Shown here piece by piece: positions 1 through 49,534 of a DNA stretch of 49,534 nucleotides. Numbering within the stretch: the stretch's first letter is position 1; each line of letters opens with the position of its first letter. Both the position numbers and the translations under genes were made by a program. The notes beneath the pieces were generated by a model. The model made no database searches. It saw only the letters and a program-made list of their open reading frames with translations, and was not told where the DNA came from. Origin of the DNA: Nitrospinota bacterium (GTDB lineage Bacteria; Nitrospinota; Nitrospinia; Nitrospinales; VA-1); contig WAHY01000002.1 in NCBI GenBank assembly GCA_009873635.1, forward strand, positions 148,530 through 198,063, in the 5' to 3' direction.

Positions 1-318
1 TTCTTCCTGTCCATTAACGGTTAACTTCTCTTCAAGTTTCCAAAGAGGTTCATTGCGTGCTTCAACACCAACCGCCAACATTCTTGATACAGGACCGTCA
101 TCGAATTTTCCTGAATCGATTTTGCCGGTTTTTTTGTCATCACTCACCAAATCTTTGATAGCCGCTAAAATATCGTCAGGATTTTCGTTGCTTTTTTTGA
201 AATAAATCAATCTTTCGATAATGATAGTGAGTGCAATGACGGATGCCAGGAAAATGGGGTACATCATGAAGCCCCCTTTACCCATCAATTCAATTCCGGA
301 AAAAAATGTATCAATCAT
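1..318 (-). CDS. ExbB/TolQ/MotA-family proton-channel protein, N-terminal part (cut by window edge)
   Basis: Reading frame open from an ATG at 318 to the window edge (106 codons, no stop). Residues about 17-38 form one strong membrane segment, preceded by a short amphipathic N-terminus with a GKGGF turn and followed by a charged cytoplasmic stretch (ERLIYFKKS). This is the usual start of ExbB/TolQ proteins, which energise TonB- or Tol-dependent transport with the proton gradient. The diagnostic C-terminal helices lie outside the window, so ExbB versus TolQ cannot be settled from the protein. The promoter carries a Fur-type operator, which favours an ExbB role in iron uptake. The Shine-Dalgarno sequence is weak. 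Confidence 0.75.
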   Translation of the reverse strand, partial: MIDTFFSGIELMGKGGFMMYPIFLASVIALTIIIERLIYFKKSNENPDDILAAIKDLVSDDKKTGKIDSGKFDDGPVSRMLAVGVEARNEPLWKLEEKLTVNGQEE

Positions 319-420
319 ATTTTGTTATTAACCTGATTTATGCAGACAATAAAATTCCTTTGGATTCTTAATGCATCACTCACCCTAAGCAGTGAGTAAT
401 CAGAACCCACCTTTAATTTT

Positions 421-435
421 TGAAAATGATTTTCA
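421..435. promoter_or_regulatory. Fur-type operator (perfect 7-1-7 palindrome)
   Basis: TGAAAATGATTTTCA is an exact inverted repeat of seven bases around one central base. It differs from the classical 7-1-7 Fur box (TGATAATnATTATCA) only at the symmetric fourth position of each arm. It sits just downstream of a strong promoter where a bound repressor would block initiation. A fur gene lies at 11307-11735. Confidence 0.6.
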
Positions 436-444
436 ATTTTGAGT

Positions 445-474
445 AGTATATGGAAAATTAATGAGTTATGTCAA
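445..474 (-). promoter_or_regulatory. Strong sigma70-type promoter of the ExbB-like gene
   Basis: On the minus strand the -35 TTGACA (469-474, perfect) and -10 TATACT (445-450, 5 of 6) are separated by 18 nt. Transcription would start near 437-439, giving a leader of about 120 nt to the ATG at 318. The Fur-like palindrome starts 9 nt after the -10. Confidence 0.65.
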
Positions 475-650
475 TCTCTTATTAGGTATTTGGGGCTGAT
501 TTTTGCTGACAGGGAAGGTCTGAATAAATAAATATTTGAAAGTTAAGGACTTAATTAGGATGGGATTAAGGAATGCAAGCTCAACCTGAAAACCTCAGAT
601 CCATACAAACTGAGAAGGTTTATCAACTTGTACTCCAAAACTTGTCAATT

Positions 651-1697
651 TCATGACTGTGCGGCGAGTTGTCCACAAGCGCCAAGAATGTCGGTCGCAC
701 GGTTTTCTCGGATGAAGGCAGAAAAATTATGTTCGATGAGATAATTTTGAAACTTCAAAACTCTTTGGCGCGATGGCGGCCTGTATTCAGAAGAATCAAA
801 AGCATTAAATGAAATCAGGTTTATCTTGCAAGGCACTCCTCTCAGTAGTTTTACAAGTCTTACTGCATCTTCATCTGAATCGTTGATGCCTTCCAGCAAG
901 ACATACTCGATGGTATGGCGCCTTTGGGGTTTGAGAGGGTAGTGTTTAAGACAGTCTATTAATTTTTCGATGGGATATTTTTTGTTGATAGGCATTAAAC
1001 GATCGCGAGTGGTGTTGTCTGAAGCGTTGAGCGATATAGCAAGGTTTATATGGATATCTTCATTTTGAAATGCCTTGATTTTTTCAACCAGTCCTGAAGT
1101 GGATACCGTGACTTTTCGGGTTGACAGTTTCATGGCTTCTGGCGAGGTCATGAGACGCAATGCATCCACTACCGGACGAAAGTTGTCTAGCGGTTCCCCC
1201 ATTCCCATAAAAACAACATTTGTGATTTGATCTTTTTCTTCCAACTCCTGGTTGATGGCAATGTGCTGACCTATAATTTCACCAGCCGTTAAATTTCTTT
1301 TCAGACCGAGACTAGCTGTTAAACAAAACGAACAATTTAACCGGCAGCCAACTTGAGTGGAGAGGCATAAAGTTTTTCTGGAGTCAGACGGCATCCAGAC
1401 ACTCTCTACAACCTCTCCATCATCCAGCTCCAACAAGTATTTAATGGATCCATCTTCTGAATGGGTTCGGTACTTGATTTCAGGAAGTGAAAAATAGAAA
1501 TGCTCAGACAGTTTCATTCGTAGTGACTTGGAGATATTACTCATCTCGCTAAAGTCGCGACAATTATTATGATAAACCCAGGTGAACACCTGCTGGGCTC
1601 TATAGGGCTCAACCCCCCAACTTGAAAAAATTCCTTTAAGGTCTGTTTCAGTGGTTCCAAAAAAGTTTTGAGCTTGTAGTTTGTGAAGTGGATTCAT
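651..1697 (-). CDS. rlmN: 23S rRNA (adenine-2503-C2)-methyltransferase RlmN
   Basis: 348 aa, the usual family length. A radical-SAM enzyme that methylates C2 of A2503 in 23S rRNA and A37 of some tRNAs. The CX3CX2C cluster is C118, C122, C125 (GCRLNCSFC), followed by GMGEPLDN, the SAM-binding motif. The resolving cysteine that becomes methylated is C341 in the C-terminal GACGQL motif. The N-terminal accessory RNA-binding domain (1-80) is present. It lies upstream of the ExbB-like gene on the same strand, but more than 300 nt and a separate promoter lie between them. Confidence 0.97.
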   Translation of the reverse strand: MNPLHKLQAQNFFGTTETDLKGIFSSWGVEPYRAQQVFTWVYHNNCRDFSEMSNISKSLRMKLSEHFYFSLPEIKYRTHSEDGSIKYLLELDDGEVVESVWMPSDSRKTLCLSTQVGCRLNCSFCLTASLGLKRNLTAGEIIGQHIAINQELEEKDQITNVVFMGMGEPLDNFRPVVDALRLMTSPEAMKLSTRKVTVSTSGLVEKIKAFQNEDIHINLAISLNASDNTTRDRLMPINKKYPIEKLIDCLKHYPLKPQRRHTIEYVLLEGINDSDEDAVRLVKLLRGVPCKINLISFNAFDSSEYRPPSRQRVLKFQNYLIEHNFSAFIRENRATDILGACGQLAAQS

Positions 1698-1957
1698 AAA
1701 GATCTGATAAGAAAAACTAAACCCTAAAAAATAAAAATATAGGAAAGTTTTGCCGAGCTATCAATTCATAAATAAATAATAATCGTTTTAACCAACATAA
1801 CTTATTGAAAAACAAATAACTAGATCTTTCAGACGCTTACGATGCTTTTTCCCGGTTGCAACGTCTATAAAAAGGCGATATTTTTATATCCTCTTGATAT
1901 TTAGGCCGTCTAAACACCTTGCATGACTTGGCATAAAACCTGAATACAGAAGATTCT

Positions 1958-2719
1958 ATGCAATTAGCTGAATGTTATAAGATCCTGAATGTGCTTCCAG
2001 GGGAAGAATGGCATAAAGTGCGCAAATCATACCACTCCCTTGCCCGGCAACTCCATCCCGATATCAACCAATCCAAATCTCATTTTGATGATTCAAGGCT
2101 GAAACAAATAAATCAGGCTTTTGCAAAGCTCGAAACTCATTATAAAGCTAGTGGTTTGTCTGTCTATCAGGAAAAAGGTGGTCGGGAACAGACTAATTGG
2201 AAGAGATGGATTAAAGTTGTTTCCAGTAATCCTGCTGTTCAGTCAGCGATTAATGCGAGTTTGAACTTGCTTGAAAATTTAGATGATAAAGTTTTTCAGT
2301 TGGACATTCATAAAGACATAAAATTATCCAGGTCTATTCTTCAAAAAGGTGGAAGTCTAAATTTGAAATCTGGCAAAGAGCGCATTGAGGTCAAGATTCC
2401 TTCTGGTGAATGGAATCAAATGTCACTGAAAATTGAAGGAAAGGGAGAGAGCAGCCTGTTTTCTAAAAGGCGAGGGGACTTGATTTTGAACCTTCATGTG
2501 CCCAGTTCATTCGCTCCAGGCCTTGAAAACTCATGCTTTTCTTACGAAATGAAAATACCGTCTGATCAAATTGCAGATAAAAAGGTTTTGACTTTAAACT
2601 CTTCTGAAGGACCGATAAAGTTTGTCCTGCCTATTGACACTCGGGATGGGCAGACCTTTACGCTCAGGTCAGGTGGTAGTCATAATGTTCTTCACAGGCT
2701 TACCGTCCGGCTGGATTAA
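1958..2719 (+). CDS. DnaJ-domain co-chaperone without zinc finger (CbpA-like)
   Basis: 253 aa. A J-domain occupies residues about 3-60, with the HPD tripeptide (LHPDIN) that stimulates DnaK ATPase. There is no G/F-rich linker or CxxCxGxG zinc finger. From about 115 the sequence resembles a DnaJ C-terminal substrate-binding domain (KGGSLNLKSG, then a KIPSG element). The arrangement is closest to CbpA-type type II co-chaperones, though shorter, with one of the two beta domains poorly conserved. It is convergent with the next gene, with only 4 nt between stops. Confidence 0.85.
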   Translation: MQLAECYKILNVLPGEEWHKVRKSYHSLARQLHPDINQSKSHFDDSRLKQINQAFAKLETHYKASGLSVYQEKGGREQTNWKRWIKVVSSNPAVQSAINASLNLLENLDDKVFQLDIHKDIKLSRSILQKGGSLNLKSGKERIEVKIPSGEWNQMSLKIEGKGESSLFSKRRGDLILNLHVPSSFAPGLENSCFSYEMKIPSDQIADKKVLTLNSSEGPIKFVLPIDTRDGQTFTLRSGGSHNVLHRLTVRLD

Positions 2720-2723
2720 GTTC

Positions 2724-3503
2724 TCACCCATACGTTTTAAGAATATAGCCCATTACTCCGGCACTCAAAAAAGCAATTGCAAGTGTACAGCCCAATAAAC
2801 TTATCAGGGGGGCAGGGGGGTGAGTATTGATACTTTTCTTAATCCATGTGCAACCCAGTCCTAATGCTGCCAGTGCAATTATCAGGTTGAACCAGGTTGC
2901 CTGTTGAATGGTGCTGGTATAAATAACATTGCTCTCCATGTTTGAGAGCAGGGCTACAGCCCATCCCAGCGAGGGCAGGCATAATATGTAGGACCAAATG
3001 GCGGTGTTGTTATCGGGCGATCGATAGCGTGAAAAAAAGCGCAATCCTAGAAAAGCCATGCCCCCCAACAATATCCAGCCGACAAGTTCATTGAGGTTTT
3101 TTTTATGCTTTTCATCGCGGATGTGTTTCAACGCTCCCAGCACATAACGTGAAACCTCGTCTTCATCCATTTCATAAAAACCACCCTGCTCACTGTCATA
3201 TGCGAAAACCCGGGCGGTGGTTGATTCAGCAGGAAGGGCAATAGCTCTGTAGCCATCTTTCCCGGCTTTTTCTATTTCGAGGTAAACGATGCCTGAGTGA
3301 TATTTCAAATTATATTTTTCTATTTCAGCATGCCCGGTAGCGTATCTCTTGTTTTCCTGATAAAACTTGTCTTGTATTTTCATCAGGTCAAAAAGAGCCT
3401 GGCGAGCCTGCACATCTGAATCCACTTCGAATATCTGACTGCATGAAGTGAAAAACAAAAGAAAAAATATATAAATAAAAAATTGTTTTGCAGAATCCAT
3501 CAA
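2724..3503 (-). CDS. Lipoprotein with pilin-like domain and C-terminal membrane segments
   Basis: 259 aa. Lipoprotein signal peptide with lipobox FTSC, lipidated cysteine C21. Residues about 30-95 (ARQAL...QDKFYQENKRYATG) look like the globular part of type IV pilin-like proteins, where a helix ends in an 'ENxRYA' turn. The C-terminal half contains about four hydrophobic segments (143-160, 168-188, 203-220, 235-255). A lipidated anchor plus several membrane spans is unusual. Function unknown; the pilin similarity is pattern-based. Confidence 0.75.
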   Translation of the reverse strand: MMDSAKQFFIYIFFLLFFTSCSQIFEVDSDVQARQALFDLMKIQDKFYQENKRYATGHAEIEKYNLKYHSGIVYLEIEKAGKDGYRAIALPAESTTARVFAYDSEQGGFYEMDEDEVSRYVLGALKHIRDEKHKKNLNELVGWILLGGMAFLGLRFFSRYRSPDNNTAIWSYILCLPSLGWAVALLSNMESNVIYTSTIQQATWFNLIIALAALGLGCTWIKKSINTHPPAPLISLLGCTLAIAFLSAGVMGYILKTYG

Positions 3504-3633
3504 TTATAGTTAGGTGGAAAAGTAAGAGGAAAGTTTCAATGTATAACAAATGTGCTGTTGCTCGTCAATACCCCTTTCAGTTCAATAAACTACGCATAGG
3601 TAAAAGCGGTTTATCACTTGTGGAGTCTCTGGT

Positions 3634-4176
3634 TTGAAGAATTATAAATTTGTAACGGGTAACCCCAATAAGGTTCGGGAGGCTTGTGAAATTCTAAGTC
3701 TTGATCTTGAGCCTGTTCAAGTTGATGGTCTTGTTGAAATCCAGTCCCCGGACTTGGACGTAGTCGTAAGACATAAAGCTCTTCAGGCATACTCTGCATT
3801 AAACTGTCCGGTAATGGTGGAGGATTCCGGCCTATTGTTCCATGCATGGAATGGCCTGCCCGGTGCATTGGTAAAATGGTTTGAAGAAACGGTAGGGTGT
3901 GAGGGCATGTTGAAAATGGTTGAAGGGTTCCCGGATCGTGGGGCGACTGCGGTCTGCTGTTTCGCTGTTTATGATGGCAAGAATATCATGGTTGCACGAG
4001 GTGACGTTCGAGGCACAATTGCAGATAGTATTCGCGGACAAAACGGATTTGGTTGGGATGTAATCTTTGTGCCGGAAGGTCATGAACGAACTTATGGAGA
4101 AATGGCTTCTCAGGAAAAAAATGCCATTTCTCATAGAAAACAGGCATTAGACGAATTGAAGGAAATTTTAAAGTAA
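3634..4176 (+). CDS. Non-canonical purine NTP pyrophosphatase (ITPase/RdgB/HAM1 family)
   Basis: 180 aa from a TTG start with GGAG 8 nt upstream; no ATG start fits. It hydrolyses dITP/XTP to monophosphates and so keeps damaged purines out of nucleic acids. Family signatures are TGNPNK near residue 10, VEDSGL near 68, NGFGWDVIF near 137 and ISHRKQAL near 164. The GFGWD.IF and TYGEM..EKNAISHR forms are closer to eukaryotic/archaeal ITPA than to E. coli RdgB, and the protein is about 15 residues shorter than RdgB. The final 9 bp overlap the 3' end of the convergent gene at 4168-4548. Confidence 0.92.
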   Translation: MKNYKFVTGNPNKVREACEILSLDLEPVQVDGLVEIQSPDLDVVVRHKALQAYSALNCPVMVEDSGLLFHAWNGLPGALVKWFEETVGCEGMLKMVEGFPDRGATAVCCFAVYDGKNIMVARGDVRGTIADSIRGQNGFGWDVIFVPEGHERTYGEMASQEKNAISHRKQALDELKEILK

Positions 4177-4548
4177 GTTTTGCAGCTGAGAATATAAATT
4201 GGTAATCGCTTTTTGATAGCCCGGTAGTTTTTGGTATATAGCTTCAGTATCCTGCTGGGGTTTTTTGTTTATTGATTGGTAGTCTTCAACCATTTGCCGC
4301 CATTGGAGAAGATTTTCTGTCCAGCCGCTTTCTATGGCCAATTCAAAACATTGCTCTTCGTTGGCAGCGCTCTCTTCAAGCTCCCCAAACCCCTTGATGC
4401 ACTTGACCGCCATGGTATAAGTATGGCCAAACCTTTGCAGGGCAGCACTCTTAAAATAATCAGTGCTCTCTTGCTTCAGGGCTTCGTCTAACCTTTGCAG
4501 GTTCCAGTCAAGATGAGTCAATAAAACCTTTTTATGGGATTCTGGCAT
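4168..4548 (-). CDS. Orphan HEPN-like protein (HI0074-type nucleotidyltransferase partner), degenerate active motif
   Basis: 126 aa, all helical. The order LQRFGHTYTMAVKCIKGF, then FELAIESGW, then a 'W..MVEDYQ' segment follows the HI0074 family, the HEPN subunits that pair with MNT nucleotidyltransferases. In the family the last segment usually reads EDRNxxxHxY (the RX4-6H RNase-type motif); here it reads EDYQSINKKPQQ, lacking both Arg and His. No nucleotidyltransferase gene adjoins it. It could be a catalytically dead HEPN scaffold; recognition is by eye and moderate. Confidence 0.65.
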   Translation of the reverse strand: MPESHKKVLLTHLDWNLQRLDEALKQESTDYFKSAALQRFGHTYTMAVKCIKGFGELEESAANEEQCFELAIESGWTENLLQWRQMVEDYQSINKKPQQDTEAIYQKLPGYQKAITNLYSQLQNLL

Positions 4549-4615
4549 TTGAGATACGTTAAAATTTCGCTAGATATGAGAGTAATATGAAAAGGTTTGT
4601 TGAGATAAATAATTT

Positions 4616-4633
4616 CTTATTTTTAAAAATAAG
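4616..4633. repeat. Perfect AT-rich palindrome upstream of the DUF1566 gene
   Basis: CTTATTTTTAAAAATAAG is an exact 18-bp inverted repeat with no spacer, about 95 nt before the next start codon. It could be a regulator site or a weak hairpin; nothing identifies the binder. Confidence 0.35.
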
Positions 4634-4725
4634 GTTACTATTTCCATAAGTTCTGCCCTGAAATTTAGATGCTAGTTGTGTTATTTTATCTTAGTTTTTT
4701 AACCTGAGTTGATGTTTATATCATT

Positions 4726-5151
4726 ATGAGTTCTGATAACAATATTTTTATTGATAATGGAGATGGTACTGTCACCTCTAAAGCTCACAACCTGATGTGG
4801 TGTAAAGCCGACTCAATGATTGATTTGAAGAAATGGGTCAATTATCAGGAGAGCGTTGATTATGTAAGAGGGTTGAACGACAATAAATTTGCCGGATATG
4901 AGGATTGGAGACTCCCTTCTAAAGATGAAATGGCAACTCTGTATGATAAAAGTTTTGAAAATTCGGACCAGTTTGGCAAAACCATCCATATTAGTGATCA
5001 ATTTGCCTCTGGTGGGGGATTTTCCATGATTGCTCAACAGGTGCCTGGCCGTATGCGTGTTTTTGTATTAAATATTCGTGACGGGGAGTTTAGTCATCCA
5101 GATGGACTGTGGACTTTGACTGAAGCGGCAAGAGCAGTCCGCTCTCTTTAA
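4726..5151 (+). CDS. DUF1566 (Lcl C-terminal-like) domain protein
   Basis: 141 aa, one domain. Starts with the typical FIDNGDGTVTSKAHNLMWCK turn, then a 'YVRGLN...FAGYEDWRLPSKDEMATLYD' core and a 'WTLTEAARAVRSL' end, all characteristic of DUF1566. The family adopts a C-type-lectin/SUMF1-like fold and is often found in surface proteins. Here there is no signal peptide, so it is probably cytoplasmic. It lies 44 nt upstream of acs on the same strand and may be co-transcribed. Role unknown. Confidence 0.85.
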   Translation: MSSDNNIFIDNGDGTVTSKAHNLMWCKADSMIDLKKWVNYQESVDYVRGLNDNKFAGYEDWRLPSKDEMATLYDKSFENSDQFGKTIHISDQFASGGGFSMIAQQVPGRMRVFVLNIRDGEFSHPDGLWTLTEAARAVRSL

Positions 5152-5195
5152 AACCATACAATGTTTAATTACTAAAGAATAGTTGGAGAAATAAA

Positions 5196-7181
5196 ATGAC
5201 TGAGGAAATATATAATCCTCCTGAATCTGTTGCTTCCCGTGCTTTGATTTCAAGTATGGATCAATATAGGGAAATGTATGAACGATCGATCTCTAATCCT
5301 GACCAGTTCTGGTCGGAAGAAGCGGATAAGTTTACCTGGTTTAAAAAATGGGATCAGGTCCGTGACTATAATTACGATGTAAGAAAAGGAGATATCCGTA
5401 TCGAATGGTTCAAAGGCGCAACAACCAATATCACGGTAAATTGCCTCGATCGCCATCTGGAAAAGCGTGGAGACCAAACGGCTATTTTGTGGGAGGGAAA
5501 TGAGCCAGGTGATAATCGTAGTTTGACTTACAAACAACTCCATGAAGAAGTTTGTAAATTCGCTAATGTTTTAAAAAACCACGGAGTAAAAAAAGGGGAC
5601 CGGATTTCTATTTATATGCCTATGGTGCTGGAACTTTCTATTGCCATGATGGCTTGTGCAAGAGTCGGGGCCGTTCACTCAATAGTGTTTGGGGGTTTTT
5701 CTCCCACAGCACTGGCAGATCGTATTGTTGACTCCAACTGTACGGTGCTTATAACAACCGATGGTGGTTTTCGTGGTGCCAAGCCGGTACCCATCAAAAC
5801 CAATGCTGATGAAGCCATGAAGCTGGCAGAAAAGGAAGGCGTTGTGGTTAATTCCTGCATAGTGTTTAAACGTGTGGGCGATAAGGTTCCATCTGAAATG
5901 CAAGAGGGACGCGATACCTGGTGGCACGATGAAATGGAAGGTGCCAGTCCTGAATGTGACGCTGAAATTATGTCAGCCGAAGATCCACTTTTTATTCTCT
6001 ATACCTCTGGATCAACAGGAAAACCTAAAGGTGTTCAGCATAATGTTGGTGGATACATGGTTTATACAGCATTGACCCACAAATACATTTTTGATTACCA
6101 GGATGGTGATATCTGGTGGTGCACCGCCGATATTGGCTGGGTTACCGGACATTCGTATATTGTTTACGGCCCCCTGGCAAATGGTGCCACAACAGTCATG
6201 TTTGAAGGCATACCTACTTATCCAGACTGTGGCAGATTCTGGGATGTTGTGGAACGTCTTAAAGTTACCCAGTTTTATACAGCACCAACTGCAATCAGGG
6301 CACTGATGTCTCATGGAGAAGATATTCCCTCAAAATATGATCTTTCTACGTTGCGAGTTCTGGGCTCGGTTGGGGAACCCATCAACCCCGAGGCTTGGCG
6401 CTGGTACTATAAAAATGTAGGTAGAGAGAAATGCCCCGTTGTAGATACATGGTGGCAAACTGAGACAGGCGGTATTTTGATCACACCATTACCCGGTTGT
6501 ACCCCTGCAAAACCGGGCTCAGCAACCCTGCCTTTTTTTGGTGTGGTGCCCGAAGTGATTGAGGCTGAAACCGGTAAAGTTCTGGAAGGAAATGGAGTAG
6601 AAGGTGTTCTTGCTATATCTGAACCCTGGCCGGGACAGATGAGAACGGTATTTGGCGACCACAAACGTTTTGAGGAGACCTATTTTAAGCTCTACCCCGG
6701 TTATTATTTTACCGGGGATGGTTGTCGGCGTGATGAAGATGGTTATTATTGGGTTACCGGTCGAGTTGATGATGTAATTAATGTTTCCGGACACAGAATG
6801 GGAACGGCTGAAGTGGAGTCGGCCCTTGTGCTTCATGAAACTGTGGCTGAGGCTGCTGTGGTCGGGTTTCCACATGACATTAAGGGGCAGGGAATCTATG
6901 CATATGTTTCTCTCATGGACGATGTACAGCCCGATGATGAGTTGAAGAAAACATTGGTGCAGTTTGTAAGAAATGAAATAGGACCAATAGCTGCGCCAGA
7001 TGTTATTCACTGGGCTCCTGCTCTTCCTAAAACCCGTTCTGGAAAAATTATGAGAAGAATATTAAGAAAAATTGCTGCTAATGAGGCAGATCAATTGGGA
7101 GATATTTCAACTTTGGCAGACCCATCGGTTGTTGATAATCTTAAGGCAACTTATGTGAATATATTTTCAGGGAAAAAATAA
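5196..7181 (+). CDS. acs: Acetyl-CoA synthetase (acetate--CoA ligase)
   Basis: 661 aa, full length. Converts acetate, ATP and CoA to acetyl-CoA via acetyl-AMP. Motifs: [13 protein letters not shown]-loop near 270, the 'WWQTETGG' acetyl/adenylate pocket near 415, '[25 protein letters not shown]' hinge near 510, and '[11 protein letters not shown]' near 610 carrying the catalytic lysine that is acetylated for regulation in this family. Good start context (TTGGAGAAATAAA before ATG). No protein acetyltransferase of the Pat type is adjacent. A strong hairpin follows at 7218-7250. Confidence 0.98.
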
Positions 7182-7217
7182 CAGGACTGCTAATAAAATA
7201 GGCAATACAGAACCGGG

Positions 7218-7250
7218 ATCATGGAGTCGAATAAGATTCAACTCCATGAT
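7218..7250 (+). terminator. Long hairpin downstream of acs
   Basis: Arms ATCATGGAGT (7218-7227) and ACTCCATGAT (7241-7250) pair perfectly over 10 bp. After one mismatch, GAAT/ATTC pair inside around a 3-nt loop, giving about 14 paired positions. It sits 37 nt after the acs stop. The following TTCTCACCCC is a poor U-tract, so it may stabilise the mRNA 3' end rather than act as a classical intrinsic terminator. Confidence 0.6.
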
Positions 7251-7410
7251 TTCTCACCCCTACAGTGAAAAGAGAAAGGTGCCCCTCCCTCCCCAAATGT
7301 TTGAGCGTCTTTAATTAACTAACAGCCAGTGGGATAACTATATATTTTAAGCGAATAATAGCAACTGTCAATCGAAAGTTTTGATTTTTCATAGATAAAT
7401 CATTATTGCG

Positions 7411-9759
7411 CTAGTTCGGACTTGTTTGGGGGAAGTAGAAATCGGTTTCAGCTTTAGTTTTCAAACGTTTCTTGGTAATTGCATATTTTGCCTTGAGCAA
7501 TCCTTTATGTGCTGAATTATTAAGGGGTTCCAGGCGAATTGCGGTAGTGAATGCGGTTCTGGCTTCCAGAAAACGACCTTTTTCAAGATAAGACCATCCC
7601 AAACCATCATAAGCATCTGGCTGACTTGAGTTACGGCGGATTTCTTCGTTATAAGCGTTGATGGCTCCGATGATATTTCCCTGTATATAATTGGCTCTTC
7701 CCAATTTGGTTCTGGCTGTCGTCTGCATTTTGTATGGACTGATGGCATTGGATCCTGTCACTTCCTCAAATACAGGGTTTGGTTCCGGGTTCAATGCAAG
7801 ACACTGTTCCAACATGGTTATTGCTGAGTCATATTTGCCCAGCTTGAAATAAATGTAGCCCATGCCTTTGCGGGACTCAGACTTGTTGGGTTGGAGTTGT
7901 AAAGAAAATTTAAACATTTGCATGGCCTTGTCATACAAATGGTTTTGGTAATACGTCCAACCAAGGGAATTATATACTTGCCAGCCGAAACGTTCTTTTG
8001 CAAGCAATGCCAGGAACTCAGGGGTCATGGCGAAGTCTGGGTCCAGTGATATTGCTTTTAGAAAATATTCAACACCCAGATCAGGATTTTTCAAATTGTG
8101 ATGAATCCATCCGAGGGCCATATAAGGGGAAGCTCGTAGAGGATGATCTTTTAGAACTTTTTCAAAATATTTTTGAGATGAACTTAAAGACTCGCTTCTA
8201 AGGATACTCCAATCAAGTTTATACGCCAGTTCCTTGTTTTCAGGATCATGCTTAAGGGCAATCTTCAGATAGGGAACAGCATCCTGATAATTTTTTATGG
8301 CATACAGTGAAAAACCAAGTCCTTTGGCAGCAGAGACTTTATAGTCATCATGCTCGATTGATTTTAAAAACTTATCAATGGCATACTCGTATTGTTTTTT
8401 GTGGTATTGACTCCATCCAAGTCCGTTATAAGCGTGTGCCATGTTAAATTTTGGGGAGGGCCAGGTATCTACATCTATATAGTCGTGATAAATAATGGTT
8501 GCTAATTTGTAGTCACCCTTGTTGAAAGCCCGGTCAGCCTTATATAATTGTTTGTCCAAGGCCAATTGTACCTGCTCAAGACCCAGTTTTGAGACGCTGT
8601 CATGGGGTGAATATTTTTGCGCGTCTAAAAAATACTCGCGAGCTTTTTCATACTCTTTCCGGGCGAGAAAAATTTTTCCATACTGGTTGTAAAGGTGAGC
8701 CCAGTCATCGTATCTATCGAGTAAATCATCCAGCTTGTTAGCTGCAAGTTGGTATTTACCCAGGTCTATGTAGTTTTGTACATAAACAGCCTGGTGCTTT
8801 TTAATTTCCTCTATTTTCTGAAGGCCTTTGGAAGCTCCAATGAATTTAGGGTAAAGCTCCAGAATTTCCTTGAAGGTTTTTTCTGATTTATTAATTTGCT
8901 TGGCATGCAGGAGACTCCAGGCCAATCCGTTTACAGCGTCCAGGTTAGGTGAATTAGAGCGTGCTAGACTTTCGAATTGATTCGAAGCCTTAGAATATTT
9001 GCCTTGATAATAACTTTTCCATGCAGAATCCAGAGCGTTAGTATCTTCTGAAGGCATCCCCAAAAGAAGGCTTCGGTATCGTGGAAACTCAACGGATAAT
9101 GTGAATATTGAATTGGACTCGAAGTTCGAAGGAACTACCTCCCATCGTTTTGTGATATCACCCTGATTAGAGGCCTGCCAATCCTCCATCAATTTATTAA
9201 CATTTATCGAACGGAAAATTTTTGCGAGCTCTTTTTTGGCAGGCTGTATTCTTCTTTGTTCCAAGTGGATAAAAGCTTTTCCCTTATGAACTTCATAAGA
9301 GTGAGGGGAAAACCTCTCTGCACGTTCAAAACTATCCATGGCCTGTTGATATTGCTTTAGGCTGAAATAGCTCCACCCCATACCCAGTAAAGGTACAGGA
9401 TCTTTTTTGTGAAGAGTGTGAGCGTGTTTGAAAGACTCTAAGGCCTTGTCAAAACGCTTTTGGAAAAAATATGACCAGGGTAGAAGTTGGATGGCTTCTT
9501 TATTTTCCGGCTGACTGGCCAGGGTTTTCTTTAAATAAAATTCAGAACTTGCATATTCTCTGCGGTTGAATTGATGTTTGGCAAACTGCAGGTCAATGTC
9601 TTTGTCTAAACCCAGGGCAGGGCGATAAGTGTCTTCAAAGGCATAAACAAGTTTGTCAACAGCCTCTCGCGTTTTACGATAGCTGTTTTCAAGTGTGCTG
9701 CAACCAGTTCCAGTGAATATCAGGAGGATAAAGCAGGTGAATTCTTTTAAAAATCGCAA
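7411..9759 (-). CDS. Large TPR lipoprotein with repeated 'GWS' motif
   Basis: 782 aa from a TTG start with GGAG 7 nt upstream. Signal peptide with lipobox TGTGC (C20), so probably anchored to the outer membrane or periplasmic face. The rest is a chain of tetratricopeptide repeats. At least eight helices carry the same pattern, for example GMGWSYF, GLAWSLL, GLGWSQY, ALGWIHH, SLGWTYY and GLGWSYL, with Trp-Ser where ordinary TPRs have a small residue. Typical roles are scaffolding of envelope complexes or export; none can be named. Monocistronic by position. Confidence 0.88.
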   Translation of the reverse strand: MRFLKEFTCFILLIFTGTGCSTLENSYRKTREAVDKLVYAFEDTYRPALGLDKDIDLQFAKHQFNRREYASSEFYLKKTLASQPENKEAIQLLPWSYFFQKRFDKALESFKHAHTLHKKDPVPLLGMGWSYFSLKQYQQAMDSFERAERFSPHSYEVHKGKAFIHLEQRRIQPAKKELAKIFRSINVNKLMEDWQASNQGDITKRWEVVPSNFESNSIFTLSVEFPRYRSLLLGMPSEDTNALDSAWKSYYQGKYSKASNQFESLARSNSPNLDAVNGLAWSLLHAKQINKSEKTFKEILELYPKFIGASKGLQKIEEIKKHQAVYVQNYIDLGKYQLAANKLDDLLDRYDDWAHLYNQYGKIFLARKEYEKAREYFLDAQKYSPHDSVSKLGLEQVQLALDKQLYKADRAFNKGDYKLATIIYHDYIDVDTWPSPKFNMAHAYNGLGWSQYHKKQYEYAIDKFLKSIEHDDYKVSAAKGLGFSLYAIKNYQDAVPYLKIALKHDPENKELAYKLDWSILRSESLSSSQKYFEKVLKDHPLRASPYMALGWIHHNLKNPDLGVEYFLKAISLDPDFAMTPEFLALLAKERFGWQVYNSLGWTYYQNHLYDKAMQMFKFSLQLQPNKSESRKGMGYIYFKLGKYDSAITMLEQCLALNPEPNPVFEEVTGSNAISPYKMQTTARTKLGRANYIQGNIIGAINAYNEEIRRNSSQPDAYDGLGWSYLEKGRFLEARTAFTTAIRLEPLNNSAHKGLLKAKYAITKKRLKTKAETDFYFPQTSPN

Positions 9760-9913
9760 GTCCCAACTCCATTTACGGGGTCAATTATCTATTAATTTAT
9801 CGGTTTTTATAGAAATTATTTAAGCTATTTATTGTTAAAAATGCGATGTTAACCTCGTTTTTGGGCTGTTTTAAGGGAAAAACAGTATAAATAGCAAAAG
9901 ACTAGATTTTTTT

Positions 9914-9941
9914 TTGTAAAAGCCCTGTAAAATGTTATGAT
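9914..9941 (+). promoter_or_regulatory. Promoter of the SUMF1-fold lipoprotein gene
   Basis: Extended -10 TGtTATGAT (TATGAT 9936-9941) with TTGTAA (9914-9919) as a weak -35, spacing 16 nt, 30 nt before the ATG. Confidence 0.45.
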
Positions 9942-9970
9942 CCAATCTTTTCACAACCCCTGCTAAAACA

Positions 9971-10870
9971 ATGCGTTTATATAAATTTTTCATAATTATC
10001 AGCGTTGTCTTCCTGGTTTCAGGTTGCGCCGATAAAGACAATGAACAAAGTAACGATGATATCCACCCAAGCTTTTCTGAGCTTCCTGAAGTATCGCAGG
10101 AATCATCTTCTGAATCGATTGAACGGGTTGTTCCGATTCCAATTTCAGCTGAAGATAAAGCAATAGCCAGCAAGGCTCCTGAAGGAATGGTATTCATCAA
10201 AGGCGGTTGCTTTATTATGGGCAATGACTATACCCAGGAAGATGAAAAGCCGGAGCATGAGGTTTGCCTGGATGATTTTTATTTGGATAAATATGAAATG
10301 ACACAGGCCCGCTGGGAAAAAGTGATGGGATTTAATCCTTCCAAGTTTGTCGGTGCGGACTTGCCTGTTGAGCAGGTAAATTATTTGGATGTGCAAAAGT
10401 TCATCAAGAAATCGAAGGGTGCCTGTCGTTTGCCCACGGAAGCTGAGTGGGAATACGCGGCTCGAGGAGGAGCATCGACCAGATACTTCTGGGGAAATAT
10501 GGTTCATGAAGATTATACCTGGTATGAAGATAACTCAGGGGAAACCACACACCCGGTGGGAAGTAAAGCTCCGAACCAGTATGGTGTTTATGATTTGATG
10601 GGAAATGTCTGGGAATGGGTCAACGACTGGTACGAGCCTTATTATAAAATTCGCTCGAAGAAGAATCCTAAGGGACCGGAGACGGGAGAATCAAAAGTTG
10701 TTCGAGGCGGATCCTTTGATTCATCAGCAGGGGCATTGCGGATAACAAACCGGGTCTGGTTGCACCCAAAAAATAAAGTGTTTCCGAAAGTGACTACTTA
10801 TGGCCAGATAATGAATGAAATATTCAACTATATTGGCTTTCGTTGTGCTCAATCCATTCCAAAAGACTGA
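9971..10870 (+). CDS. SUMF1/formylglycine-generating-enzyme-fold lipoprotein, probably non-catalytic
   Basis: 299 aa. Lipobox VSGC (C19), then an acidic linker to about 65. A SUMF1 domain follows: PEGMVFIKGGCFIMG, 'DDFYLDKYEMT', 'CRLPTEAEWEYAARGG', 'YDLMGNVWEWVNDWY', 'VVRGGSFD' and 'GFRCA'. In true FGE two cysteines sit in the segment after RGGS; here that segment reads ALRITNRVW with no cysteine. It therefore probably cannot make formylglycine and is more likely a binding domain of this fold. No sulfatase gene is nearby. A terminator follows the stop. Confidence 0.88.
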   Translation: MRLYKFFIIISVVFLVSGCADKDNEQSNDDIHPSFSELPEVSQESSSESIERVVPIPISAEDKAIASKAPEGMVFIKGGCFIMGNDYTQEDEKPEHEVCLDDFYLDKYEMTQARWEKVMGFNPSKFVGADLPVEQVNYLDVQKFIKKSKGACRLPTEAEWEYAARGGASTRYFWGNMVHEDYTWYEDNSGETTHPVGSKAPNQYGVYDLMGNVWEWVNDWYEPYYKIRSKKNPKGPETGESKVVRGGSFDSSAGALRITNRVWLHPKNKVFPKVTTYGQIMNEIFNYIGFRCAQSIPKD

Positions 10871-10891
10871 CTGTAGTCGTGTAACCTGGTA

Positions 10892-10924
10892 TAGCTCACG
10901 ATTTATCAGTGAGCTAATTCTTTT
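10892..10924 (+). terminator. Intrinsic-terminator-like hairpin after the SUMF1 lipoprotein gene
   Basis: Arms TAGCTCAC (10892-10899) and GTGAGCTA (10909-10916) pair perfectly around a 9-nt loop and are followed by ATTCTTTT. It lies 21 nt after the stop. Confidence 0.6.
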
Positions 10925-11306
10925 GACTTCTCCCAAAATGCTTTCAAAGTTTTGTCATGTTCTGCCTGCGCTGTTTTGCGTGTTCTGTTTAATTAATCGT
11001 AATTATCGAAAAGGATGTCTGTGACATTTTTATCTATCTTCCCTTCTGAGGTAAGCGATGAAAAAACTTTGATCACCTCTTCTTTGTTCATTCCTTCATG
11101 ACCCGTTAATTAATTTCGATAGACACTGAAAGCATTGTATGAAATGCAGCAATGTAACATCCGCCTCTTAACAAGAAAGGAATAAAAAAGTTTAACAGGA
11201 GTGCTATCTGCTAAGGATACAGCTAATGATTGTATTGGAAGGTTTGGGCAAAAAAATAAAGCAGTTGGAATTCACTCACCAACAATGTGAAGTGGCAAAT
11301 GAGAGA
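10925..11306. other. Apparently decayed intergenic stretch
   Basis: About 380 bp between the terminator and the fur stop. It holds a C-terminal HD-GYP fragment on the minus strand (10993-11105) and a short coiled-coil-like ORF on the plus strand (11226-11327, running into fur). No intact gene was found. Confidence 0.5.
10993..11105 (-). pseudogene. Remnant of an HD-GYP phosphodiesterase C-terminus
   Basis: In one minus-strand frame an open segment ends at a TAA (10993-10995) and reads MNKEEVIKVF, then SSLTSEGKIDKNVTDILF, then DNYD. This matches the conserved last helix pair of HD-GYP c-di-GMP phosphodiesterases; the intact gene at 28843-30543 ends LETVYRILRSMAEKGELDPNLV. An in-frame stop lies seven codons before the only Met, and no HD or GYP motif precedes it. 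It is either a gene relic or, less likely, a 32-aa peptide starting at 11091. Confidence 0.45.
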
Positions 11307-11327
11307 TTACCTGCATTCGCTACATAG
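11226..11327 (+). CDS. Possible 33-aa coiled-coil peptide (doubtful)
   Basis: ATG at 11226 with AAGGA 8 nt upstream; reads LGKKIKQLEFTHQQCEVANE in the middle, a heptad-like pattern recalling the N-terminus of ZapB/SlyX-type coiled coils, then stops after 33 codons. It overlaps the 3' end of fur in antisense. It may be a real small protein, a truncated relic, or chance. Confidence 0.2.
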   Translation: MIVLEGLGKKIKQLEFTHQQCEVANERLPAFAT

Positions 11328-11735
11328 GCCAAACATGTCAAGCTTATGAGAAGTTATCGTGAATCCGTTGCGGCTGGCTATTTCTTCCTGAAGTTTTTCT
11401 ATTAAGGGATGGTTGAATTCGATAATTTTTCCACACTCAGTGCATATCATGTGGTCATGGTGGCCGTGCATATATTTGTGCTCATACCTTTTCTGGCCAT
11501 CACCAAAATCAAGTTCTGATGCAAGTCCGCTCTGTGTGAGCAATGCCAGCGTTCGATAAACTGTAGCCAGGCCAACTTTAGGATCGGTTTGGATGACTTG
11601 ATTGTAAAGTTCCTCGGCACTGACATGTTTTTCACATTCAAGAAAGGCATTAAGAACTGCCCGCCTTTGCTTGGTTATCTTCAGTTTATTCTGAACTATA
11701 TAGTCTTCAAGAACTTCTAATTCTTTGCTGGCCAT
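11307..11735 (-). CDS. fur: Ferric uptake regulator Fur family
   Basis: 142 aa. Winged helix in 1-85 with the recognition helix in VGLATVYRTLALL, then the HHDHMICTECGK metal site (H92, H93, H95, C98, C101) and a second zinc CxxC (C138, C141). The HxHDH..C.ECGKIIEF pattern and length fit Fur better than Zur, PerR or Nur, though metal specificity cannot be proven from sequence. Two Fur-like operators in the window lie at an ExbB-like gene and at an FTR1 iron permease, supporting iron control. Confidence 0.88.
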   Translation of the reverse strand: MASKELEVLEDYIVQNKLKITKQRRAVLNAFLECEKHVSAEELYNQVIQTDPKVGLATVYRTLALLTQSGLASELDFGDGQKRYEHKYMHGHHDHMICTECGKIIEFNHPLIEKLQEEIASRNGFTITSHKLDMFGLCSECR

Positions 11736-11765
11736 AATTTTATCAGTTCAATTAATACAATGGTT

Positions 11766-11794
11766 AATCTAGCATGGTCACTTTAAAGGGTCAA
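11766..11794 (-). promoter_or_regulatory. Promoter of fur
   Basis: Minus strand: TTGACC (11789-11794), 17 nt, TAGATT (11766-11771), about 30 nt upstream of the fur start. I see no convincing Fur box here, so autoregulation is not evident. Confidence 0.45.
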
Positions 11795-11848
11795 TCACCC
11801 CGCTGAACTTAAGATGCCTGATTATAGAAAAAGTTTTGTAAAATAAAA

Positions 11849-13117
11849 TTATTCCGAGTTGGAAGAAAGTGCCTTTAATTCAGTTTCCAATTTTGATGCA
11901 GGGCATTCCAACTGCTCGCCATTTTCCATATTTTTCAAGACATATTTTCCAGACCGGATTTCGTTTTCCCCGAGAATCAGGCAAAACCTGCACTGAGATT
12001 TATTGGCCTTTCTCATTTGGCTTTTCATGCTGCCGGCTTCATAATCTCTTTCAACTCGAAAGCCTTTCAACCTTAAATCATGGGCAATTTTAAATGCCTC
12101 TGTTTTGGCTTCTTCGCCTAGACATACAAGAAAAATATCTGGAACTTTTTGTGAAGTTTTTATGTTTTCGAAAGGCACCAGCGATACCAGACGTTCAAGG
12201 CCAAGCGCGAAACCAAAACAAGGGGTTGATGGTCCTCCCAGTTCTTCAACCAGGGTGTCATAACGTCCTCCACCGCATATGGCATTTTGCGCGCCAAGGT
12301 TTTCCGATGTGACTTCAAATGCAGTGCGATTGTAATAATCTAATCCGCGCACCAGATTTGGATTAACGGAATAGGGGGTGCCAGCTGAATCAAGAAGTGA
12401 GCGCACTTCTGTAAAGTGTTCAGCGCTGGCTGGATCGAGGTGGTCAATAAGTTTTGGGAGCCCTTTTGCTATTTCACTGCATCGTTCCGCTTTACAATCA
12501 AGAACCCTTAAAGGATTACGCTGGTATCGTTTTGTGCAATTTGAACAAAGTTGATCAAGGTGTTTTTCAATTTCTGTCTTAAGGAGCTCGCGATATTGGG
12601 GGCGGCATTCCTGGCTTCCCAGGCTGTTTACCTGCAGTTTGATGTCTTTAAGGCCAAGCTCTCTGAAAAACTCCATGAGCATGGTCATCACCTCCACATC
12701 AACGGTGGGATTGGGTGAGCCCATAGCCTCGACCCCTATCTGGTTGAATTGACGCAATCGCCCTGCTTGAGGTCTTTCGTAGCGAAACATCGGTCCAATA
12801 TAAAACATCTTAAGAACAGAAGGAGGATTATACATCTTGTGCTCTACATAGGCTCGCACTACAGATGCTGTACCTTCTGGGCGCAATGTGACGGAATCAC
12901 CCCCACGGTCCTGAAACGTGTACATTTCCTTTTCAACGATGTCAGTGGTTTCACCAATGCTCCGGGAAAACAAACGTGTGTCTTCAAAAATGGGGAGGCG
13001 AATTTCTGTGAATCCATAACGAGGAAAAATGCTATGAGCTGCAGACTCAATGTGCTGCCATTTCCAAATTTCATCGGGCAGTATATCTTTAACACCGCGT
13101 ATGCTTTGAATTTTCAT
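11849..13117 (-). CDS. hisS: Histidyl-tRNA synthetase
   Basis: 422 aa, normal length. Class II synthetase charging tRNA-His. Motif 1 lies around GFTEIRLPIFEDT, motif 2 is MFRYERPQAGRLRQFNQIGVE, the histidine-A loop is LVRGLDYYNRTAFEV, and motif 3 is GFALGLERL. The C-terminal anticodon-binding domain follows (about 325-420). No T-box-like leader is visible in the short gap upstream. It is in line with fbp and typA on the minus strand, with gaps of 90-170 nt. Confidence 0.98.
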   Translation of the reverse strand: MKIQSIRGVKDILPDEIWKWQHIESAAHSIFPRYGFTEIRLPIFEDTRLFSRSIGETTDIVEKEMYTFQDRGGDSVTLRPEGTASVVRAYVEHKMYNPPSVLKMFYIGPMFRYERPQAGRLRQFNQIGVEAMGSPNPTVDVEVMTMLMEFFRELGLKDIKLQVNSLGSQECRPQYRELLKTEIEKHLDQLCSNCTKRYQRNPLRVLDCKAERCSEIAKGLPKLIDHLDPASAEHFTEVRSLLDSAGTPYSVNPNLVRGLDYYNRTAFEVTSENLGAQNAICGGGRYDTLVEELGGPSTPCFGFALGLERLVSLVPFENIKTSQKVPDIFLVCLGEEAKTEAFKIAHDLRLKGFRVERDYEAGSMKSQMRKANKSQCRFCLILGENEIRSGKYVLKNMENGEQLECPASKLETELKALSSNSE

Positions 13118-13206
13118 AACAATTGATGATTAGGAAATAAAAAGGCTGGTAACGATGAATCTGTTTGCAATAAGAATGAAATTTAATGCCTGTCAACTGT
13201 ATCAGG

Positions 13207-14241
13207 TTAACCGTTCAGCCACTTAAACCAGCCACCTTTTTTTACTGAGGTTGCCAGACGTTGTTCTGCCAATTCCACATCTTCTTTACTTCCAATGAAC
13301 AGTGGCAGCCGATCATGAATTCCTGATGGTGTAATATCCAATATACGTTGTTTCCCTGTAGATGCTTTACCACCAGCATGCTCCACAATGAACGCAAGTG
13401 GGGCGGCTTCAAAGGAAAATCTTAACTTACCGTTAGGACTTTTCGTATCATGCGGATACATGAAAATCCCACCCTTTAATAAAGTTCTGTGAAAATCAGC
13501 AACCAGAGAACCTATATAACGTAACTTGTAAGGGCGGCCTGAAGATGAGGCGTCTTCTTTCAAATAGGCCACCAGATCTTTTTGCGGTTCATCCCAGACG
13601 ACCCAGTTTCCTTCATTAATGCTGTAGGTGGATCCCTTGTCAGGTATGACCAGATCTGGATGCGAAAGAAAAAACTCACCCAGTGCAGGGTCGAGTGTGA
13701 ACCCATGAACACCGTTGCCCGTTGTGTACACGAATATTGTGCTGGATCCATATGCAATATAACCTGCGGCAATTTGCTCATCTCCTTTTTGCATCAGGTC
13801 TTCATCCGTAATCTGGTCCCCGGGACTTTTCTTGCGATATATAGAAAATATAGTTCCAATACTTACGTTCACATCGATGTTGGAAGATCCATCCAGGGGA
13901 TCCATCATAAATATATATTTACCGGGATTATCTTCAGGTGGAATGATATAAGCATCTTCTCTTTCTTCGGAAGTAATTGCGCAAACTGTGCCTGATTGCC
14001 CAATTATTTTGGTAAATGTGATGTCGGCAAACTCATCGAGTTTTTTTACTTCTTCTCCTTGTACATTTATCTTTCCCGTAAGCCCGAAAATATCTTCCCC
14101 GATTCCTGCACTATTGACTTCCTGGGAAATAATTTTTGCCGCTACCATGATCTCATTCATCAGGCTGGTAAATTCTCCCGTTGCACCGGGAGTAACTTTT
14201 TCCTGTTGCCTGATGTGTTGAACCAAGGTTGTGTGTTCCAT
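13207..14241 (-). CDS. fbp: Fructose-1,6-bisphosphatase class I
   Basis: 344 aa. Dephosphorylates fructose 1,6-bisphosphate in gluconeogenesis or the Calvin cycle. The metal/substrate motif DPLDGSSN is at 114-121, and the C-terminal KxRFxFEAAPLAFIVEHAGG segment is intact near 272-290. Residues 20-30 match the FBPase 'TGEFTSLMNEI' helix. Together with acs in the same window it fits growth that builds sugars from C1/C2 units, but one gene does not show that. Confidence 0.97.
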   Translation of the reverse strand: MEHTTLVQHIRQQEKVTPGATGEFTSLMNEIMVAAKIISQEVNSAGIGEDIFGLTGKINVQGEEVKKLDEFADITFTKIIGQSGTVCAITSEEREDAYIIPPEDNPGKYIFMMDPLDGSSNIDVNVSIGTIFSIYRKKSPGDQITDEDLMQKGDEQIAAGYIAYGSSTIFVYTTGNGVHGFTLDPALGEFFLSHPDLVIPDKGSTYSINEGNWVVWDEPQKDLVAYLKEDASSSGRPYKLRYIGSLVADFHRTLLKGGIFMYPHDTKSPNGKLRFSFEAAPLAFIVEHAGGKASTGKQRILDITPSGIHDRLPLFIGSKEDVELAEQRLATSVKKGGWFKWLNG

Positions 14242-14408
14242 AAGGAGTCAGTTATTGGCTAAATGTTTATATTGCGTTACAGTAGGCTTGCTTGTCGAAA
14301 TTGTCTGAAGGGATTGAATAACGAAATACGTATTTCGAAAAACCCTATTACATTTGAAAGGTAGCTGATTTTACAACATTTCAAATAACAGGGCAATGAA
14401 AATGGAAA

Positions 14409-16247
14409 TCATGATGTGGAAACGGGAATATTATTCAGTGTTTTCTGGTATCTCTTCCTGTCATTTTCATTCAAAATCTTCTTACGCAAGCGTATGCTTT
14501 TTGGTGTGATCTCCGCTAGTTCGTCTTCATTCAGAAAACCAAGGATTTGCTCGAGGCTCATAACTACAGGTGGGGTTAGAATAATATTCACATCTGACCC
14601 GGCTGCCCGCATATTGGTCAGTTTTTTTTCCTTGCAAAGATTAACCACTAGATCGTTGTCTTTTTTGTTCTCACCCACAATCATTCCCGCATATAGCTCT
14701 TCACCGGCCCCGACAAACATAGAGCCTCTATCCTGAAGATTGAAAAGAGAGAACCCGGTAGATTTGCCATCTTCCATTGCTATCAATGCACCATTGATTC
14801 GCTGGGCAATATCTCCACAATGCGGAATAAACTTATGAAAGGTACGGTTGATGATTCCTGTTCCCTTGGTCAAGGTTAAGAATTCAGAACGAAACCCAAA
14901 AAGGCCGCGGGTGGGAATGACAAATTCAAGCCTGGCTGTGGTTTCTCCTTGATCCATATTTTGTAAAGTGCCTTTGCGTTTTCCCATGGATTCCATTACG
15001 GCACCCAAATAAGCCTCATCAACATCAAGGATGACAAACTCTTCCGGCTCATGCGGAACTCCGTCTACATTTTTGACCAATACTTCTGGGCGGGAGATGG
15101 AAAACTCATAACCTTCACGGCGCATGGTCTCTATCAAAATAGTTAAATGTAATTCACCTCTACCGGAAACCTTGAAAGTGTCCTGAGTGTCTGTTTCTTC
15201 AACCCTGAGAGAAACATTGGATCGCGTTTCCCTGAATAAACGGTCCCGTACTTGTCTGGATGTTACAAACTCACCCTCCCGGCCAGCAAAAGGAGAGGTG
15301 TTTGAAGAAAAGTGAATGGATAAAGTTGGTTCGTCTATTTCAATGACAGGCAGTGGCTCTGGACAATTGTTATCAGCAATGGTCTCACCAATCTCGACTT
15401 CCTTCATTCCCGCTATGCCGATGATATCGCCAGTGGTTGCGGATTCAGACTCTACTTTTGATAATCCCTGATAAGTATATAATTTTGAAAGGGAAAAAAC
15501 CTGTTTATTCCCTTCGCGATCAATTTGCGTGTAGCTGGTTTTTGCTTGAATTTTGCCACGTGTTATTGTTCCTATTGCTATTCTTCCCACGTAATCATCG
15601 TAATCCATCGATGATACCAGCATTTGAAAAGGACCTTCGGAATCACCCTCGCTAGCGGGAACTTTTTCGATAATCATATCGAGAAGAGGGGTGATATCAC
15701 TATCCGGGTCATCTGGATTCAACCTGGAAATACCTTGTTTGGCAGATGTATAGATAACAGAAAAATCCAATTGTTCATCATTTGCGCCCAGTTCAACGAA
15801 TAAATCAAAAACTTCGTCGACTACTTTTTCTACCCGCGCTGCCGGCCGGTCAATTTTATTAACAACAACAATTGGCTTTAAACCAAGTTCAAGAGATTTT
15901 TTTAATACGAATCTTGTTTGAGGCATTGGACCTTCTACCGCATCAGCCAGGAGTAATACTCCGCTGACCATTTTTAAAATTCTTTCTACTTCACCCCCAA
16001 AGTCAGCATGTCCTGGTGTGTCAACGATATTGATCTTGTATCCCTTGTAGTTTATCGCCGCATTTTTTGAGAATATTGTGATCCCCCGTTCTTTTTCCAG
16101 TTCGTTGCTGTCCATGATGCAGCTTTCCGAGAGTTCACTATCCCGGAACATACCGCTTTGCTTTAGAAGGCAATCGACCAAAGTGGTTTTCCCATGGTCA
16201 ACATGGGCGATAATCCCAATATTTCTGATAAACTCCTGATTCAACAT
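14409..16247 (-). CDS. typA: Ribosome-associated GTPase TypA/BipA
   Basis: 612 aa, full length. Translational GTPase of the EF-G-like group that helps 50S assembly and stress adaptation. G1 is AHVDHGKTT (14-22), switch II is [15 protein letters not shown]4 is NKID. The effector/C-terminal domains are present with '[19 protein letters not shown]' and the '[21 protein letters not shown]' signature of TypA, which separates it from EF-G and LepA. Divergent from xerD. Confidence 0.97.
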
Positions 16248-16484
16248 AGTTGTCTAAGTGTAGTTGTTAATTAATTGATGTACGATTCAGTTTGGACAAA
16301 CGGGAAATAGAAAGCGACCTGCAGAGAGGTTAAATAATCCTAAGCTTATGGAAGGGTAAAAACCAATAAAGGGTTAGTTTCATTGCGCTAAAAATTTCAG
16401 TCTTAACAAATCAAGTTATCGAGTTTAGCAGATTGGTTGAAATTTACCTAGAGGAAAATAAGAATTGTAACTTATTGATTTTTA

Positions 16485-16490
16485 TATGAT
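16485..16490 (+). promoter_or_regulatory. -10 box very close to the xerD start (possible leaderless mRNA)
   Basis: TATGAT ends 9 nt before the xerD ATG, so transcription would begin at or next to the start codon. There is no well-spaced -35 (TTGTAA at 16465 is only 14 nt away) and no Shine-Dalgarno in between. Confidence 0.3.
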
Positions 16491-16499
16491 AATTTCTGT

Positions 16500-17390
16500 A
16501 TGAACCCTTTGGTTAAAGAATATTCCGATTATTTGAGAATCGAAAAAAGGCAATCTCCCAATACAATTGAGGCCTATTGTAGGGATTTAAGCCGTTTTGC
16601 AAGATTTTTTTCAGATAAAGACCTGTTTGATCTTACAACTAACGATATCCGCGGTTTTCTTCTTTCATTGCGTGATGAGGAGTTGTCACCATCTTCCATT
16701 GCGCGGAGTTTGTCATCGATAAAGTCTTTTTACCGTTATCTTTTTCAGGATAAGCAACTCAAAAATAATCCCGCTGAAATTCTGGAAACTCCTGGAAGGC
16801 TAAGAAAGCTCCCTAATGTATTATCGATTTCAGATGTTGAAAAACTTTTAAATTGCCCTGATACAGGAACAGTTATTGGCCTCAGAGATCAGGCGATGCT
16901 TGAAGTGCTCTATGCGACTGGAATGCGAGTGTCAGAACTTGTTTCTGTGAAAGGCAATAATCTCGATATGCTTGCTGGTTGTTTAAGAACCATGGGAAAA
17001 GGCAGTAAAGAACGAATTGTTCCCATAGGCATGGTTGCGAGAAAGGTCTTGGAAGACTACTTATTAAACTCAAGACCTGTGCTTGCCAAAGGGCATAAAG
17101 TTGAAGAATTGTTCCTGACCCGGCGAGCCAAACCCATGACACGGCAAGGATTCTGGAAAATACTTAAAAATTATGTAAAACAGTGCAATATAAAAACCGA
17201 TGTATCACCTCACACATTACGACATGCATTTGCCACTCATTTGCTGGATAGAGGAGCAGATTTGAGGTCAGTGCAGCAGATGTTAGGGCATTCAGATATC
17301 TCTACCACGCAAATTTACACTCATGTCCTTGATAAAAGAATGCTTGAAGTTCATGACCGGTTCCACCCGAGAGGCTCGGGAGCTTTTTAA
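16500..17390 (+). CDS. xerD: Site-specific tyrosine recombinase XerD
   Basis: 296 aa. With XerC it resolves chromosome dimers at dif under FtsK control. Full catalytic set: R143 (TGMRVSEL), K170, H238 and R241 (HTLRHAFATHLL), H264 (LGHSDISTTQIYTHV) and nucleophile Y273. The N-terminal SAM-like core-binding domain spans 1-85. The final 'HDRFHPRGSG' resembles the XerD ending more than XerC. The ATG is chosen because no other start gives the MNPL..YLRIEK N-terminus; a TATGAT box ends only 10 nt upstream and no Shine-Dalgarno is visible. Confidence 0.93.
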   Translation: MNPLVKEYSDYLRIEKRQSPNTIEAYCRDLSRFARFFSDKDLFDLTTNDIRGFLLSLRDEELSPSSIARSLSSIKSFYRYLFQDKQLKNNPAEILETPGRLRKLPNVLSISDVEKLLNCPDTGTVIGLRDQAMLEVLYATGMRVSELVSVKGNNLDMLAGCLRTMGKGSKERIVPIGMVARKVLEDYLLNSRPVLAKGHKVEELFLTRRAKPMTRQGFWKILKNYVKQCNIKTDVSPHTLRHAFATHLLDRGADLRSVQQMLGHSDISTTQIYTHVLDKRMLEVHDRFHPRGSGAF

Positions 17391-17396
17391 AAAGCT
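17366..17396 (+). terminator. Terminator embedded in the end of xerD
   Basis: GC-rich hairpin CCCGAG (17366-17371) / CTCGGG (17375-17380) with a 3-nt loop, inside the last codons of xerD. It is followed by AGCTTTTT. The tail AGCTTTTTAAAAAGCT (17381-17396) is itself a perfect 16-bp palindrome. Confidence 0.55.
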
Positions 17397-17492
17397 GTTC
17401 CAGACTTCAGCAACTATCGTCGGCTAGCCGGTCTTTTTGGGCCCCACGCTCAGTGGTTTTTGTTGGCTTCATGTCTGGTGGGAATTATTTTC

Positions 17493-17521
17493 TTGACTGA
17501 AATTACTAGAAAAGCTAACAT
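17493..17521 (+). promoter_or_regulatory. Promoter of the yceD-rpmF-plsX-fab-rnc operon
   Basis: TTGACT (17493-17498, 5 of 6), 17-nt spacer, TAACAT (17516-17521, 4 of 6). It lies after the xerD terminator and about 70 nt before the yceD ATG. No FapR- or FadR-like operator is recognisable. Confidence 0.45.
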
Positions 17522-17593
17522 TCAATTTTTTTCCCTCCTTCTGAATTGGCTTCCGGAAATGTAAAGGGTTTGAATTCAAAGGCTTTTCGAACC

Positions 17594-18118
17594 ATGATTT
17601 TTGATATTGAGCATATTTATGAAGAAGGTCTGGATTTTGAGTTGCGTGAGTCAAAAGAACACTTCAGTATTGATGACTGTACATTAACTGAAGATATCAA
17701 GATTCAGGGAAGGTTGGAAAAAATCGGCCCAGAGATTTTATGTCAGGGCAGGGTGCAAACAGGGCTCCATGTTACATGCGCCAGATGTTTGAAAGATTTT
17801 AACTTTACAGTGAATGGAAAACTTAAGGCTCATTTCATCCCCAGAGTAGAAGATAATAACCTACCTGATGAAATTGAACTTACAGACTTGGATGTTGAAC
17901 AGGAATATTATGATGAGGGTCAAATTGACTTGTCCTGTCCAGTTCGAGATTTGATATTATTGAGCCTGCCGCAAGTTGCTTTGTGTCGGGAAGATTGTGC
18001 AGGGTTATGCCCAGAATGTGGAGCAAACCTTAATGAAACAAACTGCGGCTGTGAAAAAGAAGGATCATTCGATCCGCGATTGGCTGTATTACAACAATTA
18101 AAAGACAAGTTGAAATAG
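17594..18118 (+). CDS. yceD: DUF177/YceD family, 23S rRNA accumulation protein
   Basis: 174 aa from the ATG at 17594, which gives the family-typical start MIFDIEHI. An upstream TTG at 17546 would add 16 atypical residues without a ribosome-binding site. YceD is needed for normal 23S rRNA accumulation. The core 'LHVTCARCLKDFNF' lies in the middle and the C-terminal cysteine-rich segment CREDCAGLCPECGANLN is the conserved YceD end. It is 9 nt from rpmF, its usual neighbour. Confidence 0.93.
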   Translation: MIFDIEHIYEEGLDFELRESKEHFSIDDCTLTEDIKIQGRLEKIGPEILCQGRVQTGLHVTCARCLKDFNFTVNGKLKAHFIPRVEDNNLPDEIELTDLDVEQEYYDEGQIDLSCPVRDLILLSLPQVALCREDCAGLCPECGANLNETNCGCEKEGSFDPRLAVLQQLKDKLK

Positions 18119-18127
18119 GGAGATATT

Positions 18128-18310
18128 ATGGCTGTCCCAAAGAAGAAAACATCTAAATCAAAACAGGGAATGCGTCGGTCTCATGATGGGCTGGGCGCTC
18201 CATCCTTTGTCGAGTGCCCTCAGTGTCATGAAATGGCTCGTCCGCATCATATTTGTGCGCATTGCGGATATTATAAGGGCAAAGAGGTGATGGAAGTCGA
18301 ATCTGTTTAA
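18128..18310 (+). CDS. rpmF: 50S ribosomal protein L32
   Basis: 60 aa. Starts [11 protein letters not shown] like all L32 proteins and carries CPQC...CAHC, so it is the zinc-binding (C+) form. GGGAGATATT precedes the ATG. Second gene of the operon; in many bacteria rpmF couples ribosome and membrane synthesis through read-through into plsX. Confidence 0.98.
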
Positions 18311-18392
18311 AACCTTACTTGTCTCAATAACTGGTTATTAGTTTCCCTCTAGATTATACCCAACGCTCGCCGGAAAGGAGCCACACCCAGAA

Positions 18393-19514
18393 ATGAAGAT
18401 CGTGGTTGACGCGATGGGGGGCGATCACGCTCCGGAAGCCGCTGTTGAAGGTGCGGTTATGGCGGCTAGGGAATATGAAACGGAAATCATTCTTACCGGA
18501 ATATCCGATCAGGTTCATAAGGTTTTAGAAAAATTCGACCCCGATCACAACCTTCCGATTCAGGTCGTCCACGCCGATGAAGTCGTAGAAATGCACGACA
18601 GCCCGGGCAAGGTCCTGCGTTCGAAGCGCAAATCCTCAATGAAAATTGGTTTAGACCTTGTCAAAGATGGTACCGCATCGGCTTTTTTAAGTGCCGGTAA
18701 TACCGGTGCCGTTCTTGCTTATTCTACGTTAATTTTAAGGCCTTTGAATGGAGTCGACAGACCTGCTATTACAATTCAATTACCCACTTTGAAAGGCAAC
18801 GCGATTCTTCTTGATGCAGGAGCAAATGTAGACTGCAAAACCAGCCAGTTATTTCAATTTGGCATAATGGGGCATGTTTTCGCTGAATACATACTGGGCA
18901 AGGAAAAGCCCCGTGTTGGATTGCTGAGTATCGGGGAAGAAGACGGCAAGGGCAACGAAATCGTCAAAGAGGCTTTTCAAATGCTCAAGTCCAGTCATAT
19001 CAACTTTATTGGAAATGTGGAAGGCAAGGAGGTATACAGGGGTAATGCAGATGTAATCGTTTGTGACGGTTTCACTGGAAATGTGGCACTCAAAATTAGC
19101 GAAAGCCTTGCTGAAATGATTGGAACAAACCTCAAGCGAATGTTTCAAACTAATTGGCTCAGCAAGTTGGGGTATTTGCTGTTAAAACCTCAGTTGGACC
19201 AGTTCAAGAAAAAGGTTGATTATTCAGAGACGGGCGGGGCGCCCTTATTAGGTGTGAATGGTGTTGTCATCATTGCTCATGGTAGTTCGTCCCCCAAGGC
19301 CATAAAAAATGCCATCAACTGTGCTCGAGAATTAAGCGAGAAAAATATCAATGCTCATATTCGTGAAGATATCGAATCCAATTTGATGGACGTTGAGGCC
19401 GCAAAAGGTACTATTTGGAAACAAATTAAAAATATGGCTTTCGGAGGTGATTCTGAAGAACCTCAAAAGGAAGAACCAATTTCTGATCAAAATAATGATA
19501 AAAGCACTGACTAA
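18393..19514 (+). CDS. plsX: Phosphate acyltransferase PlsX
   Basis: 373 aa. Makes acyl-phosphate from acyl-ACP for phosphatidic acid synthesis; peripheral membrane enzyme. Starts MKIVVDAMGGDHAPEAAVEG, the family signature, with 'GNTGAVLA' near 105 and 'DGFTGNVALK' near 226. About 30 residues at the C-terminus are acidic and poorly conserved. AAGGAG is 12 nt before the ATG, longer than ideal. The first 250 bases look richer in G+C than the surroundings, probably just conservation of the N-terminus. Confidence 0.97.
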   Translation: MKIVVDAMGGDHAPEAAVEGAVMAAREYETEIILTGISDQVHKVLEKFDPDHNLPIQVVHADEVVEMHDSPGKVLRSKRKSSMKIGLDLVKDGTASAFLSAGNTGAVLAYSTLILRPLNGVDRPAITIQLPTLKGNAILLDAGANVDCKTSQLFQFGIMGHVFAEYILGKEKPRVGLLSIGEEDGKGNEIVKEAFQMLKSSHINFIGNVEGKEVYRGNADVIVCDGFTGNVALKISESLAEMIGTNLKRMFQTNWLSKLGYLLLKPQLDQFKKKVDYSETGGAPLLGVNGVVIIAHGSSSPKAIKNAINCARELSEKNINAHIREDIESNLMDVEAAKGTIWKQIKNMAFGGDSEEPQKEEPISDQNNDKSTD

Positions 19515-19535
19515 ACCTGACAACTTCTTATTCTG

Positions 19536-20531
19536 ATGATCAATACTTATAAGGCTGTAATCGCAGGTACGGGTGCTTATCTACCAGAAAAAGTTCTCAC
19601 CAACCAAGACCTTGAAAAAATTCTGGATACATCTAATGAGTGGATCATTGAACGTACAGGCATTAGTGAGCGAAGAATTGCGGCGGAACATGAATCGGCT
19701 TCAACGATGGCGGCAAAAGCCGCAAAACAGGCTTTGGAAGAGGGAGGTATTGGCCCTGATGAGGTAGATTTAATTATAGTCTGCACTTCCAGCCCTGACG
19801 TATTATTTCCTTCAACAGCCTGTTTTGTGCAAAATGAACTGCAAGCTTTCAAAGCTGCTGCTTATGATATATCAGCAGTATGCTCAGGCTATGTTTTCGG
19901 GCTTTCAATTGTCGAGCAATATTTGAAAAATGGGCGTTACGAAAATGTTTTGCTCATTGGAAGTGAAGTCAACTCCAGAATAGTTGACTGGACAGACAGA
20001 TCCACCTGCATTTTATTTGGAGATGGGGCAGGAGCTCTACTGTTAAAAAAGGTAGACCAGAAAGAACCAAAAGGAATTTTGTCCACTCATATTTATTCAG
20101 ATGGTCGGTTGTCGGATCTCATCTGTGTTCCAGGCGGGATTGGGAGAACAGGAGTGAATAAGCAAGATATCACTGATAAAAAATATTTTATTAAAATGTC
20201 AGGAAATGCAACATTCAAGGTTGCGGTTAAAAGGATGACGGATGTTATACGTGAAGCCTTGGGGGCCAATGAGTTAAGCACTGAAGATGTTGAACTTCTG
20301 GTTCCTCACCAGGCTAATCAAAGAATAATAAGTGCGGTTGCAGAGAGGTTGAAATTCCCCATGGAAAAAGTATTCATGAACATTCACAAGTATGGAAATA
20401 CCTCTGGTGCTTCAATACCCATTGGGCTTGATGAAGCCAGGCGAAGCGGACGTATTAAGTCAGGGGATACAACCATGTTAGGAGTTGTTGGTGCGGGGTT
20501 GACCTGGGGATCGGCGGTGATTAAATGGTAA
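19536..20531 (+). CDS. fabH: Beta-ketoacyl-ACP synthase III
   Basis: 331 aa. Condenses acetyl-CoA with malonyl-ACP to start fatty acid synthesis. The catalytic triad is C116 (ISAVCSG), H258 (VPHQANQRI) and N288 (YGNTSGAS). It overlaps fabD by 7 bp, suggesting translational coupling. Confidence 0.98.
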   Translation: MINTYKAVIAGTGAYLPEKVLTNQDLEKILDTSNEWIIERTGISERRIAAEHESASTMAAKAAKQALEEGGIGPDEVDLIIVCTSSPDVLFPSTACFVQNELQAFKAAAYDISAVCSGYVFGLSIVEQYLKNGRYENVLLIGSEVNSRIVDWTDRSTCILFGDGAGALLLKKVDQKEPKGILSTHIYSDGRLSDLICVPGGIGRTGVNKQDITDKKYFIKMSGNATFKVAVKRMTDVIREALGANELSTEDVELLVPHQANQRIISAVAERLKFPMEKVFMNIHKYGNTSGASIPIGLDEARRSGRIKSGDTTMLGVVGAGLTWGSAVIKW

Positions 20532-21466
20532 AAACAGCTTTTGTTTTTCCAGGGCAGGGGTCCCAGTTTGTTGGAATGGGGAAAGACTTTTATGACCATT
20601 TACCAGCTGCTCGTGAACTAATGCAAGAGGCCAACGATGTTTTAGGGTTTGACATTGCAAGTATCTGTTTTAATGGCCCTGAAGAAACTTTAAAGTTAAC
20701 TGAAAACACTCAGCCAGCACTACTGGTACACAGTACAATGGCCTTGAAAATACTAAGGGAAAATGGTATAGATTCGGTAGTTGCAGCGGGCCATAGCCTG
20801 GGTGAATTTTCAGCTCTGGTTGCTGCGGGTGCCCTTCAATTTAAGGATGCGGTGAGATTGGTCAGGTTGAGAGGCCAGTTCATGCAGGAAGCGGTTCCTG
20901 TAGGTGTAGGGACTATGGCCGCTATTATTGGATTGCCGATTGACTCCCTACAGGAATTGTGCGATCAGGTTTCCACAGAATCTTCTGTTGTCCAACCTGC
21001 TAACTTGAACAGCCCGGTACAAACGGTTATTGCGGGCCATAAGGAGGCTGTAGAGCAGGTATCTGCAAAAGCCTTGGAGGCTGGAGCAAAAAAGGCAGTG
21101 CCTTTGCCGGTGAGTGCCCCTTTTCACAGTGCTCTTATGAAGCCGGCTGAGGTTAAACTTCAAAAAGAATTGGAACAAACTGAGTTTTTTGATTTGTCCA
21201 TACCTGTAATCACCAACATCGAGGCCCAACCCATCACAAAAGGCAGCGATGCAAGATCAGCCCTTGTTAAACAGGTTTGTTCCCCCGTACGTTGGTCAGA
21301 AACAATGCAGGTATTGGTTGATCAGGGTATTGAGAGGGTTGTTGAGCTGGGTTCGGGTAAAGTCTTGTCTGGCCTGATGAAGAGATTTAATAGGGACATT
21401 GCTTGTTTTCAAGTGGGTGACCGAGAAAGCTTGTTGCAAACCCTGGCTACCCTGAAAGGTAATTGA
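20525..21466 (+). CDS. fabD: Malonyl-CoA:ACP transacylase
   Basis: 313 aa. Transfers malonyl from CoA to ACP. FPGQGSQ at 8-14, nucleophile S91 in AGHSLGEFSAL, R116 region LVRLRGQFM, and catalytic H201 in SAPFHSALM. The start overlaps the end of fabH. Confidence 0.98.
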   Translation: MVKTAFVFPGQGSQFVGMGKDFYDHLPAARELMQEANDVLGFDIASICFNGPEETLKLTENTQPALLVHSTMALKILRENGIDSVVAAGHSLGEFSALVAAGALQFKDAVRLVRLRGQFMQEAVPVGVGTMAAIIGLPIDSLQELCDQVSTESSVVQPANLNSPVQTVIAGHKEAVEQVSAKALEAGAKKAVPLPVSAPFHSALMKPAEVKLQKELEQTEFFDLSIPVITNIEAQPITKGSDARSALVKQVCSPVRWSETMQVLVDQGIERVVELGSGKVLSGLMKRFNRDIACFQVGDRESLLQTLATLKGN

Positions 21467-21491
21467 TTTAATTGTTCAAGTGGGGTGTTAA

Positions 21492-22232
21492 ATGGAACTG
21501 CAGGACAAGGTAGCTTTGGTCACAGGTGGAGCTCAGGGTATTGGCAAAACCATCAGTGAAGAGTTGTCCCGTGAAGGTGCACATGTTGTTCTTGGTGATG
21601 TGAATCTGGAAGGATCTCAGGCTGCTGCGGACTCGATCAATAGTAATGGAGGTTCTGCCTCGGCTGTTAAAATTGATGTGTCCAACGCAGAAGAGGTGCA
21701 ACAGGTTTTTGATTCGATTTCAAAGGACAGGAAACCGGTAGACATTCTGGTTAATAACGCAGGAATTACCCGCGATGGTTTGATGGTGAGGATGAAAGAA
21801 AGTGATTGGGACCTGGTTCTCAATATCAACCTCAAAGGGAGTTTTCTTTGCAGCCAGCAGGCTGCAAAGCAGATGATGAAACAAAAATCCGGAGTTATTG
21901 TTAACATAGCTTCAATCGTTGGAGTGATGGGTAATTTTGGGCAAGCAAACTACTCATCTTCCAAGGCCGGAGTAATTGGCTTGACAAAAACTCTGGCAAG
22001 AGAAGTAGCATCCAGGGGAATAAGGGTTAATGCCATAGCACCCGGTTTTATAGATACGGAAATGACACGGGTTTTGGCTGAGGATGTGCGTCAGAAATTG
22101 ATTGAGCAGATTCCACTTGCAAGACTGGGACTGCCTGAGGATGTAGCGCGTTGTGTAGCTTTTTTAGTATCTGACAGGTCTAGTTATATTACAGGGCAGG
22201 TCATTAATTTAAATGGTGGTATGTTGATGTGA
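21492..22232 (+). CDS. fabG: 3-oxoacyl-ACP reductase
   Basis: 246 aa classical SDR using NADPH. GGAQGIG cofactor loop at 12-18, NNAG at 88-91, and catalytic S141, Y154, K158 (YSSSK). The VINLNGGMLM ending is typical of FabG. 25 nt after fabD. Confidence 0.97.
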   Translation: MELQDKVALVTGGAQGIGKTISEELSREGAHVVLGDVNLEGSQAAADSINSNGGSASAVKIDVSNAEEVQQVFDSISKDRKPVDILVNNAGITRDGLMVRMKESDWDLVLNINLKGSFLCSQQAAKQMMKQKSGVIVNIASIVGVMGNFGQANYSSSKAGVIGLTKTLAREVASRGIRVNAIAPGFIDTEMTRVLAEDVRQKLIEQIPLARLGLPEDVARCVAFLVSDRSSYITGQVINLNGGMLM

Positions 22233-22256
22233 TTCCAACAAGGAGTTTTAATAATT

Positions 22257-22490
22257 ATGTCAGTTGAAGAGAAAGTTAAAGAAATCATTGTTGATCAGTT
22301 AGGTGTTGATGAAAAGCAGGTTACCGCGGAAGCTTCATTTATCGACGACCTCGGAGCAGATTCCCTCGATACTGTGGAATTGGTTATGGCGCTTGAGGAG
22401 GAGTTTGATATCGAAATTCCAGATGAAGAGGCTGAGAAAATAGCAACGGTTCAAGACGCAACAAGTTATATTACCAGCCGTACCAACTAA
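22257..22490 (+). CDS. acpP: Acyl carrier protein
   Basis: 77 aa, acidic, four-helix ACP. The 4'-phosphopantetheine attachment serine is S36 in [16 protein letters not shown] lies 11 nt upstream of the ATG. Expected to be the most highly translated gene of the cluster. Confidence 0.98.
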
Positions 22491-22521
22491 TTGACCTTCA
22501 TTTAATCCCCAGGGTGCATGC

Positions 22522-23763
22522 ATGAAAAGACGCGTTGTTGTTACTGGATTGGGGATCGTATCGCCTCTTGGTCTTGGAGTGAGCGAAAACGAAACGGCTT
22601 TATTCGAAGGCCGTTCTGGGGTTGATTCCATTGAAACCTTCACTCCCGATGAAAACTTTCCTGTCAAGATTGCTGGAGAAGTCAGGGGGTTTGATCCACA
22701 AGAATACATAGATCGTAAAGAAGTAAAAAAGATGGACCGGTTTATCCATTATGCTGTTGCCTGCAGCAAAATGGCTTTAGAAGATTCCGGTATTGAGATC
22801 AACGATAAGAATGCTGAACGGGCCGGAGTTATGATTGGAGTTGGCCTGGGAGGCTTACCTGCCATTGAAAAATATCACGATATTATTCGGGAACGCGGTG
22901 TAAAAAAAATCACACCTTTTTTTATTCCGATGCTTATTGCCAATCTGGCATCGGGTCAGGTTTCTATATTGATGGGAACAAAAGGGCCGAATTCCTGTGT
23001 GGTGACGGCCTGTGCTACAGGGACTCACTCAATTGGAGAAGCCGCTCGTCTCATCCAGTATGGAGATGCGGATGTGATGTTTGCGGGGGGTACTGAATCG
23101 GTTATCACCCCACTTTGTATTGCTGGCTTTAATGCCGCTAAAGCTTTGTCGCACCGTAATGACAACCCCCAGGGAGCCAGTCGCCCATTCGATAAAGACA
23201 GGGATGGCTTTGTCATAGGTGAGGGATGTGGGGTTCTCATTCTTGAGGAATTAGAAATTGCCAAAAAACGTGGTGCCAGGATCTATGGGGAAATTATTGG
23301 GTATGGTCTTAATGGTGATGCGCATCACATAACGGCAACTTCGCCTAATGGAGAAGGCGCTTCACGCTGTATGAAGCTTGCCCTGAATAATGCAGGAATC
23401 AACAGGGAAGAGGTAGATTATATAAATGCTCATGGAACCTCGACTGCTGCCGATGCCACTGAAACCCAAGCTATTAAAACCACATTTGGAGATCATGCTT
23501 ATAAGCTTGCAGTCAGTTCAACTAAATCCATGACAGGGCATTTGTTGGGAGCTGCAGGGGGAGTAGAAGCGATTTATACCCTGCTTTCACTACAAAAACA
23601 AATGATCCCCCCTACCATCAACTATACAACCCCGGATCCGGAATGTGACTTGGATTATGTGCCGAATGAAGCTCGTGAGAAAAAACTGAATGTGTGTGTT
23701 TCCAATTCTTTTGGTTTTGGTGGAACCAATGGAGTAATAATTTTCAAAAAATTCCAAAATTAA
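22522..23763 (+). CDS. fabF: Beta-ketoacyl-ACP synthase II
   Basis: 413 aa. Elongating condensing enzyme. Catalytic C164 (VTACATGTHSI), H304 (NAHGTST) and H340 (MTGHLLGAAGG). The NSFGFGGTN C-terminal motif is intact. No fabZ, fabI or fabA lies in the cluster, so these must be elsewhere. Confidence 0.98.
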   Translation: MKRRVVVTGLGIVSPLGLGVSENETALFEGRSGVDSIETFTPDENFPVKIAGEVRGFDPQEYIDRKEVKKMDRFIHYAVACSKMALEDSGIEINDKNAERAGVMIGVGLGGLPAIEKYHDIIRERGVKKITPFFIPMLIANLASGQVSILMGTKGPNSCVVTACATGTHSIGEAARLIQYGDADVMFAGGTESVITPLCIAGFNAAKALSHRNDNPQGASRPFDKDRDGFVIGEGCGVLILEELEIAKKRGARIYGEIIGYGLNGDAHHITATSPNGEGASRCMKLALNNAGINREEVDYINAHGTSTAADATETQAIKTTFGDHAYKLAVSSTKSMTGHLLGAAGGVEAIYTLLSLQKQMIPPTINYTTPDPECDLDYVPNEAREKKLNVCVSNSFGFGGTNGVIIFKKFQN

Positions 23764-23771
23764 TTTCAATC

Positions 23772-24494
23772 ATGATCGAAGTATCCACTGATCGTAGAAA
23801 TGAAGTTGCACCACTTCAAGACACCCTTGGTTATCAGTTTTCTGACCTGAGACTCCTCAATAAAGCCCTCACTCATAAATCATATGTGAATGAAAGAAAT
23901 GGAGCTTTAAAACATAATGAAAGATTTGAATTTTTAGGCGACTCTGTACTTGATGTTTTAGTAAGTGACTACTTGGTATGTAAATACAGTGACTATGCCG
24001 AAGGAACCTTGTCGAAAATTCGTGCGGGTGTGGTCAATGAAAGTTGCCTGGCAAAAATCGCCCGGAAAATAGAATTGGGTAAATATATTCTTCTGGGCAA
24101 GGGTGAGGACTTGTCTGGAGGAAGAGATAAATCGTCTATCCTTGCAGATGCTTTTGAAGCTGTTGCAGGAGCTTTATTTAGAGATGGTGGATTGGAGGCC
24201 GCTTCCAGGGTTTTTCTTCCTCTCTTGGAAATAGAAATATCATCTTTTGCGCACTCTGGCGTTTTCAGAGACTTTAAAAGTGAATTGCAGGAATATACAC
24301 AGGAAAAATGGATTTGCACTCCTTCCTACAAGGTGATTAATGAATTAGGTCCAGATCATGCCAAGAAGTTTGAAGTCGCTGTGATGATAAAAAGCCAGGT
24401 TAAAGGACAAGGATTGGGTAAAAGTAAAAAGGAAGCCGAACAGGCAGCTGCCAAAATGGCCATAGAAAGCTTTCCGGATTATCCTAAAAACTGA
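23772..24494 (+). CDS. rnc: Ribonuclease III
   Basis: 240 aa from the ATG at 23772, 8 nt after the fabF stop. A longer frame into fabF would add a Trp/Phe-rich stretch that is only the shadow of fabF. It processes rRNA and other double-stranded RNA. The signature NERFEFLGDSVL (49-60) has E50, E53 and D57; the second metal site D127/E130 is in DAFEAVAGALF. A dsRNA-binding domain spans about 167-236. Rnc closing a fab operon is common. Confidence 0.96.
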   Translation: MIEVSTDRRNEVAPLQDTLGYQFSDLRLLNKALTHKSYVNERNGALKHNERFEFLGDSVLDVLVSDYLVCKYSDYAEGTLSKIRAGVVNESCLAKIARKIELGKYILLGKGEDLSGGRDKSSILADAFEAVAGALFRDGGLEAASRVFLPLLEIEISSFAHSGVFRDFKSELQEYTQEKWICTPSYKVINELGPDHAKKFEVAVMIKSQVKGQGLGKSKKEAEQAAAKMAIESFPDYPKN

Positions 24495-24592
24495 GAATTC
24501 TTTTAATTTCACTTTTTCACATAGTGTGATTTAAAATTAGAAGAGTTGGATACTAAATGGCCCAGAATAAAACTTTTAAGTAATACGAGATC

Positions 24593-25000
24593 ATGCTCGA
24601 AGAATGGATTATAAAGAAAAAAGAAATTGAGGCGTCAAAGCACAACCTGGAAGGTGCGGATCTCTGTAACGCAAAATTAATGAGAGCGGAGCTTGAAGGC
24701 GCAAACCTGGCCCATGCAGATTTGACGTCGGCTTATTTAATACGAGCGGATCTTAGTAATGCAAACTTAATTGGAACAGATTTGACAGCCGCTGTATTAA
24801 GCGAAGCCAACCTTTCTGATGCTGATATGGAAGGGACAGAGCTTATGGACACCTACCTGCATGGTGCCAACCTCAAAGGAGTTGTCAATCTGACCTGTGA
24901 TCAGATAGAATTGGCTAATTTTGACAAACAGACTATTTTCCCTGATTATATTACTGTAACCTGGACTGATGATGGATGTTGTGAGTGCCAGGAAAAATAG
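24593..25000 (+). CDS. Pentapeptide-repeat protein
   Basis: 135 aa. From about 18 to 105 the sequence follows the A(D/N)LXX pentapeptide pattern (GADLCNAKL, GANLAHADL, RADLSNANL, EANLSDADM), roughly 16 repeats, which would fold into a quadrilateral beta-helix. There is a short helical N-terminus and a Cys-containing tail (DGCCECQ). The Qnr/MfpA-type DNA mimics share this fold, but so do many proteins of unknown role. Confidence 0.85.
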   Translation: MLEEWIIKKKEIEASKHNLEGADLCNAKLMRAELEGANLAHADLTSAYLIRADLSNANLIGTDLTAAVLSEANLSDADMEGTELMDTYLHGANLKGVVNLTCDQIELANFDKQTIFPDYITVTWTDDGCCECQEK

Positions 25001-25166
25001 TTGACCCTTTAGCAATATCTTATCTTAATTAGTCAGCTAAAGTTATTTCAGGACGCAATAATGCAAAATCAGGAAGCTCTAAAGCTGATAAAAGATATCC
25101 TTTAATCAGTTCCTCAATTATCTTTCCAACTTATTTTGATTAATTCTGTTTGCTGACATCATATTC
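25001..25166 (+). other. Intergenic spacer before the radical SAM gene
   Basis: Only a 14-codon frame starting at 25061 (MQNQEALKLIKDIL) with a weak ribosome-binding site; nothing else recognised. Confidence 0.4.
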
Positions 25167-26183
25167 GTGACACACAAAAAACAACTAGTCATTCCAGTAT
25201 TTGTTCCGCATGAAGGCTGCCCTTATCGTTGCTCTTTTTGCAATCAAGAAAAAATCACAGGTGCTGAAAAGAAGTCTGACAGGAAGATGTTGAGAGAGAC
25301 TTTGCGCACTCACTTTCGGGAAGTGGACGAAACTCCTTTAACCGTAAAAAGGGAACTGGCTTTTTACGGAGGTAGTTTCACTGGAATTCCTGTTGAACGT
25401 CAGGAGTATTTATTAAGCTCTGTTCAGCCATGGATTATATCTGGAGAAATCCAATCATTAAGAGTTTCTACTCATGCCTTATTCATCGATAACTCACGTT
25501 TATCTATGTTGAGGCAATATCATGTTAAAACTGTAGAACTGGGTATCCAGTCCACTGACTGCGAAGTATTAAAACTGGTGGGTCGAGAATGTCCATTTAA
25601 TGTTGTTCAGTCTGCTGTAAACACTATCCGAACTATGAAGTTTCAGTTGGGGTTGCAGTTGATGCCCGGTCTTCCCGGGGATAGTGAGCAAAAGTTTCTC
25701 AAGTCAGTTATGGATGTTATAGAGCTTAAGCCAGATTTTGTAAGGATATATCCCACACTTGTTGTAAAAAATACTGCTTTATATGATATGTATCGGAAAG
25801 GAATTTATGTGCCCTGGGATCTGGAAAGGATGATTGAGGCGGTTAAAGAAGCTATGATTAAATTCAATCAAGCCGGTATCAAGGTTATACGAGCGGGTTT
25901 ACATCCTGACTCATCATTAATGAATAATTTTGTTGATGGTCCTTTTCACCCTTCATTTCGATATTTGGTCGATAGCCGAATTGCTCGTGAGCGGATGATA
26001 GACAAGATCAGAAACCTGGAACAGGTTCCATCGTCTATAACTTTCAAAGTTCCGGCCAAAAAGATATCTCAATTTTTGGGGCATAAAAAAGAAAATGTTG
26101 CTGTATTAAAAAATACATTTGGAATGAACTCTATCAATTTTGAGCAGGATGGTTCGAGCGAAACGCTGGAACTTGTTGCCTGA
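25167..26183 (+). CDS. Elp3-like radical SAM protein without acetyltransferase domain
   Basis: 338 aa from a GTG start. The radical SAM cluster is C18, C22, C25 (HEGCPYRCSFCNQ), followed by the FYGGSFTGIP motif, 'LGIQSTD' and 'LQLMPGLPGD', which match the Elp3/COG1243 branch. The C-terminal GNAT domain of Elp3 is absent; instead a short basic region (about 285-335) may bind nucleic acid. Substrate unknown, possibly tRNA. The next gene begins 37 nt downstream. Confidence 0.85.
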   Translation: MTHKKQLVIPVFVPHEGCPYRCSFCNQEKITGAEKKSDRKMLRETLRTHFREVDETPLTVKRELAFYGGSFTGIPVERQEYLLSSVQPWIISGEIQSLRVSTHALFIDNSRLSMLRQYHVKTVELGIQSTDCEVLKLVGRECPFNVVQSAVNTIRTMKFQLGLQLMPGLPGDSEQKFLKSVMDVIELKPDFVRIYPTLVVKNTALYDMYRKGIYVPWDLERMIEAVKEAMIKFNQAGIKVIRAGLHPDSSLMNNFVDGPFHPSFRYLVDSRIARERMIDKIRNLEQVPSSITFKVPAKKISQFLGHKKENVAVLKNTFGMNSINFEQDGSSETLELVA

Positions 26184-26220
26184 CTTTTCTAACTATTGGT
26201 TTTCTAAAAAGGAGATAAAT

Positions 26221-26505
26221 GTGGTTACTATAGGAATGAATTATAAAATGATACCCGGTAAAGAAAAAGTTTTTGAAGATGCTTTTGATGCGGTCATAAA
26301 AGTTATGAACGAGATGGAAGGCCATTCAAAATCTTTTCTATATAAAGATGTGAATGATGCGCAGTCTTACCTGATTGTTTCTGAATGGAATTCTGAAGAT
26401 GCATTCAACGACTTTATGCAATCGGATAAATTTAAGAATGTGGTGAACTGGGGAAAAGAAAATATTCTTGCAGGGCGTCCTTCTCACACTGTCTATAAGC
26501 ATTAA
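26221..26505 (+). CDS. Antibiotic biosynthesis monooxygenase (ABM)-fold small protein
   Basis: 94 aa from a GTG at 26221 with an ideal AAGGAG six nt upstream; the longer frame into the radical SAM gene is rejected. The dimeric ferredoxin-like ABM pattern is visible: 'MNYKMIPGKEKVFEDAFDAVIKVM', 'GHSKSFLYKDVND', 'YLIVSEWNSEDAFNDFM'. Relatives include haem-degrading IsdG and quinol monooxygenases, but no haem-binding residues can be assigned. Probably cotranscribed with the radical SAM gene. Stop is 6 nt from the convergent gene. Confidence 0.82.
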   Translation: MVTIGMNYKMIPGKEKVFEDAFDAVIKVMNEMEGHSKSFLYKDVNDAQSYLIVSEWNSEDAFNDFMQSDKFKNVVNWGKENILAGRPSHTVYKH

Positions 26506-26511
26506 AAACTG

Positions 26512-26727
26512 CTAGGCGGGGTCCTTTTTTGGAGTGTGTTCATAATAACCATCTCGAACACATCGCTGAACTTTTTTGTAAAAAAGTTCTGTGTCATGGG
26601 GTAGTTCGCCAGGTATACGCCAGCGAACTTTGACTATCTTTCCATCCGGATGCTCAATGATGGAAGTAATTTCTCCAGTATTCCTGGAGAAGGGTTCATA
26701 AAGACTGTCGCCTGTTCTTAGTTTCAT
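26512..26727 (-). CDS. Small hypothetical protein, SH3-like beta barrel
   Basis: 71 aa with an alternating beta pattern (GDSLYEPF, GEITSIIEHPDGKIVKVRW, DTELFYKKVQRC) that could form a small SH3/Tudor-like barrel. No family recognised. The coding frame is supported by its position between two convergent/divergent genes without overlap. Confidence 0.6.
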   Translation of the reverse strand: MKLRTGDSLYEPFSRNTGEITSIIEHPDGKIVKVRWRIPGELPHDTELFYKKVQRCVRDGYYEHTPKKDPA

Positions 26728-26828
26728 GGTTATCTGTAAGTTAAATAATTCATTATACTGTTTAATTATCTTGTGAAAAATCTAATTTTGGTAAATTTCA
26801 TTTAGACCTATAGTTTGGAGGATATCTA

Positions 26829-27074
26829 ATGGTGGAATATATTGTTATGGCCGCCATGTACAACACCATGACTTCTGGAAAGGTTGATAAATACCTTGTC
26901 CGGAAAGGGGATAAGGTTACACCTGGCACCCCAGTGGCTGAAATCATTTCTGAGGGTTATTTTACCCTGTTATCAGAGGTTGAAGGGATAATAAGTGAGT
27001 TTTACGTTATGGAAGGAGACTACGTTGAAGTAGACACCGCTTTAATAGAGGTTGAAATTACAGAAGAAGAATAA
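26829..27074 (+). CDS. Stand-alone biotinyl/lipoyl-like domain lacking the modified lysine
   Basis: 81 aa, a complete single domain from an ATG with GGAGG seven nt upstream. The two-fold beta sandwich is clear: 'SGKVDKYLVRKGDKVTPGTPVAEI' then 'SEVEGIISEFYVMEGDYVEVDTALIEVE'. Where biotinyl domains have EAMKM and lipoyl domains have DKA, this protein has S41-E42-G43; E42 aligns with the lysine. It cannot be biotinylated or lipoylated there. No carboxylase or dehydrogenase subunits adjoin it. Convergent with mgtE (4 nt between stops). Confidence 0.75.
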   Translation: MVEYIVMAAMYNTMTSGKVDKYLVRKGDKVTPGTPVAEIISEGYFTLLSEVEGIISEFYVMEGDYVEVDTALIEVEITEEE

Positions 27075-27078
27075 TTTG

Positions 27079-28431
27079 TCACAAAACTGAAAAGAAATAA
27101 GCCGCTGTTGCAAGATAAATAGCCAACCCAAGTATATCATTGATAACGGTAATAAAAGGGCCAGTGCTAATTGCGGGGTCGATATCAAGGTTTATGAAAA
27201 CAATAGGGGCTAACGAACCCATTATTGAGGCGACCGAAACAGCAAGAACTATTCCTGTGCCCACCACCAAACCCAAAACAGGGTTTGTCTGCAAGATCGA
27301 TTCTGAGGCTAAATGAACAAGGGCTCCACACAACAACCCAAAAATCACTCCATTTAGTATTCCAACAGAAAGTTCACTTTTTACCACTGTAGCAATATTT
27401 TCTTTTTGAATATCTCCAGTTGCCAACCCCCTGACTATGACGGTAGCACCCTGAATTCCTACATTGCCTGCGAGACCTATTACAAACGGAATAAAAAATA
27501 TAACCGCCGCAAAATCTGCCAGGGTGGTCTGATACAGACCAAGCACCCATGCGCTGATCAGTCCTCCAATAAATGTTGTGAACAGCCACGGTATTCGCGC
27601 AATAATTTTATTTCTTATTTTTTTTGCAAAAGGGTCAACTTTAGCTGTGCCAACCATTGTATATATATCTTCGCTGGCACTGTCTTGCATGGCACGTATT
27701 ACGTCATCAAAAGTGATGATTCCCTGAATTACATTATTATTGTCTACAACAGGCAAACTGCTTAGATGCTCCTGTCCCATGACCTGGGCAACTTTTTCGC
27801 AAGGATCATCCAGGTGAACTTTAGGGGTTTCGGGGCGGACAATCTCTTTAGCCAATGCGGAAGTATGGATGTTTAATAGATCTCTTAATTTGAAAAAACC
27901 CAGCAACTGGTCACTTTCATCAACAACATAAAAGTATGGAATTATTTCCTTGTTAGATTCTCTTCTGATTTTAGTGAAGATGTCACCTGCTCTGTTGTCA
28001 AAATGAACTTTATTGAAATCTGGAGTCATTAGACCACCAGCTGTTTCTTCTTCATACTTTATCAAGTCCTTGATTATTTCTGCATCCTCAGCCTCCATTT
28101 TGCCCAGGATCACCTCCTGGGTCTGATCAGGAAGCTCCTGGATGATGTCAGTTGCCTCATCTTCCGGCATTTCATCCAAGAGAGCGGCCAGATAATCCTG
28201 ATCCAGGGACTTTTGAATTTCAAGACGACTGTCTATATCTGTTTCATAGAGGAGCTCCTGCCTTTTCTCATCACTTTCAAGAAGATGGAAAATCTGCACT
28301 TTATGCTCAATGCTGAATTCGTGCAGCCTTCTTGCTAATTCAAAGTGATCAAGGTCTATAATGAGAGAGCGCAAAAATGACTCATTGATTTCCGGCTCTT
28401 TTAAAGCAGTTTTTATTTTTTCAATATGCAT
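27079..28431 (-). CDS. mgtE: Magnesium transporter MgtE
   Basis: 450 aa, full length. N-terminal helical domain with the 'LLDEMPEDEATDIIQELP' motif (about 10-130), two CBS domains (about 135-255), a plug helix and five transmembrane helices from about 280. The membrane part has the conserved 'GNVGIQGATVIVRGLATGDI' pore motif. The cytosolic domains sense Mg2+ and close the channel in this family. No Mg2+ riboswitch is visible in the 86-nt gap upstream. Confidence 0.96.
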   Translation of the reverse strand: MHIEKIKTALKEPEINESFLRSLIIDLDHFELARRLHEFSIEHKVQIFHLLESDEKRQELLYETDIDSRLEIQKSLDQDYLAALLDEMPEDEATDIIQELPDQTQEVILGKMEAEDAEIIKDLIKYEEETAGGLMTPDFNKVHFDNRAGDIFTKIRRESNKEIIPYFYVVDESDQLLGFFKLRDLLNIHTSALAKEIVRPETPKVHLDDPCEKVAQVMGQEHLSSLPVVDNNNVIQGIITFDDVIRAMQDSASEDIYTMVGTAKVDPFAKKIRNKIIARIPWLFTTFIGGLISAWVLGLYQTTLADFAAVIFFIPFVIGLAGNVGIQGATVIVRGLATGDIQKENIATVVKSELSVGILNGVIFGLLCGALVHLASESILQTNPVLGLVVGTGIVLAVSVASIMGSLAPIVFINLDIDPAISTGPFITVINDILGLAIYLATAAYFFSVL

Positions 28432-28486
28432 AAAAACTATTATGAAACTGGTTTAAACTGTCATATTCTGATTTTCAGAGAAAAAA

Positions 28487-28495
28487 TGCTATAAT
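28487..28495 (+). promoter_or_regulatory. Extended -10 promoter upstream of the small basic protein
   Basis: TGcTATAAT (28487-28495) is a perfect extended -10, about 35 nt before the ATG at 28530. No good -35, which extended -10 promoters do not need. Confidence 0.45.
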
Positions 28496-28529
28496 TCTAA
28501 AATGTTATATTTTTAAATTGCGAGGCAAT

Positions 28530-28772
28530 ATGATCCTGAATATGTCCCATGAGGACAAAAAAAGATATCAAAAAACGTTTGGGAAAAAAAAGACCCAAGC
28601 CCGTAAACGCAGATCGTTAATCCTATCAGATAAGACTAAAGATCTTCTATCAAAAAAATTCGAGGATGGTCACCCCGATACAGAGAAACAGGAGACTCCC
28701 CAGATTGATGAGCATGTAAAAATGAATGATAATTATCTGCGCACAGGACCTTATAAGCCTAAGAGCAAATAA
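28530..28772 (+). CDS. Small basic hypothetical protein
   Basis: 80 aa from the ATG at 28530, chosen because GAGG lies 4 nt upstream (a TTG at 28518 gives 4 more residues). The first half is very lysine/arginine-rich (KRYQKTFGKKKTQARKRRS), the rest polar and acidic, likely disordered. It might bind nucleic acid; no family recognised. Own extended -10 promoter. Confidence 0.55.
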   Translation: MILNMSHEDKKRYQKTFGKKKTQARKRRSLILSDKTKDLLSKKFEDGHPDTEKQETPQIDEHVKMNDNYLRTGPYKPKSK

Positions 28773-28842
28773 AAATAATCAAATCAAAATATTATTTGGA
28801 GAAGGTTAGGGGGAGTGATAGTTTGACTGGATAAAAGCAGGA

Positions 28843-30543
28843 TTAAGATTTTACTTCAGCTTCCGAACTTTTCTTTTCATTAGCGCCATTTTCGTGTCTT
28901 TCCTGATAAATCTTATAAACCTCTTTGTCGATAAAAAGATCTACCAGATTGGGGTCGAGTTCTCCTTTTTCTGCCATAGAGCGAAGAATTCGATAAACAG
29001 TTTCCAGGGGCATGGCTTTTTTATAAGGTCTGTCCGATGCGGTTAATGCTTCTGCGATATCGGTAACAGCCATTAATTTTCCTTCAAATGGAATTTCATC
29101 CCCAGCCAATCCCAGTGGGTATCCTTTGCCGTTGATGAATTCGTGATGAGCTCCAGCAAAATTCGGGATATTTTTTAATTTCTTTGTAAAAGGAATCTGT
29201 TTTAACATTTTCAGGGTAACAGCAGCATGACCCTGCATTTTTTTCCTTTCCGCTTCTGTTATGCTTCCCCGTCTGATAGATAGGTTTAACAGCTCATCCT
29301 CAGTTAAGAAAGGTTGGCTTTCACCTGCTTCGTCCTGATAAGTCCTCTTAGACAATTCTTTGAGCCTTTCCAGAGTTTCATCCTCAAGAAATTCGCCAGG
29401 TTCGTTACACTTGTTAACAAAATCCCTGATTTCTTCCATCTCTGCGACTTTTTCGAGTGTTTCTTGTTCACATGATTTTATTTTGGCCGGGTCATTTCCA
29501 TTTTGTAATAACTCAATCTTACTATTTTGCCCCTCCAGTTTAATTTTTTGAATTATATAATCCATTCTCAAACGAACATAATGGATACGATCAAAAATTG
29601 TCTGTAGTTTTTTAGCCTTCTCAACGATCTCCACTGGCGTTGTGACTTTTCCGATATCGTGCATATAGGCCGCAATTCTTAGTTCGTATAACTGATCTTG
29701 CGAGAAAGTAATGTCTTTAAATTGACCTTCCTTGATGTCATGGATTACCTCAGCCATAGTCAGTGTCAGTTCTGCAACTCTTCTGATGTGCCCACCTGTA
29801 ACAGGAGATTTTTCATCAATGGCTGTCGCCATAACTTTTACAAATGCTTCAAACAAATCACCCATATCGGATATGAGCTTGGCATTTGTTATTGAAACAG
29901 CTGCTTGAGATGCCAATGATTCGCTTAGGTTTTCATAATCCTGTGAAAACGCGATCACCTCATTGGTTTTTGGATTGGTTGCGTTTAATAGTTGTAATAC
30001 ACCAATTACATCGTTTTCATGGTTGCGCATAGGCACAACCAGCATGGATTTTGATCGATACCCAGTTGAACTATCAAACTTTTTAGGACCGGTAAAATCG
30101 AAAAGATCTGTGTCGTATACATCAGGTATGTTTACAGACACCCCTTTTAAGGCGACAAAAGCAGAAACATTGGACTCCTTCATTTCAACAGGTGGGAATG
30201 GGATGGTTTCCCCGGTTTTCCCCCCCATCCGTATTTTTAAGCTATCATTTTGAACTATTTGAAACCGCAGGGTACTGTTTTCAACAATGTATAAAGTCCC
30301 TGCATCAGCATTAGTAAAATTTCTAGCTTGATCAACAATCATTTCAAGAAGAGTGTTCAAATCATAAACACCTGATAGGGCACGTCCTATATCAGAAAGC
30401 TTTTTGATTTGTCCGCCCAGGCGCTCAGCGTAAACACTCACTTCGTCAACAACACTGTTAAGAAGAGTGTTTAAGTTTTCATCATTTGAAAACCTACGAG
30501 GTTTTGCAGCCTCATCTTTCTTCTGTGCTTCATTAACATCCAT
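28843..30543 (-). CDS. GAF-HD-GYP cyclic-di-GMP phosphodiesterase with a long insert
   Basis: 566 aa, cytoplasmic. GAF domain about 55-220, then a linker helix and an HD-GYP domain from about 230. Catalytic motifs: GHIRRV (251-256), HDIGK (295-299), HHEFINGKGYP (466-476) and SDRPYKKAM (503-511). Between HDIGK and the second half lies a helical stretch of about 125 residues (310-435, including IIQKIKLEGQNSKIELLQ) that ordinary HD-GYP domains lack. It probably degrades c-di-GMP to GMP under control of a ligand sensed by the GAF domain. Confidence 0.92.
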   Translation of the reverse strand: MDVNEAQKKDEAAKPRRFSNDENLNTLLNSVVDEVSVYAERLGGQIKKLSDIGRALSGVYDLNTLLEMIVDQARNFTNADAGTLYIVENSTLRFQIVQNDSLKIRMGGKTGETIPFPPVEMKESNVSAFVALKGVSVNIPDVYDTDLFDFTGPKKFDSSTGYRSKSMLVVPMRNHENDVIGVLQLLNATNPKTNEVIAFSQDYENLSESLASQAAVSITNAKLISDMGDLFEAFVKVMATAIDEKSPVTGGHIRRVAELTLTMAEVIHDIKEGQFKDITFSQDQLYELRIAAYMHDIGKVTTPVEIVEKAKKLQTIFDRIHYVRLRMDYIIQKIKLEGQNSKIELLQNGNDPAKIKSCEQETLEKVAEMEEIRDFVNKCNEPGEFLEDETLERLKELSKRTYQDEAGESQPFLTEDELLNLSIRRGSITEAERKKMQGHAAVTLKMLKQIPFTKKLKNIPNFAGAHHEFINGKGYPLGLAGDEIPFEGKLMAVTDIAEALTASDRPYKKAMPLETVYRILRSMAEKGELDPNLVDLFIDKEVYKIYQERHENGANEKKSSEAEVKS

Positions 30544-30598
30544 AGTTTATTAAGGATAAATGAGAAAGTACTTTGTTTTCAAAATAATTGAATACACA

Positions 30599-30627
30599 AT
30601 TATCAAATAAAAGCAAAGTTAAATCAA
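30599..30627 (-). promoter_or_regulatory. Promoter of the HD-GYP gene
   Basis: Minus strand TTGATT (30622-30627), 17 nt, GATAAT (30599-30604), about 55 nt before the start codon. Confidence 0.4.
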
Positions 30628-30714
30628 TTGAAATGAATTATTGTTATTGCGAATACTCAACTCAATAGCGTTTTCTATTGAAAAACAGGGGATTTTTGCA
30701 ACAGAACATGAATT

Positions 30715-31518
30715 TTATAAATAATCCTTAAGCAGTAAAGGGGAATCTGAAAGCCAAATACGTTTTCCGCAGACATTAATAAAAATAGCTTCTGGAGATT
30801 CAAACAGCTTTAAATGGGATTGATATAAATCATCAGCAGTAGTTCTGCAATCTCCATAAGCCTCTTTTTCTTCATTAAAAATGCCTTCTTCAAACTTCTG
30901 AATACCTTCTTTAGAGCTTTTTCCTTCAAAATAGGACCGGAGTAAAGGATCTCTTAAGTTATCAGGATTTTTTGCGGTTTTTCTCAATAATAGTTTAATA
31001 CCCCGGGATGATTGAGACTCAAATAAGCCGGCACGGATACATACACGCCGGGATTTTCCTGTTTCAACAGTCCATTTCTCAATCGCTTCCTTTGAATGAC
31101 CCATTGCTCCATAAGTGGAAAGTTGATGGCGGATCACATAGAACGTAGAATAGGTGACGATTGTTTTTATATCTAATTCTGATTCGAGCCTTGGTATTGG
31201 ATCAAATGAAAGTTTATTGGATTGAGATACTGATTCAGGAGTGGCCTCAGCTATAGGGACTCCCACTTCACCAAGGGCAGTGGCATAAAACAATGCTTCG
31301 AATTGACCATTGTCGAATGCTTTGATTTTATCTAGTACTTGCGGATCATTTATATCCCCAAACAGCGTTTCATCAGCACCATCTATGGTAAAACCAGGCT
31401 CTTCTTTTCCATACCAATTCGCCAGTATTTTCGCTGAATCCCCATACTTCTCCCGAATTGCTCGGATCGCTGCACTTCCCATCACTCCTGTTCCGCCTAT
31501 GACTAAAAAATTACTCAT
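30715..31518 (-). CDS. NAD(P)-binding Rossmann protein, divergent short-chain dehydrogenase-like
   Basis: 267 aa. N-terminal VIGGTGVMGSAAIR is the dinucleotide-binding glycine motif. 'TYSTFYVIRHQLSTYGAMGHSKEAIEKW' occupies the SDR active-site region, but the spacing from Tyr to Lys is seven positions (YGAMGHSK) instead of four. It may be an atypical oxidoreductase or a non-catalytic relative. No partner genes identify a substrate. AGGAAA precedes the ATG. Confidence 0.75.
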   Translation of the reverse strand: MSNFLVIGGTGVMGSAAIRAIREKYGDSAKILANWYGKEEPGFTIDGADETLFGDINDPQVLDKIKAFDNGQFEALFYATALGEVGVPIAEATPESVSQSNKLSFDPIPRLESELDIKTIVTYSTFYVIRHQLSTYGAMGHSKEAIEKWTVETGKSRRVCIRAGLFESQSSRGIKLLLRKTAKNPDNLRDPLLRSYFEGKSSKEGIQKFEEGIFNEEKEAYGDCRTTADDLYQSHLKLFESPEAIFINVCGKRIWLSDSPLLLKDYL

Positions 31519-31564
31519 TATTTCCTCTAATTAGATATTAAAATGAAATCGATTCGCATAAAGT

Positions 31565-32230
31565 TCAGGAGCCCCCATAGTTTTCATCCCAATCAGCATA
31601 TGGAATTTGGGAGTTCTCGTGAATAGCTTGTGCCATATATGGGTCTGTTTCGAAAAACTTCTGGATTTGGTCTATCAGGTTTTGTGCCTCTTGAACGGCA
31701 TTGCTCTTGCCTTCTTTGCGATTTATTTTTTCGGCAAGTTCCAAATAACTTTCTAGAAATGGATGGGCCAAGTGGATCGAGCGTGTGATTTTTTCGGGAT
31801 CAAGGGAACGATGACGTTTTGCTATGGCAAATTTAGCAAATTCAAACCATACTGCTATTTGCCCTTCATTTTTTCCAAGGTTGAGTAGTTCCTGCCTGAA
31901 CTTTTCTTCACCTTTCTCAGCCAGATTTACAGTGACATAATCCGATAGTTCGTCAAAAGGGATCCCATCAATGGTGTTGCATAAAAACTCCAGATTAAAA
32001 AGGATTGCGTTGATTAATTTATCCAAAGTAATCCCTTGAACAGAATTATCTTGGAGTTCTGCATTTTTCTGAAAGAGTCCCCAAATCCCATCATATTCAG
32101 CTACCTGTTCTCTTGGTAACTTCAAGACACCCACTTTTTTGAGGCAAGCTGATTTCTCCATTGGGCTTGCGATTGATAATGATATTGAAGAGAACAAATA
32201 AATTAAAATAAATATTAAGATGGATTTCAT
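31565..32230 (-). CDS. Secreted hypothetical protein
   Basis: 221 aa from the ATG at 32230, which gives a textbook signal peptide (MKSILIFILIYLF...SIA before SPMEK). An upstream ATG at 32266 would put 12 charged residues in front of it. The mature protein is mostly helical with one Cys pair candidate (CLKK, FLCN). No family recognised. It follows a small lipoprotein gene closely; the two are probably one operon. Confidence 0.7.
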   Translation of the reverse strand: MKSILIFILIYLFSSISLSIASPMEKSACLKKVGVLKLPREQVAEYDGIWGLFQKNAELQDNSVQGITLDKLINAILFNLEFLCNTIDGIPFDELSDYVTVNLAEKGEEKFRQELLNLGKNEGQIAVWFEFAKFAIAKRHRSLDPEKITRSIHLAHPFLESYLELAEKINRKEGKSNAVQEAQNLIDQIQKFFETDPYMAQAIHENSQIPYADWDENYGGS

Positions 32231-32249
32231 GTTTTTTAATTGTTTAGCT

Positions 32250-32498
32250 TTATTGGCCGCTGACATGTCTTGACCCTATAGCTGCACCTGAAATATGAGT
32301 ATTTTGGGAACCGCTTATATGTAAATCCGGTTGTGATTTCTGAGAATTTGTAGGGTTTGGGGCAGGATCAACAGGCTTTGCTTCAACATGGGGGTCTGTT
32401 GCTGTTGATCTTGGGGATTTATTATCAGGTTTGTCCCCCGAGCAACTAATCAATACCAATAGGTTAATAATCAAAATCAGAATTTTGCCAGATTTCAT
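32250..32498 (-). CDS. Small lipoprotein with His-containing repeats
   Basis: 82 aa. Lipobox LISC (C19), then a Pro/Ser/Asn-rich, disordered segment. The C-terminus repeats a short unit: LHISGSQN, THISGAAI, RHVSGQ. The H(I/V)SG repeat could bind metal or a glycan, but this is only pattern. Ends 19 nt before the chosen start of the secreted protein downstream. Confidence 0.65.
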   Translation of the reverse strand: MKSGKILILIINLLVLISCSGDKPDNKSPRSTATDPHVEAKPVDPAPNPTNSQKSQPDLHISGSQNTHISGAAIGSRHVSGQ

Positions 32499-32656
32499 AT
32501 ATCTTATCTCATGTATTTAGAGTTTATATGATGAAAGATCATTAAATAGAGGGAATATTTTTGGGGATTCTAATTAAAAAATATTGCTTGATAAATTTAT
32601 ACTTCAATTTTTTTCAAGTCAATTCAATTTCTATACTTTAAATCATCATTAAGGGA

Positions 32657-33082
32657 TTAGATAGAAGTCTTACCCATTTTGAGGATAATATGACTTTCTT
32701 TTTTTGTTAGAGGCATAACAGAAAGACGTGATTGTTTGACCAGGGCTATATCCTGAAGATCCTTATGGGCCTTAATCTCTTCAAGGGTGACAGATTCCTG
32801 AAGTGCCTTAACCGGTTTCAAGTCGACCACCAGCCATCTCGGATCATCACTGGTAGGATCAGGATAAGCTTCACGTGTAACTTTTGCGATGCCTTTGATG
32901 TCCTTTCCCGTAACGCTATGATAAAAGAACACCAGATCTCCCTTTTTCATGGCATTCAAGTTGTTACGTGCCTGATAGTTACGCACACCATCCCAGTATG
33001 TTTTCCCGTCTTTTATAAATTGTTCCCAACTGTATTGTGAGGGTTCCTGCTTCACGAGCCAGAAAGATGTATTTTTTGTCAT
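32657..33082 (-). CDS. EVE-domain protein
   Basis: 141 aa from the ATG at 33082 (MTKNTSFWLVKQEPS is the family start; a longer frame adds 18 atypical residues). EVE domains are PUA/YTH-like folds that bind modified bases in RNA or DNA. Conserved blocks: FWLVKQEPSQYSW, 'WDGVRNYQARNNLNAMKKGDLVFFYHS', 'DPRWLVVDLKPVKAL', 'LVKQSRLSVMPLT'. Full-length stand-alone member; specificity unknown. Confidence 0.92.
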   Translation of the reverse strand: MTKNTSFWLVKQEPSQYSWEQFIKDGKTYWDGVRNYQARNNLNAMKKGDLVFFYHSVTGKDIKGIAKVTREAYPDPTSDDPRWLVVDLKPVKALQESVTLEEIKAHKDLQDIALVKQSRLSVMPLTKKESHIILKMGKTSI

Positions 33083-33193
33083 ATTTTGTATCCCGATACG
33101 AGGTTTTCTATAGCAAAGTGAATGGTTTGGGGGCAAATTTTGAAAACTACTGTCATATAAGGACTTTTAAAGAATCTATTGAGAATTATCTCA

Positions 33194-33222
33194 TTGACCC
33201 CCACCTATTTAATAAATATAAT
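33194..33222 (+). promoter_or_regulatory. Near-consensus promoter of the aldolase operon
   Basis: TTGACC (33194-33199, 5 of 6), 17 nt, TATAAT (33217-33222, perfect). Start site near 33229, leader about 77 nt, then AGGAG 10 nt before the ATG. Confidence 0.65.
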
Positions 33223-33305
33223 GGCAACTTCCAATTCATTGAAAGTTTTACTGAAATACATTTTCCCGGTGGCACATATCGGCCCCCGTTAGGAGATTTA
33301 AGATC

Positions 33306-34256
33306 ATGTACCGAAAAGAGATTAAAGTATTAGATTGCACCATTCGCGACGGGGGATTGATGAACAATCACCTGTTCAGCGATGATCTTGTCCGCAGGGT
33401 TTTTAACGCAGTTAATCAATCTGGTGTTGATTATATTGAACTGGGTTACAAGGCAGACGAGAATCAGTTTAAACGTGGTGAATTTGGCCCCATGAAATTT
33501 TGTACAGAACAGGACCTTGAAAACATTGTCGGGGATACTGAAAAAAAATGCAAGATTTCTGTCATGGCTGATATTGGACGATTTGATCCCAACGCACTTA
33601 TCCCTAAGTCTGAGAGTTATGTGGACATGATGAGGGTTGCCTCTTATGTCAAAGATATTGATAAGGCTATTGACCTTGTTAACACACTGAACGCTAAAGG
33701 TTATGAAACCACCATTAATATCATGGCTGTGTCACACGCCAGGGAAAGGGAATTGGATGAAGCGCTGGAACAGATAGAAAAGGAAAGTACTGTGGATGTT
33801 GTTTATCTGGTCGATAGTTTCGGTGCACTATACTCTGAACAAATTGCTTATCTAGCTAAAAAATATAAGTCTGCATTGCCAACCCGCGAGCTAGGTATTC
33901 ACGCTCATAATAACCAGCAGCTTGCTTTTGCCAACACGATTGAGTCAATCATTCAAAATATTAACTATTTGGATGGAACCATTTGGGGAATAGGAAGAGC
34001 CGCTGGAAACTGTCCTTTGGAATTATTATTAGGTTTTTTGAAAAATCCTAAATTCGACATCAGACCAATATTACAAGTTTTGCAAAGTGATTTTGTTGAG
34101 TTGCGAGAAAATGTCGAATGGGGTTACACAATACCTTACGTTATTACCGGAATTCTGGATCTGCATCCACGTGCTGCTATGAAACTTAGAAATTCGGATA
34201 AAAAAGACGAATACCTGGAATTCTATAACAAGCTGACATCAGAGGCCAACGTCTAG
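33306..34256 (+). CDS. HMGL/DmpG-like TIM-barrel aldolase or condensing enzyme
   Basis: 316 aa. Metal-dependent pyruvate carboxyltransferase/HMGL fold. LDCTIRDGG (9-17) and HAHNN (199-203) supply the divalent-metal ligands, and 'GTIWGIGRAAGNCPLELLLG' is the glycine loop seen in 4-hydroxy-2-oxovalerate aldolases. DmpG's usual partner, acylating acetaldehyde dehydrogenase, is absent; instead a KDPG-type aldolase gene begins 7 nt downstream. Reaction not assignable; likely splits or makes a 2-oxo acid. Confidence 0.85.
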   Translation: MYRKEIKVLDCTIRDGGLMNNHLFSDDLVRRVFNAVNQSGVDYIELGYKADENQFKRGEFGPMKFCTEQDLENIVGDTEKKCKISVMADIGRFDPNALIPKSESYVDMMRVASYVKDIDKAIDLVNTLNAKGYETTINIMAVSHARERELDEALEQIEKESTVDVVYLVDSFGALYSEQIAYLAKKYKSALPTRELGIHAHNNQQLAFANTIESIIQNINYLDGTIWGIGRAAGNCPLELLLGFLKNPKFDIRPILQVLQSDFVELRENVEWGYTIPYVITGILDLHPRAAMKLRNSDKKDEYLEFYNKLTSEANV

Positions 34257-34262
34257 GCCAAT

Positions 34263-34937
34263 ATGGCTGAATTTGACCTGACTTTATTTGAGCAAGAGCC
34301 CGTAATGGGAATTATACGGGGAGTTGACAAAGATTCTCTGCAGGGAGTCCTTCAAGCAGCATACGAGGGGGGGCTTCGTTTTCTTGAAATCACTCTCAAC
34401 ACGCCTGATGCCCTTCTTCTCATTAAGCAGTCTGTTAAGTTGTTTCCAGATTTTTGCATAGGGGCTGGAACTGTATTATCCGCTGAATCCACTGAACAGG
34501 TAATTGACGCAGGAGCAAAATTCATTGTAGCTCCAAACCTGAATGAAGAAGTTGCAGAATATTGTAATAAAAATAAACTAGCTTATTTCCCCGGAGCCTT
34601 AACCCCCACGGAAATTGAAAAAGCATGGCGGTTAGGCGCTACCATGGTAAAAGTCTTTCCTGCTTCTCAAATGGGGCCTGACTATATCAAGCTATTAAAG
34701 GGGCCATTTGAGCAGATCAAGCTTATGGCAGTAGGGGGAGTAAATCCTGAAAACATACCGGATTATTTTTCTGCAGGGGCTTCAGCAGTAGCATTGGGAG
34801 GGTCAATTTTTTCCACAAAGCGTATGGCAGATAAGGCGTTTTCTGTGATACAGAAAGAAATTGAAGAATTTATACTTGCAGTAAATAAAATTTATTCTAA
34901 TATAAATATTGTAGATAATACAAAACACTCCAATTAG
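34263..34937 (+). CDS. eda: KDPG/KHG aldolase
   Basis: 224 aa. Class I aldolase that cleaves 2-keto-3-deoxy-6-phosphogluconate or 4-hydroxy-2-oxoglutarate to pyruvate plus an aldehyde. Catalytic E42 (LEITLNTP) and Schiff-base K130 (VKVFPASQMGPDYIK); phosphate-binding 'GGVNPENIPDYFSAGASAVALGGSIF'. No edd lies nearby, so an Entner-Doudoroff role is not shown. The gene symbol rests on family only. The C-terminal 15 residues are extra. Confidence 0.88.
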   Translation: MAEFDLTLFEQEPVMGIIRGVDKDSLQGVLQAAYEGGLRFLEITLNTPDALLLIKQSVKLFPDFCIGAGTVLSAESTEQVIDAGAKFIVAPNLNEEVAEYCNKNKLAYFPGALTPTEIEKAWRLGATMVKVFPASQMGPDYIKLLKGPFEQIKLMAVGGVNPENIPDYFSAGASAVALGGSIFSTKRMADKAFSVIQKEIEEFILAVNKIYSNINIVDNTKHSN

Positions 34938-34950
34938 GGGGAATTCGGGG

Positions 34951-35217
34951 ATGTCCTTTGACTTTATGAAAGATTTTATGATGTTTGAAGACGAAGAGCG
35001 GTTTTCAAACCTTTGTGAACAGTTGGAAGATGTGATTCGTGAAATAGATGGTGGAGAAGGAAAGATTTCTGAACTGGAAATCATGCAAGCGTTAGATTAT
35101 GTCGGATTTAACTTGTTCAGGGATAACTGGGAAGAATATAAAAAAATGGATATGATAAATCGTGACCAGTCTTTTCCCGCTCATACCTCCAATAAAGAAA
35201 AGCGGTACATCCATTAA
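34951..35217 (+). CDS. Small acidic hypothetical protein
   Basis: 88 aa, helical, beginning MSFDFMKDFMMFEDEERF. The stretch EIDGGEGKISELEIMQALDYVG vaguely recalls an EF-hand (DGGEGKIS then a helix) but lacks several calcium ligands. 13 nt after eda with GGGGGAA upstream, so probably the third gene of that operon. Confidence 0.6.
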   Translation: MSFDFMKDFMMFEDEERFSNLCEQLEDVIREIDGGEGKISELEIMQALDYVGFNLFRDNWEEYKKMDMINRDQSFPAHTSNKEKRYIH

Positions 35218-35251
35218 TCAGTTTTTTAACTCTTTCTATAATTACCCGCTT

Positions 35252-37405
35252 CTATTTATCTGCCAACCCCTTTTTAGCGAGCTTTTCGTATTCATCTTGA
35301 AGCTCGTTTTCTAAATGTTTTACCTGCCCAACCAGCTCGTGAGTTCTGATATCAATTTCTTTTAAATGATTTGTAAGCTCTTGCAGGTCCTTGTCTGGAG
35401 TGTCTTTGAGGAAAGCCATACTTCGTTTGGCGTGTTGGGATATATGTTCAATAAGGTCGTGGATTGAGTTGATATTTAATTGTAGTTGAGAGGTTTCCTC
35501 CTTTAAATGAGAGGAATCAGCCTCAGCTTGAAATACGAAAGTGTAAATCAGCGCAAACACAAAAGCTCCAAACAGTATTCCCTGGCCAATGAATGTTTCC
35601 CAGGTTGGATACATGCCAAGCCATGAAATTGATGGCAAAAAGTTAGCCGCTGTCATTGAAATTTGTTCGCCCATTTGCAACTCATGGAGACCTCGCCCCA
35701 TGAATGTGAACGCCATGTAATACAAAAGCACACTGGTAAATCCAAAAAACCATTTAATAGGAATTCTCATGCCCAATGTATTGATTAAATAAAAGACAAT
35801 ACCTAAAACAGCACATCCACCCAAAAATCCAGGTATTATTCCGCCTGTTTCATCACCTGCGTATAAAAACAGAGCTTTATAAAAAAGTACCGTCTCAAAC
35901 CCTTCCCGATAAACTGAAATGAATGCCACCGCACCCAGGGTGAAAGTATTGCCCTTTGACAAAGCACCAACCATTTTCTTATTTATATAACTCTGCCATT
36001 TTTTGTTTTCGATTTTTGAGACCAGCCAATAACTGACCCAGAATAAAACCACAACAGCGATTAACATTATCCAGCCTTCCAGCAGTTCCTGGTTAGCCAT
36101 GCTCAAATGGAGGACTTCATGGACGATATAAGCGGTGGCAAAACTTGCAAGAATACCCGCAATCACCCCAATGTAAATGGATTTAACACGCGCCTGATTG
36201 CGGGATTTAACTAAAAAGGCAATTAATGCGGCAATAATGAGGATAGCTTCAAACCCTTCTCTAACAATGATGGAGAAAGACTGAAAAAACATACCTGTAA
36301 AACCGACTTTACTTTTAAGTAATTCTAAACCCTTTGCCAGATCGAGATTGATTTCTTTGTGTAGTGATTCAACATCTTTAAGTGGAGCATTTCGCTTTAT
36401 TTCTGCCCGGAATCTACTGAAGGCCGATTCCAAATTGATACCCAGATCCTTGTCCTTGGTAATAAGGTTGGATTCAATTTTTTCATATATCAGATAGGCA
36501 TCAAAAGCCATCTCTGCGGCATCTTCCACCTGGCCGGATTTATACATCTTCAAACTATTTTCGAGAAGACCACGCACTTCACTGATCACCTGGTCGGCCG
36601 CTCCAGATTCAGAATCTCCCGCTGATTCCATCGCCTCGAGTTCAATATTAACAGGCGGGAGTGTTAAATTATCATTAGAAAAAGTTCTGATGTAGTAGGT
36701 AACATCCCAGATCTCAGTCTCTGACAGCGCACCGGACCAGGCCATCATTGCGGTGTTGGCAATTCCTACATTAATGACCTCAAAATTGTCGTATGCGGTT
36801 GTGTTGGCGTCTCCGGTAAGCTTAGGATCGGATAAAACAGCAGGGGGTGGATCAAACTGGCTTGCCATAGGGCCATCTCCGTTTCCCTTGACTCCATGAC
36901 AAACTGAACAATTTGACTCAAATATTTTTTTACCGTTTCCCAATGAAACAGGGGAAACAGGCATTTTATTGATATTGATATTAAATGTTGCCAGTAAATC
37001 AGAGTTAATATTATTGACTTCTTTCCAAACTAACTGCGAATCCACCTTATCTTTGACCATAGTCGCCATTGAGGTGAAACGATTTTTTAGATCTTCTTTT
37101 TTTGGGGGATCTTTTATTTCAGAGGAAACTCTTTCAAACCTTTCAATTGCCTGTTGTAAAAATACCTGGCTTTCTTCATATTCCGGTGGCACTACAATTT
37201 GGCCATCCACCACACCTTCTTCAAATTCTTTGGCCGCAATGTTTAACATCATGACAATTTTTTTCACTCTATCTATTGTCTGCTCGTTTGCAGCCTCAGC
37301 ATGGTCCAATAAATAAATAGACTGGCTAAAAAAAAGTGACCAAATTATGAATATTTTAAAAAAAACAGACCTCAGGATCTGTGAGTTTTGTTTTTTAAAC
37401 AGCAT
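35252..37405 (-). CDS. Cytochrome c / FTR1-family iron permease fusion
   Basis: 717 aa from the ATG at 37405, with AAGGA 7 nt upstream; a TTG five codons earlier is less likely. Signal anchor about 10-35, a helical region, then a class I cytochrome c domain (haem motif CSVCH at 166-170, distal Met candidate in [10 protein letters not shown]). A second helical segment leads to seven-helix FTR1 permease motifs REGFE at 382-386 and 500-504, which bind iron. C-terminal coiled coil about 640-715. The haem domain would oxidise ferrous iron for import. A Fur-type operator lies at its promoter. Confidence 0.92.
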
Positions 37406-37475
37406 GTGGTAATCCTTCAAAGTATTATTGAGCTATTATAAGGAGGATTTATGGACGGAAGACTTTGATTTAAAT

Positions 37476-37490
37476 TGAGAACTGTTATCA
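37476..37490. promoter_or_regulatory. Fur-type operator over the FTR1 transcription start
   Basis: TGAGAACTGTTATCA (plus strand) is a 7-1-7 inverted repeat with one mismatched pair and 11 of 14 arm positions identical to TGATAATnATTATCA. It directly abuts the -10 box and covers the predicted start site. Confidence 0.55.
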
Positions 37491-37519
37491 ATAATAGGAA
37501 AAGCCCTTTGAAAAGTCAA
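37491..37519 (-). promoter_or_regulatory. Promoter of the cytochrome c/FTR1 permease gene
   Basis: Minus strand TTGACT (37514-37519), 17 nt, TATTAT (37491-37496); both hexamers 5 of 6. Start site near 37483-37485, inside the Fur-like box. Confidence 0.65.
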
Positions 37520-37756
37520 GGATACACTCGTCGCAAAACAGATATATTTGATGATTTTACATGACTGATAGATGACAAAAAATCTATTGAGGACAGGAAT
37601 AGAAGGATAAACATTTGGTAGTCAAGAGACTATTTATCGGATTCCATAAATACCTGTGGATTTGATATTATTATAATAGACTGCAAACAGCCTTTCATTT
37701 TATCTTGCGATGGTGTGGGTCCGAATAATTCCAGAGAAAATTTCAAGGAGTGTGCA

Positions 37757-38224
37757 ATGTATAAAAATTTAACAGCGTTATTAATCATAATCCTTCTTCT
37801 ATCTGTTTCTGGTTGTTCGCTGCATTCTGGTTCTACTTATGATCGAAGTGAAATGGGCTCTCCTCAATATTTTAAGAAGGGTGTAATTATTTCTGTTAGA
37901 GATGTGGAAATTAAAGGAACCGAATCAGGAGCCGGTGCTGTAGCGGGAGCTACCGTAGGGGGGCTTGCCGGATCAACACTGGGAGGAAATACTGCGACAC
38001 GTGCTTTGGGTGCGCTGGGAGGCGCTGTAGTTGGTGGAGTTATGGGCCATGCAACAGAAGACGTGATCACGAGTGGTGATGCTTCCGAATTTATTATCCA
38101 GCCGGATGAAGGTGAGCCTTATTCAATTGTCCAGGTGAATGATGAAGACCTCAAAGCGGGCGAAAGAGTTCTGATTATGGATTCAGGCAAGGTGCGTATT
38201 GTCCGGGACAGAAGTCAAAAATAA
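37757..38224 (+). CDS. Glycine-zipper outer-membrane lipoprotein (SlyB/Pcp-like)
   Basis: 155 aa from the ATG at 37757 with an ideal AAGGAG 6 nt upstream; the longer frame is rejected. Lipobox VSGC (C20). A glycine-zipper hairpin spans about 55-100 (GAGAVAGATVGGLAGSTLGG, then GALGGAVVGGVMG), the 2TM pattern of SlyB-type lipoproteins that stabilise the outer membrane under stress. The C-terminal beta-rich part (QPDEGEPYSIVQVND...GERVLIMDSGKVRIV) matches the SlyB tail. Confidence 0.87.
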   Translation: MYKNLTALLIIILLLSVSGCSLHSGSTYDRSEMGSPQYFKKGVIISVRDVEIKGTESGAGAVAGATVGGLAGSTLGGNTATRALGALGGAVVGGVMGHATEDVITSGDASEFIIQPDEGEPYSIVQVNDEDLKAGERVLIMDSGKVRIVRDRSQK

Positions 38225-38252
38225 TCATTAACTTATAATTTGATACGAGAAA

Positions 38253-39770
38253 ATGAATGAAGGAATAAAAGAGGCCTACTCTGCGCTGGTCCAAAGATTA
38301 CAAGAGAATAACAGGTTGGGTGGGATTATGGGTATCTTGCATTGGGATCAGGAAGTTATGATGCCTTCCGGTGCGGCAGAGTCTCGTGCCCAGCAACTTG
38401 GAACCCTGGCAGGAGTCCTGCATGAAAAGACCACTCACCCTGAAATGGGTAAATTGCTGGAACAGCTTCCCGAGAAAAATGAAGGTGAATTTAATGATTT
38501 TGAATGGTGCAATATTAGTGAAGCCCGACGGGATTTTGATATGGCAACACGGACCCCGAAAGAACTGGTTACTGAATTGGCCGAGTTATCTTCCCGGGCA
38601 CATCAGATTTGGGTGAAAGCCAGGTCTGAAAATAAATTTTCAGATTTTGCCCCTGCCTTAAAAAGGTTAGTGGATTTGAAAATTAAATGGGCAGGATATG
38701 TATTCCCTGATATGCAGGCTTATGACGCTAATATAGATGTTTATGAAAGAGGAACCTCACAAACTGAAATCACTCCCGTGTTCGATAAGCTTAAAGCTGA
38801 ACTCATCCCGTTAATTAAATCCATACAAGACTCAGGTTACAAGCCAGACACTGCCATTCTAGAGGGCCATTTTCCGATTGAAGAACAGGAAGCACTGGGT
38901 CGAAAAATAAGTGAAGAAATGGGATTCATATTTGACAAAGGACGGATGGATGTCTCGGTACATCCATTTTGTGGAGGCAGTCACCCCACAGACGTACGCA
39001 TTACCACTCGTTACCGGGAAGATAACTTTGTCGAATCACTATATGCTGTCATACATGAAACCGGACATGGTCTTTATGAACAGGGACGTATGCAGGATGG
39101 TCGCGACCTCCCTGTATCTGAAGCTTTGACTATGGCCGTTCATGAGTCTCAATCGTTGTTCTGGGAACGTATGGTTGCGCAGGGAAAACCCTTTTGTGCA
39201 CGATACCTGCCGTTGCTGGCAAATACATTCCCGAACAATTTCACAAACATCTCTACAGAAAAGTTTTATGAGGCAGTTAATGTGAGTCAGCCTTCATTGA
39301 TTAGAGTTGAAGCAGATGAAGTGACTTACCCCATGCATGTCATTTTGCGTTATGAATTGGAAAAAGGATTATTTGACGAGTCAATAAAGGTTGAGGATTT
39401 ACCAGAGTTGTGGAATGCAAAAATGGTAGAATATCTAGGGGTCATGCCGCCAACAGACACTCTCGGAGTATTACAGGATACGCATTGGAGCGGAGGAGCT
39501 TTTGGCTATTTCCCTTCTTATACGCTGGGTGCCATATATGCCAGCCAGTTTTATCAAGCCTTAAAGCAGGAAATACCTGATATTGAAAAACAGGTCGAAG
39601 AAGGAAATCTGGCTCTTATAAGGGGCTGGCTTGGTGCCAAAATTCATCAGCAGGGCAGGTTGTTATCAGTTCCAGCTTTGGTTCGACAGGTTACAGGAGA
39701 AAACCTCAATCCTGATTGCTTCATTAAATATTTAAAAAATAAATATAGTCAAATTTACCGGCTTAATTGA
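38253..39770 (+). CDS. Carboxypeptidase Taq (M32 metallopeptidase)
   Basis: 505 aa, full length. Removes C-terminal residues with broad specificity. The zinc motif HETGH is at 268-272 with the third ligand Glu in AVHESQS near 296. Family blocks 'HWDQEVMMP' (30-38), 'DVRITTRY' and 'PTYPMHVILRYELE'-like 'EVTYPMHVILRYELEK' are present, as is 'HWSGGAFGYFPSYTLGAIYA'. Cytoplasmic, no signal peptide. Its stop overlaps a possible TTG start of the next gene. Confidence 0.96.
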   Translation: MNEGIKEAYSALVQRLQENNRLGGIMGILHWDQEVMMPSGAAESRAQQLGTLAGVLHEKTTHPEMGKLLEQLPEKNEGEFNDFEWCNISEARRDFDMATRTPKELVTELAELSSRAHQIWVKARSENKFSDFAPALKRLVDLKIKWAGYVFPDMQAYDANIDVYERGTSQTEITPVFDKLKAELIPLIKSIQDSGYKPDTAILEGHFPIEEQEALGRKISEEMGFIFDKGRMDVSVHPFCGGSHPTDVRITTRYREDNFVESLYAVIHETGHGLYEQGRMQDGRDLPVSEALTMAVHESQSLFWERMVAQGKPFCARYLPLLANTFPNNFTNISTEKFYEAVNVSQPSLIRVEADEVTYPMHVILRYELEKGLFDESIKVEDLPELWNAKMVEYLGVMPPTDTLGVLQDTHWSGGAFGYFPSYTLGAIYASQFYQALKQEIPDIEKQVEEGNLALIRGWLGAKIHQQGRLLSVPALVRQVTGENLNPDCFIKYLKNKYSQIYRLN

Positions 39771-39781
39771 GTTTCAAAACT

Positions 39782-40291
39782 ATGCAATCTGGTGCAACTT
39801 ATCCCAAGTTAAAACGAAAGCTTCAATACTGTGACGTATGCGGAACACTTTTGCCTGCACCGGGATATTTTTGTATCCAATGCGACCCTCCTGAACCTCC
39901 AGAGCCTTATCCAGATAAAGGTTTGAACAAATTCCAGACCTTTATTCGAATTACTTTGTTAGGTTTGATATTTATAGTGGTCGCTGTGACAAAATTGGAT
40001 ATTAAATTACAGGACCTGATACCTAAAGAAGCAATTAAAGAAGCTCCACTTAAAGTAGCAAAAGATAAGGATTTTAAATTGCTTTTTAAGGTGAATGTGA
40101 GTTTTGCTAATTTGCGAGATAAACCCAGTACCAAGACAGGCAAAATTCTATATGTCCTTACTCGTGATACTCAGGTAGAAGTTCTTGACCAAAAAGGAAA
40201 GTGGTCAAAAATCACCGCCAAGACAGAACCCGGAAAGCCGCCCCATATAGGGTGGATAGGAAGCAAACTTCTTGATTCAGAAATAAAATAA
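39782..40291 (+). CDS. Zinc-ribbon, single-span, SH3b-domain membrane protein
   Basis: 169 aa from the ATG at 39782 (a TTG at 39767 overlapping the previous stop adds five residues; neither has a strong Shine-Dalgarno). Cytoplasmic zinc ribbon CDVC...CIQC near 15-35, a transmembrane helix about 55-75, and an extracytoplasmic bacterial SH3 domain about 100-160 (FANLRDKPSTKTGKILYVL, VEVLDQKGKWSKI, GWIGSKLL). SH3b domains often bind peptidoglycan. Probably cotranscribed with the M32 gene. Confidence 0.78.
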   Translation: MQSGATYPKLKRKLQYCDVCGTLLPAPGYFCIQCDPPEPPEPYPDKGLNKFQTFIRITLLGLIFIVVAVTKLDIKLQDLIPKEAIKEAPLKVAKDKDFKLLFKVNVSFANLRDKPSTKTGKILYVLTRDTQVEVLDQKGKWSKITAKTEPGKPPHIGWIGSKLLDSEIK

Positions 40292-40903
40292 TCAAGCCAG
40301 TTTTTTACTGGCTTCAAGAATAGCTGTTTTAAATTCTTCGTAGGTTCGAGTTACTGGAAACTGGGGAAACTCTTGTACAACATTATCGGGTGCTCTGAAT
40401 AATATCCCGGCATGGGCTTCTTTCAACATTCCTGTATCATTGTATGAATCTCCAGCCGCGATGACTTTCAGGTTAAGTCCCTTCAGTGCCGCCACTGCTT
40501 TGGTTTTTGCATCCGGAATCCGTAAACGGTAGTCGACAATTTTCCCGGCATCATCAACAACCAGATCATGGCAAAACAGAGTAGGGTAGTCCAGTTGTGC
40601 CATCAAAGGCCCGGCAAATTGATTAAAAGTATCAGAAAGAATTATGACCTGGAATTCACTTTCCAGCCAGGATAAAAACTCTTTTGCACCTGGAAGAGGC
40701 TCGATCCCTCCTATGACTTCTTTTATATCAGAAAGCTTGAGGTTGTTATCGTTGAGAATTTTGAGCCGTCCCTGCATCAATTCATTGTAGTCGGGGATAT
40801 CCCTGGTAGTAAGGCGCAATTTTTCAATGCCAGTTTTTTCAGCGAAAGCAATCCAGATTTCTGGAACTAGAACTCCTTCTAAATCCAAGCAGGTCACGAG
40901 CAT
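40292..40903 (-). CDS. thrH: Phosphoserine phosphatase / homoserine phosphotransferase ThrH
   Basis: 203 aa HAD-family enzyme. The start LDLEGVLVPEIWIAFAEKTG, then TTRDIPDYNELM, 'QVIILSDTFNQF', 'CHDLVVDD' and 'VIAAGDSYNDTGMLKEAHAGILF' match ThrH closely. D7 is the phosphorylated nucleophile and E9 replaces the usual second Asp, a ThrH hallmark. It serves serine synthesis and can move phosphate from phosphoserine to homoserine. It follows murJ by 36 nt with AAGGA upstream, so probably cotranscribed. Confidence 0.93.
   Translation of the reverse strand: MLVTCLDLEGVLVPEIWIAFAEKTGIEKLRLTTRDIPDYNELMQGRLKILNDNNLKLSDIKEVIGGIEPLPGAKEFLSWLESEFQVIILSDTFNQFAGPLMAQLDYPTLFCHDLVVDDAGKIVDYRLRIPDAKTKAVAALKGLNLKVIAAGDSYNDTGMLKEAHAGILFRAPDNVVQEFPQFPVTRTYEEFKTAILEASKKLA
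40294..40314 (-). terminator. Terminator hairpin inside the 3' end of thrH
   Basis: Arms AAGCCAGT (40294-40301) and ACTGGCTT (40307-40314) around a 5-nt loop, 8 perfect pairs, inside the last codons of thrH. On the minus strand it is followed by GATTATTTTATTT. The convergent gene ends at 40291, so the hairpin could serve both. Confidence 0.55.
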
Positions 40904-40939
40904 AGGGGGTATCCTTTTTTACATGTTGGTGGACATAAT

Positions 40940-42505
40940 TTAAACAGGCATCTGTTTTTTCTTTCTCATTTCCAGAAGAAAATGCCATTCTTCGTTTTTT
41001 GTGTAATGAGAGATTAAGGCATATACCAGTATTCCGACAGTTATGCAAGCGGTCAAAGCAATCAAACGAATTGAAATTGAGTCTGTGACATTAAAAAAGC
41101 TTTCCCGACAAACAAAAGTGGCCGCACCCATTGCCAGTGAGGCAGCAAACATTTTAATCGTTGAACGTAATATTTTCCTTCCCCCCATCAGGCCCAGACG
41201 CTTTCTTAAATGGTAGATCAACATAGCAACATTAAATATGGCTGCTATGGAAGTTGCCAGTGCTAAACCACCATGCTGCAAAGGCTTCATTAAAATGAGA
41301 TTTAATACTATGTTGAGTACCATGGCATAAATACCTATTTTGGCTGGGGTTTTAGTGTCTTGAAGGGAGTAAAAGGCCGGCGCGATAACTTTTATTCCCG
41401 AATAAGCGCATAGACCAACCGAATAATAAAGCAGGGCAATGGCTGTGCCTTCAGTGGTAGTTGTCAGGAACTCTCCTCGTTCCCATATCGTATTAATGAT
41501 GGGCTCTCTAAGAATGATCAATCCAATTGTGGCTGGTATTGTTATAAAGAGGATGAGCCGGATGCTGAAACCAATAGTTTTTACCAACTCTTTAAGATCT
41601 CCCTTTGCGGCCTGGCTTGATAATGTGGGCAGAAGGGCCACGCTCAACGCCACCGCAAATATACCTAGCGGTAATTGCACTAATCTGTTTCCATAATATA
41701 GATATGAAATTGACCCGCCTGGAAGCATGGAGGCGATCAAGGTATCAATCATAATATTCAACTCATAAACAGCCAGGCCGAATATAACGGGTCCCATCAA
41801 CCGGGCTATTTTGACAACTTCTTCCTGCCTGAAATCAAAACTCATTTCCAGCCACATACCTTTTTTAAATACAGTTGGCAGCTGAACTAATAGTTGAAGT
41901 GCCCCACCGACCACAACACCAATGGCAAGACCCATAATCGGTTCATCCATTAGTGGGGCAATGACAAGAACTGACACAATCATGCTTATATTTTGTAATA
42001 TTGGGGCAGCTGCAGGTAGGGCAAATACTTTAAGAGAATTGAGTATGCCCATGCAAAAAGCGGCCAAACCAATGAAAAATAAATAAGGGGCCATCCAGCG
42101 AGTCAGCTTGACAGTTAATTCAAACTTTCCCGGCTCATCAAGAAATCCAGGGGCAAAAACAGTAATAACCGCAGGAGAAAATACTAAAATCAGTAAGGAC
42201 ACTGCAGATAAAATTACAAGCAGGATATTGAATAAATTTGCGGTCAATTTCCATGCGGCAGACTCACCTTTCTGCGTCAGAGTCTCGGTAAAAACAGGTA
42301 TGAAAGCAGCTGTTACCGCTCCTTCACCTAATATTCTACGCTGCATATTAGGGATTCGAAATGCTACAAAAAAGGCATCAGCAGATGCGGAAGAACCAAA
42401 AGCCATAGCAATGACCATATCGCGCAGAAATCCGAAAATTCTGGATAACAGTGTCATTCCACTTACAGTACCTGCTGCTTTACTTATTTTCTTATTGCTT
42501 TCCAT
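40940..42505 (-). CDS. murJ: Lipid II flippase MurJ
   Basis: 521 aa, about 14 membrane helices. Moves lipid II across the inner membrane for peptidoglycan synthesis. The MviN/MurJ signatures are clear: 'GMTLLSRIFGFLRDMVIAMAFG', 'RIPNMQRRILGEGAVTAAFIPVF', 'GNRLVQLPLGIFAVALSVALLPTLS' and 'APAFYSLQDTKTPAKIG'. The conserved Arg residues of the substrate cavity lie in the first two helices. Confidence 0.96.
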   Translation of the reverse strand: MESNKKISKAAGTVSGMTLLSRIFGFLRDMVIAMAFGSSASADAFFVAFRIPNMQRRILGEGAVTAAFIPVFTETLTQKGESAAWKLTANLFNILLVILSAVSLLILVFSPAVITVFAPGFLDEPGKFELTVKLTRWMAPYLFFIGLAAFCMGILNSLKVFALPAAAPILQNISMIVSVLVIAPLMDEPIMGLAIGVVVGGALQLLVQLPTVFKKGMWLEMSFDFRQEEVVKIARLMGPVIFGLAVYELNIMIDTLIASMLPGGSISYLYYGNRLVQLPLGIFAVALSVALLPTLSSQAAKGDLKELVKTIGFSIRLILFITIPATIGLIILREPIINTIWERGEFLTTTTEGTAIALLYYSVGLCAYSGIKVIAPAFYSLQDTKTPAKIGIYAMVLNIVLNLILMKPLQHGGLALATSIAAIFNVAMLIYHLRKRLGLMGGRKILRSTIKMFAASLAMGAATFVCRESFFNVTDSISIRLIALTACITVGILVYALISHYTKNEEWHFLLEMRKKKQMPV

Positions 42506-42560
42506 TAAGTAAGGATATTTACAGGTGGGACTTATTAAAAGCGCGGTTTTTTCTCATTCT

Positions 42561-42569
42561 AGTATAGCA
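42561..42569 (-). promoter_or_regulatory. Extended -10 promoter of murJ
   Basis: Minus strand TGcTATACT (42561-42569), about 55 nt before the murJ start. Confidence 0.4.
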
Positions 42570-42666
42570 AAGCTGAAGTTCCATATTGCCAAAATATTTA
42601 AAATAACGCTTATTATTCATTAGCGTAAAAATTTTGTCATCTCTTAATTCTTGAAGACTCATCGCA

Positions 42667-42675
42667 TGTTATAAT
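42667..42675 (+). promoter_or_regulatory. Extended -10 promoter of the unknown gene at 42709
   Basis: TGtTATAAT (42667-42675), a perfect extended -10, 33 nt before the ATG. No -35 at normal spacing. Confidence 0.5.
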
Positions 42676-42708
42676 TGTTTTTGGTAAGTTTTTTTATCAG
42701 GTAACTCA

Positions 42709-43290
42709 ATGCCAAAAATTAAAGTCAGGACTAAAGACCAAAAAGTTTACGAAAAGCTCGTAAAGGCCTATGAAAAAACCGTCATTATTCAAAAACAAAA
42801 AAGGTTGACTTATGGTCGCTGGGATTTTGTTGTTTTTGGACAAACTGAGAATAAAGAAACGATACTTCGTGAAGGCTATGCAGAGCAGGCTTCCATAAAA
42901 AGAGTCCCTATTTATATTGCTTCATTAGCTCAACCGGGGCTCACCAACGTGAATGGAATCCCAATAGAGGAGTTTGTAGAAGAAGACATTCCAAATCAAT
43001 ATCAGGGGTTGGAAATTATAAATATTGATCCTCTTCGTCCACTAACGATCATAAAGAAAGACACTCTGCCAGGAACAACTCGGATGTCAGATCAAATTTG
43101 TAAAGATTACGAGGATGAAAACATTGCCGTCATTGAGTCTCCAAATGAGTCGGACTGGATGATTGCTGTGATGAAATATCTCAGTGAATGTGACCGAGTA
43201 TTCCCGGATGCTGTTCAGGAAGCTTTTTCTCGTAATGTGGCGCTTCATCAAGATTTCTTGTCTTTGGAAAAACCCAGCCAATTAAACTGA
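42709..43290 (+). CDS. Hypothetical protein, 193 aa
   Basis: Not recognised. Soluble, mixed alpha/beta, with a basic N-terminus (MPKIKVRTKDQKVYEKLVKA), a central RVPIYIASLAQPGLTNVNGI strand region and an acidic C-terminal helix. A single-gene unit: own extended -10 promoter, divergent from murJ and convergent with the GNAT gene. Codon use looks like the neighbours. Coding status is well supported by length and absence of competing frames. Confidence 0.75.
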   Translation: MPKIKVRTKDQKVYEKLVKAYEKTVIIQKQKRLTYGRWDFVVFGQTENKETILREGYAEQASIKRVPIYIASLAQPGLTNVNGIPIEEFVEEDIPNQYQGLEIINIDPLRPLTIIKKDTLPGTTRMSDQICKDYEDENIAVIESPNESDWMIAVMKYLSECDRVFPDAVQEAFSRNVALHQDFLSLEKPSQLN

Positions 43291-43307
43291 GCTGTTACGT
43301 ACCTCAT

Positions 43308-43763
43308 TCAATCAAAACCTTCTTTTTCAAAAACAATATAACCGGAGTCTTTCATTCCCAGGCTCTTGTATGTGCTCTGACCTGTATTATTATCATGCAT
43401 GACATATAAGCGCAGTGCTTTAACCTGCCGATGGCCTTTCGCAAGTTCTTCAACATGCCTGAATAAAGTCCTGAATACTCCCTGTTTACGAAATTCCGGG
43501 ACAACATATACACTTTGCATCCACCAGATCAGTCCATTGCGCCAGTCGCTCCATTCATAAGTTATCATCATTTGTCCCACCACTTTCCCGGCAAGCTCAG
43601 CAACAAAATAATGACATTCTTCTCTTTCCAAGGCTTTCAATACACCTTTTCTCAATATTTCTCCGTCTAACTGTAAAGCCTCTGTTTCTTTCGCTAAACA
43701 CAGGTTGTTTTGCACCAATATCGGCAAATCATTTTCCTGGGCTTCGCGAACATATATCGGCAT
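43308..43763 (-). CDS. GNAT-family N-acetyltransferase
   Basis: 151 aa, a single GNAT domain. Motif A is VYVVPEFRKQGVFRTLFRHVEELA with the acetyl-CoA loop RKQGVF, followed by LYVMHDNNTGQSTYKSLGM, the typical motif B. N-terminal IYVREAQENDLPILVQNNL is the usual first strand-helix. Starts 5 nt after the stop of the large protein upstream, so it is the third gene of the MoxR operon and probably translationally coupled. Substrate unknown. Confidence 0.88.
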   Translation of the reverse strand: MPIYVREAQENDLPILVQNNLCLAKETEALQLDGEILRKGVLKALEREECHYFVAELAGKVVGQMMITYEWSDWRNGLIWWMQSVYVVPEFRKQGVFRTLFRHVEELAKGHRQVKALRLYVMHDNNTGQSTYKSLGMKDSGYIVFEKEGFD

Positions 43764-43768
43764 TTAAT

Positions 43769-45601
43769 TTACAGGTCCTGGATAAATCGTTGTGCATAGG
43801 AACGGATATTCTTCCCGTTCAGTACATGGAATCGCCTTACTTTCTCTATGGTCTGATTTGAAAAACGTTTTAAAGGAATATGAATTATTTTTTTGCCATA
43901 TTTTTTAGCAAGTCTTCTCCATGTCAGTCGTGGTGCGCAGGGAGAGACGACAGTGATATGAGTTTCCCGGGAGTGAAAAAAAGAAGCTTCAAGCAGTCTT
44001 TCTTCCAGGGTTTCGGAGAACTGTATGCGTGGGTCTCTCCAGATATCAGGAATAGGGCGGGGTGGATAGATCATCATACACCCACCATAAGTGGCTTGGC
44101 CAATACCCGGTCCAACCAAATTATTCATATACTCAGTGGAAAAAAAACATAATGTAGATTCCTCATCATGCTCAGCGTACCAGGTTTGGCACCAGCTATA
44201 ATTTTTGGGCTCGGGATCCGGGTCGAATATAAATACAATAATTTCAACCTGCCCCCTTGAGGGAGGCACTTCTTTGACATATATGTCTCCCGTATACCAA
44301 TGTCTAAGTGTATCCCTGATATCTATACCGTCTTTTACAGATGAGGTGAATTTTTCTGTACGTGCCAGATCATGGCTCAAAAGTAGTTTGGTTTGTTCGC
44401 GCACATGTGTATTCAAATTTTCAATTTTTTCATCTTCGGGCGGCCAGGAACATTGTCCATGAGGGTCCCAGTGATGCTGCCACTTTTCCTGGGTATGTAT
44501 GTCGGGCTCTGGTTTTAAATTCAGCGTTCTCCACTCGAGATGAGTTTCTGACAAACGATTTTTCATGGAGACCGGTTTTGCACCTTCCTCATCAGGCAAA
44601 GCCTGATCAATGCCAAGTGAAAGCGTATCAGGTAATTTGTCAGCAGGAGCGAACGGGTATTCTCGTGCGGCTTCTAAAACTGCGATGGCAAAAGGGTCTC
44701 CGCCAAACTGTTTGGCGGAATTAACGAGAGTATAGAGGTCTGGAAGAAGACGGGACTCCATTAAAGTAAGATTGCGAATGTATTGCAATAATATCTGGAA
44801 AGTTTGCGAAGTCAGATTGTGATAACGAATCTTGTGCTTTTTAATAAATAATTCACGTGCTCGGAGGAGTATTTCCTTAACTCCGTCAATTGGGGCATTA
44901 TTATCAGGACGCAAATCTTGACGTTTTTTTTCATATAAATAAGTGACATAGGGCAATTCTGTTAATGCAAAAAACAAGGTTTGTTTTTCAACTCCATATA
45001 ATATTGGCAAGCCATCAGCTTTTTTAGGAGGGCTGACTTCCATCCTTTCATCATAGGCTTCTTTAATCCAAGGCCAATCCAGAATGGAACATATGCAAAC
45101 TATGTTTGTATATTCCATCTCTAATTGATGAAGCTGGTAGGCCATCCATCTGGCTCTCCAAAAGTGCTGGCTCTTATCTTTGGGCCTTTTTTGGGTTAGA
45201 AGAAGCACACTGACTAATTTTTCATAAGACATCTTGCTCAAAGCAAAGCTGTCAGGAAAATCTATGCTTCTTTTTTCATAGCTTTCAGTACTCCAGTCAA
45301 TGAAATGTCGTGGTATTCCCTCTTGCAGGGCAATGCGTAATCCCATGATTAACGGCTGACTGGGATCAATAGGGACGTAATTCATTGCACCGTCCTTCTC
45401 AACTTGACAACTCAGTGAAATACCTGGAAATATTTTGATGCCTTCTTCTACTGTTTGTTTGAATTCAGGAGGAAGTGCGACCGCAAGGCAATTATAGGCA
45501 TTGGATAATAGTCGATGACGTATCTCTCTTGCAAAACTTCCACTTCCATGCACCACAGGCAAAAAGCTGATGCGAGAGCTGAGCTTGAGAATTTGACTCA
45601 T
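43769..45601 (-). CDS. Large TraB/ChaN/EreA-like protein of a MoxR operon
   Basis: 610 aa, soluble. Residues 11-185 resemble the TraB/ChaN/EreA-like fold of DUF5682-type proteins: 'LPVVHGSGSFAREIRHRLL', 'PLIMGLRIALQEGIPRHFID', 'RARWMAYQLHQLE...IVCICSILDW'; the expected late His of that fold is missing. A helical middle (240-320) leads to a distinct C-terminal domain (about 375-610) with WDPHGQCSWPPEDE (378-391), 'DGIDIRDTLRHWYTGDIYV', 'SWCQTWYAEHDEES' and 'GPGIGQATYGGCMMIYPPRP'. Dense Trp/His/Asp suggests a catalytic or metal site. Directly downstream of a MoxR ATPase. Function unknown. Confidence 0.8.
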   Translation of the reverse strand: MSQILKLSSRISFLPVVHGSGSFAREIRHRLLSNAYNCLAVALPPEFKQTVEEGIKIFPGISLSCQVEKDGAMNYVPIDPSQPLIMGLRIALQEGIPRHFIDWSTESYEKRSIDFPDSFALSKMSYEKLVSVLLLTQKRPKDKSQHFWRARWMAYQLHQLEMEYTNIVCICSILDWPWIKEAYDERMEVSPPKKADGLPILYGVEKQTLFFALTELPYVTYLYEKKRQDLRPDNNAPIDGVKEILLRARELFIKKHKIRYHNLTSQTFQILLQYIRNLTLMESRLLPDLYTLVNSAKQFGGDPFAIAVLEAAREYPFAPADKLPDTLSLGIDQALPDEEGAKPVSMKNRLSETHLEWRTLNLKPEPDIHTQEKWQHHWDPHGQCSWPPEDEKIENLNTHVREQTKLLLSHDLARTEKFTSSVKDGIDIRDTLRHWYTGDIYVKEVPPSRGQVEIIVFIFDPDPEPKNYSWCQTWYAEHDEESTLCFFSTEYMNNLVGPGIGQATYGGCMMIYPPRPIPDIWRDPRIQFSETLEERLLEASFFHSRETHITVVSPCAPRLTWRRLAKKYGKKIIHIPLKRFSNQTIEKVRRFHVLNGKNIRSYAQRFIQDL

Positions 45602-45613
45602 TAGTTTGTAAAC

Positions 45614-46561
45614 CTATTGATCGCTGTCGGGATGCAATGGGCTGTCATCATTGAAAAAGAAATCTCCCAGTCCCATGGGCAGTCTTTCATCTCCCAAAGC
45701 TCTTTTATTCCTGGCAGCAAGAGCATCCAGGTCAAGTGCTTCTTCACCAAGTACTTTACTGACTGCTTCTTTCCATAATTCATCCTTGGCTAAAGGGCTT
45801 TCTTTATTTTGACTGATGCGTTTCAAGGCATATTGGAGAATGTGGATGCCATCACGCGGCGAAAAATCCAGTTCCAACTGGTGAGATTTCTGCAGGAAGT
45901 CCGTTGTCATTTTCAGAAGTTCTTCCTCTGAAAATGGAAGATGATATCTAAGTATGTCCAACTCATCCTGATAGCTAGGCATCGTCATTTGCAAGGTGGG
46001 TTGCAGGCGGGAAAGGATATAATCTGGTATCTCAAATGTTGACTCATCGTTATTCATTGTTACACATGCACGGAACTCTCTATGAGCGTGAATCTGAATT
46101 CCAGCAATAATGGACTCTACATAACGTCGGTGGTCAAGAAGGGGGGCAAGCGATGCCCAGCTTTTTTCATTCATACGATTGCCTTCATCAAGAATACATA
46201 TCCCACCTTCGATCATGGCACACACCAGGGGAGAAGCATGGTAGGAAATTTTTCCATGCTCCGACAAAACAGGAGTTATTAACAGATCCTCGGGGCGCGT
46301 GTCGCTAGTACATTGAAATATATACAGGGGCTGTTTTCTTTGATTTGCAGCAACCATTGCCAGGGTTGTTTTCCCGGTTCCAGGCATACCTGTAATTCTT
46401 GGAGAGAGAGGAAAATCTTTTTCTGAAACAACCATCCAGCAGGCCTCAATTTGTTTTAGGACTTCATCCTGTCCAATCCATTCAGGGCGGGTCGAGTCGG
46501 GCTTGCTCAAATGTAAAGTAACACCATCAATTTCTATGGATTTTTTTGTAGTCGTTTTCAA
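45614..46561 (-). CDS. MoxR-type AAA+ ATPase
   Basis: 315 aa from a TTG start supported by AAGGATC 5 nt upstream. Walker A GMPGTGKT (58-65), Walker B ICILDE (121-126), sensor 1 N170 in CVTMNN, arginine finger R185 in YILSRL, then a C-terminal lid. MoxR ATPases act as chaperones that activate or assemble partner proteins, often with VWA partners; here no VWA gene is present and the partner is evidently the large protein 12 nt downstream. Confidence 0.9.
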
Positions 46562-46625
46562 TGTTTGATCCTTAACGATAGATTTTTCAAAGAATCAACA
46601 CAGGCAAATTGTGTTGGGCAACATC

Positions 46626-46655
46626 AGGATACTTATGCTTTAGTCCCACTGTCAA
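46626..46655 (-). promoter_or_regulatory. Promoter of the MoxR operon
   Basis: Minus strand TTGACA (46650-46655, perfect), 18 nt, TATCCT (46626-46631, 4 of 6), about 65 nt before the TTG start. Confidence 0.5.
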
Positions 46656-46743
46656 GCAGGACTCTTATCTTAACTTGTTCTCCCGCTTTCATGAAGATTA
46701 TTGTGGTGATATAATATATTTAAATGACTAACTGGAGGGTGGG

Positions 46744-46905
46744 GTGGAAAACTTATTTTTATCTTTGGCAGTTTTCTTTGCAATAGGAATGGTGGTTTTG
46801 ATGATCAAATACGCAAAGTTCATTCATAATCAACCTAAAATGGAAGAGAGTCGCCGACAGGGTTCTGCTACTGAAGACGATTCTACATCCAGAAATAATA
46901 CATGA
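46744..46905 (+). CDS. Small single-span membrane protein
   Basis: 53 aa from a GTG with GGAGG five nt upstream. One hydrophobic helix at the N-terminus (LFLSLAVFFAIGMVVLMI), then a basic juxtamembrane stretch and a polar, Ser/Thr/Asp-rich tail. A TATAAT at 46710-46715 could drive it. Divergent from the MoxR operon. Unrecognised family. Confidence 0.55.
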   Translation: MENLFLSLAVFFAIGMVVLMIKYAKFIHNQPKMEESRRQGSATEDDSTSRNNT

Positions 46906-46906
46906 C

Positions 46907-47077
46907 ATGACACTTCATGGTCAAAAAACCGATGACTTTTTTGCTGACTATATCAGACGTTTTCTACTAGAAAACAAACAAATTTTTACTCAGCCGGAAA
47001 TGAAAAATGACAAAGTCTATACAGTATTAGAACTTATTGAACGACATAACGGCTACCAGGGTTTTTACTACCTTTGA
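46907..47077 (+). CDS. Small hypothetical protein upstream of the FAD oxidase
   Basis: 56 aa (MTLHGQKTDDFFADYIRRFL at the start, ending VLELIERHNGYQGFYYL). It begins 1 nt after the stop of the small membrane protein and ends 7 nt before the best start of the oxidase, which suggests three coupled genes. Natural-looking composition but no recognised family and no own Shine-Dalgarno. Confidence 0.45.
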   Translation: MTLHGQKTDDFFADYIRRFLLENKQIFTQPEMKNDKVYTVLELIERHNGYQGFYYL

Positions 47078-47084
47078 TAATTCA

Positions 47085-48503
47085 ATGATCAGAAAAACTA
47101 AGCCCGAGTTCATCTCCCCATATTTGAAAGATGCTTCGAATTATTCTGAGGGTAATGCTGAAGAAGTTATAATTCCTGAATTTTCAGGAGAGCTTGCAGA
47201 TTTTCTTAAAACTGAAACACGTCCTGTAACAGTTGCAGGGGCGGGGACAGGGCTTACAGCTTCCCGCATCCCTTCTGAAGGTATTATTGTTTCGCTGGAG
47301 AAACTAAATAAAATTGATTTAAAGGACGAAGGATTTGTGCAAGTTGGTGCTGCCACCACTTTAAATGAACTGCAAAGTTTTTTAAAAACTACTGATTGGT
47401 TTTATCCGCCCAACCCTACAGAAACATGGGCCTCTCTTGGAGGCACTCTTGCCACGAATGCTTCTGGGTCACGGAGCTATAAGTATGGAGTGACTCGTGA
47501 TTATGTCGAAGAAATAGAGCTTATTTTGGTGGATGGAAGAAAAACAATACTCAAAAGGGGATTGAAAATTTGCGAACCCTTGAGTTTTGATGATGGCAGT
47601 AGTGTTTTTTTTCCAGAAATTTCCTATCAGAGTCCTAATTGTAAAAATGCGGCTGGATATTATATTCGTCCAGAGATGGACTGGCTGGACTTATTCATTG
47701 GATCAGATGGAACACTGGGAATCTTTACAAACATTGTTCTTCGACTTGAGAAGAGCCCATATGACTTTGTAAGTGGAATTTTGTTTTTTGAAAAAGAGAG
47801 TTTATGCTGGGAACTGATCCCGAAAATCAGGTCATTAAAGGGAACAAAAATAGACCCTTGTTCTTTAGAATATTTCGACCAGAACTCATTAAAAAGGTTA
47901 ATGAGCAAACACCCAAATATTCCTTCTAACTCCAACGCGGCTTTATTTTTTGAGCAGGCTGTCTTTGATCGGAGTGATTATGATCTGGCGATGGAAAACT
48001 GGTATGAGTTTTTGAGTGAAGAAAATGTCATGCTGGATGATTCATGGTTCGCTCAAGAGGCAAAAGATATTCAGAAATTCCACGAATTCAGGCATGATAT
48101 ACCAATAATTATAAATGAAGAAAATAGTCGCGCTGGCAGAGTTAAACTTGGAACAGATATGGCCGTTCCAGATGATCACTTTCTAGAAATGATGAGGTTT
48201 TACCAGAATACGCTGGAAGAAAACGATGTGGATTATGTTATGTTTGGGCATTTAGGGGATAATCATTTGCATATAAATCTTCTGCCAGAATCAAGCAGGA
48301 TGGAGAAAGCGAAAGTAGTGTATGATCAAATCGCAGACCAGATATTAAAATGGCGAGGGACAGTTTCCGCAGAACATGGTATAGGTAAATTGAAAAAAAA
48401 ATATTTTGCAAAAATGGTTGGGCCAGAGGGTTTGAGCGATTTAAAAAAAATTAAATATTGTCTGGACCCCAAAAACCATCTGGGAGCGGGAAATATTCTA
48501 TAA
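47085..48503 (+). CDS. FAD-linked oxidase (GlcD / D-lactate dehydrogenase family)
   Basis: 472 aa from the ATG at 47085, which gives a start (MIRKTKPEFISPYLKDASNY) like short members of this family. A TTG at 47037 would add 16 residues and overlap the preceding small ORF. FAD_binding_4 domain: 'VAGAGTGLTASRIP', 'NPTETWASLGGTLATNASGS', 'YKYGVTRDYVEEIELI', 'DLFIGSDGTLGIFTN'. C-terminal FAD-oxidase domain with 'GHLGDNHLHINLLP' and 'AEHGIGKLKKKY', the metal/substrate site. Oxidises a 2-hydroxy acid; substrate not assignable. Confidence 0.92.
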   Translation: MIRKTKPEFISPYLKDASNYSEGNAEEVIIPEFSGELADFLKTETRPVTVAGAGTGLTASRIPSEGIIVSLEKLNKIDLKDEGFVQVGAATTLNELQSFLKTTDWFYPPNPTETWASLGGTLATNASGSRSYKYGVTRDYVEEIELILVDGRKTILKRGLKICEPLSFDDGSSVFFPEISYQSPNCKNAAGYYIRPEMDWLDLFIGSDGTLGIFTNIVLRLEKSPYDFVSGILFFEKESLCWELIPKIRSLKGTKIDPCSLEYFDQNSLKRLMSKHPNIPSNSNAALFFEQAVFDRSDYDLAMENWYEFLSEENVMLDDSWFAQEAKDIQKFHEFRHDIPIIINEENSRAGRVKLGTDMAVPDDHFLEMMRFYQNTLEENDVDYVMFGHLGDNHLHINLLPESSRMEKAKVVYDQIADQILKWRGTVSAEHGIGKLKKKYFAKMVGPEGLSDLKKIKYCLDPKNHLGAGNIL

Positions 48504-48527
48504 TAACCGCTTTTGCTTCTCTTGCTA

Positions 48528-48556
48528 TTGACAGCTTAAAGGTGTAGGAGTAGAAT
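48528..48556 (+). promoter_or_regulatory. Near-consensus promoter of the HNH gene
   Basis: TTGACA (48528-48533, perfect), 17 nt, TAGAAT (48551-48556, 5 of 6). The start site would be near 48563, about 50 nt before the ATG at 48616. Confidence 0.65.
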
Positions 48557-48615
48557 TTTTCGAATTAATGTGGGTTTGGCAATAGAGTTCAAGCAGCTTT
48601 GCGAGGTTGGGAAAT

Positions 48616-49158
48616 ATGCTCGATTCGTTTAAAAGCCTGGTTTTGAATTATTCATACGAACCGCTCCAGTTTTGTAGTGCACGCCATGCTATTACAATGG
48701 TATTTGGTGGTAGAGCCGAGGAGTTGGATAGTGCTGGATATACAGTTCGAACTCCTTCCACCAGTTTTCAACTTCCTACCGTGATACGTGTCTTGAAAAT
48801 GGTTCGGCGAAACCGTAAGAAGGGTTTGGCTTTCAGCAAAAAAAATATCCTTCGTCGGGATAATTACACCTGCCAGTATTGTGGTACATCCAATCATCCT
48901 CTTACAGTGGACCATGTGGTTCCAAAATCACGCGGTGGAAAAACCAACTGGACTAATATTGTCGTTGCCTGTAAAACATGCAATCTTAAAAAAGGAGACC
49001 GAACTCCTTTTGAAATGAATATGCAGCTAATTCAACTCCCTAAAAAACCGGAACATCAGTATATTCCCTTTGTTATCCCATCTGGCCCAGACTCCCATAT
49101 CGAGATCTGGCAAAAATATCTGCCTAAAAAATTCTCTGTTGAATCTGTGGCCTTTTAA
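48616..49158 (+). CDS. HNH endonuclease family protein
   Basis: 180 aa from the ATG at 48616, with GAGG 9 nt upstream (a TTG at 48607 directly abuts the GAGG and is rejected). HNH site: DNYTCQYCG, then LTVDHVVPKSRGGKTNWTNIV, then CKTCNLKKGDRTP, giving the ββα-metal fold with two structural CxxC pairs and catalytic DH. The N-terminal 'LVLNYSYEPLQFCSARHAITMVF' is typical of a widespread chromosomal group whose role is unknown; no methylase or restriction partner adjoins it. Confidence 0.93.
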   Translation: MLDSFKSLVLNYSYEPLQFCSARHAITMVFGGRAEELDSAGYTVRTPSTSFQLPTVIRVLKMVRRNRKKGLAFSKKNILRRDNYTCQYCGTSNHPLTVDHVVPKSRGGKTNWTNIVVACKTCNLKKGDRTPFEMNMQLIQLPKKPEHQYIPFVIPSGPDSHIEIWQKYLPKKFSVESVAF

Positions 49159-49235
49159 CTCAATTCGAATGCGGTTATACTGAAAACTAAGGTAACTTTT
49201 GGTATGCCAACCCTTTCCAGTGCATTGTAAGTCAT

Positions 49236-49534
49236 ATGGAAGCAAAATCCCTCATCCAGATTATTACTGAAGAAGAGTTTTTACAAATTGTCCAGGAACC
49301 ATCCCGATTATTTTTTAAAGTAAGTGGCTTGTTTTGTGAAAAAGTTGAGGGTGGTAAGGATATATCCCGCAAATTTTACTCCAGCCTGATTCAGGAAACA
49401 GAATACCTCGAGAGTGTTCTTGACGAACATGGTGCGAGAGAAAATAAAACATGGTCCTTTTTTTCTGAATATGTAGCCTGCATGCGAAATCTCTCCATAG
49501 CCGCATTTTATATAAAACATATTCTGGATAGATA
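49236..49534 (+). CDS. Hypothetical protein, N-terminal part (cut by window edge)
   Basis: 99 codons from an ATG at 49236 to the window end with no stop. Mostly helical (EEEFLQIVQEPSRLFFKVSG, later YLESVLDEHGAR and a WSFFSEYVACMRNLSIAAFY helix). No family recognised. Same strand as the HNH gene, 77 nt downstream, so possibly cotranscribed. The start lacks a clear ribosome-binding site. Confidence 0.6.
   Translation, partial: MEAKSLIQIITEEEFLQIVQEPSRLFFKVSGLFCEKVEGGKDISRKFYSSLIQETEYLESVLDEHGARENKTWSFFSEYVACMRNLSIAAFYIKHILDR

Follow-up and report, generated by a model that had tools for sequence, protein, structure and literature searches.

As a rule, MoxR ATPases work with vWA partners, and together they bring metal enzymes or large complexes to maturity. 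A reference arrangement is the E. coli operon yehL–yehM–yehP–yehQ, which encodes a MoxR, a DUF5682, a vWA and a SWIM protein in that order, with YehM following the MoxR gene; in the open literature we found no functional paper on DUF5682, YehL or YehM, and no useful literature linking MoxR with Nitrospira or Nitrospina. The NorQD system provides a precedent for a MoxR protein acting via a dedicated partner (PMC13036017, PMC9976466): the vWA domain of NorD inserts a finger into the pore of NorQ, and hydrolysis of ATP twists a linker in NorD, which lets metal into the target (PMC13036017). Among MoxR systems one class, the MoxR–vWA ternary systems of Kaur et al. 2020, has been assigned to conflict, for which the criteria are a variable architecture, highly variable sequences and lateral transfer together with patchiness among close relatives (PMC7159879).

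We analysed a window of 49,534 nt from a Nitrospinota bacterium (contig WAHY01000002.1), in which three open reading frames follow one another on the minus strand, as an earlier note made from the sequence had described: a MoxR-type AAA+ ATPase of 315 aa with a TTG start (45614–46561), a 610-aa partner protein of an unannotated family, here called BIG (43769–45601), and a 151-aa GNAT acetyltransferase (43308–43763). The gaps are 12 nt between MoxR and BIG and 5 nt between BIG and GNAT. These are real genes and not chance reading frames, because relatives across Nitrospinota share 53–88% full-length identity and nearly all copies are free of internal stops. The note had also let a TTGACA promoter drive the genes; the box is present (46655–46626, with an 18-nt spacer and TATCCT), but the region contains 12 promoter-like sites where 8.5 ± 3.0 are expected by chance, so there is no excess.

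The ATPase belongs to the AAA+ family both by its Pfam matches (AAA_5, E 1.7e-17; AAA_3, E 1.2e-6; both above cut-offs) and by its motifs: the ATP sites already described as intact, Walker A, Walker B (CILDE) and sensor 1 (MNND), are whole and near-invariant among orthologues. The closest solved single-domain proteins are CbbQ and NorQ, GvpN gives only a weak match, and BLASTP finds no similarity to YehL. MoxR ends in a C-terminal ‘FFF tail’ (45617–45673, minus strand), a type kept in 82 of 83 main-clade orthologues and degenerate or missing across most of the divergent clade; we regard it as a candidate docking tail.

BIG has no significant match in Pfam or NCBIfam (the best is Ribonuclease_T2, E 0.06). 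Single-sequence searches of PADLOC and the PDB returned nothing significant, and its profile drew a single chance match among PDB sequences (E 0.9). Of 77 Nitrospinota genomes, 56 carry the gene; among those with a completeness of 90% or more the count is 26 of 31. In GTDB genomes, a profile-guided scan yielded 181 relatives. The best 80 of them were retained and are mostly full length, show 45–89% identity and come from Nitrospinota, Nitrospirota (including Nitrospira defluvii), Latescibacterota, Gemmatimonadota, Handelsmanbacteria and Planctomycetota. Judged by these relatives, the window lies in the genome of a Nitrospina-like Nitrospinota bacterium. Sampled frequencies are 35 of 196 in the phylum of N. 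defluvii, 10 of 42 in the group of a Gemmatimonadota-labelled genome and 46 of 292, much more divergent members included, in the group of a Planctomycetota-labelled genome. Outside Nitrospinota the distribution is patchy at the scale of phyla. A divergent copy (29% identity) sits on a Neochlamydia plasmid, right behind a MoxR gene (5–6 nt), and no homologue was found on viral contigs. Both length (about 610–650 aa) and architecture are constant, mean column identity reaches 60% over 44 members from several phyla, the protein evolves about as slowly as murJ in the same loci, and its tree mostly follows phyla.

The proposal of the earlier note, that this MoxR has the large protein as its dedicated partner, is supported by linkage and by co-occurrence. 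BIG has MoxR upstream in 70 of 80 independently fetched loci, with a gap of at most 220 nt in all except L124. Among the remaining 10 loci, 7 start at contig ends or hold an assembly gap, and in L099, L100 and L113 a MoxR orthologue was found elsewhere in the genome and not beside BIG. In the divergent planctomycete clade the two genes are adjacent. The 31 Nitrospinota genomes at least 90% complete divide into 26 with both genes, 5 with neither (G001, G002, G023, G028 and G031) and none that is discordant; across all 77, 52 have both, 20 neither, 4 BIG alone and 1 MoxR alone, the four cases being incomplete genes or contig edges and the single one a genome that is 81% complete. Genomes of other groups that carry BIG have MoxR in 15 of 15 cases. 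BIG-positive Planctomycetota carry exactly one MoxR orthologue each (22 of 22; 62–68% identity), nearly all of them unlinked, whereas 37 genomes without BIG, drawn from three groups, yielded none even at E ≤ 1e-15. Genome G230, the 38th in this set, contains only an isolated N-domain-like reading frame of 205 aa and no MoxR.

The earlier note had held that homologues lacking a MoxR neighbour would speak against the partnership. Such homologues exist, in the three loci named above and in most sampled main-clade Planctomycetota, yet they strengthen the case, since the MoxR orthologue sits elsewhere in the same genome. The partnership of BIG and MoxR is thus obligate. Pairwise distance matrices of the two proteins correlate with r = 0.95 (95 pairs), a value that partly reflects shared species history. 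Since genomes from at least five phyla keep or lose the two genes as a unit, even where they lie far apart, it is very probable that BIG and MoxR make up a single housekeeping machine yet to be explained. When the genes flanking unlinked BIG and MoxR were clustered, no third gene proved constant; the frequent clusters there consisted of overlapping frames of BIG and MoxR themselves. A downstream gene apparently shared by 28 loci proved to be an artefact, in which Nitrospira ligA had been chained to the amidohydrolase of other loci.

An AlphaFold2 model of BIG built from 44 sequences (mean pLDDT 82.7; low confidence at residues 413–428 and 438–448) divides the protein into an N-domain (residues 1–205; 44987–45601; pLDDT about 90), a predicted helical middle region (residues 206–445; 44267–44986) and an alpha/beta C-domain (residues 446–610; 43772–44266), all on the minus strand. 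Foldseek found no significant match to the whole model in the PDB, and in BFVD it matched the N-domain to a viral TraB protein (probability 1.00, E 1.3e-3). The N-domain motif HGSG...LPPEF resembles RHHxPG...IEGPxxF of DUF5682. Since hhalign against the single YehM sequence was marginal, a profile of 14 DUF5682 proteins was used, and it aligned with BIG residues 7–300 (prob 92, E 6.7e-7), with the first 120 residues alone (E 2.7e-8) and again when the Neochlamydia member was omitted (E 5e-6); the score of 64.7 compares with a maximum of 32.4 over 60 column shuffles. The likeness does not span the full length, as neither residues 330–610 nor 436–610 gave a significant hhalign alignment with DUF5682. 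BLASTP of BIG against YehM returned nothing. In Pfam, the window’s BIG has no DUF5682 (PF18934) match at E ≤ 10, and the Neochlamydia protein ranks DUF5682 first (E 0.028; 13.2 bits, under the gathering cut-off of 26 bits). The N-domain has no match to PF01963 in Pfam, and a search with PF01963 as a bridge to TraB gave too few loci to build on. The TraB/ChaN-like character that the earlier note had read into this domain therefore stands and can be stated more precisely: profile scores and one weak fold match show it to be a distant DUF5682 homologue.

DUF5682 proteins carry a His/Glu signature (HH/HG ... IEGP/VELP), of which the window’s BIG keeps the His (H18) and lacks the Glu (Ala42, within VALPPEF). 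Among 95 BIG homologues this Glu, which belongs to strand two of the N-domain, occurs in 15, namely the planctomycete clade, one Nitrospirota genome and Neochlamydia (VAVELPPSL and similar); the other 80 have Ala, Pro, Cys, Ser or Gly. The difference maps to one change on the tree (SH-aLRT 100). Because the related DUF5682 family carries the Glu, the change is most naturally read as a loss, not a gain, and the tree then shows a single loss, on the branch to the window’s clade. In this clade the N-domain probably serves in recognition or as a scaffold, without catalysis.

No part of BIG is better conserved than the C-domain. Alone it is predicted to fold independently (pTM 0.78) and, with its conservation over 95 homologues, this bears out the separate C-domain of the earlier note. 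E477, E481 and S482 occur in 95 of 95 homologues, H592 in 94 and H478 in 89. Upstream of the domain, W374, C384, S385, P388, E389 and D390 vary little or not at all in the same set, so that the HWDPHGQC motif picked out earlier is real, and the CSWPPED motif (residues 384–390; 44432–44452, minus strand) is mostly invariant. Judged by this conservation, EHxxES (residues 477–482; 44156–44173, minus strand) is a candidate active or metal site, and the wider core T-W-x-x-E-H-x-x-E-S / R-x-F-H-x-L-N is likely to be the working site. Together, the loss of the Glu and the invariant C-domain residues suggest that the N-domain became a non-catalytic domain for recognition or scaffolding and that the C-domain carries the essential function. 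A Foldseek search of the PDB with the C-domain gave nothing significant (best E 0.02). Its strand order in the predicted model resembles RNase H, not significantly so; the matches concerned (Argonaute PIWI, uS11, integrase) are weak, with E ≥ 0.02 and TM about 0.2–0.3, and we do not claim an RNase H-like fold. BIG shows neither a Pfam vWA match nor a DxSxS motif, and the predicted strand/helix order of the C-domain is not that of a vWA domain.

Several readings of the locus draw on parts of this evidence. An NTP-dependent conflict or anti-phage system, similar to the MoxR–vWA ternary class and with BIG as effector or sensor, would accommodate the presence of MoxR, the DUF5682-like domain, the copy on the Neochlamydia plasmid and the assignment of one MoxR class to conflict (PMC7159879). 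The criteria of that study nevertheless fail here: architecture is constant, evolution keeps pace with murJ, the gene is near-universal in Nitrospinota and the tree mostly runs by phylum. The pair has no vWA protein, third component or effector diversity; no defence-island context was found in the surveyed BIG neighbourhoods, which include the housekeeping genes ligA, murJ, amidohydrolase and FBPase; PADLOC yields just weak P-loop matches for MoxR; and the viral contigs searched gave no homologue of BIG. With no defence context, housekeeping-like conservation and no linked vWA, the conflict reading is unsupported, and we consider it very unlikely. A reduced MoxR–DUF5682–vWA–SWIM system of the yehL–yehM–yehP–yehQ kind, with its vWA and SWIM parts encoded elsewhere, would explain the homologous N-domain and the same gene order, MoxR then partner. 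Yet the C-terminal halves cannot be aligned, the two MoxR proteins share no BLASTP similarity, PF18934 is absent from five carrier genomes, and the surveyed BIG neighbourhoods contain neither vWA nor SWIM genes. The window’s genome has its vWA genes more than 100 kb from the pair, and most Nitrospinota genomes that lack the pair have vWA genes at about the frequency seen in genomes that carry it, which leaves this reading highly improbable. Least credible, to the point that we attach almost no weight to it, is an operon of all three genes, with the acetyltransferase modifying BIG or BIG’s target. The GNAT gene (PF00583, E 2e-14, above the Pfam cut-off) does follow BIG on the same strand after 5 nt in the window and close relatives, but it lies 2–4 kb from the pair in L051, L053 and L056, with opposite-strand reading frames between them in L051, and adjoins murJ instead of BIG in L039. 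It adjoins BIG solely in part of Nitrospinaceae, as the earlier note had surmised in calling it lineage-specific, and is absent beside most BIG homologues. Because it is separable, the operon is largely refuted; the acetyltransferase, ACETYLTRANSFERASE, is a neighbour outside the BIG–MoxR unit.

What the pair itself does is then a choice between two roles for BIG. The mechanism that we favour, to which we give about an even chance, is a two-component, vWA-independent AAA+ remodelling system with BIG as its dedicated adaptor or client: a MoxR hexamer, using ATP, would remodel or work through this one partner, much as NorQ works via NorD and CbbQ via CbbO. The ATP-driven remodelling of BIG is something that we infer from this analogy. 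BIG would have arisen by the joining of a DUF5682-like domain of the TraB/ChaN fold to a new C-terminal domain, and the role of the pair would be a conserved cellular one, in maturation or quality control, rather than defence. Within this scheme we prefer an adaptor that passes force to a third protein over an enzyme that is itself remodelled. Three points weigh against the favoured mechanism: the EHxxES core could be catalytic, which would make BIG an enzyme client instead; no constant third gene lies beside either unlinked gene; and the pair lacks the vWA partner that, to our knowledge, all well-studied relatives of its MoxR use. The first two of these points, with the invariance of E477, E481, S482 and H592 and the standing of the C-domain as the most conserved region, favour the rival in which BIG is the enzyme, for example a metal-dependent one that binds its metal through E477, H478, E481 and H592, and MoxR serves it as activase or metal-insertion chaperone. 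In that case BIG would be the last client in line, with no target beyond it. No fold or sequence match to any enzyme accompanies these residues, and we judge this rival possible, if on the unlikely side.

The significance of the locus lies in a vWA-free pair that is strictly co-inherited across phyla even when unlinked, a sign of an uncharacterised core process in planctomycetes and the major nitrite oxidisers. We suggest, tentatively and at somewhat less than an even chance, an undescribed class of AAA+ machine in at least five phyla, in which MoxR acts without a vWA adaptor, its partner combines a degenerate TraB/ChaN-like domain with a new C-terminal domain, and the process served is a core one in Nitrospina, Nitrospira and their relatives. 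The comparison supplies testable residues (EHxxES, CSWPPED, the lost Glu and the MoxR FFF tail) together with a divergent clade that bears the Glu, and it links DUF5682, whose E. coli member YehM has no known function, to a slowly evolving, housekeeping-like branch.

Set beside described systems, the pair resembles the MoxR–vWA ternary conflict systems in placing MoxR beside a large uncharacterised protein, and differs in having no vWA protein, third component or effector diversity and in its slow evolution and housekeeping context. It shares with the DUF5682/YehM operons a homologous N-domain (about residues 7–120, weakly collinear to 300) encoded directly after MoxR, whereas BIG falls below the Pfam cut-off, cannot be aligned in its C-terminal half, has no vWA, SWIM or DUF4132/DUF5691 neighbour, is paired with a MoxR that has no BLASTP similarity to YehL and, in the window’s clade, lacks the signature Glu. 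With the TraB/PrgY/GumN and ChaN fold it has the N-domain fold in common, but it has no PF01963 match, lacks the Glu in the window’s clade and carries an extra 400 residues. Unlike NorQ–NorD and CbbQ–CbbO, it has no recognisable vWA or MIDAS motif and no cNOR or rubisco gene was seen nearby; like them, it consists of a related MoxR and one dedicated partner gene.

Short degenerate fragments of the C terminus of BIG, the 610-aa partner of the MoxR ATPase, each with internal stops, lie at G027:C56:164087-164263 (genome:contig:positions; locus L055) and at G025:C438:4054-4257, and are probably remnants of duplication. In G027, the fragment lies downstream of an intact copy of the BIG gene. A third genome, G074, contains a broken BIG reading frame (locus L060, G074:C5:4426-5296), of which two pieces are left with an in-frame stop, and which may represent either a recent pseudogene or an assembly error; the MoxR orthologue is still present in this genome, on a different contig. 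Further, the Nitrospirota-group genome G230, which is without the MoxR orthologue, carries an isolated 205-aa ORF (L178:6798-7415) that matches the BIG N-domain only, at profile positions 13-145, and is possibly a stand-alone relative of that domain.

Intervening ORFs were also observed. In a single genome of the Gemmatimonadota, MoxR and BIG are kept apart by an ORF of around 285 aa (L124:7009-8000), and few other loci have a gene between these two. Seemingly broken opposite-strand ORFs, partly membrane-protein-like, lie between BIG and the acetyltransferase at L051:4025-5983.

Elsewhere in the window, positions 42709-43290 (+ strand) encode a conserved 193-aa protein with 54-85% identity among Nitrospinaceae, in many of which it adjoins murJ; Pfam and NCBIfam returned no match to it. 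Inspected by eye, the 722-aa protein at 35252-37420 (− strand) appears to consist of two joined parts, a CxxCH segment that is cytochrome c-like and an iron permease domain of the FTR1 type.

Finally, the divergent MoxR–BIG pair on plasmid pS13 of Neochlamydia sp. S13, an amoeba symbiont (L153:9093-11806), keeps the N-domain Glu. On a Streptomyces plasmid, a 1257-aa DUF5682 protein (L156:2447-6220) has VELP where IEGP is usual, a site resembling that of the Glu-bearing BIG clade.
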